Assembly (NCBI RefSeq): GCF_031195445.1
Contig: NZ_CP133480.1
Coordinates: 2,410,501 to 2,474,500, forward strand
Reading direction: 5' to 3'
Source: Acuticoccus sp. MNP-M23
GTDB lineage: Bacteria; Pseudomonadota; Alphaproteobacteria; Rhizobiales; Amorphaceae
DNA length: 64,000 nt
Shown: in pieces, positions 1-64,000 of the stretch
Layout: each line of letters opens with the position of its first letter
How positions within the stretch are numbered: position 1 is the stretch's first letter
Made by a program: the position numbers and the translations under genes
The notes under the pieces: model-generated
The model's database searches: none
Told to the model about the DNA's origin: nothing
The model's input: only the letters and a program-made list of their open reading frames with translations

Positions 1-2
1 AG

Positions 3-644
3 GCGCTCGACCCTGTGATGCAGACCCTGTTCGACCCGCAGAACCTTGCCGACGGTCTGTCGGAGACCGTGTCAGCCGCTGGCAAGACGCAGATCCACAT
101 GGCGGAAACGGAAAAATACCCGCACGTCACCTACTTCCTCAATGGCGGCATCGAGGCGCCGTTCGACGGCGAAGACCGCGTGATGGTGCCTTCGCCGAAG
201 GTCGCCACCTACGACCTTCAACCCGAAATGTCGGCGCCGGAGCTGACCGAAAAGCTGCTCGCCGCCATCGAGGGCGGCACCTACGATCTGGTGGTCGTCA
301 ACTTTGCCAACCCGGACATGGTGGGCCACACCGGCAGCCTTCCCGCGGCCATAAAGGCGGTGGAGACGGTGGACGGTGCGCTGGGCAAGGTGATGGCCGC
401 CATCGAAGGGCAGGGCGGCGCGCTGATCGTCACCGCCGACCATGGCAACTGCGAAACGATGATCGACCCGGAAACCGGCGGGCCCCACACCGCGCACACG
501 CTCAACCCCGTGCCGGTGGTGGTGATGGCAGATGGCGTCACATCCATCCACGATGGCACTCTGGCCGACCTCTCGCCGACGCTGCTGGCGCTGATGGGCG
601 TTGCGCAACCGGACGCGATGACCGGCCGCTCGCTGATTGATTGA
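3..644 (+). CDS. gpmI: 2,3-bisphosphoglycerate-independent phosphoglycerate mutase, C-terminal part (5' truncated by window)
   Basis: Cytosolic glycolytic/gluconeogenic enzyme interconverting 3- and 2-phosphoglycerate. Only the last 213 residues are in the window; the frame is open from base 3, so the start lies outside. Metal-site motifs of the alkaline-phosphatase-like domain are visible: NFANPDMVGHTG at about residue 101 of the fragment and TADHGNCE at about residue 145, with a later HTAHTLNPVP stretch typical of the GpmI family. The family is usually about 510 residues, so roughly the N-terminal 300 are missing. It converges with the SLC13-type transporter; the 41 bases between them hold no clear terminator. 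Confidence 0.95.
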   Translation, partial: ALDPVMQTLFDPQNLADGLSETVSAAGKTQIHMAETEKYPHVTYFLNGGIEAPFDGEDRVMVPSPKVATYDLQPEMSAPELTEKLLAAIEGGTYDLVVVNFANPDMVGHTGSLPAAIKAVETVDGALGKVMAAIEGQGGALIVTADHGNCETMIDPETGGPHTAHTLNPVPVVVMADGVTSIHDGTLADLSPTLLALMGVAQPDAMTGRSLID

Positions 645-685
645 GGCGGCCGAACCCCAGGCCCAGCCCTGATTGGGTCCGGAGC

Positions 686-2407
686 CTAGAGCCAGAGCCA
701 GTAGATGACGGTGCTGCTGGCAAGGCCCACGGTGATGTTCATGGGAATGCCGATCTTCAGGAAATCGGCGAAGCGGTAGTCGCCGGCGCCGTATACCAGC
801 GTGTTGGTCTGGTAGCCCACCGGGGTCGCGAAGCTGGCCGAGGCCGCGGCCATCACCGCAACCACGGCGGCGCGGGGGTCGATGCCGGCCTCCAGCGCCA
901 GTGCCACCGCAATGGGTGTCACGATCACCGCCACGGCGTTGTTGGTGACAAGCTCCGTCATCACCGACGTGAGCGCGTAGAGTGCGATGATGAACAGGAA
1001 CGGGGGCGCACTGGCAAACCACGGACCGACGGCTGACAGGATGATGTCGATCGCGCCCGATTGCTGAAGTCCGAGCCCGATCACCAGCATCCCGAAAATC
1101 AGCACCAGCAGGCTGCCGTCGATGGCGCTCCATGCCTCCTCGGCGTCAATGCAGCGCAGAAGCAGAAGCGCGGCCACCGCAATGAGGGCCAGCGCGCCGA
1201 TGGGGGCCACCCCCAGCGCCGCCAGCACCACAACCGCGGCAGCGGCGCCGATGGCGACCGGCGCGCGGCCGCGGCGGAAGGGCCGCGTTTCGGTGCGGGT
1301 GAGGCTGACGAAGGTGTGGCTGCGGCTGAGCCGTGCGACGGCATCGGGTTCGGCGCGCACCATCAACCGGTCGGCCGGGCGCAGCATCACGTCGTTCAGG
1401 CTGCGGCCGGGGAGGTGCCGGTCGCGGTTGACGCCAAGGATGGCGATGTCGCGCCCATGAAGCAGCGGCAGGCTGGCAAGCCGTTCGCGCAGACCCCGGC
1501 GGCCTGGTGCCAGAAAGGCCTCCACCACCACGGCATCTTCGGAAAAGCCGCCCCGGTCCTTGCCCACGTGGATACCTTCCACGGCGGAAAGGCTCAGGAT
1601 CTCTTCGCGGGTGGCGGCAATCACGAACCGGTCGCCGGCCTCCAGCGTATACTCCTCAAAATCGTGGCGGATCTGCTCGCCGCCGCGCACCAGCGCCTGC
1701 AGCGCGATTCCCTCCGGCTTGAAGAGGCCTTGCGCTGCAACCGTGTCGCCAAGGCCGGCATAGTCCGCGGTGAGGGTGATTTCGCTGAGGAAGGCGCTGC
1801 GGTCGTCGGCATCCAGATCGCCCGAGGCGTTGCCCCGTGCCGGCAGCACGAAGCGCGCCAGAAGCGCCATGGTGGCAAGCCCGGCCATGCTGGCGGCAAT
1901 GCCGATGGGCGTGATCTCGAAAATGGAAAACGGCGCCAGCCCCTGTTCAACCGCAACGCCTGCCACCACGAGGTTGGTGGAGGTGCCGATGAGCGTGCAG
2001 GTGCCGCCCAGCACCGCAGCGTAGGAGAGGGGAATCAGCAACCGCGTCGGTGCGATTTTGGCGGTGGCGGCCAGCCGCAGCATCACCGGGATCAGCACCA
2101 GCACCACAGGCATGTTGTTGACGAACGCGGACGCCACCAGCGTTCCGCCCAAAATGAGCGCGATGGCGACGCCCGGCCGGGATTCAGCGCGCTTGGTGAC
2201 AAAGCCGGCCACCCACTCCAGCGTGCCGGTGCGCACCAGAGCGCCGGAAATGACGAACATGGCCGCAATGGTAAGAAGGGCCGGGGAGGCCAGCACCCCG
2301 GCCACGTCATCGATGGAAAGCACCCCCAGCGCCACAAAAGAAGCCGCCCCCGCCACGGCAACGCCGCTTGGCGGCATCACTTCCAGGGCGAAGGCGGCAA
2401 AGGTCAC
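686..2407 (-). CDS. SLC13/DASS-family anion:sodium symporter with TrkA-C domains
   Basis: Predicted inner-membrane transporter of the SLC13 (divalent anion:Na+ symporter) family, 573 residues, probably for sulfate or dicarboxylates. Two signature helical hairpins are visible: SAFVNNMP (about residues 93-100) with TSTNL (about 142-146) in the N-terminal half, and VTNNAVAVIVTP in the C-terminal half. Between the membrane halves, about residues 215-385, lie two soluble RCK_C/TrkA-C-like segments, a layout seen in bacterial SLC13 proteins. The listed start is GTG at 2407. The upstream in-frame sequence still reads as a hydrophobic helix (LPFVGLLILAV) back to a stop at about 2460 but contains no ATG, GTG or TTG, so a rarer start such as CTG is possible. 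The substrate cannot be told from sequence. Confidence 0.85.
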   Translation of the reverse strand: MTFAAFALEVMPPSGVAVAGAASFVALGVLSIDDVAGVLASPALLTIAAMFVISGALVRTGTLEWVAGFVTKRAESRPGVAIALILGGTLVASAFVNNMPVVLVLIPVMLRLAATAKIAPTRLLIPLSYAAVLGGTCTLIGTSTNLVVAGVAVEQGLAPFSIFEITPIGIAASMAGLATMALLARFVLPARGNASGDLDADDRSAFLSEITLTADYAGLGDTVAAQGLFKPEGIALQALVRGGEQIRHDFEEYTLEAGDRFVIAATREEILSLSAVEGIHVGKDRGGFSEDAVVVEAFLAPGRRGLRERLASLPLLHGRDIAILGVNRDRHLPGRSLNDVMLRPADRLMVRAEPDAVARLSRSHTFVSLTRTETRPFRRGRAPVAIGAAAAVVVLAALGVAPIGALALIAVAALLLLRCIDAEEAWSAIDGSLLVLIFGMLVIGLGLQQSGAIDIILSAVGPWFASAPPFLFIIALYALTSVMTELVTNNAVAVIVTPIAVALALEAGIDPRAAVVAVMAAASASFATPVGYQTNTLVYGAGDYRFADFLKIGIPMNITVGLASSTVIYWLWL

Positions 2408-2510
2408 GGCCAGGATCAGAAGGCCGACGAAAGGCAGGATGGCGTCGATGGGGCTGTTCCGTCACTCGTTTGCGAAACTAGACGCCCCATCGGCACCGCT
2501 TGGCAAGAGG

Positions 2511-3737
2511 TCAGCTGCCGTCCTTCGTCAGACGGACGATGGTGCTCTTGTTCGCCCCACGCTCCTCGGTGACGGCATAGACCGCACCATCCGGCCCCAC
2601 CTTCACGTCGCGGATCCGCTGGTTGAGGGGGACACGGTCCTCGGTGACGACGCGCCCGTCATCGCCGACCTTGAGGATCACGAGACCCTTGGTGACGAGA
2701 CCGCCCACAAGGTAGGCCCCCTGCCATTCGGGGATCGCATCGGCGGTATATTCGGCCATGCCGGCGGGGCCGATCACCGGGTCCCAATAATAGACGGGCT
2801 GTTCCATGCCCTCCATGGCGGTGATGCCCTTGCCCACCGGCGCGCCGTTATACTGGATGCCGTAGGTGATCACAGGCCAGCCATAATTGATGCCGGGCTG
2901 CGGCTTGTTCAGCTCGTCGCCGCCGCGCGGGCCGTGCTCGACCGTCCACAGTTCGCCGGCTGAATTGACGATGGCGGACTGAAGGTTGCGGTGCCCGTAG
3001 GACCAGATTTCCGGCTGGATGGACGCGTGCTCGGCGAACGGGTTGTCCTGCGGCACCGACCCGTCCGGATTGACGCGGAAGACCTTGCCGAGGCCGGACG
3101 TCAGGTCCTGCGCCTGATCGCGGATCGGCGTATCGGACCGCTCGCCAACGGTGATGAAGAGCTTGCCGTCCGGCGCAAACGCAAGCCGCGAGCCGAAGTG
3201 CTTGGTGCCGCTGTACGCCGGCGTCTGGCGGAAGATGACTTCCACGCCGTTCAGCGTCGCCTCGTTGCCATCGCCCATCTCCAGCGTGCCGCGCGCGACG
3301 CTCGTGGCGTTGCCTTCCGCACCGCGCGGTTCGGCAAACGAGATGTAGACCATGTTGTCGCTGGCAAAGTCGGGGCTGAGCGCCACGTCCAGCAAGCCGC
3401 CCTGACCGTCGGACATGACGCGCGGCACGCCTTCGATCTCGGGACCAGCCGACCCGTCGGTGCCGACGATGTGCATGGTGCCCTGTTTGGCGGTAATCAG
3501 CATCCGCCCGTCCGGCAGGAACTCCATGCCCCACAGCTTGGGCAGGCCTTCGGCAACGGTTTCGCTGCTGATGGCGGGCTGGATGTCGGACTGGGGGGCG
3601 CGCGTCTGGCGTTCGAAGGCCGGGGACTGGTCAGGCGCGTTGGCGGCCGACTGTTCCACCGGCTGCGTGGTCTGCGCCATGGCAAAGGCGGGGACAAGGG
3701 CCGTGGCAAGGCTGAGTGCGGCAAGGCGTGATCGCAT
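2511..3737 (-). CDS. Secreted PQQ-dependent aldose sugar dehydrogenase-like protein (Asd/YliI family)
   Basis: Predicted periplasmic six-bladed beta-propeller of the soluble glucose/aldose sugar dehydrogenase family (GSDH fold), oxidising aldoses with PQQ. 408 residues from ATG 3737, chosen because it begins a good signal peptide (MRSRLAALSLATALVPAFAMA) and has GGGAG 7 bases upstream; a longer frame to 3866 reads as non-coding. After a Q/P-rich linker (about residues 23-60) come propeller motifs: WGMEFLPDGRMLIT, GGLLDVALSPDF, GSRLAFAPDGKLFITVGE, YGHRNLQ and WTVEHGPRGGDELN, the last two typical of the active site region. It is a single gene, not coupled to the transporter operon on its right. 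PQQ synthesis genes are not in this window, so the cofactor source is unknown. Confidence 0.88.
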   Translation of the reverse strand: MRSRLAALSLATALVPAFAMAQTTQPVEQSAANAPDQSPAFERQTRAPQSDIQPAISSETVAEGLPKLWGMEFLPDGRMLITAKQGTMHIVGTDGSAGPEIEGVPRVMSDGQGGLLDVALSPDFASDNMVYISFAEPRGAEGNATSVARGTLEMGDGNEATLNGVEVIFRQTPAYSGTKHFGSRLAFAPDGKLFITVGERSDTPIRDQAQDLTSGLGKVFRVNPDGSVPQDNPFAEHASIQPEIWSYGHRNLQSAIVNSAGELWTVEHGPRGGDELNKPQPGINYGWPVITYGIQYNGAPVGKGITAMEGMEQPVYYWDPVIGPAGMAEYTADAIPEWQGAYLVGGLVTKGLVILKVGDDGRVVTEDRVPLNQRIRDVKVGPDGAVYAVTEERGANKSTIVRLTKDGS

Positions 3738-3907
3738 GGGTGTCGCTCCCGTTCTGGGTTTTGCGCCGGGGGTCGGCGCTTTGATGTCCCATGTGATGCG
3801 ATCCCCAGCGCCTGCCAGCCTTGACCTCCGGCGCGGGCGCCATAGGACAGCGGTCTCAACCGCCATGTGAGATGTTGTGCCGCAGATCCGGCGGGCTGCC
3901 GGACCGT

Positions 3908-5002
3908 TCAGGCGGTCCTTGCGGTGACGGAAAGGTCCTCGCCATCAAAGACGTGAACGTCTGCGGCATCGTATCCAAGCGCAATGGCATCGCCGCGCGC
4001 CACCTTCGCCTGCCCGGGCAGAACCGCCAGAAGCAGTGCGCCGGACGGCGTTCGGGCGTGAACCACGGTTTCGGTGCCCAGTGCCTCCACCAGTGTCACC
4101 GTCGCGTGGACGGCGCGCGCGTCGGCCGCATCCACGAGCCGCATGTGCTGGGGGCGGATCCCCACCGTCACCGCCTCACCTTCACGCAGCGCCCGGCGCA
4201 GCGGCACGTCGACATGGGCATCGCCGACGAAGGAGAGGCGCGCGCCGGCTTCGCCATTGCCTTCGATGCGGCCGGGGAGGAGGTTCATGGTCGGCGCGCC
4301 GATGAAGCCCGCGACAAAGCGGTTCACCGGGGCATTGAAAAGATCCAGCGGTGTGGCGACCTGCTCGATCCGGCCCGCGCGCAGAACGACGATGCGCGAG
4401 GCCAGCGTCATCGCCTCGATCTGGTCATGCGTGACGTAGATCATCGTCTTGCCGAGGCGGGCGTGGAGGGCTGCAAGTTCGGCGCGCATGGAAACGCGCA
4501 GTTCCGCGTCGAGATTGGAGAGCGGTTCGTCGAGCAGGAAGGCGGTGGGCTCGCGCACGATCGCGCGGCCAATGGCGACGCGCTGGCGCTGCCCGCCCGA
4601 AAGCTGGCCGGGGCGGCGCTCCAGGAGCGGCTCGATCTCCAGGAGCCGCGCCGCTTCGGCAATGCGCTCGCGGATCTCGGCCTTGGGCAGGTGCTCGTTC
4701 TGGAGGCCGAACGCCATGTTCTGCCACACGCTCATGTGCGGGTAGAGCGCGTAGGACTGGAACACCATGGCGAGCCCCCGGTCGGCGGCGTTGACGGTGG
4801 TGACGTCCTTGCCGTCGATCAGGATTTCGCCGGCGGTCGGCCTGTCGAGCCCGGAAATCAGCCTGAGCAGCGTGGACTTGCCGCAGCCGGACGGGCCGAC
4901 GAACACGATGAGCTCGCCTTCCTCCACTTCGAGGTCGATCCCGTGCAGCACCTTAACGCTGCCAAACTCCTTGGTGATGCCGTTGAGCTGGATGCGGCCC
5001 AT
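3908..5002 (-). CDS. Carbohydrate ABC importer ATP-binding protein (UgpC/MalK type)
   Basis: Cytosolic ATPase of a MalFGK2-type importer, 364 residues from ATG 5002. This start has AGGAG 8 bases upstream and lies 10 bases after the permease stop; the longer frame to 5035 would overlap the permease without need. Walker A GPSGCGKS at about residues 36-43, signature LSGGQRQR, Walker B AFLLDEP, and the THDQ H-loop are all intact. The C-terminal 120 residues form the TOBE/MalK regulatory region. It is the last gene of the minus-strand operon that starts at the GntR regulator. Family members sometimes energise several permeases, so it need not be dedicated to this one. Confidence 0.93.
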   Translation of the reverse strand: MGRIQLNGITKEFGSVKVLHGIDLEVEEGELIVFVGPSGCGKSTLLRLISGLDRPTAGEILIDGKDVTTVNAADRGLAMVFQSYALYPHMSVWQNMAFGLQNEHLPKAEIRERIAEAARLLEIEPLLERRPGQLSGGQRQRVAIGRAIVREPTAFLLDEPLSNLDAELRVSMRAELAALHARLGKTMIYVTHDQIEAMTLASRIVVLRAGRIEQVATPLDLFNAPVNRFVAGFIGAPTMNLLPGRIEGNGEAGARLSFVGDAHVDVPLRRALREGEAVTVGIRPQHMRLVDAADARAVHATVTLVEALGTETVVHARTPSGALLLAVLPGQAKVARGDAIALGYDAADVHVFDGEDLSVTARTA

Positions 5003-5012
5003 GCGAAAACTC

Positions 5013-6068
5013 CTACTTGAGGCCGGCACCGGCAATGCCGGTGGTGATGAAGCGCTGGAGGAATACGAAGACCAGCACCACGGGGATCATCGTCACCACC
5101 GTCATCGCCAGGATGTAATGCCACTGGACGTTCAGCTCGCCCGAGAACGAGAACAGCCCCACCTGCAGGGTGTAGAGTTCCTGCCGTGAGAGGACGATGA
5201 GCGGCCACAGAAAGTCGTTCCAGCGCCAGACGACCGAAAAGATCGCGAGCACGGCCAGCGCAGGCGCCGTCAGCGGCAAAACGATCCGCCAGTAGATCTG
5301 CCACTCGCTCGCCTTGTCCATGCGCGCTGCGTCGAGAAGCTCGTCCGGAATGGTGAGCATGTACTGGCGCAGCAGGAAGACGCCGGTGGGCGTGGCGACG
5401 GTGGGGAGGATGACGCCCCACAGAGTGTTGGTGAGGCCAAGGCCCGAAATCACCGAATAGAGCGGGACGAGGATCACCGACAGCGGCACCATCAGGGTGG
5501 CAAGGATGATCCCCATCACAGCGCCGCGGCCGCGGAACTCGTACTTCGACAGGGCGAAGGCGGCCATGGAATTGGTGAGGAGGGTGATCAGCGTCGCCAT
5601 CACGGTGACGAAGACGGAGTTCCAGAGGTAGCGCACGAAGTCGAGCCGCTGGAACGGTTCGGTGTAGTTCTCCGTGGCGAACCCGACCTCGCGCGCGGGG
5701 GTGCGCTGCTTGATGTTGACGCGGATCTTCTCGTCCGGCGCGGCGGGGTCGACCATCTGCGCCATGGTGCCGACACGGCGGATCTGCGCGAGGCGGCGGG
5801 TGGTGCCGTCCTCCATGGTCACATCGTAAAGGTCGAGCGGCTTGTCGTAGCCGGGCACGGTGACGGCCTGGCTGACGTAGGGCAGGAGCGTCGGCGGGAA
5901 CTCGGCAAGCTGTGCCGGGCTCTTTAACGAGGAGCCCACCAGCCACAGCGCCGGCCCGAACATGATGATGAGCCCGCCGAACAGCCACACGGTGGTGAAC
6001 ACGTCCGTCCAGTGCCAGCGGCCGCCATGGCCGCGGCGGCGGGTGAGGAAGCGCAGCGCCGCACTCAT
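5013..6068 (-). CDS. Carbohydrate ABC importer permease, MalG type
   Basis: Inner-membrane permease, 351 residues, BPD_transp_1 domain in the C-terminal two thirds. The EAA loop that docks on the ATPase is seen as DELLDAARMDKASEWQIYWRIVLP (conserved A, D, G-like turn and LP). A first membrane helix at about residues 26-48 is followed by a long periplasmic loop (about 50-130) before the five-helix core, longer than in a minimal MalG. The ATG overlaps the stop of the upstream permease by 4 bases (6065-6068), so the two are probably translationally coupled. It works with the second permease, binding protein and ATPase of the same operon. Confidence 0.93.
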   Translation of the reverse strand: MSAALRFLTRRRGHGGRWHWTDVFTTVWLFGGLIIMFGPALWLVGSSLKSPAQLAEFPPTLLPYVSQAVTVPGYDKPLDLYDVTMEDGTTRRLAQIRRVGTMAQMVDPAAPDEKIRVNIKQRTPAREVGFATENYTEPFQRLDFVRYLWNSVFVTVMATLITLLTNSMAAFALSKYEFRGRGAVMGIILATLMVPLSVILVPLYSVISGLGLTNTLWGVILPTVATPTGVFLLRQYMLTIPDELLDAARMDKASEWQIYWRIVLPLTAPALAVLAIFSVVWRWNDFLWPLIVLSRQELYTLQVGLFSFSGELNVQWHYILAMTVVTMIPVVLVFVFLQRFITTGIAGAGLK

Positions 6069-7072
6069 CGGCCGGGCCTGTTGTTGCGGCGGGAGAGGCC
6101 GAGCTGCATCACCGTCAGCACCACCAGAACGCCGCCCATCATGATGGAGGCCGCGGCGGCAAGGCCGGGGTTGCGCAGGATCGAGGCGAAGCCGATCTCG
6201 TAGATGTACTGGGTGAGGTACATGGTGGAGGTGCCGGGTCCGCCGCCTGTCAGCACATACACCTCGTCAAACACCTGCACGGCGCGGATCAGCGCCAGCA
6301 CGATGACGACCAGAAGGTTGGGCGCCAGAAGCGGCAGCGTGATGCGCCAGAAGACGCGAGCCGGGCGCGTGCCATCTATCTCGGCCGCCTCGTACAGGTC
6401 CTTGGGGATCGCCTGGAGGCCCGCCAGAAGAATGAGGGCGTAGAAGCCGACGTGGGCCCAGATCGAGACGCCCACGGCGGCGGCGAAGGCGAAATTGCGG
6501 TCGGTCAGCCAGTTGGTCTGGTCGCCGCCCATGCCGACGACCACGAGGTTGAGAAGCCCCTCGCGCTGCAGGATCCAGCGCCAGATGAGGCCCACCACCA
6601 CGGGCGACAGAAGGACAGGAAAGAAAAACACCGCTCGCCAGAAGGAGCGTGCGCGCAGGTCGCGGTTGAGGATGAGGGCGGTCGTCATCGCGACCACGGT
6701 GAGGAGCGCGACCTGGACGACGACGAAGGTCGCCGTGTTCCAGACCGCGTTCCAGAACATGTCGTCCTTGCAGGTGGCGGTGTCGAGGTAGTTGGTGCAG
6801 TCGGCGAGGCGCTCGTAGTGCTGGGCGCCGACGAAGCTGCGGTCGGCCAGGAAGAGCGCCGTTCCGCCGGTCATCGAGTAGATGAAGTTCACGGCGAGCG
6901 GGAACAGCACGAAGATCCCGAAGATCGCCATGTTGGGCAAGAGGAAGACGGCCGCCATCCCGCCGTGGCCGGTCTTCTTCTGCCACGCGCGCAGCGGCCG
7001 GTCGATCAGCGACAGGCCCGCCGTCACCGGCGCAATCAGGATTGCGCCGGCTTTTTGTAGGGTGGTCGCCAA
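6065..7072 (-). CDS. Carbohydrate ABC importer permease, MalF/UgpA type
   Basis: Inner-membrane permease of 335 residues with a BPD_transp_1 domain; the EAA loop reads DLYEAAEIDGTRPARVFWRITLPLL. Hydrophobic helices begin at about residue 38 (VFLLPNMAIFGIFVLFPLAV). The assigned start is TTG at 7072, 4 bases after the binding-protein stop, because no ATG or GTG lies nearer; the ribosome binding site is weak, so the exact start is uncertain by a few codons. A periplasmic loop at about residues 75-100 carries two Cys (DCTNYLDTATCKDD), possibly a disulfide. It forms the heterodimeric channel with the next gene. Confidence 0.92.
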   Translation of the reverse strand: MATTLQKAGAILIAPVTAGLSLIDRPLRAWQKKTGHGGMAAVFLLPNMAIFGIFVLFPLAVNFIYSMTGGTALFLADRSFVGAQHYERLADCTNYLDTATCKDDMFWNAVWNTATFVVVQVALLTVVAMTTALILNRDLRARSFWRAVFFFPVLLSPVVVGLIWRWILQREGLLNLVVVGMGGDQTNWLTDRNFAFAAAVGVSIWAHVGFYALILLAGLQAIPKDLYEAAEIDGTRPARVFWRITLPLLAPNLLVVIVLALIRAVQVFDEVYVLTGGGPGTSTMYLTQYIYEIGFASILRNPGLAAAASIMMGGVLVVLTVMQLGLSRRNNRPGR

Positions 7073-7076
7073 CGGC

Positions 7077-8339
7077 CTACTGCTGGGCCTGCGCGACCTG
7101 ATCGGCGATGTCCTGGTCCATCCGCGCGAAGGCGTCGTCCAGGGTCAGCTCGCCGGCCATCACCTGGCTGATGCGGGTGACGAGCGCACCGTAGTAGACG
7201 TTGGCCCACTTCCATGCCGGGAGCGCGGCTGCGTTGGGGGCCACCTCGGCGGAGGCCTCAACGAACTTGCCGAGCGCTGCGGCGACGTTCTTGTCCTCGG
7301 TCTGCCACTCGAGCCCGCCGTCCGACACCACGCCGGCGTGGGCGGGCAGGAACAGGGTACGCTCGGAGAATTCCTTCACGACTTCCGGCCGGGCGAGGAA
7401 TTCCATCACCTTGGCAACGTCCTCGGGGTTCTTGGTGTACTTGATCGCGACCAGCGCGGCGCCGCCGGCAAGGCCGGAGCAGGCGTCGGTGCCGCAGGGC
7501 GAGCCGATGGCCACCCAGTCGAACATGTCGCCGATCTTGGTGGAGAGGTTGGCGATCTGCCACGAGCCCGAATAATACATCGGGATTGCGGCGTTGATGA
7601 AGTCGTCCGCCGCGGCGCGGTAGGTGGAGCCTGCGGCCGACACCCACACGTCCTTCAGCATCTTGCCGTCGTTGGTCCAGTCGACGAGCTTGGTGGCGAA
7701 CGTCTTCACGCCGTCGTCAACCGGGGCGGGCATCCCGTCCGCGCCGATGTAGTTGGCGCCGTAGGAGACGTTCGGGCCCGAAATGCGGTGGCCGGAACGG
7801 TCGATGGCGAACGCGGCTTCAAGCTCCTGGTCGGCGGCGACCTTGGCGGAGGCGTCCACCCAGTCATCCCACGTGGCGCCCTGGCCGGGCATTTCCACGC
7901 CTGCCTGCTCGAACAGCGTCTTGTTGGCGAAGCCGCCGACCAGCGTGAGCTGGGTCATGAAGCCCGGAATGATGTCGGAGCCATCGGGGCGCATCCAGTC
8001 GAGCTGGGCGCCGAAATTCTCGCGCCAGTCGTCCGGGTTTTCGAGGTAGGGGGTGAGGTCGAGCCAGTGGCCCGCCTGTTCCTTGATGTTGGTGACGCGG
8101 GCGATATCGGGCCCTTCGCCGGCCTGAAGCTGGATCGGCAGCTGCTCCTGGATCACCTTGTAGGCCACGTTGTCGAGCGTGACGTTGATGTCCGGGTTTT
8201 CTTCCATGAACCGGTTCAGAAGGTCCTGGATCACTTCGCCTTCGACGCCATCGGAATACCACATCACCCGCACATCGCCGGCAAAAGCCGTGGTGGACAG
8301 GAATGCCGTGGCAAGGGCTGCGAGAACTGTTCTCTTCAT
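7077..8339 (-). CDS. Sugar ABC importer periplasmic substrate-binding protein (family 1)
   Basis: Periplasmic solute-binding protein of the MalE/UgpB cluster, 420 residues. It has a clean signal peptide (MKRTVLAALATAFLSTTAFA, cleavage near residue 20), an N-terminal lobe beginning VRVMWYSDGVEGEVIQDLLNRF, and the ARVTNIKEQAG segment typical of the hinge region. The ATG at 8339 has a strong GGAGGAAAC ribosome binding site. It opens the transporter part of the operon after a 68-base gap, the only real gap in an otherwise overlapping gene string, which may allow its usual higher expression. Neighbouring GH88/GH105 hydrolase suggests an acidic oligosaccharide as ligand; that is inference from context only. 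Confidence 0.92.
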   Translation of the reverse strand: MKRTVLAALATAFLSTTAFAGDVRVMWYSDGVEGEVIQDLLNRFMEENPDINVTLDNVAYKVIQEQLPIQLQAGEGPDIARVTNIKEQAGHWLDLTPYLENPDDWRENFGAQLDWMRPDGSDIIPGFMTQLTLVGGFANKTLFEQAGVEMPGQGATWDDWVDASAKVAADQELEAAFAIDRSGHRISGPNVSYGANYIGADGMPAPVDDGVKTFATKLVDWTNDGKMLKDVWVSAAGSTYRAAADDFINAAIPMYYSGSWQIANLSTKIGDMFDWVAIGSPCGTDACSGLAGGAALVAIKYTKNPEDVAKVMEFLARPEVVKEFSERTLFLPAHAGVVSDGGLEWQTEDKNVAAALGKFVEASAEVAPNAAALPAWKWANVYYGALVTRISQVMAGELTLDDAFARMDQDIADQVAQAQQ

Positions 8340-8360
8340 GGTTTCGTTTCCTCCGTTATT

Positions 8361-8374
8361 GTCTGTTTTCAGAC
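8361..8374. repeat. Short perfect inverted repeat upstream of the binding-protein gene
   Basis: GTCTG-TTTT-CAGAC, a 5-bp stem with a 4-base spacer, lies 22 bases upstream of the binding-protein ATG and just before its ribosome binding site. It could be a small operator or a leader hairpin separating expression of the enzyme and transporter parts of the operon. Its small size makes chance occurrence quite possible. Confidence 0.4.
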
Positions 8375-8407
8375 TTTATAGTTCGACGTTAGCAAGAAAT
8401 CGGGTGG

Positions 8408-10861
8408 TCAGCGCACCCTTCTTTCGCCGGCCACCGTCCATGTGGCCGGGTCGATGGTGATCCCCTCCGCCTCGATGCGCCCGTCGGGTTGGCATACGAC
8501 CGTGCCGTAGATCGGGTCGGCCATTGTGAGGACGCCGCGCGTGTCACCGGTTGCGGCAAGGCCCGCGAACTGTGCTGCGATGGCGGCGGGGGGCTCGGTG
8601 CTGGAAAGCGTGCGCACGATCCAGCGGGCCGCACGACCCGGAAGACGCAATTCCGAACCGGCGGACGGGCCGGTCTCGATCACTTGAAGCGGCCCCGATG
8701 CGACAATGACGAGCCGTCCGTTGCCGGACGCGCCAACCGCCACGTTGCCCTCGATGTGCACGGCATCGAACGCCGCAATCGGGAACAGCGCGTGCGTGAA
8801 GTCCGGCTGCGGGGCCACCCCGTCGAAAACGCAGACCGCGAGGCCGCGATACTGATGGACCCGCGGGATCGACGCCGAGCCGCCCCAGAAGGACGGGCGG
8901 CCGTAGCCTGAATGGATCACTTCGCCCGGCTGGTTGATGACGGCCTGCGCCTGCGCCTCGTCGCCGATCCGGGCGTGGAGGACGGTCTCCTGGTAGCCCC
9001 AGTCGAACCATCGGTAGGCGGCGGCGGTGCCGAGCGCCCAGTCGCGCGTCTTCGCGTGGGTGAGGGCTGCAAAGCCGCCTTCGCCCTGGCGGAAGGACCA
9101 GACCTGTTCGCCGTCTTCCAGCACGGCGCGAGCCTTGAGGTCAGGCAGTTCGAGGCCATGGTCGCGCAGGCAGAGCGCCAGCTGGGGGAGGGCATGGAAT
9201 CGGGTGCCGTAACTGCCGGCGCCCCATAGGAGCCGGGCGATGGCGGACAATTCCAGCGATCGGCTGGCGCGCAAGGTGTGCTCGTAGGAGCGGCCCTGCG
9301 CGCCGGTGAGAACGCCGCGGTGCGCCGAGTTGGCGACAATCTCGATGAGGCGGGCAATGCCGGCACCGGCGCGGGCGGCAATGTCAGCATCCGGCGCAAG
9401 CGCCTGAAGGGCGGTGAGTCCCTTGAGGTCGATGGGGAAATAGGGCGCGGAGTTGAACTCGGCCATTTCCCACGCCTCGAAGTGGTCGAGCCACGCGCGC
9501 ACGCGCGCCGCGCCGACGGCGCATTGTTCGGCGCCCTTGCGGCCGGAGCGCACGAAAGTGGCGTCCGGAAAATGGTGGCCGGCGAGGTAGGCGGCGGTGT
9601 GGAAGAGGAGCGCGTGGTTTTCGGAAAAATACCACTGCACGTCGTTGCCGGGCTCATCCATCCAGTAGCGATAGCCGAGGATGGCGGCGTCGATCTCGGT
9701 CTTGATGGCTTCGCCAAGCCCGTCCGCGAAGGCAATGCGGGACCATAGCAGCGGCACCAGCGCAAAATCCGCGCAATCCCAGCACGCGACAACGGGGCCG
9801 AGCGCCCGCGCAATCATCGCCTCGGTTTCGGGGCCGGTGCGGCCCGTGGCGAGGCGGGCAAGGGCCGCCACCGTATCGGGCTCGGCGCGGGTGGCGACGG
9901 TGTCCAGCGTTTCGGCAATGCGCTCGGCCAGTATTGCCGGGGCAGCGCCGCTGCTGCCGTGCGCGATTTCCACGCCGAGCGTGCGGGCGGCGGCGAAGCC
10001 GTCCATCTCCAGCGTAACGCGGAAGTGGCGAAAGTCGGCGGGAAGGGTTGCCGCGTCGCCAAGGTCCAGCGTGGCGGCGCCGGGGGGAAGCTCGCGCACA
10101 AGGTCGAGCCGTTCGTGGGACATGAAATCGCCCTCCACCCGGACCGTTGCCGTGGCGGCGGGCAGCGGAGCGGGGAAGAGAACCTGGACCGGGCCTTCGG
10201 TGTAGGCTGGCCTGTCGAAGTGCATTGCCGCCAGTGTCGCCTCTACGGCGGCCACTGTGTCTGGCGCCGCATCATACGGCATCAGCGCGGTGACGGGGGT
10301 GCCGGACAGCCATTCGAGGCTGATGAAGTGGCGTGTGTCCCGCTCGGCAAGATCGTCGAAATAGATGTCGATGTCGGTGGTACCGGCGGCAAGGTCTACG
10401 TCGATCTCGGTGCTGTCGTCAAAATTGCGGGTGTAGGGGGCGAGCCAGCCTGCCGCCGCGCCGTTCGCAAACAGGACCGCGCCGCCGGGGGTGGTGAGGC
10501 GGAAACGGGCAATGCCGCCTTCGCTGGCGATGCGGGTGCGCGCCCAGGTGGCAATGTGGGTGGGGCGGAACCAGAAGCCGGAACGGTCGAGCCGCTCGGA
10601 CGCGAAGGGGAGCACGTTTTCGGCGGGCTCGAAATCGTGGTTGGGCTCGGGCCGGATGCCGCGGCGCTCGGCGGCAAAGGCGGTCCGGCAGGGATATTCG
10701 TGCGGGATGAAATTCTTCGTTCTGGTGACGAAGAAGAACGGGTCCATCTCGCCGGCCATGGGCTGGTCGGGCACATCGTACGGCGTTTCCACCGTGCGGC
10801 CGATCCGCCAGTAGACCAGCGGCTGGCCAGCCTGGAGCGCGGCGTCAGCGCAGGTCATCAT
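8408..10861 (-). CDS. Uncharacterised large protein in the uronate operon, possibly a polysaccharide-lyase-like or hydrolase-like enzyme
   Basis: 817 residues; no family recognised with confidence. No signal peptide, so cytosolic. Residues about 40-290 look like beta-rich domains (alternating strands, e.g. ARFRLTTPGGAVLFANG, TEIDVDLAAGTTDIDIYF). Residues about 340-640 look like an alpha-helical barrel, with the notable stretch WYFSENHALLFHTAAYLAG and paired-helix repeats. Residues about 640-817 return to beta strands (RLVIVASGPLQVIE). A beta-sandwich, helical toroid, beta-sandwich order is found in several carbohydrate-active enzymes (heparinase/chondroitin-lyase-like folds, GH78-like proteins), but catalytic residues cannot be assigned. 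It overlaps the GH88/GH105 gene by 17 bases and precedes the importer, so a role in breaking down the imported sugar is likely. Confidence 0.75.
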   Translation of the reverse strand: MMTCADAALQAGQPLVYWRIGRTVETPYDVPDQPMAGEMDPFFFVTRTKNFIPHEYPCRTAFAAERRGIRPEPNHDFEPAENVLPFASERLDRSGFWFRPTHIATWARTRIASEGGIARFRLTTPGGAVLFANGAAAGWLAPYTRNFDDSTEIDVDLAAGTTDIDIYFDDLAERDTRHFISLEWLSGTPVTALMPYDAAPDTVAAVEATLAAMHFDRPAYTEGPVQVLFPAPLPAATATVRVEGDFMSHERLDLVRELPPGAATLDLGDAATLPADFRHFRVTLEMDGFAAARTLGVEIAHGSSGAAPAILAERIAETLDTVATRAEPDTVAALARLATGRTGPETEAMIARALGPVVACWDCADFALVPLLWSRIAFADGLGEAIKTEIDAAILGYRYWMDEPGNDVQWYFSENHALLFHTAAYLAGHHFPDATFVRSGRKGAEQCAVGAARVRAWLDHFEAWEMAEFNSAPYFPIDLKGLTALQALAPDADIAARAGAGIARLIEIVANSAHRGVLTGAQGRSYEHTLRASRSLELSAIARLLWGAGSYGTRFHALPQLALCLRDHGLELPDLKARAVLEDGEQVWSFRQGEGGFAALTHAKTRDWALGTAAAYRWFDWGYQETVLHARIGDEAQAQAVINQPGEVIHSGYGRPSFWGGSASIPRVHQYRGLAVCVFDGVAPQPDFTHALFPIAAFDAVHIEGNVAVGASGNGRLVIVASGPLQVIETGPSAGSELRLPGRAARWIVRTLSSTEPPAAIAAQFAGLAATGDTRGVLTMADPIYGTVVCQPDGRIEAEGITIDPATWTVAGERRVR

Positions 10862-11921
10862 GGTTCATCGCTTCGCCGAGGCACAGGAGCGCCATGGCCT
10901 GGCCATAGGCCGTGGGCTGGATCGGGATGGTGCGGTAAAAGTCGAGATCGTGGCCCATCCGCGTACCGTAGCTGACGTTCTGTAACGTGCCGGTGTCGTC
11001 GATGGATGCCATCACCGCGTGAACGGCCTTTATGCCAGCCGCCTTCCACGCCGGTGTGCCGAGACCCAGCCGGGCGCCCTTCAGCAGCGCGTAACCAAAG
11101 CCTGCGGTGGCGGACAACTCCTCGTAGCTTGACGGATCGTCGAGGAGGGTGCGCCAGGCGCCACTCTGGCACTGAAGTGGCAAGAGGGCATCCACTTGCG
11201 CCTTCAGAACGCCGGTGAGGAATGCTGCGACGGAGGGGGCAATGGTGGCAAGGTCCAGAAGATCGAGCACGCCTGCGCTGATCCACGCATTGCCGCGCGC
11301 CCAGCGCGCCCGCGCGAAATTGTGCCGCCCGTCAAACGTCCAGCCGTGGAACCACAGGCCGGTTGCCGGGTCCGCGAGATAGCGGGTGTGGACGAGGAAC
11401 TGGCGTTCCGCCTCGTCCACCAGATCGCGCCGGCCGGCACCCTCGCCATAGCTGGCGAGAAAGAGGGCCACCATGAAAAGCGTGTCGTCCCACAGTTCGC
11501 CTCGGTTTTTCTTGTCCGATACGTCGTGCTGGATGCCGCCCTCTTCGGTGCGCGGGGCATGTTCCAGAACGTCTTCTGCCCACTTTGCCAGAAGCGCGCC
11601 GTGGGCCGGATCGCCGCTTTCCCGCCACAACAGGGAGAGGGCCAGCATCGGCGCGGTGGTGTTGACATTTTGCGCCGGAAGCCCGGCTTCGATGCGCCGT
11701 TGGTACCAGCCTTCCAGCTCGTTCTTCAGCCGGGGCAGATGGCCTGCGCGCCAGAGCGAGGCGAGGGCGTAGAGGCCGACGCCCTGCGGCCATTCCCACG
11801 AATCGAAGCTGATATAGTCGCCCTTGGTGCCATCAAGGTTCGGCTCGTCGAACTGGCCTTCGTGGCGCAGCGCTGTCATCCCGGTGACGAGCTGGTGAAG
11901 ATTGGTTTCGAGGCGGCTCAT
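10845..11921 (-). CDS. Glycoside hydrolase family 88/105 unsaturated glycuronyl (rhamnogalacturonyl) hydrolase
   Basis: Probable cytosolic hydrolase removing the 4,5-unsaturated uronic acid left at the non-reducing end by polysaccharide lyases (YteR/YesR type). 358 residues, usual for the family, with no signal peptide. Motifs of the six-hairpin fold are visible: FDSWEWPQGVGLYAL near residue 40, LWDDTLFMVALF (catalytic Asp candidate) near residue 145, and RWARGNAWIS near residue 210. The ATG at 11921 overlaps the stop of the Gfo/Idh gene by 4 bases. It strongly suggests that the operon handles a lyase product such as a pectin, rhamnogalacturonan or ulvan-type oligomer. The exact linkage specificity cannot be read from sequence. 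Confidence 0.86.
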   Translation of the reverse strand: MSRLETNLHQLVTGMTALRHEGQFDEPNLDGTKGDYISFDSWEWPQGVGLYALASLWRAGHLPRLKNELEGWYQRRIEAGLPAQNVNTTAPMLALSLLWRESGDPAHGALLAKWAEDVLEHAPRTEEGGIQHDVSDKKNRGELWDDTLFMVALFLASYGEGAGRRDLVDEAERQFLVHTRYLADPATGLWFHGWTFDGRHNFARARWARGNAWISAGVLDLLDLATIAPSVAAFLTGVLKAQVDALLPLQCQSGAWRTLLDDPSSYEELSATAGFGYALLKGARLGLGTPAWKAAGIKAVHAVMASIDDTGTLQNVSYGTRMGHDLDFYRTIPIQPTAYGQAMALLCLGEAMNHDDLR

Positions 11922-13039
11922 GACGCGGACATTTTCGGGCGGAACGCGTTGGGGTCGAGAGGCACCGCCTCGCCGTTCTCGGCCGAATGCTGGGCGGCAA
12001 GGCCGATGGCCACCGCCATCGCGCCATCGCGCAGGGTGACTTCGGGGCGGCTTCCGGTGCGCACGGCATCGGCAAAGCGGCGATGCTGGTAGAAGGTGGC
12101 GCCGTTGTGGTCGCCCGCCTCCAGCAGCGTCTGATCGACCGGCACCAGCACCTCGCGCGGCCCCTTCGGCTCGCGCGGGCTGACAATTACCTCCGCCACG
12201 GGCGGCGCGCCCAGATGCTCCGGCCAGAAGCGGGTCGGTCCCGGCACATGCACCTCGATCTTGCCATCAGCGCCGACGGCGGAAATCTCTTCCTGAAAGC
12301 GCGATCCGTCGGCGAACATGCACAGTTCCAGCATGGCCCGCGTGCCGCCCGCAAAGTCGACAATCACGTAGCCGTGATCCCAGATGTCCGGCGCCTTGCC
12401 GGCGTAGCGCTCATCGCGGTGGTTCACCGCCTGACCGGCGCTTGCCATGACGCGCACGGGATCATCGCCCACGATGAGGCGCATCAGGTCGAAGAAGTGG
12501 CAGCATTTTTCGACGAGCGTCCCGCCGGTGTAGCGGTTGAAGCGGTTCCAGTCGTTTACCTTGGGAAGAAACGGGTAGCGGTGTTCCCGGATGGTCAGCA
12601 TCTGCACGCCGCCGGTTGCAAGGTGCGCATTCTGGATGAACGCGGCAATCGGCGGCATGTAGCGATATTCCATGGCCACCCAGATGGCGGGGCTGCGGGC
12701 GGCAAGGCGCGCCACGCGCTCGGCATCCGCGGGCCGGGTGAACAGCGGCTTTTCGACCAGCACCGGCAGGCAGCGGTGCTCCAGCGCCACCTCCAGCTGC
12801 TCCAGATGCAAATAATTGGGGGACGCCACCAGAAGACAGTCGATGTCCGGGTCGGCCGCAAGCGCTGCGAAGGTGGGGTGGGCCTTCGCATCCGGCACCA
12901 TCGAAAGAGCGGCCTCGCGCATGGTGTCGTCCGGATCGAAGACGGCTGAGACGACGGCATCGTCGAGCAGGGCGATGTTGCGGATGTGCTCGTGGCCCAT
13001 CATGCCGGTTCCGGCGAGACCGTATCGGATGGTTTTCAC
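11918..13039 (-). CDS. Gfo/Idh/MocA-family NAD(P)-dependent oxidoreductase
   Basis: Cytosolic sugar or sugar-acid dehydrogenase of 373 residues. The start is GTG 13039, which overlaps the TGA of the GntR gene in a GTGA arrangement and begins directly with the nucleotide-binding strand VKTIRYGLAGTGMMG; a longer frame up to 13423 only shadows the regulator. The Rossmann motif GLAGTG is at residues 7-12 and the family EKP motif (LVEKPLFTRP) near residue 95, with a YRYMPPI segment following. The C-terminal half is the alpha/beta dimer domain. In this operon it probably oxidises or epimerises the monomer released by the GH88/GH105 enzyme. Confidence 0.9.
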   Translation of the reverse strand: MKTIRYGLAGTGMMGHEHIRNIALLDDAVVSAVFDPDDTMREAALSMVPDAKAHPTFAALAADPDIDCLLVASPNYLHLEQLEVALEHRCLPVLVEKPLFTRPADAERVARLAARSPAIWVAMEYRYMPPIAAFIQNAHLATGGVQMLTIREHRYPFLPKVNDWNRFNRYTGGTLVEKCCHFFDLMRLIVGDDPVRVMASAGQAVNHRDERYAGKAPDIWDHGYVIVDFAGGTRAMLELCMFADGSRFQEEISAVGADGKIEVHVPGPTRFWPEHLGAPPVAEVIVSPREPKGPREVLVPVDQTLLEAGDHNGATFYQHRRFADAVRTGSRPEVTLRDGAMAVAIGLAAQHSAENGEAVPLDPNAFRPKMSAS

Positions 13040-13743
13040 TTTATTCTTTGCACATAGCGGGCGACCGCAGGGTCGAACCAGGATTGGGACCACTCGGCGC
13101 GCGCGCCGGTCTGCGACCAGCTGATCCGCTCCACATGGCCGCACATTGCATCGGGGCGGACGCCGAATGCGGGCGGCACCCAGGCCGGGGCGGGCGCAAC
13201 GGACACACGGTCCTCCGCCCGCATGATCCAGAGGTCGAGGCGCTCCTTGTAGGCAAGGTAGAGGCTTTCGCCCAGATCGTCCGGCGTGAGCGTTTCGGCG
13301 TAGCTTCCGTCCAGCCAGATTTCCTCGGCCACAGCGGGGATCCCGTCCAGCCGGCGCAGACGGCGGATGCGGTGGGCGTGGGCGGCGCTGCCAAATTGCG
13401 GTGCGCCGGCAGGCTTGGCGCACCGCTCGACCGACAGGATTTCCGCGCCGGGTGCGCCGCCGCCGGAAAGACGCTCGATGCGGAAGAACGCATAGACGCC
13501 GTCCCGGCCGCTGCGGTGGCGGACATAGTTGCCCGAGCCCTGGCGGCGCTCCAGCAGCCCCTCGCGCTCCAGGAACGCCAGCGCCTTGCGCAACGTGCCG
13601 ACCGAGGTGCCGAGCTGCGCGGCCATGTCCCGCTCCGGGTCGAGCCGTTCGCCCTCCAGCAGGCGGCCGGCATCGATCTCGCGCACCAGCAATTCGCCGA
13701 TCTGACGATAAAGCGGGAGGGCGGTTGGCTCATGGGGGACCAT
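13036..13743 (-). CDS. GntR-family transcriptional regulator, HutC/UTRA type
   Basis: Probable ligand-responsive repressor, 235 residues. The winged helix-turn-helix spans about residues 8-75 (PLYRQIGELLVREID; ERDMAAQLGTSVGTLRKAL; LLERRQGSGNYVR). Residues about 90-232 form a UTRA-like effector domain (ERLSGGGAPGAEILSVE; IWLDGSYAE). It is the first gene of the minus-strand uronate/sugar operon and lies 87 bases from the divergent monooxygenase gene, so it likely controls one or both from the shared intergenic region, where a TTGAT direct repeat is seen. The ligand is probably a pathway sugar, by analogy with the family. Confidence 0.92.
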   Translation of the reverse strand: MVPHEPTALPLYRQIGELLVREIDAGRLLEGERLDPERDMAAQLGTSVGTLRKALAFLEREGLLERRQGSGNYVRHRSGRDGVYAFFRIERLSGGGAPGAEILSVERCAKPAGAPQFGSAAHAHRIRRLRRLDGIPAVAEEIWLDGSYAETLTPDDLGESLYLAYKERLDLWIMRAEDRVSVAPAPAWVPPAFGVRPDAMCGHVERISWSQTGARAEWSQSWFDPAVARYVQRIK

Positions 13744-13757
13744 CGGATGCGCCAGAA

Positions 13758-13773
13758 TTGATACACTATTGAT
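13758..13773. promoter_or_regulatory. Candidate operator in the gntR/monooxygenase divergent region
   Basis: Two TTGAT copies start 11 bases apart (TTGATACACTATTGAT), i.e. about one helical turn, in the 87-base space between the divergent GntR and monooxygenase genes. The region is AT-rich compared with its surroundings. It is a plausible regulator site or promoter element, but it does not match the usual palindromic HutC-type operator, so support is weak. Confidence 0.3.
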
Positions 13774-13830
13774 CTACAACAGGCCGGGTGCTACGTAAAC
13801 CCCGGAATCCGAGGCTTTCCAGGGCAAATC

Positions 13831-14988
13831 ATGACCGTCGTGCCGATCACGTCTCCCGACCTCGATGCGGCGGAAATCAGCTGGTTCTCCGCGCTGTGTT
13901 CGGACGATTACCGCCATCTGGGCGTGCCGGACGGCGCGCTGCGCTCCTCGTTCGACCACTGCGCCGACATTGTGCAGACCGCCGAGCGCCAGGGCTTCCG
14001 CAACATCCTGTGCCCGTCGTCCTACCAGGTGGGGCAGGACACCTTGTCCTTCGTGGCAGGCTGCGCACCGATCACGCAGGACATCAATTTTCTGGCGGCC
14101 ATCCGCTGCGGCGAGATGCAGCCGATCATGCTGGCGCGCACCGTCGCGACGCTCGATCACATGCTCAAGGGCCGGCTGACGCTCAACATCATCTCGTCCG
14201 ATTTTCCGGGCGAGAGCGCAGAGAGTGGCTACCGATACCAGCGGTCGCGCGAGGTTGTGGAAATCCTCAAGCAGGCGTGGACCGAGGAGGAGATCAATCA
14301 TTTCGGCTCGATCTACCGGTTCGAGGGTGTCTCCACGCTGCCGGCACGGCCGTACCAGACCAATGGCGGGCCGCTCCTTTATTTCGGCGGTTATTCGCCC
14401 CCCGCGCTGGCGCTGTGTGCCGAGCATTGCGACGTCTACCTCATGTGGCCGGAGCCGAAAGAGGAGCTGGCGGGGCGGATGAAGGCGGTTCACGCACGGG
14501 CCGACAAGCTCGGCCGGACGCTGGACTATGGGCTGCGCGTCCACGTCATCGTGCGCGACACCGAGGCCGAGGCGAAAGAGTATGCGCAGGATCTGGTGTC
14601 GAAGCTCGACGACGAGATCGGCCGTTCCATCCGCGAGCGTGCGCTGGATTCAGGCTCGCTCGGCGTCTCCCACCAGGCAAGGACGCGCGAGATCGCGGAC
14701 CTTGAGGGCTTTGTGGAACCGCATCTGTGGACCGGGATCGGCCGGGCGCGCTCCGGCTGCGGCGCGGCCATTGTGGGGTCGGCCGACCAGGTCCTGTCCG
14801 AGCTGGAAGCCTACCGGAAGATGGGCATTCGCGCGTTCATCTTCTCAGGCTACCCCCACGTCGACGAAGCGAAACATTTTGGAAGGCTGGTGATGCCGCA
14901 TCTGAAGACTTGTGCGCTGCCCGAGGTGTATGGCCGTGTGCCGGCCTCGACCCCGTCTACGCCGCTGGGTACCGGGGAGCGCCACTGA
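13831..14988 (+). CDS. LLM-class flavin-dependent monooxygenase, SsuD (alkanesulfonate monooxygenase)-like
   Basis: 385 residues, cytosolic luciferase-like TIM barrel using reduced FMN and O2. Close family signs: SFVAGCAPITQDINFLAAIR, LNIISSDFPGE, LLYFGGYSPPALALCAEHCDVYLMWPEP, GLRVHVIVRDTEAEA and the SsuD-like C-terminal FIFSGYPHVDEAKHF. The partner flavin reductase is encoded two genes downstream, as needed for a two-component monooxygenase. The true substrate may be an alkanesulfonate or another compound; SsuD relatives such as SfnG or NtaA-like enzymes act on sulfones and aminopolycarboxylates. No sulfonate transporter adjoins it. Its stop overlaps the next ATG (TGATG). Confidence 0.9.
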   Translation: MTVVPITSPDLDAAEISWFSALCSDDYRHLGVPDGALRSSFDHCADIVQTAERQGFRNILCPSSYQVGQDTLSFVAGCAPITQDINFLAAIRCGEMQPIMLARTVATLDHMLKGRLTLNIISSDFPGESAESGYRYQRSREVVEILKQAWTEEEINHFGSIYRFEGVSTLPARPYQTNGGPLLYFGGYSPPALALCAEHCDVYLMWPEPKEELAGRMKAVHARADKLGRTLDYGLRVHVIVRDTEAEAKEYAQDLVSKLDDEIGRSIRERALDSGSLGVSHQARTREIADLEGFVEPHLWTGIGRARSGCGAAIVGSADQVLSELEAYRKMGIRAFIFSGYPHVDEAKHFGRLVMPHLKTCALPEVYGRVPASTPSTPLGTGERH

Positions 14989-15881
14989 TGGAACGCGTCA
15001 CCCTTGCAAAGGACCTCGAATTTTCGCGGCTGGTCTATGGCATGTGGCGGCTGGCAGACAAGGCGGACCGTTCCGAGCGAACCGTGCGCGCCAAGATCGA
15101 CGCCTGTCTGGCGCAAGGCATCACCACGTTCGACCAGGCCGACGTCTACGGCAACTATGAGAGCGAGGCCGTGTTCGGCGCGGTGCTGAAGGCCGACCCC
15201 TCGCTGCGGGACCGCATAGAGATCGCCACCAAGTGCGGCATCAAGCTTGTGACCGACAAGGCGCCCGAACGGCAGGTGAAACACTACGATACCAGCGCGG
15301 CCCACATCACGGCATCGGCGGAACAGTCGCTCGCCAAGATGGGGATCGAACGGCTCGACCTTTTGATGGTGCACCGGCCCGACCCGCTGATGGACCACGA
15401 GGCGACCGGCGCTGCCCTCGACGCGCTGGTGGCGGCCGGAAAGGTGCGCGCGGTTGGCGTTTCAAACTTCAAGCCGCACGACATCACGCTCCTGCAATCG
15501 GCAATGCAGGCACCCATCGTGGCCAACCAGATCGAGCTTTCGGTGCTTCACACGGCACCATTCACCGACGGCGATCTGGCATTCTTGCAAGAGCATGACC
15601 TTGCGGCGATGGCATGGTCGCCGCTTGCCGGCGGCAAGCTGTTTGCGCCCGCAAACGCAGCGCTGGCGACCCGGCTCGCCGCCCTCGGCAGGGCGACCGG
15701 CGGAGACATTTCGGCCGCTGCCCTTGCCTGGCTTCTTGCCCATCCGGCACGGATTCTGCCAGTGGTGGGCACCAACAATCTGGAGCGGATCGCAATGATC
15801 GGCAAAGCCCTCGACGTGACCATCGACCGGGAAGTCTGGTTCGAGATCTACCAGCTCTCCCGCGGGCAAGAGGTCGCCTGA
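14988..15881 (+). CDS. Aldo/keto reductase
   Basis: 297 residues, NADPH-dependent oxidoreductase with a TIM barrel. The start is ATG 14988, sharing a base with the monooxygenase stop (TGATG); longer frames upstream are shadows. The catalytic tetrad is visible: Asp in TTFDQADVYGNYE (Tyr also there), Lys in IEIATKCGIK, and His in LDLLMVHRPDPL. GVSNFKPHDI and the C-terminal LPVVGTNNLERI bind cofactor in this family (YdhF-like branch). Lying between a monooxygenase and its reductase, it probably reduces an aldehyde or ketone released by the oxygenation. Its stop again overlaps the next start. Confidence 0.92.
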   Translation: MERVTLAKDLEFSRLVYGMWRLADKADRSERTVRAKIDACLAQGITTFDQADVYGNYESEAVFGAVLKADPSLRDRIEIATKCGIKLVTDKAPERQVKHYDTSAAHITASAEQSLAKMGIERLDLLMVHRPDPLMDHEATGAALDALVAAGKVRAVGVSNFKPHDITLLQSAMQAPIVANQIELSVLHTAPFTDGDLAFLQEHDLAAMAWSPLAGGKLFAPANAALATRLAALGRATGGDISAAALAWLLAHPARILPVVGTNNLERIAMIGKALDVTIDREVWFEIYQLSRGQEVA

Positions 15882-16432
15882 TGGACCTTTGTCGCGCTGC
15901 AAGAATGACGGGCTCTGCCGTGATCGACGAGACGCGTGACCGCCGGGAGCCGGCTGCGCCGCCATCTGCCGGCGACAGCCGCGCCTACCGCGATGTGCTG
16001 GGCCGGTTCGCGACCGGGGTGACGGTGGTCACCTGTGCTGCGCCCGGCGGGCCGATCGGTATGACGGTGAACTCCTTCACCTCGCTGTCGCTGGACCCGC
16101 CGCTGGTGATGTGGTCGCCGGCCAAATCCTCGCACCGCCACGCCCACTACTCGGCCGCGCCCCGCTTTGCGGTGCATGTTCTGCATGCAGGGCAGCAGGC
16201 GGTGGCCGATGGCTTCATGCGTTCGGCCGAGGCGTTTCACGATGTGGCGTGGACGGCGGCGCCCGATGGTTTGCCGCTGATGGAAAACTGCCTGGCGCGC
16301 TTTGTGTGCCAGCGCGTTGCCGAGCACGACGCGGGCGATCACACCATCATGATCGGCCGCGTGACGGCAGCGGAAGGCGGCGAAGGGGAGCCGCTCCTTT
16401 ATTTCCGGGGCCGTTACACCGCGGTGGCCTGA
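15881..16432 (+). CDS. Flavin reductase (FMN reductase-like) domain protein
   Basis: 183 residues with a flavin reductase-like split-barrel domain: YRDVLGRFATGVTVVTC, GMTVNSFTSLSLDPPLVMWSPAKSS (flavin-binding loop), FAVHVLHAGQQAVAD and the closing EGEPLLYFRGRY. It supplies reduced FMN/FAD to a partner oxygenase, most simply the SsuD-like enzyme of the same operon. The ATG at 15881 shares a base with the aldo/keto reductase stop; a second ATG 8 codons on is possible. The first 40 residues are a poorly conserved extension. It converges with the CUT2 permease with only 21 bases between them. Confidence 0.92.
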   Translation: MDLCRAARMTGSAVIDETRDRREPAAPPSAGDSRAYRDVLGRFATGVTVVTCAAPGGPIGMTVNSFTSLSLDPPLVMWSPAKSSHRHAHYSAAPRFAVHVLHAGQQAVADGFMRSAEAFHDVAWTAAPDGLPLMENCLARFVCQRVAEHDAGDHTIMIGRVTAAEGGEGEPLLYFRGRYTAVA

Positions 16433-16453
16433 CCGCGGTGCCCAAGCCGTGGC

Positions 16454-17410
16454 TTACGTGGCAGCCTTGCGGCCGCGGCTGTAGATCAGCAGCATCAGGA
16501 TGATGACCGCGCCGTAGATGATCTGCCGGTAGGCTTCTTCCATCTGCATGATCGACAGCATCGACTGCAGAAGCACGATCAGGATAACACCCACGACAGT
16601 GCCGGAAAAGCGCCCGCTGCCGCCAAGGATGTTGGTGCCGCCGAGCACCACGGCCGCAATGGACGGCAGGAGATACTGGTCGCCCATCGCCTGGAAGGCG
16701 CGGGCCGAGTAGCCGGCGAGCGACAGCCCGGCTATGGCCGCGCAAAGCGAGCACATCATGAACGATGCGATGATGACGAGCCGCGTGCGCACGCCCGACA
16801 GGTAGGCCGCAGCCTCCTGGTTGCCGATGGCGTACATGTAGCGGCCCAGCGGCGTGCGGTTGAGCATGTAGACCAGCGCGGCCGACATCAGCGCCCACAC
16901 CACCACCGAATGCGGGATCTCGAACGTGCGGTCGCGGCCGAGGAACAGCATCAGGTCGGTCGCGGCGGATTGGGGGGCGTGGCCGCCGGTCAGCATCACC
17001 ATGCAGCCCAGCAGGACCGTGTTGACGCCGAGCGTAAAGATCATCGACGGGACACGCAGCACCGCAACACCGATGCCGTTGACGAGGCCGACGGTGAGGC
17101 CGACGCCAAGGCCGACGAGGTTGCCCTCCATCCCGCCGATGGCGGAGGCGACCATGGCGCTGGTGGTCAGCGTCCACGGGACCGAAAGGTCGATGTGGCC
17201 AAGGAGGATGACCATCATCATGCCGGCCGCGGTCATCCCGAGGAAGGCGCCGAAGTGGAGCTGCTGCATCAGGTAGTTCGGCGAGATGAAGGTCGCCGTG
17301 CCCTGTGTCGCGATGGTGTAGGCCGTTCCCGCCGCCAGGATGATGACGATGAAAACGAGGCCGATCAGGATGGGTTTGTCGATACGAAGGCTCATCGCGG
17401 GGGCGCTCAT
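16454..17410 (-). CDS. CUT2 (ribose-type) ABC importer permease 2
   Basis: 318-residue inner-membrane permease of the BPD_transp_2 (RbsC/branched-chain) superfamily, with eight to ten hydrophobic helices. Family signs are GHIDLSVPWTLTTSAMVAS near residue 70, GLTVGLVNGIGVAVLRVPSMIFTLG near residue 103, RTPLGRYMYAIGNQEAAAYLSGV near residue 185 and a glycine-rich VVLGGTNILGGSGRFSGTVVGV near residue 255. It overlaps the other permease by 4 bases. Last gene of the four-gene importer operon read leftward from 21.2 kb. Confidence 0.93.
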   Translation of the reverse strand: MSAPAMSLRIDKPILIGLVFIVIILAAGTAYTIATQGTATFISPNYLMQQLHFGAFLGMTAAGMMMVILLGHIDLSVPWTLTTSAMVASAIGGMEGNLVGLGVGLTVGLVNGIGVAVLRVPSMIFTLGVNTVLLGCMVMLTGGHAPQSAATDLMLFLGRDRTFEIPHSVVVWALMSAALVYMLNRTPLGRYMYAIGNQEAAAYLSGVRTRLVIIASFMMCSLCAAIAGLSLAGYSARAFQAMGDQYLLPSIAAVVLGGTNILGGSGRFSGTVVGVILIVLLQSMLSIMQMEEAYRQIIYGAVIILMLLIYSRGRKAAT

Positions 17411-18453
17411 GAGAAGAGGGACAGGCGGTTCTTCACCCGGAACACGCGGGCGGCGCCAAGGCTGACGGCGACGAGGAGGATCAGCCCCTCAAAGAACGGT
17501 TGCAGGAGCGGGCTTGCGACGAAGCCGAGGGGCGCGCTTTCCGGCACCACGCGGAAGATGAACGAGATCGACCGCAGCACCAGAGCGCCGAAGATCGTGC
17601 CGATCACCCCGCCCGTGCCGCCATAGAGCGACGTGCCGCCGATGACGACGGTGGCGATGGAGCGCAGCGTGTATTCGGCGGCCTGCGGCGCGTCGGCGTT
17701 GCCCGAGCCCATCTGCATGGTGAGGTAGATGCCCGCGCACCCGGCAAAGAAGCCGGCGAGCGTGAAGGCGGCAATCTTGGAGCGGTCCATCCGGACGCCG
17801 GACATGTAGGCGGCGTGGGGGTTGGAGCCGATGGCATAGGCGCCGCGCCCGGTGACGGAACGCTTGTAGGGGATCCACACGCAGACCACGATCAGGATCA
17901 GGTAGATCGGCTGCAGCGGGATCTGGCCGAAGAAGCCGAGGTCCTCCCACCAGCCGTAGGTGAGGCCGAGCTCGTTGATGTCGTTGGTGAACGCCCAGGC
18001 GAAGTCGCCGTCGATGGAGCCGCCGGGGGAGGGGCGCAGGAGGAGCGCCAGGCCGAGGAAGATGGCGCCGGTGGCCAGCGTCGCGATTATCGGCTGGATC
18101 CGGCCATAGACGATGATGCAGCCGTTCATGAAGCCGCAGAAGGTGCCAAGCGCCATGCAGGCGACGATGCCGGCCACGATGGAGCCGCCGGTGCCGGCCA
18201 TCACGATGGAGCCGAAGCAGTTGGTCAGCGTCATCAGCGGGCCGACGGAGAGGTCGAGGCCGCCGACGATGACCGCCATGGTCTGCGCCATGCCGACAAG
18301 GATCAGCGCCAGCGTCTCGTTGCCGTTCTGCAGGACGACGTTCATGCCCCAGTTGGGGTATTGCGAGACGTAGAACGCGTAGAGCACGGCAAACATGGCG
18401 ATGGCGAGAAGGACGCCAAGGTTCTGGCTGAGGAAGATACGGAGCGATTTCAC
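17407..18453 (-). CDS. CUT2 (ribose-type) ABC importer permease 1
   Basis: 348-residue inner-membrane permease of the RbsC type: QTMAVIVGGLDLSVGPLMTL near residue 60, CGFMNGCIIVYGRIQPIIATL near residue 103, YAIGSNPHAAYMSGVRMDRSK near residue 208, and the glycine-rich VIGGTSLYGGTGGVIGT near residue 270. A loop between the central helices (about residues 135-165) is longer than in E. coli RbsC. Two different permeases rather than one homodimer-forming RbsC suggests a heterodimeric channel, as in several CUT2-like systems for unusual ligands. It overlaps its neighbours on both sides by 4 bases. Confidence 0.93.
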   Translation of the reverse strand: MKSLRIFLSQNLGVLLAIAMFAVLYAFYVSQYPNWGMNVVLQNGNETLALILVGMAQTMAVIVGGLDLSVGPLMTLTNCFGSIVMAGTGGSIVAGIVACMALGTFCGFMNGCIIVYGRIQPIIATLATGAIFLGLALLLRPSPGGSIDGDFAWAFTNDINELGLTYGWWEDLGFFGQIPLQPIYLILIVVCVWIPYKRSVTGRGAYAIGSNPHAAYMSGVRMDRSKIAAFTLAGFFAGCAGIYLTMQMGSGNADAPQAAEYTLRSIATVVIGGTSLYGGTGGVIGTIFGALVLRSISFIFRVVPESAPLGFVASPLLQPFFEGLILLVAVSLGAARVFRVKNRLSLFS

Positions 18454-20006
18454 AGTGCGGCCCCCGCCTTGGCACGCTCATCCGTGAGGTTCAGCGAACT
18501 GGAAATAATGTTGGTCTCGGTGAGGCTCTCGCCGGAGAGTTCGCGCACGATGGTCCCGTCATAAAGGATGAGCACGCGGTCGCAGCAGCCGATCAGCTCG
18601 TCATAGTCGGTGGTGTAGAAGAGGATCGACGCGCCGTCCTCGGCAAGGCCGCGCAGGAGGGCGTAGATTTCCTGCTTGGTGCCGACGTCGATGCCGCGTG
18701 TCGGATCGTTGAGGAGGATGATGCGGGCGCCGGTGAGGAGCCACTTGGCGATCACCACCTTCTGCTGGTTGCCGCCGGACAGGTTGGCGACTTCCTGGTC
18801 GAGGTCGCCGGCCTTGATCTGCATCCGGGCGACCATCTCCTTGATCTTCTCCGCCTCGGCCGACCTGTCGATGACGAGGCCCTTGGTGAGCCAGGGCATT
18901 GCCGCGATGGTGATGTTTTCCGCAACGCTCATGGGCAGCATCAGCCCTTCGGTCTTGCGGTCTTCCGGGATCAGCGCCATGGCGTGCTCGGGCTGCTTGG
19001 CGGCGGCCGGGCTGTCGAGCTTCACGGCCTTGCCGTTGATCTTCATCGTGCCGCCAACGCCGCGCAGGACGCCGAAGAGGGCGAGCAGAAGCTCGCGCTG
19101 GCCCTGGCCGTCCAGCCCGCCGACGCCGACGATCTCGCCCTTGCCAACCGAGAGGGACAAATCGTTGAGCATCGGCGCCCAGGTGAGGTTTTCCACCTCC
19201 AGCGCGGGTTCCGGCGGTGCGGTCCAGACGGGCTTTTTCGGGAAGACGTTGGACCAGTCGCGGCCGATCATCAGCTGCACGATGTCTTCGTGGCTGTGGG
19301 CGCCCGAGGCGAACGTCTCGATGTGCTGGCCGTTGCGGAAGACCGAGCAGGTGTCGGCCAGCTCCTCGATCTCGTGCATCCGGTGGGAGATGTAGAGGAG
19401 GCTGAGGCCTTCATCGCGCAGGGCGTGAAGGATGCCGTAGACCTTCTCGACGTCGCTGCCGGTGAGGGCGGAGGTCGCCTCATCCAGAATGAGGAGCTGC
19501 GGATTGCGGCCGAGCGCCTTGGCGATCTCCACCATCTGGCGGCGCGACAAAGGCAGGTTCTTCACCCGCTCGCGCGGGTCGATGTCCTCGCAGCCGACAC
19601 GGGCAAGCAGCGCCTCGGCGCGGCGGAACTGGGCGCGCCCGTCGATCAGGCCGAGCTTAGTGCGGGGCGGGTCGGTGATGGAGATGTTGTCGGCCACCGA
19701 AAGGTCCGGCATCAGCGACAGTTCCTGGAAGATGCAGACCACGCCCGAGGCGTTGGCTTCCAGCGGCGTCTTGAATTCGACCGGCTTGCCGTCCAGCGCC
19801 ATGGTGCCCGTGGTAGGGGCAACGACACCGGAGACGATCTTGATCAGCGTCGACTTGCCGGCGCCGTTTTCGCCGAGCACGGCATGGATCGAGCCGCGCT
19901 TTGCGGAAAAGTCCACATCGCTCAGCGCCTGCACGCCGCCATAATTCTTGGAGATGCCGCGCATTTCCAGATAGGCGGCATTTGCCGCCGTCGCACCCTC
20001 GGGCAT
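18450..20006 (-). CDS. CUT2 importer ATP-binding protein with two ATPase domains (RbsA/MglA type)
   Basis: 518 residues with fused nucleotide-binding domains. The first domain has Walker A GENGAGKST near residue 44 and signature LPLSRRQMVEIAKAL near residue 150. The second begins at about residue 270; its Walker A is replaced by GGLDGQGQREL, as is normal for RbsA-type proteins, and its signature LSGGNQQKVVIAKWL is intact. Walker B segments LLILDEATSALT and IILLNDPTRGID are present. It stands between the binding protein (91-base gap) and the permeases (4-base overlap). Confidence 0.94.
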   Translation of the reverse strand: MPEGATAANAAYLEMRGISKNYGGVQALSDVDFSAKRGSIHAVLGENGAGKSTLIKIVSGVVAPTTGTMALDGKPVEFKTPLEANASGVVCIFQELSLMPDLSVADNISITDPPRTKLGLIDGRAQFRRAEALLARVGCEDIDPRERVKNLPLSRRQMVEIAKALGRNPQLLILDEATSALTGSDVEKVYGILHALRDEGLSLLYISHRMHEIEELADTCSVFRNGQHIETFASGAHSHEDIVQLMIGRDWSNVFPKKPVWTAPPEPALEVENLTWAPMLNDLSLSVGKGEIVGVGGLDGQGQRELLLALFGVLRGVGGTMKINGKAVKLDSPAAAKQPEHAMALIPEDRKTEGLMLPMSVAENITIAAMPWLTKGLVIDRSAEAEKIKEMVARMQIKAGDLDQEVANLSGGNQQKVVIAKWLLTGARIILLNDPTRGIDVGTKQEIYALLRGLAEDGASILFYTTDYDELIGCCDRVLILYDGTIVRELSGESLTETNIISSSLNLTDERAKAGAAL

Positions 20007-20065
20007 GAACGAACGCCTTGACGAGCTGGCCGGGGGCTGCCCGGCCTTGGGAGAAGGAAAGTGGG

Positions 20066-20088
20066 TGGCGGGGCGCGCGGCCCCGCCA
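20066..20088 (-). repeat. Intercistronic GC-rich stem-loop after the binding-protein gene
   Basis: TGGCGGGGC and GCCCCGCCA form a perfect 9-bp stem with a 5-base loop, just 3' of the binding-protein stop on the minus strand. A second stem, GGCCGGG/CCCGGCC (20028-20046), follows. No T-run follows either, so they are more likely mRNA-stabilising or attenuating hairpins that raise binding-protein yield over the ATPase, a common arrangement in ABC operons, than full terminators. Confidence 0.6.
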
Positions 20089-20097
20089 GGTCGGCTC

Positions 20098-21219
20098 TTA
20101 CTGCGAGTTTTCTTCGGACTCGGCCATGATTTCGCGTGCCGTGATGGTCACGTTGCACGGCGGGAACTCGTTCGGCGTGAAGAAGTCGTCCGGCAGGTCG
20201 GCCCAGAAGTTCACGCCGTCCTCGACCTCATCGAAGGTGACCCGCGGGATTGGCACGGAGATCAGCTGCGGCAGCGCGTTGCCCTGGAGGGCTTCCAGCG
20301 CCGCCTTCATGGCGATGGCGACAAGACCGGGGGACTGGCCGTAGGACAGAGCCTCGAGCCCGTTGTCGCGGTGCTCGGCGATCTGCTTGCGGAAGCCGTT
20401 TTCGGCTTCGCCCGCCATCGGCACGAACGGATGGCCCGCGTCGATCATCGCCTGCACGGTGCCGTTGGTGCCGCCCTGGGAGAACACGCCGTCGAACTGG
20501 CCATGAACGGCGATGGCGTCTGCCGTCACCTTCTGGCTGTCGCCCGGTGCCCAGTTTCCGACCACTTCGATGATTTCGTAATCACCGGCGGCCTTCATGG
20601 CTTCCTGGAAGGCTTCGTGCCGGTCACGGTCGACCGAGTTGCCGGGCAGGCCGCGCACTTCGAGGATCTTGCCGGAGGTGCCGACCTTTTCGATCAGCCA
20701 GTCGGCGGCGAGCTTGCCGATGCCGGCCTGGTCTTCGTTGACCATCATCACCTTGTCGGTGTCGAGGATGTTGTCGAACGGCACCAGCACAACGTCGGAC
20801 CGGTCGGCCATGCGGACCACCCGGTCGAACCCGGTGGGAGAGACGGCGATGGTGATGATCGCGTCGTAGCCCTGGTTGATGAAGTCTTCGATGGCGCCCA
20901 GCTGTGCAGCGGCATCCGTGCCGGTGGAGATGACCTTGAGTTCGTCAATGAGCGGGGCGATCTCTTCCTGCTCGGCGAATGCCTTTGCCGTCTTGATCAT
21001 CTGAATGCGCCAGATGTTGCCGACGAACCCGTTGACGACGGCAACGCGGTAAGGCGCTTCCTTGGCGTCCCATTTGAAATACTTGGTGTCGGCCGACCAC
21101 GGGGCGAAGCACTCGGGCATGTAGCCGGGGCCTTCCACAACGTCCGGTCCGGCGAAGGCGGGGGCCGACGACAACGCGGTCGACAACGCAAGAGCTGCAA
21201 CAAGCGGCAGTGCGCGCAT
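20098..21219 (-). CDS. CUT2 importer periplasmic substrate-binding protein (Peripla_BP_4 type)
   Basis: Periplasmic binding protein of 373 residues, type 1 periplasmic fold. Start ATG 21219 is chosen for its signal peptide (MRALPLVAALALSTALSSAPAFA) and a strong GGAGGAAG ribosome binding site; a much longer frame to 21795 crosses the divergent promoter and shadows another gene. Visible elements: AVVNGFVGNIWRIQMIK, FINQGYDAIITIAVSP, VLVPFDNI, LEVRGLPGNSVDRDRHEAF (ligand-site Arg and Asp) and GVFSQGGTNGTVQAM. It is somewhat longer than RbsB because of an N-terminal extension with a lone Cys and a Trp-rich segment (PECFAPWSADTKYFKW). The ligand is unknown; the divergent amidohydrolase hints at something other than a plain sugar. 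Confidence 0.92.
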   Translation of the reverse strand: MRALPLVAALALSTALSSAPAFAGPDVVEGPGYMPECFAPWSADTKYFKWDAKEAPYRVAVVNGFVGNIWRIQMIKTAKAFAEQEEIAPLIDELKVISTGTDAAAQLGAIEDFINQGYDAIITIAVSPTGFDRVVRMADRSDVVLVPFDNILDTDKVMMVNEDQAGIGKLAADWLIEKVGTSGKILEVRGLPGNSVDRDRHEAFQEAMKAAGDYEIIEVVGNWAPGDSQKVTADAIAVHGQFDGVFSQGGTNGTVQAMIDAGHPFVPMAGEAENGFRKQIAEHRDNGLEALSYGQSPGLVAIAMKAALEALQGNALPQLISVPIPRVTFDEVEDGVNFWADLPDDFFTPNEFPPCNVTITAREIMAESEENSQ

Positions 21220-21347
21220 AGAAACTTCCTCCCAGATATGGCTCGCTGATCGCACTCTGTCGGTGCTGAGCCTTTGTTTTGCCACGCGTCGTGCGCGGGT
21301 ACTCATTTGTGAGACTTTAGCGTATCGCACACTTGCGCGAAACGGCA

Positions 21348-21371
21348 ACGACGTTTGTAACGGCGTTTGTA
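21348..21371. promoter_or_regulatory. Tandem 12-bp direct repeat in the divergent promoter region
   Basis: ACGACGTTTGTA is followed immediately by ACGGCGTTTGTA, 11 of 12 bases identical, directly before a small palindrome ACATATGT (21371-21378). The pair sits 23 bases upstream of the amidohydrolase ATG, in the 174-base space shared with the divergent CUT2 operon. Such placement fits a regulator binding site overlapping the amidohydrolase promoter, though no regulator gene adjoins. Confidence 0.5.
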
Positions 21372-21393
21372 CATATGTTTGGAGAACCGCGCG

Positions 21394-22896
21394 ATGGCCA
21401 GCCTCAAGGTGTTCACCGGGGCAACCCTTGTCACTCTCGACGCCGCCGGAAGCGTCATCGACGGCGGGGAGCTGTGGGTGGACGGCACCCGCATCGTTCA
21501 CGCAGGCGCTCCGGGCAGCTTTGCGGCGCCGGAGGGGGTCGCGGTCGAGCGGATCGACGTGCGCGATCACGTCATCATGCCGGGCTTTGCCAACTGCCAC
21601 ACCCACTCCTATGCCGCGTTGCTGAAAGGCAGCGTCGACGCCATGCCGCTCGATCTGTTCATGGTCAACGCCATTCTGGGCGCCGGTGCGCGGGACGAGC
21701 GCGCCGTCTACCTCTCCGCCAAGATCAGTGCGCTGGAGATGATGCTCACCGGCACCACAGCCTGCCTCGACCATTTCTCCCACCGCCCGCGCCACACCGC
21801 CGACGCGCTGGATGCGGTGTGCCAGGCCTACGCCGATGCCGGGGTGCGCGCCGCCGTTGCGCCGATGTTCTCCGACGTTCCGCTGCGCGAGACGCTCCCG
21901 CTCACTGCCGAAGACATGCCGGCCGAGCTGGCCGCCTCAATTCCGGGCACGAAGGCCGACCCGGACCCCTTCTTCGAGATGATGGAGGCCGGGCTTGACC
22001 GCTGGAAGGGCCATCCGCTGGTCTCGGTCATGCTGGGGGTGGACAGCCCGCAACGCTGCACCGATGCCCTGCTGGACAGAGGCGGCCGGTTCTGCGCCGA
22101 CCATGACATCGGCAACCACACGCACCTCCTCGAAGCCAAGACGCAGTGGGCAATGGCTGACGGGCGCGACAGTCGCGGCTTTGTCCGCTTTCTGGCCGAC
22201 AAGGGGCTGGCGGGGCCGAAATCCTCGTTCGCGCACTTCGTCTGGTTCACCGATGCGGACCTCGAGGCGGCGGCGGAGGCGGGCGTCAACGCGGTTCACA
22301 ATCCGGCCAGCAACCTCCTTCTGGGGTCCGGCATCCAGCCGCTCCTGCGTCTGGTGGATCGGGGCGTGAACGTCGCGTTCGGGTCCGACGGCGTCAATGT
22401 CGGGCACATGTCCATGTTCGAGAAGACGCGCCTTGCCGCGCTGCTGCCGCGGGTGGTGGAGGCAGATCCGGACAAGTGGCTGCGTGCCGGCACCGCGCTG
22501 CGCATGGCCACCGTCAACGGTGCGGCGACCCTCGGCCGCAAGGGCGAGGCGGGCACGCTGGAGGCCGGTATGCTGGCCGATTTTGCGGTGCTGGACGGGC
22601 GCACCGTGGCGCTCAGCCCCCGCGGCGATCTGCCCACGCAGCTCCTGTTCAACGAGACCGGTGCCAGTGTGCGCGATGTCTACGTGAACGGTGTGCAGGT
22701 TCTCGAAAACGGAAAGCCGACGCAGTTCGACGCCGCCGATACCCTTGGCGAAGCGCACGAGGTGGCGGCCCGGCTGGCGCGTGACAACCGGGACGCCGTT
22801 GCGCGGGTGGAGGCTTTCCGTCCCGGTCTTTCGGCCATGGCAAAGCGGATCGTTTCGGCAGACTGCGGCCCCTGCCGGATCGCGCAGCTCACATAG
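21394..22896 (+). CDS. Amidohydrolase of the TRZ/ATZ/SsnA family (aminohydrolase-like)
   Basis: 500 residues, cytosolic metal-dependent hydrolase or deaminase. Start ATG 21394 follows GGAG by 9 bases; an in-frame TTG at 21367 is less likely. Metal and active-site motifs: NCHTHSYAALLKG near residue 65, NHTHLLEAK near residue 240, AHFVWFTD near residue 280, NPASNLLLGSG near residue 300 and FGSDGVNVGHMSMFE near residue 328 (conserved Asp). This order matches the guanine/cytosine/S-adenosylhomocysteine deaminase and triazine hydrolase group. It precedes a NitT/TauT-type importer, so it probably hydrolyses an imported N-heterocycle. The exact substrate cannot be given. Confidence 0.88.
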   Translation: MASLKVFTGATLVTLDAAGSVIDGGELWVDGTRIVHAGAPGSFAAPEGVAVERIDVRDHVIMPGFANCHTHSYAALLKGSVDAMPLDLFMVNAILGAGARDERAVYLSAKISALEMMLTGTTACLDHFSHRPRHTADALDAVCQAYADAGVRAAVAPMFSDVPLRETLPLTAEDMPAELAASIPGTKADPDPFFEMMEAGLDRWKGHPLVSVMLGVDSPQRCTDALLDRGGRFCADHDIGNHTHLLEAKTQWAMADGRDSRGFVRFLADKGLAGPKSSFAHFVWFTDADLEAAAEAGVNAVHNPASNLLLGSGIQPLLRLVDRGVNVAFGSDGVNVGHMSMFEKTRLAALLPRVVEADPDKWLRAGTALRMATVNGAATLGRKGEAGTLEAGMLADFAVLDGRTVALSPRGDLPTQLLFNETGASVRDVYVNGVQVLENGKPTQFDAADTLGEAHEVAARLARDNRDAVARVEAFRPGLSAMAKRIVSADCGPCRIAQLT

Positions 22897-22980
22897 CGGT
22901 TTTTGGTGCCGCATCCCGTTCGCGTTATGTAAAAGCTGGCGTGAAATTTGCTTGCCGGTGAGGCAATCACAGGAGTTTCC

Positions 22981-23811
22981 ATGGCCCTTCAGGATGCCGG
23001 CGGCGCGGCAGACACCGCGTCGGCACAGCCATTTGTCCGCATTGACGATGTGGACCTCGTTTACGGACAGGGCGACTCCGACATCAAGGCATTGTCGGCC
23101 GCCTCCATCGACGTCGAGAAAGGCGGATTTGCGGCCGTGGTCGGCCCGTCCGGCTGCGGCAAGTCCTCCCTCATGAAGCTGACCACCGGCCTCATCCGCC
23201 CCACGCGCGGCAGCGTGACCGTGGATGGCGCGGAAGTGACGGGGCCGGTCAGCATCGCCGGCATGGCGTTCCAGAACCCCACCATGCTGCCCTGGCGCAC
23301 GACGCTCCAGAACGTCATGCTGCCGCTGGAGGTGGTGCAGCCGCACCGCAAGCGCCTGCGCGCCAACAAGGACGAATACGTGGCCCGCGCCGAAGGGCTG
23401 CTGGAGGCGGTTGGCCTTGGCGGTTTCGGCGCCCGCTCGCCGTGGGAGCTGTCGGGCGGAATGCAGCAGCGTGCCTCGCTCTGCCGGGCGCTGATCCACG
23501 AGCCCGAGCTTCTGATGCTGGACGAGCCGTTCGGCGCGCTGGACGCCTTTACCCGCGAAGAGCTCTGGGCCGTCCTGCAGAAGCTCTGGATGGAGCGGCG
23601 CTTCACGGTGATCCTGGTGACCCATGACCTGCGCGAAGCGGTCTACCTTGCCGACACCATCCACATCATGAGTGCGCGGCCGGGCCGCGTGGTCGCCAAG
23701 CAGAAGGTGCCGCTGGCGTTCCCGCGCACCCTGGAAGACACGTTCAAGCCGGAGTTCGTCGACATCGTGCACGACCTGAGGGACCACATCAGCCGCGAGC
23801 GCCAGGTATGA
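22981..23811 (+). CDS. NitT/TauT-family ABC importer ATP-binding protein (ThiZ/SsuB-like)
   Basis: 276-residue ATPase. Start ATG 22981 has AGGAG 6 bases upstream. Walker A GPSGCGKS near residue 57, AFQNPTMLPWRTTLQNV (typical Q-loop of SsuB/TauB/ThiZ), signature LSGGMQQRASLCRAL, Walker B LMLDEPFGALD and the H-loop VTHDLREA are intact. The gene overlaps the permease by 4 bases. The matching binding protein is encoded just beyond the permease on the opposite strand. The trio resembles importers of thiamin-pyrimidine precursors, nitrate, taurine or sulfonates. Confidence 0.93.
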   Translation: MALQDAGGAADTASAQPFVRIDDVDLVYGQGDSDIKALSAASIDVEKGGFAAVVGPSGCGKSSLMKLTTGLIRPTRGSVTVDGAEVTGPVSIAGMAFQNPTMLPWRTTLQNVMLPLEVVQPHRKRLRANKDEYVARAEGLLEAVGLGGFGARSPWELSGGMQQRASLCRALIHEPELLMLDEPFGALDAFTREELWAVLQKLWMERRFTVILVTHDLREAVYLADTIHIMSARPGRVVAKQKVPLAFPRTLEDTFKPEFVDIVHDLRDHISRERQV

Positions 23812-24644
23812 GCGAGGCCGTGGAGACCATCGCCACCGAAGAGACCAAGCTCAACCGCAAGGCCTGGCGCCTTGGCGATGTTGCCGCGCCGTGGATCATC
23901 GGCATCGGAACGCTCATCGTCTGGGAGGCCTCGTGCCTCATCTTCGACATCAAGAAGTTCATCCTGCCGGCGCCGACCGACATTGCGGCCAGCCTGTGGG
24001 AATGGCACGCGGTGATCTTCACCCATGCCTTGCAGACCCTTTACACAACGGTCCTCGGCTTTGCGCTGGCGGTGGTCGGCGGGCTGGTTCTCGGCGTTGC
24101 CGTCGGCTACTCGCGCCTTTTGTACAAGGCGCTTTATCCGATCCTCATCGGCTTCAACTCGGTGCCCAAGGTGGCGATCGTGCCGGTGCTGGTCATCTGG
24201 TTCGGCATCGGCACCGTGCCGGCCGTCATCACCGCGTTCATGCTGTCCTTCTTCCCAATTGTGGTGAACGTGGCAGCCGGCCTTGCAACGGTGGAGCCGG
24301 AGCTTGAGGACGTTCTGCGCTCTCTCGGCGCGTCGAGGCGGGACATGTTCTTCAAGGTCGGCCTGCCGCGTTCGATGCCCTATTTCTTCGCATCGCTGAA
24401 GATCGCCATCACGCTGGCACTGGTGGGCTCGGTGATTTCCGAAACCATCGCGTCCAATTCCGGCATCGGCTACCTGATGCTCAACGCCTCCTCCCGGTTC
24501 GACGTGCCGCTGGTGTTCGCCGGGCTTGTGGTTGTGGCGGCCATGGGCGTTGCCATCTATGCCGCATTCGCCGCTTTCGAGGCGCGGGTGACGGGCTGGG
24601 CCACCCGCGGCCAGGCGCTGCGGTTCGATGCAGGCGGCGGCTGA
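23808..24644 (+). CDS. NitT/TauT-family ABC importer permease (ThiX/SsuC-like)
   Basis: 278-residue inner-membrane permease with a BPD_transp_1 domain. The first membrane helix is at about residues 30-48; the EAA loop reads EDVLRSLGASRRDMFFKVGLP near residue 166, the exact style of SsuC/ThiX permeases, followed by SVISETIASNSGIGYLM. It overlaps the ATPase by 4 bases and converges with the binding-protein gene, with a bidirectional terminator between them. Confidence 0.93.
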   Translation: MSEAVETIATEETKLNRKAWRLGDVAAPWIIGIGTLIVWEASCLIFDIKKFILPAPTDIAASLWEWHAVIFTHALQTLYTTVLGFALAVVGGLVLGVAVGYSRLLYKALYPILIGFNSVPKVAIVPVLVIWFGIGTVPAVITAFMLSFFPIVVNVAAGLATVEPELEDVLRSLGASRRDMFFKVGLPRSMPYFFASLKIAITLALVGSVISETIASNSGIGYLMLNASSRFDVPLVFAGLVVVAAMGVAIYAAFAAFEARVTGWATRGQALRFDAGGG

Positions 24645-24671
24645 GCCAAACCACCCCGGGCCGCCAACAAA

Positions 24672-24707
24672 AAAGCCGCCGGCATCACTGCCGGCGGCTT
24701 TCTTTTT
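24672..24707. terminator. Bidirectional rho-independent terminator
   Basis: AAAGCCGCCGGC and GCCGGCGGCTTT pair perfectly over 12 bp around a 6-base loop, followed by TCTTTTTC on the plus strand and a run of A (giving T on the minus strand) before the stem. It lies between the convergent permease and binding-protein genes and can serve both. Confidence 0.92.
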
Positions 24708-24724
24708 CTGCGGGGGTCTCCGCC

Positions 24725-25774
24725 TTATTTCATCGTCGCTTTCACGGCGTCGGAGATCTGGCGGTCTTCCAGCGGCGGCAGGAACGAGCCGTCATAATAG
24801 TCGGCCATGGCAGGTTCGATTTCCATGCCGAACGCCTTGGCAATCTGGCCGGCCGACGTCTCGAACCGGTCCTGGTCGACGTTGGAAATGCCGCGCTCGG
24901 CGACGTTCGGCGTCAGGATCGAGAGTTCCTTGGCAAGCTCCCAGCGGTCGCCTTCAAGGTCGATGTCCACCAGCGGCTCGCGCTCTTTCAGGAGCGCCAG
25001 GCCCTCGGCGGGGTCTTCCAGCATTTCCTGCAGGCCCTTCACGGTGGCGGCGACGAAGCCCTTCACCACGTCGGGGTTCTCTTCGGCGAACGACTTTTTC
25101 ACCAGAAGACCCGAGGAGTAGGGCTGAAGGCCGTACTGGGCGAGGGTGAAGTAGGTCACGTCGTCCCGGTCGATCCCGGCCTGGACCATGTTGAGCACGG
25201 TTGTGGTGGTGAACCCGAACGTGGCGTCCGCACGGCCCTGGATCACCATGGCATCGCGCAGGTTGGGCTCGACGAAGACGTACTCGATCGATTCAGGATC
25301 GAGGTCGTTGAGGCCGGCGAAGACGGGCCATGCCAGCACCGTGGCGGCGTTCTGCGTGGCCGAGATCTTCTTGCCCGGCAGATCCGCAGGGCCGGAGACG
25401 CCGTTGTCCTTCAGCGAGATGACGCCGGTGGGCGACTGGTCGTTGATCACCATCACTGTGACGACGGAATCGTCCGGGTTTTCGCTGTTGAACTTGAGAA
25501 GGCCGGTGCCTTCGGCAAAGCCGATGTCGTAAGCGCCGGACGCCACTTTCGAGATGGTGTCGCCGGAACCGAAGCCACGGTCGATGGTCACGTCGAGGCC
25601 TTCGTCGGCGTAGTAGCCTTTGTCGAGGGCAATCAGGAACGGGCCGTGCATGGCCTGCCAGGCCCAGTCGAGCACGAACTTGACGTCGGTCTTCTCCTGG
25701 GCGTGGGCGGCCACCGGGGTGAGCGCGAGCGCAGCGCAGCCAAGGGCAAGCCGTGAAAGGCGGCTAAGGGACAT
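24725..25774 (-). CDS. NMT1/THI5-like periplasmic substrate-binding protein of the NitT/TauT importer
   Basis: 349 residues, periplasmic. Start ATG 25774 gives a signal peptide (MSLSRLSRLALGCAALALTPVAAHA); an AAGGAT ribosome binding site lies upstream. The mature part starts VKFVLDWAWQAMHGPFLIALDKGYY, very like ThiY/NMT1 proteins that bind hydroxymethylpyrimidine precursors; GSGDTISKVASGAYDIGFAEG and a QGRADATFG segment follow. It is encoded opposite to its ATPase and permease, so it has its own promoter, probably divergent with the cyclic amidohydrolase. The ligand is inferred to be a pyrimidine, hydantoin or similar ring compound from the two flanking amidohydrolases. Confidence 0.9.
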   Translation of the reverse strand: MSLSRLSRLALGCAALALTPVAAHAQEKTDVKFVLDWAWQAMHGPFLIALDKGYYADEGLDVTIDRGFGSGDTISKVASGAYDIGFAEGTGLLKFNSENPDDSVVTVMVINDQSPTGVISLKDNGVSGPADLPGKKISATQNAATVLAWPVFAGLNDLDPESIEYVFVEPNLRDAMVIQGRADATFGFTTTTVLNMVQAGIDRDDVTYFTLAQYGLQPYSSGLLVKKSFAEENPDVVKGFVAATVKGLQEMLEDPAEGLALLKEREPLVDIDLEGDRWELAKELSILTPNVAERGISNVDQDRFETSAGQIAKAFGMEIEPAMADYYDGSFLPPLEDRQISDAVKATMK

Positions 25775-26027
25775 GAAGGCATCCTTCTGAAGTTTGTTTC
25801 GCAAAGTTTTATGCAAGCAAGGGACCAGACGCCAAGACGTTTCCGCGCACCCCGCGCCACGCCCGCGCGTTCTCTTGCGATAAAATTCCGGACGGGCGCG
25901 CCGCAACGGAAGGTCGGCAGTTGTGACAAACGCGAATTTTCCGGCAACCGCGAGCACGTTGTGCCTTGTTTTCGTGGCCGGGCCATGCATCGACCTTTGA
26001 GGATCCAGACTGGCGAAGGAGAGCGTG

Positions 26028-27464
26028 ATGGGTGAGACGGCGGACCTTGTCATCAGGAACGGCATGGTTGCGACGGAGACATCGGTCTTCCCCGCGTCCA
26101 TCGCCGTGCGCGGCGGAAAGATTGTGGCGGTCGGCGCGGATGGGGACATGCCCCCCGCCACCGAGGAGATCGACGCCAGCGGCCTCACTGTCCTTCCCGG
26201 CGTGATCGACGTGCACGTCCATTTCCGCGAACCCGGCATGGACCACAAGGAAGACTGGGCGACCGGCACACGGGCCGCTGCCATGGGCGGCGTGACGACC
26301 GTGTTCGAGATGCCCAACACGGCCCCGCCGGTCTCCACCGCCGAGCGCTATCTGGCCAAGAAGGCCGTTGCCGAGTCTAAGGCCATTGTGGACTTCGGCC
26401 TCTACGGCGTCCTGTCGGAAGACAACCTTGCCGACCTCAAGCCGATGGCCGACGCCGGCGTGATCGGGTTCAAGCTGTTCCTCGGCAACACCACGGGCAA
26501 CCTGCCGTGCCCATCGGACGGGGCGGTGCTGGAAGCCTTCGAGATCATCGCGGGCCTTGGCAAGCGCATCTCGATCCATGCGGAAAACTCGCCGATCCTG
26601 TTCTGGCGCGAGGATCGCCTCCAGGCCGCCGGCCGCAACAATCCCATCGACCACCTGATGGCCCGCCACGACGTTGTGGCGGTCGAGGCCATGGCGCGCT
26701 CGTGCATCTTTGCCGAGGCCACCGGCGCGCGCATCCACATCGTCCACGAATCCTCGGCGATGAGCCTGCCCTACCTCAAGTTCTTCAAGGAGCGCGGCGT
26801 CGACGTCACCGTCGAAACCCTGCCGCAGTACCTCACGCTCGGCGTCGAAGACATGGACAGGCCGGGCGGTGAAGTGCTGCGGATGAACCCGCCGATCCGC
26901 CAGAAGTGGCAGAACGGCCCCTTGCGCAAAGCGCTGGCGGACGGGTCGATCGACATGATCTCCACCGACCATGCCCCCCACCTGCCCGAGGAGAAGATCG
27001 GCAACCGGATCTGGGACATTGCCTGCGGCTTTCCGGGCCTTGAAAGCCAGCTGCCGATCCTCCTCACCCTCGTCAACGAGGGGTTGATGCCGCTGACGCG
27101 CTACGTGCAGATCTCTTCGGCCAACCCGGCCCGCGCGTTCGGCCTCTACGGCACCAAGGGCGTGCTCCAGCCGGGCGCCGATGCCGACATCACGCTGGTG
27201 GATATGGACCGCCGCGAAACCCTGTCCGCCGCGCGCCTGTCGTCCAAGGGCAAGGTCTCGCCCTACGAGGGGATGGAAGTGACCGCCTGGCCGGTCGCCA
27301 CCATCGTGCGCGGCAAGCCGGTGATGCGCGACGGCAAGATCCTGGCCGAAGAGGGCTGGGGCGAGGTTGTGCAGCAGACCATGCCGGAGCCTGCGCCGCG
27401 CAATGTCGAAACGCATCTGTCCACCCTGGTGGGGGCATCGCCGGCGCCCGCAACCACGCGTTGA
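26028..27464 (+). CDS. Cyclic amidohydrolase: allantoinase / dihydroorotase-like
   Basis: 478 residues, metal-dependent ring-opening hydrolase. Start ATG 26028 with AAGGAG upstream (an in-frame GTG directly precedes it). Motifs of the dihydroorotase/allantoinase/hydantoinase group: GVIDVHVHFREPG near residue 58, MPNTAP near residue 98, GFKLFLGNTTG (Lys that is carbamylated in many members) near residue 147, SIHAEN near residue 185, HIVHESSA near residue 242 and STDHAPH near residue 314. The FREPG and PNTAP motifs favour dihydroorotase type I or AllB over dihydropyrimidinase. The true pyrimidine-synthesis dihydroorotase would normally sit with pyrB, which is absent here, so a catabolic role with the adjacent importer is more likely. 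Confidence 0.88.
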   Translation: MGETADLVIRNGMVATETSVFPASIAVRGGKIVAVGADGDMPPATEEIDASGLTVLPGVIDVHVHFREPGMDHKEDWATGTRAAAMGGVTTVFEMPNTAPPVSTAERYLAKKAVAESKAIVDFGLYGVLSEDNLADLKPMADAGVIGFKLFLGNTTGNLPCPSDGAVLEAFEIIAGLGKRISIHAENSPILFWREDRLQAAGRNNPIDHLMARHDVVAVEAMARSCIFAEATGARIHIVHESSAMSLPYLKFFKERGVDVTVETLPQYLTLGVEDMDRPGGEVLRMNPPIRQKWQNGPLRKALADGSIDMISTDHAPHLPEEKIGNRIWDIACGFPGLESQLPILLTLVNEGLMPLTRYVQISSANPARAFGLYGTKGVLQPGADADITLVDMDRRETLSAARLSSKGKVSPYEGMEVTAWPVATIVRGKPVMRDGKILAEEGWGEVVQQTMPEPAPRNVETHLSTLVGASPAPATTR

Positions 27465-27574
27465 CACATCAGGCGAATTGACCAACCATCGGGACCAATG
27501 GCCGCAGTTTTGCACGCGGCATCATAAAACAGGGCGCGTCAGCGCTCGATTGGGAAACGCGCAGGGGATGCTGG

Positions 27575-27630
27575 TGAAGCCTCATGATCGAGGCTTCAGA
27601 CGGTTCTCCTTCGCGTCAGAAGGAGAACCG
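27575..27630 (+). promoter_or_regulatory. Two adjacent leader hairpins, the second masking the ribosome binding site
   Basis: First hairpin: TGAAGCCTC (27575-27583) and GAGGCTTCA (27590-27598), 9 bp, 6-base loop. Second: CGGTTCTCCTTC (27601-27612) and GAAGGAGAACCG (27619-27630), 12 bp perfect, 6-base loop. The right arm of the second contains the AAGGAG Shine-Dalgarno of the binding-protein gene whose ATG is at 27634. With the stem formed, the ribosome site is fully paired. There is no T-run, so it is not a terminator. It could act as a translational switch, RNA thermometer or protein-binding site, or, as DNA, a palindromic operator. Confidence 0.8.
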
Positions 27631-27633
27631 GAA

Positions 27634-29001
27634 ATGACCACTCGTCTTGCGCGCCGCCTGTGCGGCACCGCGTCCACCGCGCTGATTGCGGCGCTGGCCC
27701 TTTCAGCCGGAACAATGGCTGCCAATGCCGACACCATCCGCTTCTGGACCACCGAGGAGCAGCCCGAGCGCCTCGCCAAGCAGGAAGAGACGGCCGCCGC
27801 CTTCAAGGAAGAGACCGGCCACACCGTCGAGGTGATTCCGGTGACCGAGAGTGATCTTGGCACCCGCGCCACCGCCGCCTACGCCGCTGGCGACCTGCCG
27901 GACGTGATCTATCACACCCTGCAATACGTGCTCCCGTGGGCCGAGGACGGCATCCTCGACGCGGAAACCAACGACGAGATCGTCGACGCGCTGGGCCGCG
28001 ATACCTTCGCCCCCGCCGCCCTCGCCATGGCCGACTTCGACGGCCTCACCGCCGCCGTTCCGGTGGACGGCTGGACGCAGATGATCGTCTATCGCAAGGA
28101 TCTCTTCGAGGAAGCGGGCCTTGCCGCGCCTGACACCTACGCCAACGTGGAAGCCGCCATCGAGGCGCTGCACAACCCGCCGGAAATGTACGGTTTCGTC
28201 GCCGCCACCAAGGTGGACGAGAACTTCATGAGCCAGGTGCTGGAGCACGTCTTCCTGGCCAACGGCGTGTCGGTGGTGGACGAGAACGGCTTCGCGCCGC
28301 TGGATGCGGCCGCCACCACCGAGGTGCTGGAATTCTACAAGGCGCTCGCCGACGCATCGCCCCCCGGCGACCTTTACTGGCAGCAGTCGCGCGAACTCTA
28401 TTTTGCGGGCAAGGCGGCGATGATCATCTGGTCGCCCTTCATCCTCGACGAGCTGGCCGGCCTGCGCGATGCCGCCCCCGTCACCATCAACGATGACCCG
28501 GCAAGCCGCGAGCTGGCCGACAAGACCGGCATTGTCACCAACTTCTCCGGCCCGTCCAACCCGGACGGCGCGGCGTGGGGCGACATCCGCTATCTCGGCG
28601 TGACGGCAGACGCCAACACCGACGTTGCGATGGAATTCGTCCTTTATTCCATGGACGAGGGCTACGAGTCGCTGCTCTCCATCGCGCCGGAAGGCAAGTT
28701 CCCGGTCCGCCGCGGCACCGAGGACGACCCCGAAAAGTTCGTGGCCGCGTGGGAGAAGCTTCCCGTCGGCGTCGACCGCAAGGCACCGCTGACCGAGCTT
28801 TATGATGCGGAAACCGTCAAGGAGATTGTGTCGGGTCTCGACACGGCATCCCGCTGGGGCGTCAACGAGGGGCAGCTGGCGCTGGCGTCCAAGATCATCA
28901 ACAGCCAGGAGATCAATCGTCTGGTGCGCCAGTATCTGGACGGCGAACGTGACGCAGCAGCCACCGTCGACGCCATGAACGACACCCTCTCCAAGATCTG
29001 A
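27634..29001 (+). CDS. Sugar ABC importer periplasmic substrate-binding protein (family 1), GH63-linked
   Basis: 455 residues, periplasmic. Start ATG 27634 is set by the signal peptide (MTTRLARRLCGTASTALIAA, then an ANA cleavage site near residue 33) and AGGAG 8 bases upstream; this site is inside a 12-bp hairpin. The mature chain begins TIRFWTTEEQPERLAKQEE, the MalE-type N-terminal lobe; WTQMIVYRKDLFEEAG and YFAGKAAMIIWSPF are typical family segments. It is the first gene of a five-gene operon with two permeases, a GH63-type hydrolase and the ATPase. The hydrolase suggests a glycosylglycerate-like ligand. Confidence 0.92.
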   Translation: MTTRLARRLCGTASTALIAALALSAGTMAANADTIRFWTTEEQPERLAKQEETAAAFKEETGHTVEVIPVTESDLGTRATAAYAAGDLPDVIYHTLQYVLPWAEDGILDAETNDEIVDALGRDTFAPAALAMADFDGLTAAVPVDGWTQMIVYRKDLFEEAGLAAPDTYANVEAAIEALHNPPEMYGFVAATKVDENFMSQVLEHVFLANGVSVVDENGFAPLDAAATTEVLEFYKALADASPPGDLYWQQSRELYFAGKAAMIIWSPFILDELAGLRDAAPVTINDDPASRELADKTGIVTNFSGPSNPDGAAWGDIRYLGVTADANTDVAMEFVLYSMDEGYESLLSIAPEGKFPVRRGTEDDPEKFVAAWEKLPVGVDRKAPLTELYDAETVKEIVSGLDTASRWGVNEGQLALASKIINSQEINRLVRQYLDGERDAAATVDAMNDTLSKI

Positions 29002-29046
29002 CGAAAGGGGCCGGTTGCCGGGCATACCGGCGGCCGGATCTTGCCC

Positions 29047-30339
29047 ATGAGCAAAAGCGCAGGACCACTCGTCGACAAGGGTGTCGGGCCCATCGCCCGG
29101 CGCGAGTCGCGGCTCGCCTACACCATGATCCTGCCCACGGTGGCCATCGTCATGGCCATCGTGCTTTTGCCGCTGGCGGCCAATATATGGATCAGCTTCA
29201 AGCCCGTCGGCATTGCGGACCTCCGCCCGCCGGCACTGCTTGCCAACGAGCGCCTGCGCGGCGACCTCGAAGCCGCGGGCGACGAGGCCACCATCCAGTA
29301 CCGGCTGCGCAATTCGTCGCGCGATGCCGCCCTGTCGGACACCACCCTCACCGACACGTTGCCCGAGGGCCTCGAGCCCATCGACCTCGACAGCCGATGC
29401 ACCCTCGAAGGGGGCTCGCTTTCCTGCGCGCTGGGCGCGTTCGATCCCGGCGCCCGCGGCGAACTCGAAATCCGCGTGCGTGCCGCCGAGGCGTACCTCG
29501 CCAATCCCATCAATCCGCGGGACAGCGATGCGCTGACCACCGTGCGCGCGCCCAACGTCCTCACCAACCTTGCATTCTCGCTCGAAAACTACCGTGCCGT
29601 GTTCGATGGCGAGGAGTTCATGCAGGTGCTGTGGGTGACGATTTTCTACACGCTGTTCGGCACGCTGGGCGCCATTGTGCTGGGCGTCATCGCAGCCCAG
29701 CTCCTCAACCGCGACTTTCGGGGCCGGTCGATCCTGCGCGGGCTCTACCTCTTTCCCTACGTTGCGCCGGTCATTGCCATGGCGTTCACGTGGCTTGTGC
29801 TGTTCGACCCATTTTCCGGCACGATCAACGCGATGATCCAGGCGATGGGCGTGGCGGGCGAGCCGGTCAACTTCTTCGGCGCGCGGATGGTGCCGGTCTC
29901 CATCTTCGGCCTCGAATTCGGCTTCCCGCTGGCGCTCGCCATGGTGATCGCCTTCGAGGCATGGCGCTATTTTCCGCTGTCGTTCCTGTTCATCCTGGCG
30001 CGGATGCAATCGATCCCGACCGACATGTACGAAGCGGCCGACATGGACGGCGCAACCCCGTTCCAGAAATTCTTCCGCCTCTCGATGCCACAGATCGTCG
30101 GCATTCTGGCGGTCCTGTTCCTGTTGCGCTTCATCTGGACGTTCAACAAGTTCGACGACATCTTCCTGCTCACGGGCGGCGCCGCCGGCACCCGCACCCT
30201 GACGGTTGACGTTTATTATCAGGGATTTGCCATTGGCAACCTCGGCGCGGGCGCTGCCGTTGCGGTGGTGATCTTCGTGATGCTTCTCATCTTCGCGCTG
30301 CTCTATTTCCGCGCGCTGCCGAAAGGGGAGGGGCTATGA
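29047..30339 (+). CDS. MalF-type ABC importer permease with an inserted DUF11-like domain
   Basis: 430 residues. Helix 1 spans about residues 26-48. The loop between helix 1 and helix 2 (about 52-190) is greatly enlarged and contains, at about 78-148, a segment with the look of a DUF11 (bacterial Ig-like, conserved-repeat) domain: IQYRLRN, TDTLPEGLEPI, two Cys (118 and 127) around a GG turn, then CALGAFDPGARGELEIRVRA. By topology this loop faces the periplasm. The core BPD_transp_1 domain follows, with the EAA loop MYEAADMDGATPFQKFFRL near residue 332. E. coli MalF also has a large P2 loop that contacts the binding protein, so a similar docking role is inferred. Its stop overlaps the next start by 4 bases. 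Confidence 0.9.
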   Translation: MSKSAGPLVDKGVGPIARRESRLAYTMILPTVAIVMAIVLLPLAANIWISFKPVGIADLRPPALLANERLRGDLEAAGDEATIQYRLRNSSRDAALSDTTLTDTLPEGLEPIDLDSRCTLEGGSLSCALGAFDPGARGELEIRVRAAEAYLANPINPRDSDALTTVRAPNVLTNLAFSLENYRAVFDGEEFMQVLWVTIFYTLFGTLGAIVLGVIAAQLLNRDFRGRSILRGLYLFPYVAPVIAMAFTWLVLFDPFSGTINAMIQAMGVAGEPVNFFGARMVPVSIFGLEFGFPLALAMVIAFEAWRYFPLSFLFILARMQSIPTDMYEAADMDGATPFQKFFRLSMPQIVGILAVLFLLRFIWTFNKFDDIFLLTGGAAGTRTLTVDVYYQGFAIGNLGAGAAVAVVIFVMLLIFALLYFRALPKGEGL

Positions 30340-31601
30340 CCCCCGCACAGGCTGCCCGTGCCCGGATGGAAGCACCCCGCTTTCCGGGCTGGCTCACCGC
30401 CGGTGTTCTCGGCCTCCTGTGGGGCGCCACGCTGCATCTCCTTGGCGGTGTCACGCTCACCCTCATCACCGGCACGGCAATGACGCCGCAACTGGGCGGT
30501 GCTGCCGTTGCGGGCCTCGTTGCGGGCCTGGCGCTGGCCTGGCGCCCGCTGGAGGAGCGCACATTCGGCTTCCGCGCGATTGTCATGGCTCTGGTGGCCG
30601 CGCTCATTGTGGCGGCGGCATTCGGCGCGCCCTATGGCCAGCCGCTCGACCACGCATCACTCTGGCAGATGGCCGGTCTGCTGCTGACAGCCGTGGCGCT
30701 CGTCAACATCCTTTCGGCCAACCTGCGCACCGTCACGCTGGCAAGGCAGACGCGGCGGGCGACCGAGCATGCGCTGGCGTCAAGCCTCGGCATTTTCGGC
30801 CACCTGTTCTTTGCGGTAATCGTGATCCTGCCGTTCTACGTGCTGGTGATGACGAGCTTCAAGACGCAGCAGAGCCTGATCGCCAACCCGCTCGACCTGT
30901 CGATCGACTTCAGCCAAGGCTTCGACAGCCTGTTCGACAGCTACATCCAGCTCTTCACCACCTACGACTTTGGCCGCTACATGCTGATCTCGTTCGTGGT
31001 CTCCACGCTGACGGTGGTGATCTGCCTCGCCTTCGCGGTGCCGGGCGCCTATGCGGTGGCGCGGCTCAACTTCCCCGGCCGGCAGGCGCTGTCGCGCTCG
31101 ATCCTCCTCATCTACCTCGTCCCGGCCATCGTCCTCGTCATCCCGCTCTACGCGGTGTTCTCGCAGCTGGGCTTGCGCAACACGGTGGTCGGCCTCCTCA
31201 TCGTCTATCCCGCCACCACGCTGCCGGTGGCGATCTACATGCTCTCCGGCTATTTCCGCGGCGTGCCGGCGGAGCTTGAGGAGGCAGGGCTGATGGACGG
31301 GCTGTCGCGCGTCGGCGTCATCCGCAAGATCACGCTGCCGCTGTCGCTCCCGGCGCTCGCCTCGGTCGGCCTCTACGTTTTCATGATCGCGTGGAACGAG
31401 TTCCTGTTCGCGTTCATGTTCCTCGACGATCCCAAGATCTTCACGCTTTCCCGCGCGGTGGTCTCGCTGAATTCCAGCGAGGTGCCGCGGCAATATCTGA
31501 TGGCTGGTGCCGTGGTGACGACGATCCCGATCCTGTTCCTCTTCCTCCTTGCCGAACGCTTCATGGTAAAGGGCCTCACTGCCGGCGGCGTGAAGGGATG
31601 A
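30336..31601 (+). CDS. MalG-type ABC importer permease with extra N-terminal membrane helices
   Basis: 421 residues, against about 280-300 for a usual MalG-type permease. The first 130 residues carry about four additional hydrophobic segments (WLTAGVLGLLWGATLHLLGG; AAVAGLVAGLALAW; AIVMALVAALIVAAAFGAP; WQMAGLLLTAVALVNILSA). The normal domain starts near residue 148 (HLFFAVIVILPFYVLVMTSFK) and has the EAA loop ELEEAGLMDGLSRVGVIRKITLP near residue 310. It overlaps both neighbours by 4 bases (ATGA). Whether the extra helices serve transport or are a fused membrane module is unknown. Confidence 0.9.
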   Translation: MTPAQAARARMEAPRFPGWLTAGVLGLLWGATLHLLGGVTLTLITGTAMTPQLGGAAVAGLVAGLALAWRPLEERTFGFRAIVMALVAALIVAAAFGAPYGQPLDHASLWQMAGLLLTAVALVNILSANLRTVTLARQTRRATEHALASSLGIFGHLFFAVIVILPFYVLVMTSFKTQQSLIANPLDLSIDFSQGFDSLFDSYIQLFTTYDFGRYMLISFVVSTLTVVICLAFAVPGAYAVARLNFPGRQALSRSILLIYLVPAIVLVIPLYAVFSQLGLRNTVVGLLIVYPATTLPVAIYMLSGYFRGVPAELEEAGLMDGLSRVGVIRKITLPLSLPALASVGLYVFMIAWNEFLFAFMFLDDPKIFTLSRAVVSLNSSEVPRQYLMAGAVVTTIPILFLFLLAERFMVKGLTAGGVKG

Positions 31602-32866
31602 GCCGCGACGACGAAGCCATCGCCATCCTGCGCGAGAACGACCGCGGCACCTTCTCCGTCCCCACCAAGGGGCTCTACCCGTTCCAGTGGAACTGGGATT
31701 CGGCGTTTGCATCGCTCGGCTATGCCCACCTCGATCCGGCCCGCGCCGTGCGCGAACTCAAGACGCTGGCCGCCGCCCAGTGGACCGACGGGATGATCCC
31801 GCACATCATCTTCCACAGCAACGACGACGGCTATTTTCCGGGCCCCGACGTGTGGGGCAGCGGGCACGCGGTGCCGACCTCGGGCATCACCCAGCCCCCC
31901 GTGCTCGCCATTGCGGCGGAGCGGCTTCTGGCGCGCGGCGCACTCGGCGGGGCCGATCTTGCGGGGCTGGTGGAGGCCATCGACCGCTGGCACCGCTGGT
32001 TCCAGATCGCAAGGCGCGATCCTGACACCGGCGCCATCGCCGTCATCCACCCGTGGGAGTCCGGCCGCGACAACCTGCCGGACTGGGATGGCCCGTTGGA
32101 GGCCGTGGACGCCAGCAACGTCGCCCCCTTCCAGCGCCGCGACCTCGGCCATGTCGACGCCGCAATGCGCCCCACAAAAGAGCAGTATGAGCGCTACATC
32201 GCGCTGGTGGAGTTCGGCCGCTCGGTCGCCTGGAACCAGGCGGCGATGCCGGAGAAATCGCCTTTCTTCGTCGCCGACCCCGGCATGACCGCAATCCTCG
32301 CCCGCGCCGAAACCGCGCTCGCCACCCTGGCCGAAGCCGCCGGCAGGCTGGACCTCGCGGCGAAAGCGAATGAACGCGCGCAAGCGCTGCGTGCCGGCAT
32401 GGACCGGCTGTGGAGCGACGAGGTCGCCGCCTACACCACGCGCGACGTGCGCACCGGCAAGCGCGGCACGGCGGTCTCCGCCGCTTCGTTCCTCGGCTTT
32501 CTCGCAGGCGGCCTGCCGCCGGAGCGCGCCGCCGCCCTCAACGCCCACTTCGACCGGATGGCTGAGGCGTGCCGCTACATGTGCCCCAGCTGGGACCCGG
32601 CAGCGCCCGACTTTGACGAGAAACGCTACTGGCGCGGCCCGGTGTGGCTGGTGGTCAACTGGCTGATCGCGATGGGCCTTGCCGAGCGGGGCGACGCGGC
32701 CCGTGCCGAGCGGGTGCGCGCAGACAGCGCGGCGCTCGTCAAGAATGGCGGTTTTTACGAATATTACAGCCCCCTCGACGGGGCCCCGCTGGGTGGCGGC
32801 AGTTTCACGTGGACGGCCGCCGCCTGGCTCGATTTTGCAAAAGGGGCCGGCGATGGCACGCATTGA
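31598..32866 (+). CDS. GH63/MGH1-like glycoside hydrolase (mannosylglycerate/glucosylglycerate hydrolase type)
   Basis: 422 residues, cytosolic alpha-toroid hydrolase. Start ATG 31598 overlaps the permease stop; the longer frame upstream shadows the permease. Features of the MGH1-like group: FSVPTKGLYPFQWNWDSAF near residue 20 (conserved WDSAF), QWTDGMIPHIIFH near residue 64, VIHPWESGRDNLPDWD near residue 148 (catalytic Asp candidate), and YWRGPVWLVVNWLI near residue 348 in the C-terminal active-site wall. Bacterial members of this size hydrolyse mannosylglycerate or glucosylglycerate, compatible solutes. Encoded inside the importer operon, it probably cleaves the imported solute. A disaccharide such as kojibiose-like sugar cannot be excluded. 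Confidence 0.85.
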   Translation: MSRDDEAIAILRENDRGTFSVPTKGLYPFQWNWDSAFASLGYAHLDPARAVRELKTLAAAQWTDGMIPHIIFHSNDDGYFPGPDVWGSGHAVPTSGITQPPVLAIAAERLLARGALGGADLAGLVEAIDRWHRWFQIARRDPDTGAIAVIHPWESGRDNLPDWDGPLEAVDASNVAPFQRRDLGHVDAAMRPTKEQYERYIALVEFGRSVAWNQAAMPEKSPFFVADPGMTAILARAETALATLAEAAGRLDLAAKANERAQALRAGMDRLWSDEVAAYTTRDVRTGKRGTAVSAASFLGFLAGGLPPERAAALNAHFDRMAEACRYMCPSWDPAAPDFDEKRYWRGPVWLVVNWLIAMGLAERGDAARAERVRADSAALVKNGGFYEYYSPLDGAPLGGGSFTWTAAAWLDFAKGAGDGTH

Positions 32867-33923
32867 TCTTCAGGACATCCGCAAATCCTTCGGCGCCGTC
32901 GAGGTCATCAAGGGCGTCGACCTTGCCATCGAGGACAAGGAGTTTGTGGTGTTCGTCGGCCCGTCCGGCTGCGGCAAGTCCACCATGCTGCGCCTGATTG
33001 CGGGACTGGAAGAGACCACCGCAGGCAAGATCCTGATTGACGGCAAGGATGTGACGGCGCTGTCGGCGCCCGAGCGCGGCCTTTCCATGGTGTTCCAGTC
33101 CTATGCCCTCTATCCGCACCTGACGGTGCGCGAGAACATGGCGTTTCCGCTGTCGGTCGCCGGCGCGTCCAAGGCCGACATCAAGGCTGCGGTGGACGAC
33201 ACCGCCGCCATCCTGCGCCTCGAGCCGCTACTCGACCGCAAGCCCAAGGATCTGTCGGGCGGCCAGCGCCAGCGCGTTGCCATCGGCCGCGCCATCGTGC
33301 GCGCGCCCGCCGCCTTCCTGTTCGACGAACCGCTTTCAAATCTGGATGCCGCATTGCGCGTCCAGATGCGCATCGAGATTGCCCGTCTGCGCACCAAGCT
33401 CGATGCCACGATGATCTACGTCACCCACGATCAGGTGGAGGCGATGACGCTGGCGGACCGCATTGTCGTGTTCTCCGCCGGCAAGATCGAGCAGATGGGC
33501 GCCCCGCTTGAGCTGTACCGCAACCCGTCCAACATTTTCGTTGCCACCTTCATCGGCTCGCCGACCATGAACATCCTGCCGTGCGAACCCGGCAGCACCG
33601 CCGGTGAGGCCCGCGTCGGCGACAGGACACTGACGACGGAGCGCAAGGTGGACGCCGCCCGCCGCCCGGTGCAGCTCGGCATCCGGCCGGAAGACCTCTG
33701 GCTGACAAGCGAGGAAGACGCGGACTTCACCGGCCCCATTGTGGTTGCCGAGCATCTGGGCGGCGACAGCTTCTACTATATTGAGGTAGCCGGGCTCGGC
33801 GAACTGACCGTGCGCGCGCCCGGCGACCATGTGGCGCGCCTTGGCGAGGTGCTGCACCTGAAGGCCAGGCGCGACAACATCCACCTCTTCGACGGTGACG
33901 AGCGGACAATCACCAGCATCTGA
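32853..33923 (+). CDS. Carbohydrate ABC importer ATP-binding protein (UgpC/MalK type), GH63-linked
   Basis: 356 residues. Start ATG 32853 lies within the end of the GH63 gene (14-base overlap). Walker A GPSGCGKS at about residues 36-43, signature LSGGQRQR, Walker B AFLFDEP and H-loop THDQ are intact; the C-terminal TOBE region ends near residue 350. Close in sequence to the ATPase at 3.9 kb, as expected of this subfamily. It ends the five-gene operon, with a terminator directly behind it. Confidence 0.94.
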   Translation: MARIDLQDIRKSFGAVEVIKGVDLAIEDKEFVVFVGPSGCGKSTMLRLIAGLEETTAGKILIDGKDVTALSAPERGLSMVFQSYALYPHLTVRENMAFPLSVAGASKADIKAAVDDTAAILRLEPLLDRKPKDLSGGQRQRVAIGRAIVRAPAAFLFDEPLSNLDAALRVQMRIEIARLRTKLDATMIYVTHDQVEAMTLADRIVVFSAGKIEQMGAPLELYRNPSNIFVATFIGSPTMNILPCEPGSTAGEARVGDRTLTTERKVDAARRPVQLGIRPEDLWLTSEEDADFTGPIVVAEHLGGDSFYYIEVAGLGELTVRAPGDHVARLGEVLHLKARRDNIHLFDGDERTITSI

Positions 33924-33932
33924 GCGCAAACG

Positions 33933-33965
33933 AAAAACGGGGCGCCTTTCGGCACCCCGTTTCGT
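33933..33965. terminator. Bidirectional rho-independent terminator
   Basis: AAACGGGG-C-GCC and GGC-A-CCCCGTTT form a 10-bp stem with one mismatch and a TTTC loop; A-rich sequence precedes and TTTCG follows. It sits between the convergent ATPase and OmpA-domain genes. Confidence 0.85.
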
Positions 33966-33986
33966 CTCGTTCGTCTGGCCGGCGGC

Positions 33987-35570
33987 TTAGCCGCGGTCGA
34001 CGACGCTGAGGTCGACGACGCGAACTTCAACCCGGCGGTTTTCCGGCGAACGCTCGTCTTCGGACGCCGGAACCTCGGTGTTCTGTTCGCCGAGGCTGCG
34101 GGTGCGCACCGCAGCGGCGCTGATGCCCATCTCGATGAGCGCGGCTTCGACAGCACTCACGCGGCGCTCGGAAAGTTCCTTGTTGTACTGCGTGTTGCCG
34201 ATCGGGCTGGCGTAGCCGGTGAGGAGAACGGCTGCATTCTGCGTGCCGTCCACCAGAGCCTTGATTTCAGTCAGGACGTTGGCGCGCGCCTCGGCCGTGA
34301 TTTCGCTGGAATCAAACGCGAAGCCGACTTCCAGAACTGCGATGGCTTCCAGCTCGGCGGCCGCGACGACGACGTCGGTGTCAACGTCGGCAATCACGAT
34401 CGTCGGCGCAGCTTCGGTCTGGACGGCAACGTCTGCGCCGCCGCTCTCACGCATGGCGCTGACGGAGGCGGTGTCCGCCATGTCGGTGCTGACCGCGGGG
34501 GCTTCCTGCGCAACGGCAACTTCGGCTTCACCCTGCGACACGGCAACCTTCGCCGCATTCTGGCTGACGTCGACGATAGGCTCGGCCTGAGCGACGTTCA
34601 CCTGGGGCGCTGCCTGGGCCACGTTCACGATGGGCTCGGATTCCTCGACCTTCACCCGCGCTTCCTGCTGGACGACCTCGATCTCGGGCTGGCGCTGCGT
34701 CACGCTGACTTCGGGGCTGACCTGCTCGACGGAGACGTTGGGCTCGGCCTGCGTCACGGCGACCTGCGGCTCGGCGGCCTGCACGATCACGCGCGGCTCG
34801 GGCTGCACGACGGATACCTGCGGCTCGGGCTGTGAGACGGTGATCTTCGGCTGCGGCTGGTTGATGACCACTTCGGGCTGGAACTGGCGCACGATGATCT
34901 CGGGCTCGGGCTGCTCGATGGTCACGCGCGGCTGCGTCTGCTCGACGGCGATTTCCGGCTGCGACTGCTGCACGGTCACGCGCGGTGCCGGCTGGCTGAC
35001 CTCAACCTGGGGCGCTGCGGCCTGCACGTCGACGACGGCTTCCGGCTGGGTCACGTCAACGCGCTGCTGCGGTGCGGACACGGTCACGTCGGACCGCGGC
35101 TGGCGCACTTCGATTTCCGCAGCGCGCTGGGAGACGTCGACCGAAGTCGCGCCCTGCTCGACCGAAACGTCCGCTTCAGCGGCGGCAACGGCAACCTGCG
35201 CGGGGACGGCTTCGACCATCACGGTGCTGGCTTCGGCGCTGGCGACAAGCTGGATGAGCTGCTGCGTGCGGGCAATGGCGGTGGCGTCGGACGCACCGGC
35301 AATCTCGTAGCCGGCGTCGGCCATCATGGTCTGCGACTGCGAAAGCACCGCGAAGCAGTTGCCGGGCGTGTCGCCAACGGCGTCGGCGAGCTGAAGCTCG
35401 ACATCGTTGAACATGGCTTCAATTGCGGGGAACGCGTCATCACCGCGGACGGTATCCTTGAACGCTGCGACTTCGGCCTCGCATGACATTTCGGCAGTTT
35501 GTGCCATTGCCGGCGCCGCCGAGATGATCGCAGCCGCCGTTGACAGGAGAATAAGTTTCTTGTGGTGCAT
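33987..35570 (-). CDS. OmpA-domain cell-envelope protein with 26 nonapeptide repeats
   Basis: 527 residues, exported. Start ATG 35570 is supported by GGAGG upstream and a signal peptide (MHHKKLILLSTAAAIISAAP, AMA cleavage near residue 23). Residues 24-123 are a small domain with two Cys (30 and 72). Residues 124-357 are 26 gap-free nine-residue repeats of pattern P-x-V/I-x-V-x-Q-x-x. After an acidic linker, residues about 412-520 form an OmpA/MotB peptidoglycan-binding domain (VGFAFDSSEITAEARANVL; GYASPIGNTQYNKELSERR; GENRRVEV-like end SPENRRVEVRV). It probably links the outer envelope or an extended rod to peptidoglycan. No known family covers the repeat part to my knowledge. Confidence 0.88.
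   Translation of the reverse strand: MHHKKLILLSTAAAIISAAPAMAQTAEMSCEAEVAAFKDTVRGDDAFPAIEAMFNDVELQLADAVGDTPGNCFAVLSQSQTMMADAGYEIAGASDATAIARTQQLIQLVASAEASTVMVEAVPAQVAVAAAEADVSVEQGATSVDVSQRAAEIEVRQPRSDVTVSAPQQRVDVTQPEAVVDVQAAAPQVEVSQPAPRVTVQQSQPEIAVEQTQPRVTIEQPEPEIIVRQFQPEVVINQPQPKITVSQPEPQVSVVQPEPRVIVQAAEPQVAVTQAEPNVSVEQVSPEVSVTQRQPEIEVVQQEARVKVEESEPIVNVAQAAPQVNVAQAEPIVDVSQNAAKVAVSQGEAEVAVAQEAPAVSTDMADTASVSAMRESGGADVAVQTEAAPTIVIADVDTDVVVAAAELEAIAVLEVGFAFDSSEITAEARANVLTEIKALVDGTQNAAVLLTGYASPIGNTQYNKELSERRVSAVEAALIEMGISAAAVRTRSLGEQNTEVPASEDERSPENRRVEVRVVDLSVVDRG
34500..35201 (-). repeat. Coding array of 26 tandem 27-base units (nonapeptide repeats)
   Basis: The array encodes 26 consecutive nine-residue units without insertion or deletion, e.g. 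PQVEVSQPA, PRVTVQQSQ, PEIAVEQTQ, PEVVINQPQ, PKITVSQPE. The alternating small/valine pattern predicts one short beta strand per unit with Gln and Pro at the turns. Units differ at most third positions, so this is an old, selected array rather than a recent slippage repeat. Confidence 0.9.
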
Positions 35571-35681
35571 GAGAATGCCTCCGTTAAGTACGAAAGAAGA
35601 AGACATTCCCAGCCCGAGTCGTTCCGGCGCAATTTTAAGCTATCCCCGAAATTGGCCTCAACGTCATAGTTGTGTTGATGA

Positions 35682-35699
35682 ATTAATATTTATATTAAT
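35682..35699. repeat. AT-only palindrome upstream of the OmpA-domain gene
   Basis: ATTAATAT-TT-ATATTAAT is a perfect 8-bp inverted repeat in a strikingly AT-rich 190-base spacer between the OmpA-domain gene start and the yeiH-like gene end. A second AATAAT/ATTATT pair lies at 35715-35732. They may be a regulator or nucleoid-protein site upstream of the OmpA-gene promoter. Confidence 0.55.
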
Positions 35700-35760
35700 C
35701 CAGGTTAATGGTCTAATAATTCGCGCATTATTGGTGTTGCTGCGGGTTTTTGAAATATTG

Positions 35761-36780
35761 TTAGGCGTGAAGCAGCATCGTGCCGATAAGCAATACGGCC
35801 AGCAGAAACAGCGTTTCACACACCACCAGCACCAGCGGACGCCAGCCCACCTGCCTGAGGTCCGAGAGGTTGGTGCGCACGCCGATCGCGGCCACCGCAA
35901 TCACCAGCAGCCACGACGATGCGGTGGCGGCCAGTGCCACCGCAGCCGGCGGCAGGAGGCCGAAGGTGTGGAGGAGCGCCAGCGCAATGAAGCCGACCAG
36001 CATCGGCGGTGGTGCGATCCCGCGCAGGCCCCCGGCGGTGCCCCGCTCGCGGAAGGCGAACGCGACCGTCAGCACCACCGGCGCCAGCATCGCGACGCGA
36101 AACAGCTTGGTGAGGGTGGCGGTGTCGCCTGCGGTCTCGCTGATGGTGTAGCCCGCGCCAACCACCTGCGCCACGTCGTGGATCGAACCGCCGATGAAGA
36201 GCCCGGCCGCCACATCGTCGAAACCGAAGAGGCGGGTGATGAGCGGGTAGACCACCATCGCGAGGGTGGAGAGCGCGGTCACCGCGATGATGGTGAACAG
36301 CGTGTCGCGCTCCTTGCCCGGCCGGTCCGGCATTGCGGCCGAAATGGCAAGGGCTGCCGATGCACCGCAGATGGCGGTGGCGCCGCCGGTGAGAATCCCG
36401 CGTTCGCGCCCCAGCGACAGGACGCGTGCCAGAACGAGCCCGATCGCGATGGTGCCCACCACGCCGGCCAGAACCAGGATCAGCGACCCGGCCCCGAGCG
36501 AGGCGATCTCGTCGGCTCCAATGCGCGCGCCCAGCAGCGCGACGCCCACCCTGAGAAGGCGTGAGCCCGCGAACATCACACCCGGCCGCGTTCGCTGATC
36601 GCCGCCGAACACCCCGAGCGCCATGCCGATCAACAGCGAGAACAGCATGACCGGCCCGCCATACTCCTCGGCGATGAACTTGGCTGCGACGGCTATCAGA
36701 AGCGCAACGGCAAGGCCGGGGAAAATGTGAATGGCAGTTGCACGCAGGCGGCCGGAAAGGCCCGAAAGGTTGGAAGGCAC
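35761..36780 (-). CDS. yeiH: YeiH/UPF0324-family putative sulfate exporter
   Basis: Inner-membrane protein of about ten helices, 339 residues from GTG 36780; E. coli YeiH has 349. This start is preferred because it follows GGGAA and because the longer frame to 36954 adds a Cys- and Arg-rich stretch unlike the family. Family signs: FPGLAVALLIAVAAKFIAEEYGGP near residue 17, KLLRVG-type SRLLRVGVALLGARIG near residue 70, GGATAICGASAALAISAAMP near residue 125, IGGSIHDVAQVVGAGYTIS near residue 190. Relatives are annotated as putative sulfate exporters and are often next to LysR regulators; none is here. Its role is therefore uncertain. Confidence 0.87.
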   Translation of the reverse strand: MPSNLSGLSGRLRATAIHIFPGLAVALLIAVAAKFIAEEYGGPVMLFSLLIGMALGVFGGDQRTRPGVMFAGSRLLRVGVALLGARIGADEIASLGAGSLILVLAGVVGTIAIGLVLARVLSLGRERGILTGGATAICGASAALAISAAMPDRPGKERDTLFTIIAVTALSTLAMVVYPLITRLFGFDDVAAGLFIGGSIHDVAQVVGAGYTISETAGDTATLTKLFRVAMLAPVVLTVAFAFRERGTAGGLRGIAPPPMLVGFIALALLHTFGLLPPAAVALAATASSWLLVIAVAAIGVRTNLSDLRQVGWRPLVLVVCETLFLLAVLLIGTMLLHA

Positions 36781-37006
36781 GCAGGTTCCCGAAGAGTTTG
36801 CAGGCGCCAACGCACGGACGCCGAAGAGCCAACAGCCAACGCCTGTGCGGCAATCTGTCAAGTTATTCCGCTCGGCCTGCCTGAGCGACGGGCGGTAGAA
36901 ACCTCGCGCACACCGCCGCAGGCCGGCGGCCGCGGGCGGCTTCGCGTCATTCAACCACGGTTGCCGGCCGTCCCGCCGTCAATCCGAGCTTGCGGTTGGC
37001 GCGGAA

Positions 37007-37049
37007 CCCCTATGTATAGGGGGCGAGGCCGCCGGCAGTGCTGCCGGCG
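37007..37049. repeat. Two adjacent perfect palindromes upstream of the helicase gene
   Basis: CCCCTAT-GT-ATAGGGG (37007-37022) is followed after 7 bases by CGCCGGCAG/CTGCCGGCG-like pairing (GCCGGCAG-TG-CTGCCGGC, 37031-37048, extendable by one pair). They lie 18-60 bases upstream of the helicase ATG. They may be an operator and a leader hairpin. Confidence 0.55.
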
Positions 37050-37065
37050 CCAAGCCTGACGGACT

Positions 37066-40497
<3,432 letters not shown>

Positions 40498-40514
40498 CCG
40501 CGGCGAGATTGTGC

Positions 40515-40862
40515 ATGGCCGCGCAGCGGACTGAGGCGGACGAGGCGCCCGAGCCCCAGCGGCTGGACAAGTGGCTGACCTACGCCCGCTTCGTGAAGAC
40601 GCGCACCCTGGCGCAGGCCCTCGTGGCCGGCGGCAAGGTGCGCCTCAACCGCGACAAGGTGACCGACAGCGCCCGCAAGGTGCGTGTGGACGACATTCTC
40701 ACCATTCGGATCGGCAAGCTGGTGCATGTGGTGAAGGTGGTGGGGTTTGCGCCATCGCGGGTGTCGCCGCCGGAAACCGTGAACCTTTATCTGCGGCTCG
40801 ACCAGCCCACCGCAGAGGGGGCCGCCAGCGTGCGGAATCATCCACGGTCGAGCCATGACTGA
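40515..40862 (+). CDS. S4-domain RNA-binding protein (Hsp15-like)
   Basis: 115 residues, cytosolic. The S4 domain fills about residues 16-75: QRLDKWLTYARFVKTRTLAQ, then GGKVRLNRDKVTDSARKVRVDDILTIR. Hsp15 of E. coli binds stalled 50S subunits carrying nascent peptide. ATG 40515 is used; an in-frame TTG at 40494 overlapping the helicase stop (TTGA) is the alternative and would add seven residues. The C-terminal 30 residues are variable. Probably cotranscribed with the helicase, which suggests a shared RNA-quality role. Confidence 0.88.
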   Translation: MAAQRTEADEAPEPQRLDKWLTYARFVKTRTLAQALVAGGKVRLNRDKVTDSARKVRVDDILTIRIGKLVHVVKVVGFAPSRVSPPETVNLYLRLDQPTAEGAASVRNHPRSSHD

Positions 40863-40937
40863 GACGCCGCGCCCGCAAACGCTTGCCGCATCGCGCGCGG
40901 CATCGTAAACGCGTCCCGCAAGCGAAGGAGAAGTCGT

Positions 40938-41273
40938 GTGACCTATATCGTCGGCGAGGCATGCATCAAGTGCAAGTACACCGACTGCGTCGAAGTCTGC
41001 CCCGTGGATTGCTTCTACGAGGGGGAGAACATGCTCGTCATCCATCCGGACGAGTGCATCGATTGCGGTGTCTGTGAGCCCGAATGCCCCGCGGACGCGA
41101 TCAAACCGGACACCGAACCCGGGCTCGAGAAATTGCTTGAGCTGAACGCGACCTACGCCTCCGAGTGGCCGAACATCACGGCCAAGAAGGAGCAGTTGCC
41201 CGAAGCCGAGGAATTTGACGGCAAGCCGAACAAGCTGGAGCTGTTCTCGCCGAAGCCCGGCACCGGCGACTAG
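40938..41273 (+). CDS. fdxA: 7Fe ferredoxin FdxA
   Basis: 111-residue ferredoxin with [3Fe-4S] and [4Fe-4S] clusters. Cys residues at 9, 12, 17, 21, 25, 40, 43, 46 and 50 follow the FdxA order ([17 protein letters not shown], then [12 protein letters not shown]). Start GTG 40938 follows AAGGAG closely. The C-terminal 50 residues form the helical extension typical of proteobacterial FdxA ([13 protein letters not shown]). It is essential in several alphaproteobacteria, but its redox partner here cannot be told. Confidence 0.96.
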
Positions 41274-41835
41274 CGCCGGGTGCGGCATCTCGTGCTGGCA
41301 GCCACCTGGAAATGGCTGTGCTGCCGGCCTTCCGTCTCAATTCATCATACGTTTCGTTTCATCAATGCAAAGCGGCCGTTGAAGGCCGAATCATCGCGGC
41401 GCCGCATTGACTGGCAGCAATGCACCGTTGCGCCGGGCTTGCGCTGCGACAGCCAAGTCCTCGCGATTCTTGCGTAATTTCCAGCCGGCGACTGCGCTTT
41501 CTGCCCGGTAGCTGCATGAAACCATTGCAGCTTATAGCTCAAATTTGATCCACGCTCCGCGCGGTCACTTTAATTCGGCCGCCACTTGTGCTATGTTTAT
41601 TGAAGTGCCACGGCCTGCGCGGGCGTTTTGTACGGGTCTCGCCCACGGCGCAGTCTACCGCACGTCAACAGGAGCGGTTGGTGATGGTCTTCCGAATAAT
41701 TTCTGGACCGAGCGCAACCTAGCCTCACACGAAGGCGAGTGCGCGAGAAAGGACGACCCGACCGACCGACTTTCCACAACAACAATAGCCTTGTCCATGG
41801 CTGGACCGGGCTTCCGCGAGGAGTGACTGGAGCTT
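41274..41835. other. 562-base spacer between fdxA and carD
   Basis: No convincing gene. A 93-codon open frame at 41545-41826 has no ribosome binding site and a composition unlike the neighbours. A short imperfect hairpin follows fdxA (CAGCCA/TGGCTG near 41299-41318) without a T-run. TTGATC (41545-41550) and TTTAAT (41569-41574) with an 18-base gap could be a promoter, which would give carD a leader of about 255 bases. Weak evidence only. Confidence 0.35.
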
Positions 41836-42423
41836 ATGGCAACGGTTAAAAAGAGCGCTGCAAAGTCAGCGTTCAAGCCGACTGAGCATGTGGTTTATCC
41901 GGCCCACGGTGTGGGGCAGGTGACGGCGATCGAAAAGACGGAGTTCGGGGGTGAGCCCATCGAACTCATCGTCGTGACCTTCGCGAAAGACAAGATGACG
42001 CTTCGGGTCCCGGTGGGTAAAGCCGAAAGCGTCGGCATGCGCAAGCTCGCTGAGCCCGCAACGATGACTCGTGCGCTGGAAGTCGTCACCGGCCGTGCCC
42101 GGATCAAGCGGACCATGTGGAGCCGTCGCGCCCAGGAATATGAGGCGAAAATCAATTCCGGCGATCTGATCGCGATCTCGGAAGTCGTCCGCGACCTGTA
42201 CCGCGCCGACAGCCAACCGGAACAGTCCTACTCCGAGCGTCAGCTGTACGAAGCCGCTCTCGACCGGATGGCGCGCGAGATTGCCGCCATCAACAAGACG
42301 GACGAGCAAGAGGCCATCAAGGTCATCGAAGCCCAGCTTGCCAAGGCGCCCAAGCGTCCGGTGAAGGGTGCCGAGGACGAAGACGACGGAGACGACGTGC
42401 AGGAGCAGGAAAAGGCGGCCTGA
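41836..42423 (+). CDS. carD: CarD-family RNA polymerase-binding transcription regulator
   Basis: 195 residues. CarD proteins bind the RNA polymerase beta subunit and stabilise open promoter complexes. The polymerase-interacting domain is at about residues 14-75 (FKPTEHVVYPAHGVGQVTAIE; VTFAKDKMTLRVPVGKA), followed by the helical DNA-binding domain (RAQEYEAKINSGDLIAISEVVRDLYR, conserved Trp region MWSRR near residue 94). A Lys-rich start and an acidic tail flank them. ATG 41836 has GGAG upstream. It is the expected fourth member of the helicase-S4-fdxA-carD cluster, but a 562-base spacer suggests its own promoter. A terminator follows. Confidence 0.95.
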   Translation: MATVKKSAAKSAFKPTEHVVYPAHGVGQVTAIEKTEFGGEPIELIVVTFAKDKMTLRVPVGKAESVGMRKLAEPATMTRALEVVTGRARIKRTMWSRRAQEYEAKINSGDLIAISEVVRDLYRADSQPEQSYSERQLYEAALDRMAREIAAINKTDEQEAIKVIEAQLAKAPKRPVKGAEDEDDGDDVQEQEKAA

Positions 42424-42457
42424 CCGGCAGCCCGAACCTCTCGAGCGACACGAATGC

Positions 42458-42486
42458 GAGGCGGTCCAGCGGACCGCCTCTTTTCG
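42458..42486 (+). terminator. Rho-independent terminator of carD
   Basis: GAGGCGGTCC and GGACCGCCTC, a perfect 10-bp stem with a 3-base loop, followed by TTTTCG. It lies 35 bases after the carD stop. Confidence 0.93.
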
Positions 42487-42648
42487 TTTGTGCACCGATT
42501 GGCAAGGGATCGTGTGCCAAAGGAGCGAACGCGGTGGCAGATGAAGCGGCGCTGAGGCTTGCAAAGCCACGGCGGGTGACGGCAGTCTTCGCCGCAGGGC
42601 CGCCGGCCCGGATCAACCGCAACGACCATTCAGCGAAAGCCCTCCACG

Positions 42649-42789
42649 ATGGAACAAATCACAGCACAACCCGTGGCCGCTCTGGTGATCGGCGTCGTCG
42701 TCCTCCTGTTTCCGCGTATCCTGAATTACGCGGTTGCGGCCTATCTGATTTTCATCGGCGTGACCGGGCTCTGGCCGGACCTGTTCTGA
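42649..42789 (+). CDS. DUF3096-family membrane microprotein
   Basis: 46 residues (MEQITAQPVAALVIGVVVLL... ending GVTGLWPDLF). Two short hydrophobic segments are separated by FPRILNY, the hallmark of the DUF3096 family, which are 45-60 residue membrane proteins of unknown function. No strong ribosome binding site is seen (AGCGAAAGC at 15 bases). It lies between the carD terminator and the small secreted-protein gene. Function unknown. Confidence 0.75.
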   Translation: MEQITAQPVAALVIGVVVLLFPRILNYAVAAYLIFIGVTGLWPDLF

Positions 42790-42866
42790 CGTTCTGCGCC
42801 AAGTAGCGCCACCGCGGGCCGCCACGGCGCCGCGGGCCTTCCTTATGACAATGCGAGAGCGCCTTG

Positions 42867-43307
42867 ATGCCCATTTTCCGCCCCGTCCTCGTGTTTGTGT
42901 GCCTGACCGCGGGCACTCTTTCGGCGTCCGCGCAGGAGCCGCGGGACCGGGAGTATCGCAAGGCGATGGCCGCGTGCGAAAACCCGGACATTCTGGCCGC
43001 CCGCAAAAGGGTCGAAGCGGTTCTGGACACCGCACCGGCCGGTGCGGCGGCCGAAGCGCAACGGATGATGGAGGAGGGGCTGGCGGCCTGCGGCCACGGC
43101 AACGTTGCGGCGGGCAAGAATTCGCTGGATGAGGCGATCGAGGTGCTGGCCGCCTTTTCGGCGGAGCCGGTGCCGCCGGCCGAGCCCGTCGCCGCCGAAC
43201 CTGCGGCTGCCGAGCTGATAACGCCGGAGCCGGCGCCCGAGGCCGTCGCGGTCCCGGACCCCGGCGATGCAGCGGCCGAAGAAGTGCCCTGGTGGCAGTT
43301 CTGGTAG
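42867..43307 (+). CDS. Small secreted protein, unknown
   Basis: 146 residues. Signal peptide MPIFRPVLVFVCLTAGTLSASA with cleavage near residue 22. The mature protein has a helical, possibly disulfide-linked part (two Cys in AACENPD and LAACGHGN, residues about 37 and 74), then a Pro/Glu/Ala linker and a terminal VPWWQFW. I do not recognise a family. ATG 42867 is used; an in-frame TTG directly precedes it. It converges with urtE, 4 bases away, without a visible terminator. Confidence 0.75.
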   Translation: MPIFRPVLVFVCLTAGTLSASAQEPRDREYRKAMAACENPDILAARKRVEAVLDTAPAGAAAEAQRMMEEGLAACGHGNVAAGKNSLDEAIEVLAAFSAEPVPPAEPVAAEPAAAELITPEPAPEAVAVPDPGDAAAEEVPWWQFW

Positions 43308-43311
43308 GCCG

Positions 43312-44010
43312 TCAGACCGAGACTGAGCGGTAGAGTTCGTCCTCGCTGAGGTCGGCCTTGTTGCCGGACAACAGCACGGCGCCGCGCTCCAGCACCACGA
43401 AGCGGTCCGCCAGATCGTAGGCGAAGCGGAAATATTGCTCGACCAGCACGATGGCCATGGTCTTCTGGTCGCGCAGATATTCGATCACGCGGCCGATCTG
43501 CTGGATGATGTTGGGCTGAATGCCCTCCGTCGGCTCGTCCATCAGGAGAAGCTTGGGCTTGGTGATCAGCGCCCTCGCGATGGCAAGCTGCTGTTGCTGG
43601 CCGCCCGACAGGTCGCCGCCGCGGCGGTTCTGCATTTCCTGCAGTACCGGAAACAGCTCGAAAATCTCGCCGGGAATGCCCCGCTCCGCGCGCGGCAGGC
43701 AGGCGTAGCCGGTTTCGAGGTTCTCGCGCACCGTCATCAGCGGGAACACGTCCCGCCCCTGGGGAACAACGGCCACGCCGCGCTTGGCGAGCGCGTGGGG
43801 GGCGGGCGTTGCCACGGGCGACCCGTCCAGTACATAGCTGCCGCCGGAGCGGTGGTGGGTGCCCGCAATCGCCTTCAGGAGGCTCGTCTTGCCGACCCCG
43901 TTGGTGCCCATCACGCAGGTGACGGCACCAATGTCGGCGCTCATCGAGATGCCGTTGAGGATCCGGGACTGGCCGTAGTGGAGGGTGAGGTCTTCGATTT
44001 CGAGCATCAT
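43312..44010 (-). CDS. urtE: Urea ABC importer ATP-binding protein UrtE
   Basis: 232 residues, LivF-like ATPase. Walker A MGTNGVGKTS near residue 34, signature DLSGGQQQQLAIARAL near residue 132, Walker B LLLMDEPTEGIQPNII near residue 153; TEGIQPNI is characteristic of UrtE as against LivF. It overlaps urtD by 4 bases and ends the operon. No urease genes follow in the window. Confidence 0.95.
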   Translation of the reverse strand: MMLEIEDLTLHYGQSRILNGISMSADIGAVTCVMGTNGVGKTSLLKAIAGTHHRSGGSYVLDGSPVATPAPHALAKRGVAVVPQGRDVFPLMTVRENLETGYACLPRAERGIPGEIFELFPVLQEMQNRRGGDLSGGQQQQLAIARALITKPKLLLMDEPTEGIQPNIIQQIGRVIEYLRDQKTMAIVLVEQYFRFAYDLADRFVVLERGAVLLSGNKADLSEDELYRSVSV

Positions 44011-44747
44011 CGGCCAAGGTACACTTCAATTACGCGCTCATCGCTGGTCACATGGTCGAGTGAGCCTTCGGCAAGCACCGAACCCTCGTGCAGCACCGTG
44101 ACCTTGCAGCCGAGCTGGCGGACGAATTCCATGTCGTGCTCCACCACCACCACGGCGCGGGTGCGGGCCGCTTCCCGCAGGAGCTTGGTGGTGTGGGCGC
44201 GTTCGGCAACCGTCATTCCGGCGGCCGGCTCGTCGACCAGAAGGAGCCTGGGGTCCTGCGCAAGCAGCATCCCGATTTCGAGCCACTGCTTCTGGCCGTG
44301 GGAGAGCTCGCCGGCCTTGCGGGGGAGCTGGTCCGACAGGCCGATTTCTGCGGCGAGCTGATTGATGCGCCGGATGTCGGTCTCGTCGCGGCGGTAGAAG
44401 ATGGCGGCAAAGGGGCTGCGCGGCTTCTTCAGCGCCAAGACGAGGTTGTCGAACACGCTCTGGTCCTCGAACACCGTTGGCCGCTGGAACTTGCGACCGA
44501 TGCCGAGGCGCGCAATGGCCGCCTCCGACAGGCGCAGGAGCGAAATGTTGTCGTCTCCCCAGCTGACCTGACCCTTGTCGGGCCGCGTCTTGCCGGTGAC
44601 GATATCCATGAACGTGGTCTTGCCGGCCCCGTTGGGGCCGATGATGGCGCGCAGCTCCGCCGCGCCGATCTCGAACGACAGATTGTTGATGGCCTTGAAC
44701 CCGTCAAACGAGACCGAGACCCCCGATACTTCGAGAAGGGCACTCAT
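44007..44747 (-). CDS. urtD: Urea ABC importer ATP-binding protein UrtD
   Basis: 246 residues, LivG-like ATPase. Start ATG 44747 overlaps the urtC stop (ATGA); the longer frame upstream shadows urtC. Walker A GPNGAGKTTFMD near residue 36, signature ELSHGQKQWLEIGMLL near residue 150 (SHGQKQWLEI is typical of UrtD), Walker B LLLVDEPAAGMT near residue 172. Confidence 0.95.
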   Translation of the reverse strand: MSALLEVSGVSVSFDGFKAINNLSFEIGAAELRAIIGPNGAGKTTFMDIVTGKTRPDKGQVSWGDDNISLLRLSEAAIARLGIGRKFQRPTVFEDQSVFDNLVLALKKPRSPFAAIFYRRDETDIRRINQLAAEIGLSDQLPRKAGELSHGQKQWLEIGMLLAQDPRLLLVDEPAAGMTVAERAHTTKLLREAARTRAVVVVEHDMEFVRQLGCKVTVLHEGSVLAEGSLDHVTSDERVIEVYLGR

Positions 44748-45967
44748 TTTGTGGCTCCCGCAGACCGGGTGGCGGGCGCGGTGCCCTGGCCGGTCGTGGC
44801 TGGCGCCGGTTTGCGGCGGACGATGAGATCGAACACGCCGCCAATCCCCTTGGGCGCGAACAGGGTGACGAGGACGAACGAGACCCCGAGCAGCACCTGC
44901 CACCAGTCCACCCATTCGATGGTGAAGAGGCCGAGGTTCAGGTCAGGCGCCCGCCCGCCGGTGAACCAGGTGGACAGAAGAGAGACCACGGCCGCCCCGA
45001 TGATTGCACCGTAAAGGCGCCCGCGCCCGCCGATCGCCACCCAAACCGCGAGATAGATGGAGGCGATCGGCGCAATTTCCGCCGGGTTCACGATGCCGGC
45101 CTGCGGGTAGTAGAGAGCGCCTGCAATGCCGGCGATGATGGCGGTGAGGGTGAACACGAACAGCTTGTAGTGCTCCACCTGATAGCCGAGGAAGCGCACG
45201 CGCGGCTCGTCATCACGAATGCCGCGGATGATGGAGCCGAACTTGCCGGAGACGAGCCAGGCCGCCAGCACATAGGCAAGGCCCAGCGCCACGGCGGACG
45301 CCACGAAGAAGGCCAGCGAAACCACCGATTGCGGCGTTCCCTCGAAGCCCGGAATGTTCTGAAGGCCCGACAGGCCGTTGTTCCCGCGAAGGCCCGTGTC
45401 GTTCTGGAAGAGATAGAGCGACAGGGCCAGCGTCATCGCCTGGGTGAGGATGGAGAGGTAGACGCCGGTGACGCGGCTCCGGAATGCCAGCCAGCCGAAC
45501 ACCAGTGCGAGCAGCCCCGGTACCAGCACCACGAGAAGAAGCTGGATGGGGAGGGAGTAGGCGAACGTCCAAATGGCGGGGATGTCGCTGCCGCCGACCA
45601 CGCCGAAGATCTGCGTGCCGATGGCGTCCTTCACCTCCTGCGGCGTCGGCGGAAGCGGGGCATTGCGCGCGGCCTCGATCACGATGGCCTCGGTGCGCGA
45701 ATACATGATCCACATGCCGACCATGTAGCCGCCGAGCCCGAAGAAGGCGAAGTGGCCAAGGCTCAGAATGCCGCAATAGCCCCAGACCAGATCCATCGCG
45801 AGCGCGATGAGGCAGAGGCAGAGGGTCTTGCCGAGCGTCTTCACGAGGCTGGTGGAGAGGTCGCCGCCTGCCGCTTCCGACATGGCGCCCACCGTGATTG
45901 TGAAGGCGGCCAGAAGCAGCAGCACGATGAAGACATTGGGCTGCGCGAGGATGGAGCGGCGTTTCAT
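44744..45967 (-). CDS. urtC: Urea ABC importer permease UrtC
   Basis: 407-residue inner-membrane permease of the LivM type. Signs: LCLIALAMDLVWGYCGILSLGHFAFFGLGGYMVGMW near residue 55 (UrtC style), NDTGLRGNNGLSG near residue 193 and GYQVEHYKLFVFTLTAIIAGIAGALY near residue 263. A loop at about residues 90-130 faces the periplasm. It follows urtB after a 265-base spacer containing a large inverted repeat, the only sizeable gap in the operon. Confidence 0.95.
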   Translation of the reverse strand: MKRRSILAQPNVFIVLLLLAAFTITVGAMSEAAGGDLSTSLVKTLGKTLCLCLIALAMDLVWGYCGILSLGHFAFFGLGGYMVGMWIMYSRTEAIVIEAARNAPLPPTPQEVKDAIGTQIFGVVGGSDIPAIWTFAYSLPIQLLLVVLVPGLLALVFGWLAFRSRVTGVYLSILTQAMTLALSLYLFQNDTGLRGNNGLSGLQNIPGFEGTPQSVVSLAFFVASAVALGLAYVLAAWLVSGKFGSIIRGIRDDEPRVRFLGYQVEHYKLFVFTLTAIIAGIAGALYYPQAGIVNPAEIAPIASIYLAVWVAIGGRGRLYGAIIGAAVVSLLSTWFTGGRAPDLNLGLFTIEWVDWWQVLLGVSFVLVTLFAPKGIGGVFDLIVRRKPAPATTGQGTAPATRSAGATK

Positions 45968-46052
45968 CGGGCGGCTCCAATCATCTGCCGTGTTGGCGGC
46001 GTGGCTGCCGCGGGCCGTGCATGGGCGCTCCCTCGGGGGCTCAGTTTCCCGC

Positions 46053-46111
46053 GGAGCGGGGCGAGCCTCAAGGCACGCTCCGCTCTTCGGCCTTGACCCT
46101 CGCCCCGCTCC
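46053..46111. repeat. Large GC-rich inverted repeat between urtB and urtC
   Basis: GGAGCGGGGCGAG (46053-46065) and CTCGCCCCGCTCC (46099-46111) are perfect 13-base complements; inside them CAAGGC and GCCTTG pair as well, making one long cruciform or RNA hairpin. It looks like a dispersed intergenic palindrome (REP/RIME-like). In the urt mRNA it would sit between urtB and urtC and could cause partial termination or protect the 5' part. Confidence 0.75.
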
Positions 46112-46232
46112 ACGGGTTGGGGGAGGGGTCGGCTCCGCCGGAATGTCGCTGAGAGAAGACTCGCCTCCGGCGGGTCCTCCACCGGAATGAAGAAGAGGGC
46201 GGATGGGCGGCGGGAGGCGTGCATTGTCAGGC

Positions 46233-48230
46233 TCATGCGTCTGCCGCGCGGCCCTTGAGGGCGAAGATGCCCTTGGGGCGGAACTGGATGAAGATGATGA
46301 TGAAGATGATCATGTAGGTCTGCGCCGCCAAGGTGTTGGACGGGTTCAGCGCCTCGATGCCCTTTTGCAGGAAGCCGATCATGGTGGCGCCGGCCAGCGC
46401 GCCGAACACATTGCCGACGCCGCCGACCACCACCGTCATGAAACTCTGCACGATGTAACCGGACCCGAGGTCCGATGTGACCTTGGCGAAGAGGCCGATG
46501 GCGACGCCGGCGATGCCGGCGATGCCGGAGCCAAGGCCGAAGGTCAGCATGTTGATCCGGTCGGGGTTGATGCCCATGGACGCTGCCATCCGCGGGTTTT
46601 GCGTGACGGCGCGCACCTCAAGCCCGAGGCGGGTGCGGTTGAGGGTGATGAGGAGCGCCACGAAGAAGACGATGGCGAGGACGAAGATGGCGATGCGGAT
46701 GTAGGAGATCTGCAGCGCATCGTTGATCACCAGCGCGCCGCCCAGCCAGTCCGGCGAGGTGAGGGGGCGCGCCTGCGTGCCGAAGATGTTTTTCGCCAGC
46801 TGCTGCAGCGCGATCGAGACGCCGAAGGTGGCCAGAAGCGTTTCCAGCGGGCGGTGGTAGAGCCAGCGGATCACGAGCCGTTCCAGAAGGACGCCCGCGG
46901 CAAACGTAATGGCGAAGGCAAGCGGCAGAGCCACCAGGATCGACAGCGTCTTGTCCGGAACGAACAGCTGGACGACGTAGCCGGTGTAGGCGCCCATCAT
47001 GATGAACTCGCCGTGGGCCATGTTGATGACGCCCATCACGCCGAAGGTGATGGCAAGGCCGATGGCGGCCAGAAAGTAGATGGAGGCCAGCGAAAGACCG
47101 TCGAGCGCCAGGTCGGCAAACCGGTACATCGCGACGGTGGCGTTGATGGATTCCACCGTTTCGTTGGCAGCGTCGGTGATTGCCTTCGGCTCGCGGTAGA
47201 TGGTTTCGAACACGAACTGCTCGAGGAGGGCGAGTTGCTGGTCCTCGGTCATGGTGGCGGGGACGACACCTTCGCCGGCAAGCGTCGCGTAAGCCCGGTC
47301 GCGCGCGGCGCGGCTGTCCAGCGACGCGACGGGAACGCCGGCAACGGCGCCGTCCGCAATGTTGGCGATCAGCGCCGCGTCGCGGGCTGCGGCGTTGATC
47401 GCCTTGGGGGCAAGGTCCTCGTCGACCAGCATGGCGTAAGCATCGAGGAAGGAGAGGGCTTCGCCGCCGGGGGTGAGCGTGCGGGCGACATTTTCGGGCG
47501 CGGGATCACCGGCCTTGCGCACCTTGAGACGGGTGTCGAGCAGCGGGTTCAGTGTGCCGCGGGTTTCGACCGAGAGGTCGTTCTCGAAGCTCTTGATGGC
47601 GGCAATCCGGGCCTCGGTGTCCTCGTCGAACATGATCGTGAGGCGGCGTTCGGCGCGTTCCAGCGCGGCTTGCACGAACGGGTCCGTCTCGCGCCCCAGC
47701 GCTGAACGCAATGCGGTGAGGTGAGAGGCCTCCGGATCGCGCAGCATCGCATCGAGGCTGTTGAGACGGATTGCGGGGTCGGGATCGGCGAGCTGGAAGG
47801 CGACCAGCGCTGCGGAAATCATCGCGCGGATGCCGCTGTTGGGCTTGATGTCGTCCACCTCGCGCCGGCCGGCTTGGCCCATGGGCGCGCCAGTCACGAT
47901 GTGGGACAGGATGTAGTTGTCGCCGTCGCGCGTCGCGCGGAAGAAGCGGCCGTCGCTTTCGCGCGCGTAGAGTTCCTTGTCGCGCCACAGGCGTAGAACC
48001 TCGGCGGCATCCGGAAGGCCACTTGCCGCCAGCGCATCGATGGCGGGGCCGATCGACCGGCGTGAGCTTTTCTGAATGATTTCGGTGTATTCGAGGAGGA
48101 GAGCCTCGATGGGCGTCGGCGCGGGCGTGGCTGCGCCGGGCGTTTGCGCGCGGACGCTCGCCGCCCCGAAAAGGGCGACGAGCAGGAGAGCGGCGGACAC
48201 GAGGCCCGCCAGTTTCACGAATTGGCGCAA
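46233..48230 (-). CDS. urtB: Urea ABC importer permease UrtB, long form
   Basis: 665 residues. Residues about 12-28 are a signal-like hydrophobic segment, about 40-365 a helical periplasmic domain with HEAT-like pairs (VAFQLADPDPAIRLNSLDAMLRD; ALERAERRLTIMFDED), and from 370 the LivH-type permease (GVMGVINMAHGEFIMMGAYTGY; LLATFGVSIALQQL; GLEVRAVTQNPRMAASMGI). UrtB proteins in proteobacteria often carry such an N-terminal domain, but this one is longer than I expect (commonly near 530-550). The start is TTG 48230, one base after the urtA stop; GTG 48218 is an alternative. Confidence 0.93.
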   Translation of the reverse strand: MRQFVKLAGLVSAALLLVALFGAASVRAQTPGAATPAPTPIEALLLEYTEIIQKSSRRSIGPAIDALAASGLPDAAEVLRLWRDKELYARESDGRFFRATRDGDNYILSHIVTGAPMGQAGRREVDDIKPNSGIRAMISAALVAFQLADPDPAIRLNSLDAMLRDPEASHLTALRSALGRETDPFVQAALERAERRLTIMFDEDTEARIAAIKSFENDLSVETRGTLNPLLDTRLKVRKAGDPAPENVARTLTPGGEALSFLDAYAMLVDEDLAPKAINAAARDAALIANIADGAVAGVPVASLDSRAARDRAYATLAGEGVVPATMTEDQQLALLEQFVFETIYREPKAITDAANETVESINATVAMYRFADLALDGLSLASIYFLAAIGLAITFGVMGVINMAHGEFIMMGAYTGYVVQLFVPDKTLSILVALPLAFAITFAAGVLLERLVIRWLYHRPLETLLATFGVSIALQQLAKNIFGTQARPLTSPDWLGGALVINDALQISYIRIAIFVLAIVFFVALLITLNRTRLGLEVRAVTQNPRMAASMGINPDRINMLTFGLGSGIAGIAGVAIGLFAKVTSDLGSGYIVQSFMTVVVGGVGNVFGALAGATMIGFLQKGIEALNPSNTLAAQTYMIIFIIIFIQFRPKGIFALKGRAADA

Positions 48231-48231
48231 C

Positions 48232-49518
48232 TTAGTAGTTCGACTTCAGCTGCACGCAGGTCTTGGTCTCGGTATTGTACATACCGCACTTCAGGTCCTT
48301 CCAGTCGGACGTGAGGACCGCGGATTCCGGCAGGAAGTCGGTCCATGCGTCGCCGTCGACTTCGTCTGTCTGGCTGATGATGTCGAACTGGCCGTCGTCC
48401 TGGATCTCGCCGATCAGCACGGGCTTGGCGAGGTGGTGGTTCGGCAGCATGATGGCGGTGCCGCCGGTGAGGTTCGGGAACTCCTGGCCGATCATCGCAT
48501 CGGACACGGCATCAACCTCGGTGGTGCCGGCAGCTTCGACGGCATTCACCCACATGTTGAAGCCGATATAGTGGGCCTCCATCGGGTCGTTGGTGACGCG
48601 GTCGTCGCCCATGCGGGCCTTCCACGCAGCGATGAAGTCTTCGTTCGCCGCGGTGTCGGCGGACTGGAAGTAGTTCCACGCGGCAAGGTGGCCGACGAGG
48701 TTGGACGTGTCGAGGCCGGAGAGTTCTTCCTCGCCCACCGAGAACGCCACCACGGGGATGTCGTCGGCAGACACGCCGGCAGCGGCCAGCTCCTTGTAGA
48801 AGCCGATGTTGGCGTCACCGTTGATGGTGGAGATCACGCCGACCTTCTTGCCGTCTTCGCCCAGTGCAACCACGTCGGAGACGATCTTCGACCAGTCGGA
48901 ATGACCGAACGGTGTGTAGTTCACGAAGATGTCTTCTTCGGCAATGCCCTGGTCCTTCAGGTACTGCTCGAGAATCTTGTTGGTGGTGCGCGGGTAAACG
49001 TAGTCGGTGCCGAGCAGCGCGAATTTCTCGACGCCAAGCTCTTCGAGGAAGTAGTCCACCGCCGGGATCGCCTGCTGGTTGGGCGCGGCGCCGGTGTAGA
49101 ACACGTTCTTGGAGGATTCCTCGCCCTCATACTGGACCGGGTAGAACAGAAGGCCGTTCAGCTCTTCCAGCACCGGCAGGACGGACTTGCGCGACACGGA
49201 CGTCCAGTTGCCGAAGATCACGTCCACATCGTGAACGGTGAGCAGCTCACGGGCCTTTTCGGCGAACAGCGGCCAGTCGGACGCAGGGTCCACCACCACG
49301 GCTTCGAGCTCGCAGCCGAGCAGGCCGCCTTTTTCGTTCTGCTCATCGACCAGCATGAGGATGGTGTCTTTGAGCGTCGTCTCGGAGATGGCCATCGTGC
49401 CCGAGAGGGAGTGCAGAACGCCAACCTTGATGGGGCATTCGGCGTCCTGTGAGAGGGCCGGCGCGGCAAAAGCAGTCGTTGCCACAAGCGTGGCGCCGAG
49501 TGTCGTTCTGAAATTCAT
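48232..49518 (-). CDS. urtA: Urea ABC importer periplasmic binding protein UrtA
   Basis: 428 residues, periplasmic, type 1 binding fold (Peripla_BP_5/6). Signal peptide MNFRTTLGATLVATTAFAAP with cleavage after ALS. UrtA-type segments: IKVGVLHSLSGTMAISETTLKDT near residue 28, FGNWTSVSRKSVLPVLEELNGLLFYPVQYEGEE near residue 98, and GTDYVYPRTTNKILEQYL near residue 157. ATG 49518 has GGAGGAG upstream and a near-consensus sigma-54 promoter about 40 bases before it, which points to control by nitrogen status through NtrC. Confidence 0.96.
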   Translation of the reverse strand: MNFRTTLGATLVATTAFAAPALSQDAECPIKVGVLHSLSGTMAISETTLKDTILMLVDEQNEKGGLLGCELEAVVVDPASDWPLFAEKARELLTVHDVDVIFGNWTSVSRKSVLPVLEELNGLLFYPVQYEGEESSKNVFYTGAAPNQQAIPAVDYFLEELGVEKFALLGTDYVYPRTTNKILEQYLKDQGIAEEDIFVNYTPFGHSDWSKIVSDVVALGEDGKKVGVISTINGDANIGFYKELAAAGVSADDIPVVAFSVGEEELSGLDTSNLVGHLAAWNYFQSADTAANEDFIAAWKARMGDDRVTNDPMEAHYIGFNMWVNAVEAAGTTEVDAVSDAMIGQEFPNLTGGTAIMLPNHHLAKPVLIGEIQDDGQFDIISQTDEVDGDAWTDFLPESAVLTSDWKDLKCGMYNTETKTCVQLKSNY

Positions 49519-49556
49519 GAAGTTTCTCCTCCGGCAATGATTGTCGTTGCCGTCGT

Positions 49557-49573
49557 AGCAAGCTCCTTGCCAA
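49557..49573 (-). promoter_or_regulatory. Sigma-54 (RpoN) promoter of the urt operon
   Basis: On the minus strand: TTGGCAAGGAGCTTGCT. The GG (-24) and GC (-12) elements are exactly 10 bases apart, and only one base of the core TGGCAC-N5-TTGC consensus differs (A for C). The predicted start near 49546 leaves a 28-base leader holding GGAGGAG before urtA ATG 49518. Urea importers are commonly under NtrC, so the fit with function is strong. Confidence 0.8.
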
Positions 49574-49671
49574 CATAAGTTGCAGGCGGCTGGTGTGGCG
49601 AAATTCAGCGCAGGATTAAATGCGCGCCTAAAATATGTGCAGATAATGCATTATAGCGCCGCTGCCGGACA

Positions 49672-49710
49672 GCATTTTTCAAGAAATGCAGCGAAAATTT
49701 TGAAAAATGC
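49672..49710. promoter_or_regulatory. Inverted repeat at enhancer distance upstream of the sigma-54 promoter
   Basis: GCATTTTTCAA (49672-49682) and TTGAAAAATGC (49700-49710) are perfect 11-base complements; a shorter GCATTT/AAATGC pair (49672-49689) overlaps the left arm. They lie about 125-165 bases upstream of the predicted urt start, the normal place for NtrC-type enhancers, although they do not match the enteric NtrC consensus closely. Confidence 0.5.
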
Positions 49711-49874
49711 AAAGATCCGGCAATCTGACGTCCGGCCGACGGGGCTGCCCACCATTACAGCAAGGGCCAGTCGCTTCATTCCGACAGCCTTGACGTGCGG
49801 TGTTCAGGAATGTGGCAGGGCCGTTGCTTCGCACGGCGCGTGCTTGGGGCGGCAGGCGAAATTGGAGCGGATCA

Positions 49875-50399
49875 ATGGACGTCAGGATCGAGATTGCGGC
49901 GCCGGGCGGCGTGGATGTCGCCGGGCTTGGCGGCCTCCTCCACGCCTGCGTGATGGCAGGCGCAAGCGTGGGCTTCATTGCGCCGTTTGCGCGAAACGAG
50001 GCGGAGGCGTTCTGGCGCGAGAACATTGCACCGCGGGTTGCAAGCGGCGCGATCACGCTGCTGACAGCACGGACGGCAGATGATGCGATCGCGGGAACGG
50101 CGCAGCTGATCACCGCGATGCCGGCCAACCAGCCGCACCGGGCGGACGTTGCCAAGGTGCTGGTCCACCCGGACCATCGCCGCAAGGGCATCGCCCGCGC
50201 CCTGATGGCCGCACTGGAGGCCGAGGCGCGGCAACGCAACAAGACACTGCTGACGCTGGATACCCGCACGGGCGATGCGGCCGAACCGCTTTACGCGTCG
50301 CTCGGCTATACGACCGTCGGCGTTGTGCCGGACTATTGCATCGACGCGTTCACCGGGGCGCTGGACTCCACCACCATCATGTACAAGCGGCTCGGCTGA
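49875..50399 (+). CDS. GNAT-family N-acetyltransferase
   Basis: 174 residues, cytosolic acetyl-CoA-dependent acyltransferase. Start ATG 49875 with GGAG 8 bases upstream; a frame reaching back to 49800 is less likely. Motif A for acetyl-CoA is clear: KVLVHPDHRRKGIARALMAALE (R/Q-x-x-G-x-A form RRKGIA) near residue 95. The end YASLGYTTVGVVPDYCID resembles acetyltransferases acting on small amines or antibiotics. Convergent with glcF. Substrate unknown. Confidence 0.9.
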   Translation: MDVRIEIAAPGGVDVAGLGGLLHACVMAGASVGFIAPFARNEAEAFWRENIAPRVASGAITLLTARTADDAIAGTAQLITAMPANQPHRADVAKVLVHPDHRRKGIARALMAALEAEARQRNKTLLTLDTRTGDAAEPLYASLGYTTVGVVPDYCIDAFTGALDSTTIMYKRLG

Positions 50400-50406
50400 G
50401 CGGCGC

Positions 50407-51846
50407 TCAGGCGGCCGCCTGGGGCGCGGCGTCCAGCACGGCAGATGCGGCCGCCGGGGCTGGCCCGCCCTGTGCCCAGTCGATCAATTCCACGGTGTGG
50501 ACGATGGGCCGGCCGCCCTTCAGCTGCGTCATGCAGCCGATGTTGCCGGTGGCCACAAGGTCGGCGCCCGTGGTGTCGATGTTGGCCAGCTTGCGGTCGC
50601 GCAGCCGCGCGGCAATGCCGGGCTGAAGGATGTTGTAGGTCCCGGCCGAGCCGCAGCAAAGGTGGCCTTCGGGCACCTCCTTCACCGCAAAGCCGTGGGC
50701 TGTCAGGAGAGCTTTCGGCTCGGTGCGGATCTTCTGGCCATGCTGCATGGAGCAGGCGCTGTGGTAGGCGACCGCGGCCGTTGTGGTGCGGGTCGGGGGC
50801 GCAAGGTCCAGCTCGGTCAGGAGTTCGGTGATGTCCCTTGCCATGGCGGACACGGCTGCGGCCTTCTGCGCATACTCCGGGTCTTCGCGCAGCATGAACC
50901 CGTAATCCTTGATGGTGGTGCCGCAACCGGATGCGGTGATGACGATGGCATCGAGCCCGCCGCGGTCCCGCTCGGCAAGCCATGCGTCGATGTTGGCCCT
51001 GGCGGCGCGGTGGGCATCGTCCTCACGGCCCATGTGGTGGACCAGCGCGCCGCAGCAGCCTTCCCCGCGTGCCTCCACCACCTCGACGCCGGCGCGGTGC
51101 AGAACGCGCCGCGTCGCAGCATTGATCGAAGGCGCCAGAACGCTTTGCGCACAGCCTGAGAGGATGGTGACGCGCTTTCGGCGGGTGCCGGCGACGGGGG
51201 GCGGGGCCGCATTGTCGCGTGCGGGCAAGCGTCCGGGGGCAAGGGCGAGCATGGCACCGAGGCGGCTGAAGATGTCCGCGCGCGGCGCTGTGGTGCGCGC
51301 TGCGTTGGTGGCGTCAGGCGCGATGCTGCCGCGCAGCGCGATGTTCTCGTTGCCGGAACGGCTGGCGTGCGGCGTTCGGACCACCGTGCCGTCGGCGCGG
51401 GAGTCCCGCCGGGTGGCAAAGGGCGACCCGAGCCGGGCAAGCCGCAGCGCGACGCGGAAGCGGCCCGGGTAGGGCAGCACCTTGGCAAGGACGAAGCGCA
51501 AGGCCCGGTCGGCAAACGGCCTGCGATAGGTTTTTGCAATGTGCGTGCGGGCCTGATCCACCAGGTGCATGTAGTTCACGCCGGAGGGGCAGGTGGTCAT
51601 GCACGCGAGGCAGGAGAGGCACCGGTCGATGTGCCGCGTGTCCCGCTCGGTGGCGGGGCGATCCTTCTCCAGCATGTCCTTGATCTGGTAGATCCGTCCG
51701 CGGGGGCTGTCGCACTCGTCACCCAGCAGCACGAAAGTGGGGCAGGTGGCTGTGCAGAAGCCGCAGCGCACGCAAGCGCGCAGGATGCCGTCAGCCTCCC
51801 TGATGGCCGGCTCGGCAAGCTGTGCGGGGGAAAAATGCGTCTGCAT
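50407..51846 (-). CDS. glcF: Glycolate oxidase iron-sulfur subunit GlcF
   Basis: 479 residues. Two [4Fe-4S] motifs: CVRCGFCTATCP near residue 26 and CLSCLACMTTCP near residue 78; two CCG-type cysteine-rich domains (GCCGALVHHMG near 262, CCGSAGTYN near 397). It passes electrons from the flavoprotein subunits GlcD and GlcE to the quinone pool. About 70 residues longer than E. coli GlcF (407) because of an insertion at about residues 150-215 rich in Arg and Ala. Separated from the membrane-protein gene by 83 bases. Confidence 0.94.
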   Translation of the reverse strand: MQTHFSPAQLAEPAIREADGILRACVRCGFCTATCPTFVLLGDECDSPRGRIYQIKDMLEKDRPATERDTRHIDRCLSCLACMTTCPSGVNYMHLVDQARTHIAKTYRRPFADRALRFVLAKVLPYPGRFRVALRLARLGSPFATRRDSRADGTVVRTPHASRSGNENIALRGSIAPDATNAARTTAPRADIFSRLGAMLALAPGRLPARDNAAPPPVAGTRRKRVTILSGCAQSVLAPSINAATRRVLHRAGVEVVEARGEGCCGALVHHMGREDDAHRAARANIDAWLAERDRGGLDAIVITASGCGTTIKDYGFMLREDPEYAQKAAAVSAMARDITELLTELDLAPPTRTTTAAVAYHSACSMQHGQKIRTEPKALLTAHGFAVKEVPEGHLCCGSAGTYNILQPGIAARLRDRKLANIDTTGADLVATGNIGCMTQLKGGRPIVHTVELIDWAQGGPAPAAASAVLDAAPQAAA

Positions 51847-51929
51847 CTGGCAACGCTAGCCTGCGGCCGGCGCGCGGGCAATGCGGCGGGTCGGCGTTGC
51901 CGTGCCGCAGCGTCTCAATCCGTGGCGGC

Positions 51930-52583
51930 TCAGACGAAGACGCTGAGCGGCTCTTCGATTTCGACACCTTGCGCCACGCGGATGAGGCCTTTCACCGAAC
52001 GGGCGACCAGCCAGACCGCAATCAGCGGAAAAAGCAGGAGGCCGACGCCAGCGAAGGACAGGGCGTAGGCCACGATGTTGGCGGCAAGACCCATCCAGAA
52101 CGTGCGCGTCTGGTAGAGGTAATGCGTCGCCAGCCACTGCGGCGGGTCCTGCTTTGCATTCTGGTGGGCGAAGAAACCGGCAACAAGCGCAACGGGCGGC
52201 ATGGCAAGGCTCGCCAGATAGCCGGCATAGATGAGCTTGACGTTGACCGCACCCGGCCGGAACCAGAGGGACTGGCGGGGCTTCTTCGGTGCGTCGGCGC
52301 CGGATGTTCCGGACGAATGGTGGGTGCGCGAGGTCGGCTCCGCCGGGGTCGCAGCGGACGCCTTGCCGCTGTTTTTCGGCTTCCTGCCGGCCTGGGCGTG
52401 CGCCGCTTTGGCGCTTGCGCCTGTGGGCGGCACGCTGCCTGCGGTTTTTCGCGCCATGGCCGGGGTTCCGTTCTCGCCGGATGCTGCCTGCGCCGGACGT
52501 GATTTGCCCGCCGTGCGCTGGTCGCCAGCGATTGCGCGGGACACGACGGCGTTTGCAGACTTGTTGGTTAAGCGGCCGATCAT
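51930..52583 (-). CDS. Membrane protein, DUF4870-like C-terminal region, embedded in the glc operon
   Basis: 217 residues. Residues 1-105 are a low-complexity Ala/Ser/Lys/Pro region, predicted disordered and cytosolic. Residues about 110-205 hold about three membrane helices: VKLIYAGYLASLAMPPVALVAG, an FWMGLAANIVAYALSFAGVG pair, and LLLFPLIAVWLVARSVKGL, an arrangement like DUF4870/TM2-type proteins. The ATG (52583) overlaps the glcE stop by 4 bases, so it is translationally coupled to glcE. It could help anchor the complex at the membrane, an inference from position alone. Confidence 0.8.
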   Translation of the reverse strand: MIGRLTNKSANAVVSRAIAGDQRTAGKSRPAQAASGENGTPAMARKTAGSVPPTGASAKAAHAQAGRKPKNSGKASAATPAEPTSRTHHSSGTSGADAPKKPRQSLWFRPGAVNVKLIYAGYLASLAMPPVALVAGFFAHQNAKQDPPQWLATHYLYQTRTFWMGLAANIVAYALSFAGVGLLLFPLIAVWLVARSVKGLIRVAQGVEIEEPLSVFV

Positions 52584-53776
52584 GCTTGCTCCCGCGCCAT
52601 GCGGTTCGGGTTGAGTATGGATTTCGGGTCGAACGCGTTGCGAAGCCGGGTGCTGAGAGCGGCGAGACCAGCGGCAACAGGATGAAAGGTAGGAATTCCT
52701 GCGCGAATGTCCAGCGGTGCGCGCAGCAATGTGGCGTGGCCGCCCACACTATCCACCGCGTTGCGGATCTCTCGTGCCCCGCCGTCGTCCACGGCAGGTG
52801 TTTCGATGAGGAGAAGACCTCCGGCCCAGTCGTAAAGGATGCGGGCGCCGGGGGGCGCTGATGCGGCAATGGCGGGCGCATCGGTCGGGGCCACCGAGCA
52901 GCGCCAGATTACCCCCTTCGTGCCGGCAAAGGGTGCGCCGTCCCGCACCAGCCGCCACAGCGCGGCCGAGGCGTCGCCCTCAAGCTTTGCGCCGACCTTG
53001 CCGGAGAACAGGCGTTCGGCGGCGGCCACGCGGGCTTCGACCGAGGGGCCGAACCCGTCTATCCGCAGAAGCGTTGCGGGGCCGTCGCCATCGAGCGGAA
53101 GCGATCCGGCCACGTCTTCCGGCGCATGGGCGGCCGCCGACACGTCGCACGCAGACCCCATGGCGCGGCTCATGGCGGCGACGGCGTCCGCAATGGTGTG
53201 GCCGGGGAGAACCAGCGTCGTCTCCCGTTCCGGTTTCGGCAGTACCTTCACCGTCATCTGGGTGACGACGGCAAGCGTGCCCCACGAGCCGGCGAGCGCC
53301 CGGGCAAGGTCGTACCCGGTCACGTTCTTGACCACGCGGCCGCCGGCCTTGAACGCCTCGCCACGGCCGGAGACGGCCGCAATTCCGAGCATGTGATCGC
53401 GCACCGCCCCGGCCACCACGCGGCGCGGCCCGGCAAAATTGGTGCCGAAGGTGCCACCGAATGTTGGCGTGCCCGCCGCGCCCAGAAGCGCGGTGTAGTC
53501 CGGCGGCTCGAAGGCGAGCATCTGGCTGGCGCCTTCCAGCGCCTGCGCCACTTCAGCCATGGGGGTGCCGGGGGCAAGGGTGAGCACCAGCTCGTCCGGC
53601 TCGTAGCTGTCGATGCCGCGCACGCCGGAAACGTCCAGCGTATGGCCCACCTGTGACGGGTTGGAGATTGCGCGCTTGGTGCCGCCGCCGACCACCTCCA
53701 GCGGCTCATCGGCATTGGCGGCAAACGCGACGGCGTCCAGCACGCCTTGCGCAGTGTCGGGCGAGAATGTGGACAA
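52580..53776 (-). CDS. glcE: Glycolate oxidase FAD-binding subunit GlcE
   Basis: 398 residues, VAO-type FAD-binding domain: EVVGGGTKRAISNP near residue 24, LVLTLAPGTPMAEVAQALE near residue 64, PTFGGTFGTNFAGPRRVVAGAVRDHMLG near residue 105 and the VKNVTGYDLARALAGSWGTLAVVTQMTVKV segment near residue 150, all characteristic of GlcE. It lacks the full C-terminal catalytic domain of GlcD. Overlaps the membrane-protein gene by 4 bases; 4 bases separate it from the Rap1a-like gene. Confidence 0.95.
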   Translation of the reverse strand: MSTFSPDTAQGVLDAVAFAANADEPLEVVGGGTKRAISNPSQVGHTLDVSGVRGIDSYEPDELVLTLAPGTPMAEVAQALEGASQMLAFEPPDYTALLGAAGTPTFGGTFGTNFAGPRRVVAGAVRDHMLGIAAVSGRGEAFKAGGRVVKNVTGYDLARALAGSWGTLAVVTQMTVKVLPKPERETTLVLPGHTIADAVAAMSRAMGSACDVSAAAHAPEDVAGSLPLDGDGPATLLRIDGFGPSVEARVAAAERLFSGKVGAKLEGDASAALWRLVRDGAPFAGTKGVIWRCSVAPTDAPAIAASAPPGARILYDWAGGLLLIETPAVDDGGAREIRNAVDSVGGHATLLRAPLDIRAGIPTFHPVAAGLAALSTRLRNAFDPKSILNPNRMAREQA

Positions 53777-53780
53777 GGCG

Positions 53781-54317
53781 CTAGTTGCCCGTGCCGGGGG
53801 CAGCGGCGCCTGCCGGTCCTGCCGGGACGGTGGGGGCCGCGGGTTCCGCGGGTGTTGCCGGCAGCGAAGGGGTCCCCGGTTCTGCCGGATCGGCCGCCAC
53901 GGCCTCGGCGTCGTTGGGCGCGCAACTGAAATTGGTTTCGAGGATCAGGTGGAAGACGGCGGCGGTGGGCATCGTGTCGGGGACGCCGCGTTCGATCACC
54001 GTGGTCATCATGTCCATCATTTCCACCAGCGTGACCGGGCGGGGCAGGCAATAAGGCTGCGGATTGCCGTTGGCCACGGCGGCCGTGGTGTAACCCTCGA
54101 TCAGCCCTGCCATGAAACCGAGGCATACAAAGTTGGCATCCGGCCGTGTGCCGCCAGCGTCCGGCCGGGCGTCGCAATTGGCAAGGAAGTTCCCGGCGCG
54201 CTTCAGAAAATCTGTCGCGGGGGCGGGCGTCTGGGCGAACGAGGGGGCCGCAAGGGAGCCGGCGACGACAACGCCGGCGACAAGGGCAGCACGGAGACGG
54301 TCAGCGTACCGGAGCAT
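53781..54317 (-). CDS. Rap1a/Tai-like secreted protein embedded in the glc operon
   Basis: 178 residues, exported. Signal sequence at residues about 8-28 (LRAALVAGVVVAGSLAAPSFA). The core matches the Rap1a/Tai immunity-protein pattern: CLGFMAGLIEGYTTA near residue 65, CLPRPVTLVEMMDMM near residue 89 and a closing HLILETNFSC near residue 123, with cysteines in the expected places, plus an earlier NCDAR. The last 45 residues are Pro/Ala/Gly-rich. Rap1a-type folds protect against type VI amidases but are also found in many unrelated contexts; here it lies between glcD (1 base) and glcE (4 bases). Confidence 0.8.
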   Translation of the reverse strand: MLRYADRLRAALVAGVVVAGSLAAPSFAQTPAPATDFLKRAGNFLANCDARPDAGGTRPDANFVCLGFMAGLIEGYTTAAVANGNPQPYCLPRPVTLVEMMDMMTTVIERGVPDTMPTAAVFHLILETNFSCAPNDAEAVAADPAEPGTPSLPATPAEPAAPTVPAGPAGAAAPGTGN

Positions 54318-55814
54318 CTAGAACCTCGGAATGTCGGGGAAGGGAAGCTGGCCGCGGTGGACGTGCATCCGCGACAGCTCCGAACAGCGGTGCAGCACCG
54401 GGAACACCTTGCCCGGATTGAGGAGGTGCCCGTCGTCGAACGCGCACTTGACGCGCTGCTGCTGCTTCAGGTCGTCCTCGGTGAACATTTCGGGCATCAG
54501 GTCCCGCTTTTCGACGCCGACGCCATGTTCGCCGGTGAGGCATCCGCCCACCTCCACGCAAAGGCGCAGGATGTCGGCGCCGAAGGCTTCGGCACGGTCG
54601 AGCTCGCCGGGGGCGTTGGCGTCGAACAGGATGAGCGGGTGGAGGTTGCCGTCGCCGGCATGAAACACGTTGGCAACGCGAAGGCCGTGCTTTTCGGACA
54701 GCGCCGCCATCCCCTTCAGCACACGCGGCAGCTCGCGCCGCGGAATGGTGCCGTCCATGCACATGTAGTCCGGCGAGATGCGACCTACGGCGGGGAAAGC
54801 GGCCTTGCGCCCGGCCCAGAAGCTGGCCCGTTCCGCCTCGTTCTCCGAAACGCGGATGTGGGTGGCGCCGAACTCCCGTGCAATCGTCTCGACCCGCTCC
54901 AGAAGGTGGTCCACCTCCACCTGCGGCCCGTCCAGCTCCACGATCAGCAGCGCATCCACATCGCGCGGATAGCCGGCGTTGACGAAATCCTCGGCCGCGT
55001 GGATGGCGGGGCGGTCCATCATCTCCATGCCGCCCGGAATGATGCCGGCGGCGATGATGGCGGCAACGCAGCGCCCGGCATCTTCGGTCACCGGAAAGCC
55101 GATGAGGCAGGCGCGTGCGGTTTCCGGCGCCCGCAGGATCCGCACGGTCACCTCGGTGACGACGGCGAGAAGTCCCTCCGAGCCCACCAGAAAGGCCAGC
55201 CAGTCATACCCGGCCTGGTCCAGATGCTTGCCGCCGATGCGCAGCACCTCGCCCTCTATGGTGACAATCTCGAGGCCGAGAATGTTGTTGGTGGTCAGCC
55301 CATATTTTAGGCAGTGCACCCCGCCCGAATTCTCCGCCACGTTGCCGCCGATGGAGCAGGCAATCTGCGAGGAGGGGTCCGGCGCATAATAGAAGCCTTC
55401 GTGCGCCACGGCCTGGGTGATGGACAGGTTCGTGACACCGGGCTGAACGGTGGCGGTGCGGTTGGCAAAGTCGATGTCGAGGATGCGGTTGAAGCGCATC
55501 ATCGACATCAGCACGGCATCGGCCAGCGGCAGCGCCCCGCCGGACAGCGAGGTACCGGCCCCGCGCGGCACCACGCGGATGCCGTTGGCGTGGCAATATC
55601 GGAGGACTGCGGCGACCTGTTCCACCGTTTCGGGCAGGACCACCACAAAGGGCATCTGGCGGTATGCGGTCAGCCCGTCGGTCTCGTAAGCGCGCATGCC
55701 GCTCTCGTCGTCCACCGTGCCCTCCCCGGGCACGATGGCTCTGAGGGCCGCGACAATTTCGGCGCGGCGCACCAGCACGTCGTCTTTGGCCCTGGGCATG
55801 GCGAGGCTGGACAC
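54318..55814 (-). CDS. glcD: Glycolate oxidase flavoprotein subunit GlcD
   Basis: 498 residues from GTG 55814 (E. coli GlcD 499). That start follows GGGGA by 7 bases; the frame to 55916 adds an unlikely extension, and ATG 55799 is a close alternative. FAD-binding motifs: VVPRGAGTSLSGGALP near residue 82, VQPGVTNLSITQAVA, DPSSQIACSIGGNVAENSGG near residue 145, HCLKYGLTTNNI. C-terminal FAD-oxidase domain with NVFHAGDGNLHP near residue 400 and GEHGVGVEKR near residue 443. Oxidises glycolate to glyoxylate with GlcE and GlcF. First gene of the glc operon; no GlcC regulator is adjacent. Confidence 0.96.
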   Translation of the reverse strand: MSSLAMPRAKDDVLVRRAEIVAALRAIVPGEGTVDDESGMRAYETDGLTAYRQMPFVVVLPETVEQVAAVLRYCHANGIRVVPRGAGTSLSGGALPLADAVLMSMMRFNRILDIDFANRTATVQPGVTNLSITQAVAHEGFYYAPDPSSQIACSIGGNVAENSGGVHCLKYGLTTNNILGLEIVTIEGEVLRIGGKHLDQAGYDWLAFLVGSEGLLAVVTEVTVRILRAPETARACLIGFPVTEDAGRCVAAIIAAGIIPGGMEMMDRPAIHAAEDFVNAGYPRDVDALLIVELDGPQVEVDHLLERVETIAREFGATHIRVSENEAERASFWAGRKAAFPAVGRISPDYMCMDGTIPRRELPRVLKGMAALSEKHGLRVANVFHAGDGNLHPLILFDANAPGELDRAEAFGADILRLCVEVGGCLTGEHGVGVEKRDLMPEMFTEDDLKQQQRVKCAFDDGHLLNPGKVFPVLHRCSELSRMHVHRGQLPFPDIPRF

Positions 55815-56053
55815 GTTTTCATCCCCAAAATGATTTTGTTTGCGGGCAGGCTGGCGTGCTGCGTCATATAATTCAAGCCGCCCGGTCTCGTTTATCCAGC
55901 CGGCGCGGTGCGTCATCGCCGCGTGCGGGGCTGACGCTTGCGTGAGCCAGAGGTTGGCGGCGCTGCGTGACCCGGATTTCTTGCCTTCCCGGCAAGGGGC
56001 ACTTAGACAAACGGCAGCCGTGACGCGTGTGACTGCAAACCCAAGAGGACCCG

Positions 56054-56215
56054 ATGGCCCAGCCAGTCTATCAGACCACCGATCCCGACGCGGAACCGCC
56101 CCGCACGACGATCGAAGAACATCAGCAGACCTATGACGGTTTCATTTCGTTGACGAAATGGAGCACCATCTGCATTGCACTGTTGCTCATCGGCATGGCA
56201 GTCTTTCTGGTATGA
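56054..56215 (+). CDS. aa3-type cytochrome c oxidase subunit IV (bacterial)
   Basis: 53 residues (MAQPVYQTTDPDAEPPRTTI then EEHQQTYDGFISLTKW and one membrane helix TICIALLLIGMAVFLV). EEHQxTYxGFxxLTKW before a single helix is the mark of the bacterial aa3 oxidase subunit IV family, a small accessory subunit of unclear function. ATG 56054 has AGAGGA upstream. It lies 31 bases before pntA, a pairing often seen in alphaproteobacteria far from the main oxidase genes. Confidence 0.9.
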   Translation: MAQPVYQTTDPDAEPPRTTIEEHQQTYDGFISLTKWSTICIALLLIGMAVFLV

Positions 56216-56246
56216 AAATAGACAGCCTTCGCCGCCGGGGTCATTC

Positions 56247-57407
56247 GTGAAGATAGCCGTACCTGCCGAGACCGACGATTCGCGCGTCGCCGCGACACCT
56301 GACGTCGTCAAACGCTACGTGACCCTTGGGGCGACGGTTGCCGTTGCCAGCGGCGCGGGCGCCGATGCCCGCGTCACCGACGCTGCCTACAAGGATGCCG
56401 GCGCCGAGATCGCGCCCTCCAGCGTCGACGCCGTGAAGGACGCCGACATCGTGCTGGTGGTCCGCCGCCCTCCGCCGGACGTGCTGGCCGCCATGAAGAA
56501 GGGCGCCATCGTGATCGGCGCGCTCGACCCGTTCGGCGACCGTGACGGGCTGAAGGCCATGGCGGACGCCGGCGTCGCCGCCGTTGCCATGGAGCTGATG
56601 CCGCGCATCACCCGCGCCCAGTCGATGGACATCCTGTCCAGCCAGGCAAACCTTGCCGGCTATCAGGCGGTGATCGACGCGGCCGCAGTTTTCGATCGCG
56701 CGTTTCCGATGATGATGACGGCCGCCGGCACCGTGCCCGCGGCCAAGGTTTTCGTCATGGGCGCGGGTGTTGCCGGCCTCCAGGCTATCGCCACCGCCCG
56801 CCGCCTCGGCGCCGCCGTTTCGGCGACCGACGTTCGCCCCGCTGCCAAGGAACAGGTCGCCTCGCTGGGCGCCAAGTTCGTCGCGGTGGAGAACGACGAG
56901 TTCAAGGCTGCGGAAGATGCCGGCGGCTACGCCAAGGAAATGTCGGACGATTACAAGCGCCAGCAGGCCGAGCTCGTGGCTGCGCACGTGGCCAAGCAGG
57001 ACATCGTCATCACCACGGCGCTGATCCCCGGCCGCCCGGCGCCAAAGCTGGTTTCGGCCGACATGGTGAAGTCCATGCAGCCGGGTTCGATCCTCGTCGA
57101 CCTTGCGGTGGAGCGCGGCGGCAACGTCGAGGGCTCCAAAGAGGGTGAAGTGGTTGAGGTCGGGTCGGTGAAGATCATCGGCCACGCCAATGTTGCGGGC
57201 CGCATCCCCAACACCGCTTCGCTTCTCTACGCCAAGAACCTCTACACCTTTGTGGATACGGTACTCATCAACAAGGAAACCAAGGCGCTGGAGCCAAAGT
57301 GGGACGACGAGGTCGTCACCTCCACGCTGCTGACGCGCGATGGTGCCCTGGCGCATCCGAAGTTCGGTGGCCCCGCCGAGAAGCCCGCCGCGCAAACCGC
57401 TGCCTGA
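56247..57407 (+). CDS. pntA: Proton-translocating NAD(P) transhydrogenase, alpha subunit part 1 (NAD-binding, dI)
   Basis: 386 residues, the cytosolic NAD(H)-binding domain. GTG 56247 starts exactly at the conserved [10 protein letters not shown]; the open frame back to 56175 shadows the oxidase subunit. [20 protein letters not shown] near residue 120 and the Rossmann motif [13 protein letters not shown] near residue 172 are typical. The membrane helices normally fused in E. coli PntA are encoded by the next gene, as in Rhodospirillum rubrum. Confidence 0.96.
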
Positions 57408-57417
57408 GGAAACCCAG

Positions 57418-57831
57418 ATGCAACAATTCGCACAGGCCGCGACCACCGCGCCGGACACGCACTCGACCGTGGACAGCGTCGTCGTCGCCGCAGACAGCGC
57501 CGCCGAGGCGGTCGCCTACGCGTCCGGCGGTGCCATCGACCCCACCATATATCGCCTGGCTATCTTCGTGCTTGCGATCTTCGTCGGCTACTACGTGGTC
57601 TGGTCGGTCACCCCCGCTCTGCACACCCCGCTGATGAGCGTCACCAACGCCATCTCCTCGGTGATCGTGGTGGGTGCGCTGCTCGCCACCGGCGTCTCGT
57701 TCGCTGACGCGGAAGGGGCGGTCTGGGCCAAGATCTTCGGCTTCATCGGTCTGGTTCTGGCGAGCGTGAACATCTTCGGCGGCTTCCTCGTCACCCAGCG
57801 CATGCTGGCGATGTACAAGAAGAAGAAGTGA
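57418..57831 (+). CDS. pntAB: NAD(P) transhydrogenase alpha subunit part 2 (membrane, dII)
   Basis: 137 residues. A 45-residue polar N-terminus precedes four helices: [40 protein letters not shown], and two in [52 protein letters not shown] is the family core. It forms the proton channel together with PntB. 10 bases after pntA, with GAGGAAA upstream. Confidence 0.95.
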
Positions 57832-57937
57832 GCGTGGCTCTCATCTTTCGCACCGAAATCGTAGACGGCGCAGCTTGCCCGTGCCTTGCGCCCATGACTT
57901 CGGGAGCCGGCGCGCTCCCCAATAAACACGGAATGAC

Positions 57938-59347
57938 ATGATGAGCGCCAACCTCGCAGCCATTCTCTACCTCGTCTCGGGGGTGCTGTTCATTCTGGCG
58001 CTCCGCGGCCTCAGCCACCCGGTCACCTCCCGCCAGGGCAATGCCTTCGGCATGATCGGCATGACTATCGCGGTCATCACCACGCTGTGGGCCGGGGCGC
58101 CGGACATCACGGGCTGGATCCTCATCGTGCTGGGCCTGGGCGTCGGCGGGGCGGTGGGTGCCGTCATCGCCAAGCGCATCCCGATGACCGCGATGCCGCA
58201 ACTTGTCGCCGCCTTCCACTCCCTCGTCGGCCTTGCCGCGGTGTTTGTCGCCGCTGGTGCGCTTTATGCGCCGGAAGCCTTCAACATCGGGACGCCCGAG
58301 CACATCAAGACGCTGTCGCTGATCGAAATGGCGATCGGCGTCGCGGTGGGCGCACTCACCTTTACCGGCTCGGTGATCGCATTCGCCAAGCTCGACGGGC
58401 GGATGTCGGGCAAGCCGATCATGCTGCCGGGCCGCCACATCCTCAACGCGGCAATCTTCATCCTCCTCATCGTGCTTGTGGTGATGTTCGTGCAGGCCGA
58501 TGGCGCACCGCTGGAGCAGCGGCTTCTCTTCTGGGGTGTGGCGCTGGTCGCGCTGGTGCTGGGCGGCCTGCTCATCATCCCCATCGGCGGGGCGGACATG
58601 CCCGTCGTGGTGTCGATGCTCAACTCCTATTCGGGTTGGGCGGCGGCCGGCATCGGCTTCACGCTCGGCAACACGGCGCTGATCATCACCGGCGCGCTGG
58701 TCGGCTCGTCGGGCGCGATCCTCTCCTACATCATGTGCAAGGCGATGAACCGCTCGTTCATCTCCGTCATCCTCGGCGGCTTCGGCGGCGAGAGCGCCGG
58801 CCCGGCGGACGACCTTGGCGACCGCACGGTCAAGATCGGCTCGGCCGAAGATGCTGCGTACCTGATGAAGAACGCCGGCTCGGTCATCATCGTCCCCGGC
58901 TACGGCATGGCGGTGGCGCAGGCCCAGCACGCGCTCCGCGAAATGGCGGATACGCTGAAGAAAGAGGGCGTGGACGTGAAATACGCCATCCACCCCGTGG
59001 CAGGCCGCATGCCCGGCCACATGAACGTGCTGCTGGCCGAAGCGCAGGTCCCCTACGAGGATGTGCACGAGCTGGAAGACATCAACTCTGACTTTACCCA
59101 GACCGACGTGGCCTTCGTGATCGGCGCCAACGACGTGACCAACCCCGCCGCGCGCGACGACCCGTCCTCGCCGATCTACGGGATGCCGATCCTGGACGTC
59201 GACAAGGCGAAGACGGTGCTCTTCTCCAAGCGCTCGCTGGGTTCGGGTTATGCCGGCATCGACAACACGCTGTTCTACAAGGACAACAACATGATGCTGT
59301 TCGGCGATGCCAAGAAGATGGTCGAAGAGATCGTGAAGGCGCTCTAG
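57938..59347 (+). CDS. pntB: NAD(P) transhydrogenase beta subunit
   Basis: 469 residues: about nine helices (residues 1-265) then the NADP-binding domain dIII. GMIGMTIAVITT, AAFHSLVGLAAVFVA (conserved proton-path His) near residue 90, MPVVVSMLNSYSGWAAAGIGF near residue 222, VPGYGMAVAQAQH near residue 323, HPVAGRMPGHMNVLLAEA near residue 350 and VIGANDVTNPAAR near residue 388 are all intact. ATG 57938 is followed by another ATG. It makes NADPH at the cost of the proton gradient. A terminator follows. Confidence 0.97.
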   Translation: MMSANLAAILYLVSGVLFILALRGLSHPVTSRQGNAFGMIGMTIAVITTLWAGAPDITGWILIVLGLGVGGAVGAVIAKRIPMTAMPQLVAAFHSLVGLAAVFVAAGALYAPEAFNIGTPEHIKTLSLIEMAIGVAVGALTFTGSVIAFAKLDGRMSGKPIMLPGRHILNAAIFILLIVLVVMFVQADGAPLEQRLLFWGVALVALVLGGLLIIPIGGADMPVVVSMLNSYSGWAAAGIGFTLGNTALIITGALVGSSGAILSYIMCKAMNRSFISVILGGFGGESAGPADDLGDRTVKIGSAEDAAYLMKNAGSVIIVPGYGMAVAQAQHALREMADTLKKEGVDVKYAIHPVAGRMPGHMNVLLAEAQVPYEDVHELEDINSDFTQTDVAFVIGANDVTNPAARDDPSSPIYGMPILDVDKAKTVLFSKRSLGSGYAGIDNTLFYKDNNMMLFGDAKKMVEEIVKAL

Positions 59348-59388
59348 CCGCCGTTACCACCGCGCCCGGCCAATGGACCGGGCCTATG

Positions 59389-59419
59389 AAAAAGCGGCAC
59401 CCCGGGTGCCGCTTTTTTT
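59389..59419. terminator. Bidirectional rho-independent terminator after pntB
   Basis: AAAAAGCGGCACCC pairs with GGGTGCCGCTTTTT, followed by further T. It separates the convergent pntB and GH8 genes. Confidence 0.94.
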
Positions 59420-59434
59420 GTGCGTGCGGCCTGG

Positions 59435-60607
59435 TCAGCGCATCCGGAAGGCGGCACTGCTGGCGACAGCGTAGGAGACATGGACGGGCGCCGAAGGGGC
59501 GACGGCGGGGGCGCCCTGCGTGCAGTGCGGATAATGCTCGCGGGCGGCCGACAGGGTCATGAGGTGCAGCGCGGAGGCGAAGTAGGTGGTGGTGCGGAAC
59601 TGCTGCAGCGCGGCGGGTATCGGCACGTTGCGGGTGGCACAGGCGGCAAGGGCAGCAATGGCGCGGTAGCCGCTGTCGTTCATGTCGGTGTCCGTGCGGG
59701 TCTTGCCAAGGTCGACGTCCTTGGGGATGCGGTTGCCTTCAATGTTCCAGGCACGGTCGAACGGGGCGACATAGCGGGTGGGCACACGGCCGCCAAGCAT
59801 CATGTAGAGCGGGATGCGCACGGCATCGTAGGAGGATTTCTTGGGCATCCGATGGCGCTGGCCCATGGCGCCGGTGCGGGTGACGGAAACCCAGTCGGGC
59901 GCAACGCGGTGGCCGGTGTGCATGGCCTGCTCGGTGAGCTGCAGGCCGCTCTGCCATGCCTCGAAAAAGGGGTAGTCGTCGTTGACCTGTGAGAACAGGA
60001 GCAGCGCGCCGTAGACGAAGTAGGAGAGGTTGACCACCTGCCCGTCAGTCTGGTCGAACCCGGCAGCGCCAGGGCGCACCAGAACATGCGCACCGTTGCG
60101 CACCAGAAGGAGGCGGCCGATGTCGTCGATGATGGGGGTCGCGAGGGCGAGATAGCGGCCATCATTCCACTTCAGCGCGGCTTGCACGAGGCTGTAGGCA
60201 ATCATGATGTCGCCATCGGTGGCGTTGTTGGTGTCGGTCACGCGGCCAGCGCCGCGGGGGTCGTAGAGCCAGCCGGACAGATGATCCTTGCGTGCGCGCA
60301 GGGACCGCAGGGTAAAGCTTGCAATCCGCTCGAAGGCGTCGCGGTCATCGGCCTTCACCGCCAGAATCATGCCGTAGCCCTGGCCTTCGCTGTGGGTGAG
60401 GCCGCCTTTCTCGATATCGACGATCCGGCCATCGGAGGCCATGTAGCGCTGCTTGAAGGCGTCCCACTCATGGGCGAAGAGCGTTGTCGGAACCGAGCTG
60501 GCGGATGCAGGCTGCGCCACGGATGGCGCCGTCATCAGCGACGCCGCAGTCATGCAGGTTGCTGTCAGGACGTTGCGGAAGAAGCGGCGAACATTCGCAT
60601 TGAGCAT
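59435..60607 (-). CDS. Glycoside hydrolase family 8 endoglucanase (BcsZ-like)
   Basis: 390 residues, exported; signal peptide over residues about 8-31 (NVLTATCMTAASLMTAPSVA). GH8 catalytic acid Glu74 in THSEGQGYGM, and the base region TDTNNATDGDIMIAYSL (Asp131/133). FGKTRT-like end segments and RVAPDWVSV are also seen. BcsZ enzymes cut beta-1,4-glucan in the periplasm during cellulose synthesis. Here no bcs genes are adjacent; the neighbour is opgH/opgG. It follows opgH after a terminator and 345 bases, so it is a separate unit. It might trim a periplasmic glucan. Confidence 0.9.
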   Translation of the reverse strand: MLNANVRRFFRNVLTATCMTAASLMTAPSVAQPASASSVPTTLFAHEWDAFKQRYMASDGRIVDIEKGGLTHSEGQGYGMILAVKADDRDAFERIASFTLRSLRARKDHLSGWLYDPRGAGRVTDTNNATDGDIMIAYSLVQAALKWNDGRYLALATPIIDDIGRLLLVRNGAHVLVRPGAAGFDQTDGQVVNLSYFVYGALLLFSQVNDDYPFFEAWQSGLQLTEQAMHTGHRVAPDWVSVTRTGAMGQRHRMPKKSSYDAVRIPLYMMLGGRVPTRYVAPFDRAWNIEGNRIPKDVDLGKTRTDTDMNDSGYRAIAALAACATRNVPIPAALQQFRTTTYFASALHLMTLSAAREHYPHCTQGAPAVAPSAPVHVSYAVASSAAFRMR

Positions 60608-60952
60608 TTGCGCATCCCATCATGTCTGGCAGGAGGGAAATGCGGTCTGTCAATATTCGATGCTTAGATTAGCCGTTCCTTGAGGGTAAAGCAGGTAAAA
60701 GAGTTTCGTTTGTCTGTAAAAGATGTGTTCGGGCGGATTTTTTTTGCGTATCAATTACTGTTCATAAAATAAATACAACGCTTCAGTGGACGGGTTTTTG
60801 TAGGGGATTTGCCCGGCCGAAGCGGCGACAATGGGTAATCCGAAAACATCAAGCGACCGTTGGACTGGCGGTCGCTTGATGTCGGGTTCGGGCCGAAGTG
60901 GAGGAGACGCGCTGGTCCGGCTTTCCGCTGCGGGAGCGGTGCCGGGCTCCGG
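60608..60952. other. 345-base AT-richer spacer between opgH and the GH8 gene
   Basis: Holds the opgH terminator (60843-60881) and, nearer the GH8 gene, an AT-rich stretch (60660-60775) with a run of eight T at about 60739-60746 and AAATAAAT. This is the likely GH8 promoter region, but no clear -35/-10 pair stands out. No gene seen. Confidence 0.5.
60843..60881 (-). terminator. Rho-independent terminator of opgH
   Basis: CATCAAGCGACCG (60847-60859) and CGGTCGCTTGATG (60869-60881), perfect 13-bp stem with a 9-base loop; on the minus strand TTTTCGG follows. It ends the opgGH transcript. Confidence 0.85.
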
Positions 60953-63067
60953 TCAGGCGGGGGCGGGGCCGTCCGGCGGGCGCAGCCCGCGCAGCCGATC
61001 CAGCAGGGGGCCGCTGCTGAGGATGCCCATGCGCTCGGCCGGGTCCAGCCATTCTGCCAGTTCCTCCAGCGAATTGGCCTCATCCAGCTTGACGGTGGCG
61101 AGCGCGGTGGGCGCGTCGACGGCGCCGCGGCCGCGGGCCGGTTCGCTGAGTGCCCGCCGGTGGGCGGCAAACAGCGCCGCATCGCCCGCCAGCGCCAGAA
61201 CCGCATTGGGCGGTTGCACCATGAAGCGGTCGCGCAGCGCTTCTGCTTCGATCACAGCGTTTGCGGGCGTGCGCTCCTGCGGCGTCGTCAGAATGGTGAA
61301 TCGCTTGAACCATGCGCCGAGCCTTGCCGATCCGGCGCCCTTGGAAATGGGCACGGCGAGGATCAGCGCAATCAGGGTCGGCGACATCCAGGCGGCAAGG
61401 GTGGGGGAGTGGAGCAGCGCAATCAACGCCAGCGAGAGGCCCGCCAGCATGTGATAGGCGTGGAACTTGATGGCCGCCAGCCAGGGCACGCTCTGCCCCT
61501 CGCGCGCTTGCGGCGTCCAGCCCACGGCACGCCCGAACACCACTGACAGCACGATGGAGGTCTGCGCGATCATCATGATCGGCGCGATCAGCGTGCTGAC
61601 CAGAAGTTCGACCAGCATGCTTTCGGCCAGATGCGCGCCGCCGCCGCAGCCGCGGCGGATCTCACGGATGAACAGCGCACGAACCAGCGCCACTGCCTTG
61701 GGCAGAAGCAGAACGGCGAGCGAGACCATGAACAGCTGGAGGAGGCGCGCGGAATCGAACACGGGCCAGGTGGGGAACAGCGCAAATGCAGTCGGGAAAT
61801 ACTCAGGCCGCACCAGCGTCGCCTGGATCGACAGGACCACACCCACCAGGATCAGCGCCAGCCAGATCGGGCTCATCAGATAGGCGAGGATGCCGATGGC
61901 GAAGTGAACGCGGTTGGCGAGCGCCAGCCCGGACGCACCGATGATGCGTGAATGCTGGAGGTTGCCCTGCGCCCAGCGCCGGTCGCGCTTGATGACGCCG
62001 AAGAGGTCCGACGGGGCCCCTTCGTAAGAGCCGGTGAGGTCGCTGCGCAGGGTCACCGAATAGCCCGCGCGGCGGATGAGGGCGGCTTCCACAAAATCGT
62101 GGCTGAGGATGGTGCCGCCGAAGGGGGGCGCACCCGGCAGGCTGGGCAGGCCAGCGGCCGCGGCGAACGCCTCCATGCGGATGATGGCGTTGTGGCCCCA
62201 GTAGTTGCCGTCCTCGCCCTGCCAGGCGGCCACCCCGTCGCCCACCGTGGGGCCGGCCACGGTGTTGGCAAATTGCTGTGCCCGCGCAAACGGGGTCACG
62301 GCGCCGATCAGCACCGGGCTTGTCTGGATGATGCCGCTTTGCGGGTCGGCCAGCATCGCCTCGCGCAGGCCGGCAAGGCAGGCGCCGGTCATCACGCTGT
62401 CAGCGTCCAGCACCACCATGTGGCCGTAGCGGTCACCCCAGCGGCGGACAAAATCGCCGACATTACCGGCCTTGCGGTGGCTGTTGTCCGACCGGCGCCG
62501 GTACCAGACCGGCACCGGGCCGCACAGCGCGCGCAATGTCTCAAGGCCGCCTTCCTCGGCCACCCACACCTCGGGGTCCGTGGTGTCGGACAGGATGAAG
62601 ATCTCGAACGCTTCGGCGGTGCTTGGCGGCAGGTCGCGCGCCATGGCGGCCAGCGCCGCGAACACGGTGCGCGGGTCCTCGTTGTAGATCGGCATGACGA
62701 TGGCGGTGCGGACGCCGCCAGTGTCGCCGGGCGTACGGGCCTTTGCCGGCCGGAACGGGAACAGGAGGCCCACCAGGGCATTTGCGGCGCTGAACGCGAT
62801 CCACGCGAACGCGACGGTAAAGATTGCGACCAGCACCCACTCCAGAAACGTCACACCGCCGGGGCTGGCGGCGACCCGCATTTCGTTGGATGCAAAGATG
62901 GTGGTGGCAACGGTGATGGTTGCCATGGTGGTCCGCGCCGCCATGGTGCGCACGGAGACGGAGCGCCTGAACCGCGCGGCAGGCGGCGTGCCGAACAGGG
63001 CCTGCTCCGGCATGTCGCGCGGGGCAGGCGGGGGCGCGAAGTCTAGGCGGTCCATCGGAAAAGCCAT
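60953..63067 (-). CDS. opgH: Glucans biosynthesis glucosyltransferase OpgH (MdoH)
   Basis: 704 residues, inner-membrane GT2 glucosyltransferase making osmoregulated periplasmic glucan from UDP-glucose. Two helices at about 74-106, then the GT2 domain: MPIYNEDP near 125, Asp in VVLDADSVMTG (221-223), SHDFVEAALIRRAGY near 322 and the RDRRWAQGNLQH motif at 361-372 (Q/RxxRW). Several helices follow (about 385-570) and a C-terminal cytosolic region. Shorter than E. coli OpgH (847) but usual for alphaproteobacterial forms. Start ATG 63067 overlaps opgG by 25 bases. Confidence 0.95.
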   Translation of the reverse strand: MAFPMDRLDFAPPPAPRDMPEQALFGTPPAARFRRSVSVRTMAARTTMATITVATTIFASNEMRVAASPGGVTFLEWVLVAIFTVAFAWIAFSAANALVGLLFPFRPAKARTPGDTGGVRTAIVMPIYNEDPRTVFAALAAMARDLPPSTAEAFEIFILSDTTDPEVWVAEEGGLETLRALCGPVPVWYRRRSDNSHRKAGNVGDFVRRWGDRYGHMVVLDADSVMTGACLAGLREAMLADPQSGIIQTSPVLIGAVTPFARAQQFANTVAGPTVGDGVAAWQGEDGNYWGHNAIIRMEAFAAAAGLPSLPGAPPFGGTILSHDFVEAALIRRAGYSVTLRSDLTGSYEGAPSDLFGVIKRDRRWAQGNLQHSRIIGASGLALANRVHFAIGILAYLMSPIWLALILVGVVLSIQATLVRPEYFPTAFALFPTWPVFDSARLLQLFMVSLAVLLLPKAVALVRALFIREIRRGCGGGAHLAESMLVELLVSTLIAPIMMIAQTSIVLSVVFGRAVGWTPQAREGQSVPWLAAIKFHAYHMLAGLSLALIALLHSPTLAAWMSPTLIALILAVPISKGAGSARLGAWFKRFTILTTPQERTPANAVIEAEALRDRFMVQPPNAVLALAGDAALFAAHRRALSEPARGRGAVDAPTALATVKLDEANSLEELAEWLDPAERMGILSSGPLLDRLRGLRPPDGPAPA

Positions 63068-64000
63068 TTTTCCGCCTGTTCGATGCCATCGGCAGTCAGC
63101 GATGCCCGCAGCTCGATGGTCTCGTTCGCGTCGGGGTCGAGTTCGAAGCTCACGCGCAGGATCCCCGGCTCGGGGGTCATGTAGTGGGTCACGTTCTTCA
63201 CCTTTCCGGCTGAGCTTTGGACATCCACCGCAATGTTGGTCGGCGTGGCATCACCGAGGGCATAGTCGATGACGAAAAGCTCATCAGTGTCGAAGAAGTT
63301 CCGCCCGTGCCGCGTACTCTCGACGCGCGGCCCTTCGGCGCGAACCGGCGTGTCGGCATCCCAGTGGATCCGGTAGGTGAGGCTGAAGGGCTCACCGGCG
63401 ACAATCGCCTTGTCCGGCTGCCAGTAGGCGACCACGTTGTCGTTGGTTTCCGAATCGGTGGGGATCTCGAACAGGACCACAGCGCCGGTGCCCCAGTCGC
63501 CAATGGGCTCGACCCACGCCGTGGGCCGGCTTTGATAGCGCGCCTCGGCGTCCTGGTAGTCCACGTAGCTGCGCTTGCGCTGGACGAGGCCGAAGCCGCG
63601 CGGCGTGGTGTCCACAAAGGCCGAAACCTCCAGCCGTTGCGGGTTGTAGAGCGGCCGCCAAAGCCATTCGCCGCCGCCGGTCAGCATGGACAGGCCGTCC
63701 GAGTCGTGCACCGCATCGCGGTAATCGTCGAACGCGCTGCGGTTCATGCTGTCGAACAGGAACATGGACGAGAATGGCGCAAAGCCGATGGTCTCGATGT
63801 CCTTGCGCGGGAACAGCGTCAGCTCCACGTCGGTCTGCGTGGAATCGCCGGGCCGCACCGTGATGCGGTAGACGCCGGTGGTGGACGGGCTGTCCAGCAG
63901 CGCATGGATCACCACGGCCTTGGCGTCGCTGCGCGGCTTCTCCACGTAGAACGCACGAAAGAACGGGAATTCCTCCCCGGTCGGCTGGCCGGTGTTGATG
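63043..64000 (-). CDS. opgG: Glucans biosynthesis protein OpgG/OpgD (MdoG), C-terminal part (5' truncated by window)
   Basis: About 318 residues of the periplasmic OPG synthesis/processing protein; the frame is open to the right edge. OpgG-type segments: GEEFPFFRAFYVE at the edge, FAPFSSMFLF, WLWRPLYNPQRLEVSAF, GFGLVQRKRSYVDYQDAEARY (Asp residues of the putative beta-1,2-glucanase site), WVEPIGDWGTGAVVLFEIPT, then the C-terminal Ig-like domain. OpgG and OpgD cannot be told apart from this half. It overlaps opgH by 25 bases, so they are cotranscribed. Confidence 0.95.
   Translation of the reverse strand, partial: INTGQPTGEEFPFFRAFYVEKPRSDAKAVVIHALLDSPSTTGVYRITVRPGDSTQTDVELTLFPRKDIETIGFAPFSSMFLFDSMNRSAFDDYRDAVHDSDGLSMLTGGGEWLWRPLYNPQRLEVSAFVDTTPRGFGLVQRKRSYVDYQDAEARYQSRPTAWVEPIGDWGTGAVVLFEIPTDSETNDNVVAYWQPDKAIVAGEPFSLTYRIHWDADTPVRAEGPRVESTRHGRNFFDTDELFVIDYALGDATPTNIAVDVQSSAGKVKNVTHYMTPEPGILRVSFELDPDANETIELRASLTADGIEQAEKWLFRWTA

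Follow-up and report, generated by a model that had tools for sequence, protein, structure and literature searches.

The 64,000-nt stretch of DNA analysed here (the window) comes from a marine Acuticoccus species and carries an operon of the sugar ABC type, whose features are collected in Table 1. Its first gene encodes a solute-binding protein and is followed by genes for two permeases, an MGH1-like glycoside hydrolase and a MalK-type ATPase (together 29041-33923). An identical gene set was found in genome G005, which has the closest ortholog of the binding-protein gene (86% identity), and in Acuticoccus mangrovi (G002; 81%). Between the binding-protein and first permease genes lies a stable stem-loop (29002-29046), imperfect in the window itself (-30.7 kcal/mol), similar to the intercistronic hairpins that are credited with promoting binding-protein expression. 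Judged by eye, a long stretch near the N-terminus of permease 1 (residues ~60-170) does not look membrane-spanning, and it falls outside the sole Pfam match (211-421). On the minus strand, 33987-35606 encodes a protein whose OmpA domain is preceded by a lengthy series of near-repeated short units.

Two perfect hairpins precede the binding-protein gene. In H1, TGAAGCCTC (27575-27583) pairs with GAGGCTTCA (27590-27598) and, after a 2-nt spacer (27599-27600), the arms of H2, CGGTTCTCCTTC (27601-27612) and GAAGGAGAACCG (27619-27630), pair at 12 of 12 positions. A sequence-only reading of this DNA had described a 12-bp perfect hairpin holding the whole Shine-Dalgarno (SD) sequence in its right arm, with a 9-bp hairpin 2 bases upstream, and both descriptions proved correct; the ATG that it placed 4 bases after the stem (27634-27636) lies 3 nt past it. 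It was also right that no T-run follows: GAAATG comes next, neither inspection of the sequence nor a terminator scan revealed a T-run downstream of the stem, and H2 was on this ground dismissed as an intrinsic terminator.

The in-frame upstream starts GTG 27574 and ATG 27568, which would place the hairpins within the coding frame, are not favoured, because the N-terminus read from ATG 27634 resembles, by eye, the start of a signal peptide, as in the orthologs. The -35 element of a candidate promoter overlaps the stop codon of the upstream amidohydrolase gene. A consensus promoter scan of the leader returned no site, the -10 matching at 3 of 6 positions; a similar TTGACA-N17-AACACT can be read by eye ~206 nt upstream of the ATG of the G005 ortholog. 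The start codon of a possible 17-codon open reading frame sits in the loop of H1. This candidate frame has only a weak SD-like signal, GGTGA, and by a rough estimate its geometry is not rare by chance (a few percent).

Table 1. Features of the window, of L114 (from the sample of the own genome) and of the ortholog locus L009; coordinates are those of the respective sequence
Sequence	Feature	Position	Strand	Remarks
Window	Candidate promoter	27461-27489	+	TTGACA-N17-AACCAT; putative, read by eye
Window	Competitor strand	27557-27573	+	can pair with H2 left arm; includes SD-like AGGGGA 27563-27568
Window	Competing extended hairpin	27557-27616	+	60 nt; encloses H1, takes H2 left arm, frees SD arm (predicted)
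Window	Hairpin H1	27575-27598	+	9 bp perfect, loop ATGATC
Window	Possible 17-codon ORF	27584-27637	+	MIEASDGSPSRQKENRK; TGA overlaps main ATG as ATGA
Window	Hairpin H2	27601-27630	+	12 bp perfect, loop GCGTCA, right arm with SD
Window	SD AAGGAG	27620-27625	+	8 nt upstream of ATG
Window	Solute-binding protein gene	27634-29001	+	Pfam SBP_bac_1 / SBP_bac_8
Window	Permease 1	29041-30339	+	operon gene
Window	Permease 2	30336-31601	+	operon gene
Window	MGH1-like glycoside hydrolase	about 31601-32866	+	operon gene
Window	MalK-type ATPase	about 32847-33923	+	operon gene
L114	Long stem	11108-11137		ends 6 nt upstream of predicted start; SD not found by script
L114	Long stem	7521-7555		overlaps another predicted start; SD not found by script
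L009	LacI-type gene (ortholog locus)	7801-8961		same strand as binding-protein gene, directly upstream

Predicted folding and accessibility of the Shine-Dalgarno sequence

The sequence-only reading had proposed folding the segment 27465-27660. This leader folds at -87.9 kcal/mol (z = -4.64), a value that none of 200 shuffles reached, and the H2 stem contributes a predicted -22.9 kcal/mol. The SD is predicted to be paired in a stable local hairpin, with an unpaired probability of 0.0001 at 10 °C, 0.0004 at 37 °C and 0.0043 at 65 °C. On these predictions the leader is a candidate for a known kind of element, the cis-encoded SD-sequestering leader.

The same values bear on temperature sensing, one of the uses that had been suggested for such a build. 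The RNA thermometers ROSE and fourU likewise hold the SD in a hairpin adjoining the start codon. The stem in the window is, however, a perfect 12 bp and predicted to be too stable to melt at growth temperature; opening stays at a predicted 0.0001-0.0007 between 10 and 45 °C and below 0.5% even at 65 °C. That H2 acts as an RNA thermometer is thus scarcely credible.

The sequence-only reading had missed a second fold, in which the strand at 27557-27573 pairs with the left arm of H2. The resulting extended hairpin is predicted at -35.8 kcal/mol, against -38.0 kcal/mol for H1 plus H2. It is nearly complete for a transcript ending at 27612 and is the minimum free energy structure for transcripts ending at 27616, 27618, 27622 and 27626, while from 27630 onwards H1 plus H2 is predicted to win. 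Keeping the SD open is predicted to cost 3.8-6.5 kcal/mol when the RNA ends at 27630-27645. For RNA that extends to 27660-27760, and so covers the first 27-127 coding nucleotides, the predicted cost is 11.5-16.8 kcal/mol. In the structures obtained for ends 27660 and 27680, the upstream strand is paired to the early part of the coding sequence, and this pairing closes a junction that encloses both hairpins.

Shuffling the 20 nt at 27555-27574 (single bases rather than dinucleotides) 3000 times gave an equally good competitor in 1.5% of cases, and 3000 random 20-mers from the window did so in 0.27%. We consider this a modest, suggestive test rather than a strong one; SD-like upstream stretches in general would pair somewhat with a left arm that is complementary to the SD.

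Translational riboswitches use competing SD and anti-SD pairings, and the two mutually exclusive folds predicted here, one hiding and one freeing the SD, are alike in this respect. They differ in that no known aptamer and no relatives were found: the leader matched no Rfam family at gathering score (best sub-threshold E = 3.9), and the searches with a two-hairpin model described below yielded no accepted relative.

Long stems in the genome

To judge how unusual H2 is, we compared it with the window and with a 464-kb sample of the 5.16-Mb genome (the window and twenty 20-kb stretches), in which gene starts, like those at the relatives' loci, were predicted by simple scripts rather than by a gene finder. 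With up to 3 mismatches allowed, the H2 pattern matched once in the window and never in 100 shuffles. Perfect stems of at least 12 bp (loop 3-8) numbered 12 in the sample where ~0.4 were expected, so that long stems form a real class in this genome. Eight of the 12 are placed like terminators, no more than 60 nt from the 3' end of a predicted gene, and besides H2 only two are located at predicted starts, both in L114 (Table 1).

Among the 353 predicted starts of the sample, 199 bear an SD, and just one of these, the start of the binding-protein gene, has its SD within a perfect stem of at least 8 bp; the next two have 7-bp stems over the SD. By local folding energy (-24.1 kcal/mol) the same start ranks only ~12th of the 353, which indicates that strongly folded start regions are no rarity in this GC-rich genome. 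The rarity therefore rests on the perfect stem over the SD and not on local folding energy. From the sample rate, we estimate that chance would provide ~0.05 stems of at least 12 bp over an SD per genome; a chance origin would then be unlikely for one genome and non-negligible across many scanned genomes.

Orthologous leaders and the LacI-type regulator

The binding-protein gene was detected at E <= 1e-50 in six of the eight genus genomes, own genome included. For the comparison of leaders we assembled 85 loci, namely the window, those of four further Acuticoccus genomes and the best 80 of 587 confirmed relatives in GTDB genomes. A perfect stem of at least 7 bp over the SD occurs in the window and at none of the 84 other loci (best 80 of 587 relatives plus the four Acuticoccus); L037 has a 6-bp stem over its SD, and the local fold at the start reaches -24.1 kcal/mol in the window vs -11.5 kcal/mol at the next locus within the same set (best 80 of 587). 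Of 397 genomes of the order, only the own one contains the exact 11-bp core of H2. Even the G005 leader cannot be aligned to that of the window, 121 of 200 shuffles scoring as well or better, and no hairpin like H2 was found in it.

The set was able to reveal a shared hairpin where one exists. Perfect stems of at least 8 bp within 100 nt after the binding-protein stop codon occur at 46 of the 85 loci (best 80 of 587 relatives included), compared with a mean of 1.4 and a maximum of 4 in 20 shuffles. Within 100 nt before the start, any perfect stem of at least 8 bp was found at five of the 85 (same best 80 of 587), against a mean of 1.1 in shuffles.

These two counts pull in opposite directions for the idea that the tandem hairpins serve to stabilise the operon mRNA at its 5' end or to provide a site for a double-strand-specific RNase. 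Two stable hairpins do stand at the 5' end of the operon and post-stop hairpins are common in relatives, but pre-start stems are few and a stem over the SD would cost translation. We regard such a processing role as decidedly improbable.

It had been proposed that a genuine switch should be kept in related species along with its gene. Relatives keep the gene and not the stem, which disfavours a conserved switch; with the stem at one of 85 loci (best 80 of 587 relatives included), there are no compensatory changes to be sought. The proposed switch architecture hence stands in part, strong SD sequestration and a competing fold being predicted and the stem being absent in relatives, and to judge from these alignments and searches the switch reading is without comparative or evolutionary support.

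A model of the two hairpins, R1, had the window sequence, entered twice, as its sole input and is in effect a single-sequence model. Over the 85 sources (best 80 of 587 relatives, LacI-linked loci included), only the window scored below E = 3. At E <= 5 it matched in five of the eight genus genomes, own included, the best outside the own genome being in G007 (E = 0.0064) and G001 (E = 0.146). Both were rejected as unrelated: the G007 match is a stem that closely follows the 3' end of an amidohydrolase gene encoded on the opposite strand, and the G001 match is without four of the nine H1 pairs and keeps only the outer part of H2.

An 8-bp core pattern of H2 was found in three of ten family genomes (own, G001 and G004), once each in G001 and G004, where it lies inside long open frames of coding-like base composition and was taken as chance. 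A G006 match near a related hydrolase gene falls within a distant permease coding sequence and was likewise discarded, and a search of plasmids gave a single weak match, from Streptomyces, which involves a different part of the leader.

LacI-type control is a known mode of regulation for alphaproteobacterial sugar ABC operons, and most operons of this type in our set are preceded by a LacI-type gene. A LacI-like ORF was detectable at 71 of the 85 loci (best 80 of 587 relatives included), and at 67 of them it directly precedes the binding-protein gene in the same orientation (for example at L009; Table 1); the other four are weaker matches on the opposite strand. In the window, by contrast, no LacI-like ORF (E <= 1e-8, at least 150 aa) was found from 12 kb upstream to 14 kb downstream. 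Such ORFs were also absent from the G003, G004, G005 and G007 stretches, examined over 1.5 kb upstream. At E <= 1e-40 the A. mangrovi LacI matched neither the own genome nor six others of the genus, A. mangrovi itself being the one positive among eight. The window operon is thus without the usual LacI-type neighbour, as is the G005 operon within the 1.5 kb covered.

This weakens the alternative, raised by the sequence-only reading, that the palindrome is a DNA operator at which a dimeric repressor binds 27601-27630, and perhaps 27575-27598 as well, to block transcription. The dyad symmetry of H2 is perfect and, in our set, LacI-type regulators accompany most of the orthologous operons, but no LacI-like ORF was found from 12 kb upstream to 14 kb downstream in the window, the own genome had no match to the A. 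mangrovi LacI at E <= 1e-40, and no second site with up to 3 mismatches was found in the 5.16-Mb genome. Moreover, H1 and H2 have no common half-site, the dyad starts ~110 nt past the candidate promoter, the two-hairpin model found nothing below E = 3 in the 84 other sources, LacI-linked loci among them (best 80 of 587 relatives), and the position over the SD would be accidental. An operator is therefore improbable.

The feature having been found in one species only, a neutral recent palindrome is a serious rival. Perfect inverted repeats can arise via quasi-palindrome correction or template switching, and H2 could be a recent accident of local copying error, neutral or mildly harmful, tolerated through co-transcriptional ribosome loading or weak expression. 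Consistent with this are the single locus among 85 with the stem (best 80 of 587 relatives included), the absence of the 11-bp core from all but one of the order's 397 genomes, the lack of a further copy in that one genome, a leader unrelated to that of the closest ortholog (G005), and perfect arms, which are compatible with a young event. An accident would, however, not need the exact placement over the SD, the adjoining perfect hairpin or the near-isoenergetic competing fold. A very stable stem over an SD is also expected to be costly if unrelieved, and this one is predicted at -22.9 kcal/mol. On balance we find an accidental origin rather unlikely. A literature search on template switching and perfect hairpins in bacterial genomes brought up nothing relevant among the papers listed.

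A candidate translational brake

The best explanation in our view, evenly balanced between right and wrong, is that H2 acts as a lineage-specific, cis-acting RNA lock that restrains translation of the binding protein and is lifted when the competing fold forms or a ribosome passes through the 17-codon ORF. The leader z of -4.64, the SD unpaired probability of 0.0004 at 37 °C, the singular position among 199 SD-bearing starts and the missing T-run all suggest such a lock. Against it are the 84 other loci without the stem (best 80 of 587 relatives included) and, in particular, G005, which has no LacI-like gene in the 1.5 kb examined upstream either and yet no such hairpin.

In the mature mRNA, H2 would hide the SD of the binding-protein gene and so lower its translation in vivo. 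In nascent RNA, the competing fold would hold the left arm of H2 and leave the SD arm free, until H1 and H2 take over once the SD arm has been made (end 27630). Relief might be kinetic, with ribosomes loading on nascent mRNA before H2 forms, or might depend on coupling, a ribosome that translates the 17-codon ORF crossing H2 and either unfolding the RNA or reinitiating at ATGA.

SD-masking structures relieved by upstream translation have been described in a review (PMC12548453). The window leader is similar to such translational coupling or attenuation in that the SD of the downstream gene is predicted to be masked by RNA structure and a short candidate frame upstream overlaps the start codon as ATGA. 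It differs in that this frame is a 17-codon candidate with weak initiation signals and is not conserved.

Because the operon is without its usual upstream LacI-type gene, the RNA brake may stand in for the repressor and may have assumed some of its role. A fuller version, which we hold to be quite improbable, is that after loss of a LacI-type repressor the operon gained a bistable RNA leader, in which the co-transcriptional fold would free the SD, the mature fold would lock it and the 17-codon ORF would reopen it. If true, the leader would represent RNA control replacing a repressor protein within one bacterial genus. If H2 is functional at all, it would be a recently evolved translational brake and would show RNA regulation emerging where a repressor gene was lost; if not, it is a perfect SD-masking palindrome that arose and persisted in one lineage. 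Either way, it cautions against taking a hairpin from a single genome as an established switch.

The own genome was also searched for further copies of the leader. None was found at E <= 0.001 or by the stem patterns, and a repeat or mobile element was excluded by this single-copy status. In a relaxed search, 10 other places in the genome matched approximately over 24 nt (CGTCAGAAGGAGA + CGGAxATGA); in the two copies that were read (L103 and L111), the match corresponds to the start of an IS-like transposase gene. The alignment of the window leader with this element beats 500 of 500 shuffles. Since the match was picked from 5 Mb for its similarity, the aligned stretch lies partly outside the element and the BLAST E-value is 1.14, we treated the likeness as chance around an SD and not as kinship. 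The element, which we take to be possibly of the IS3 family, is multi-copy (G000:C1:1763307, the L103 copy, and nine further places) and has a short stretch in common with the leader. In the L103 and L111 copies, a 7-bp hairpin, CTCCGTC / GACGGAG, stands upstream of the putative transposase start and carries an SD-like stretch in its loop.
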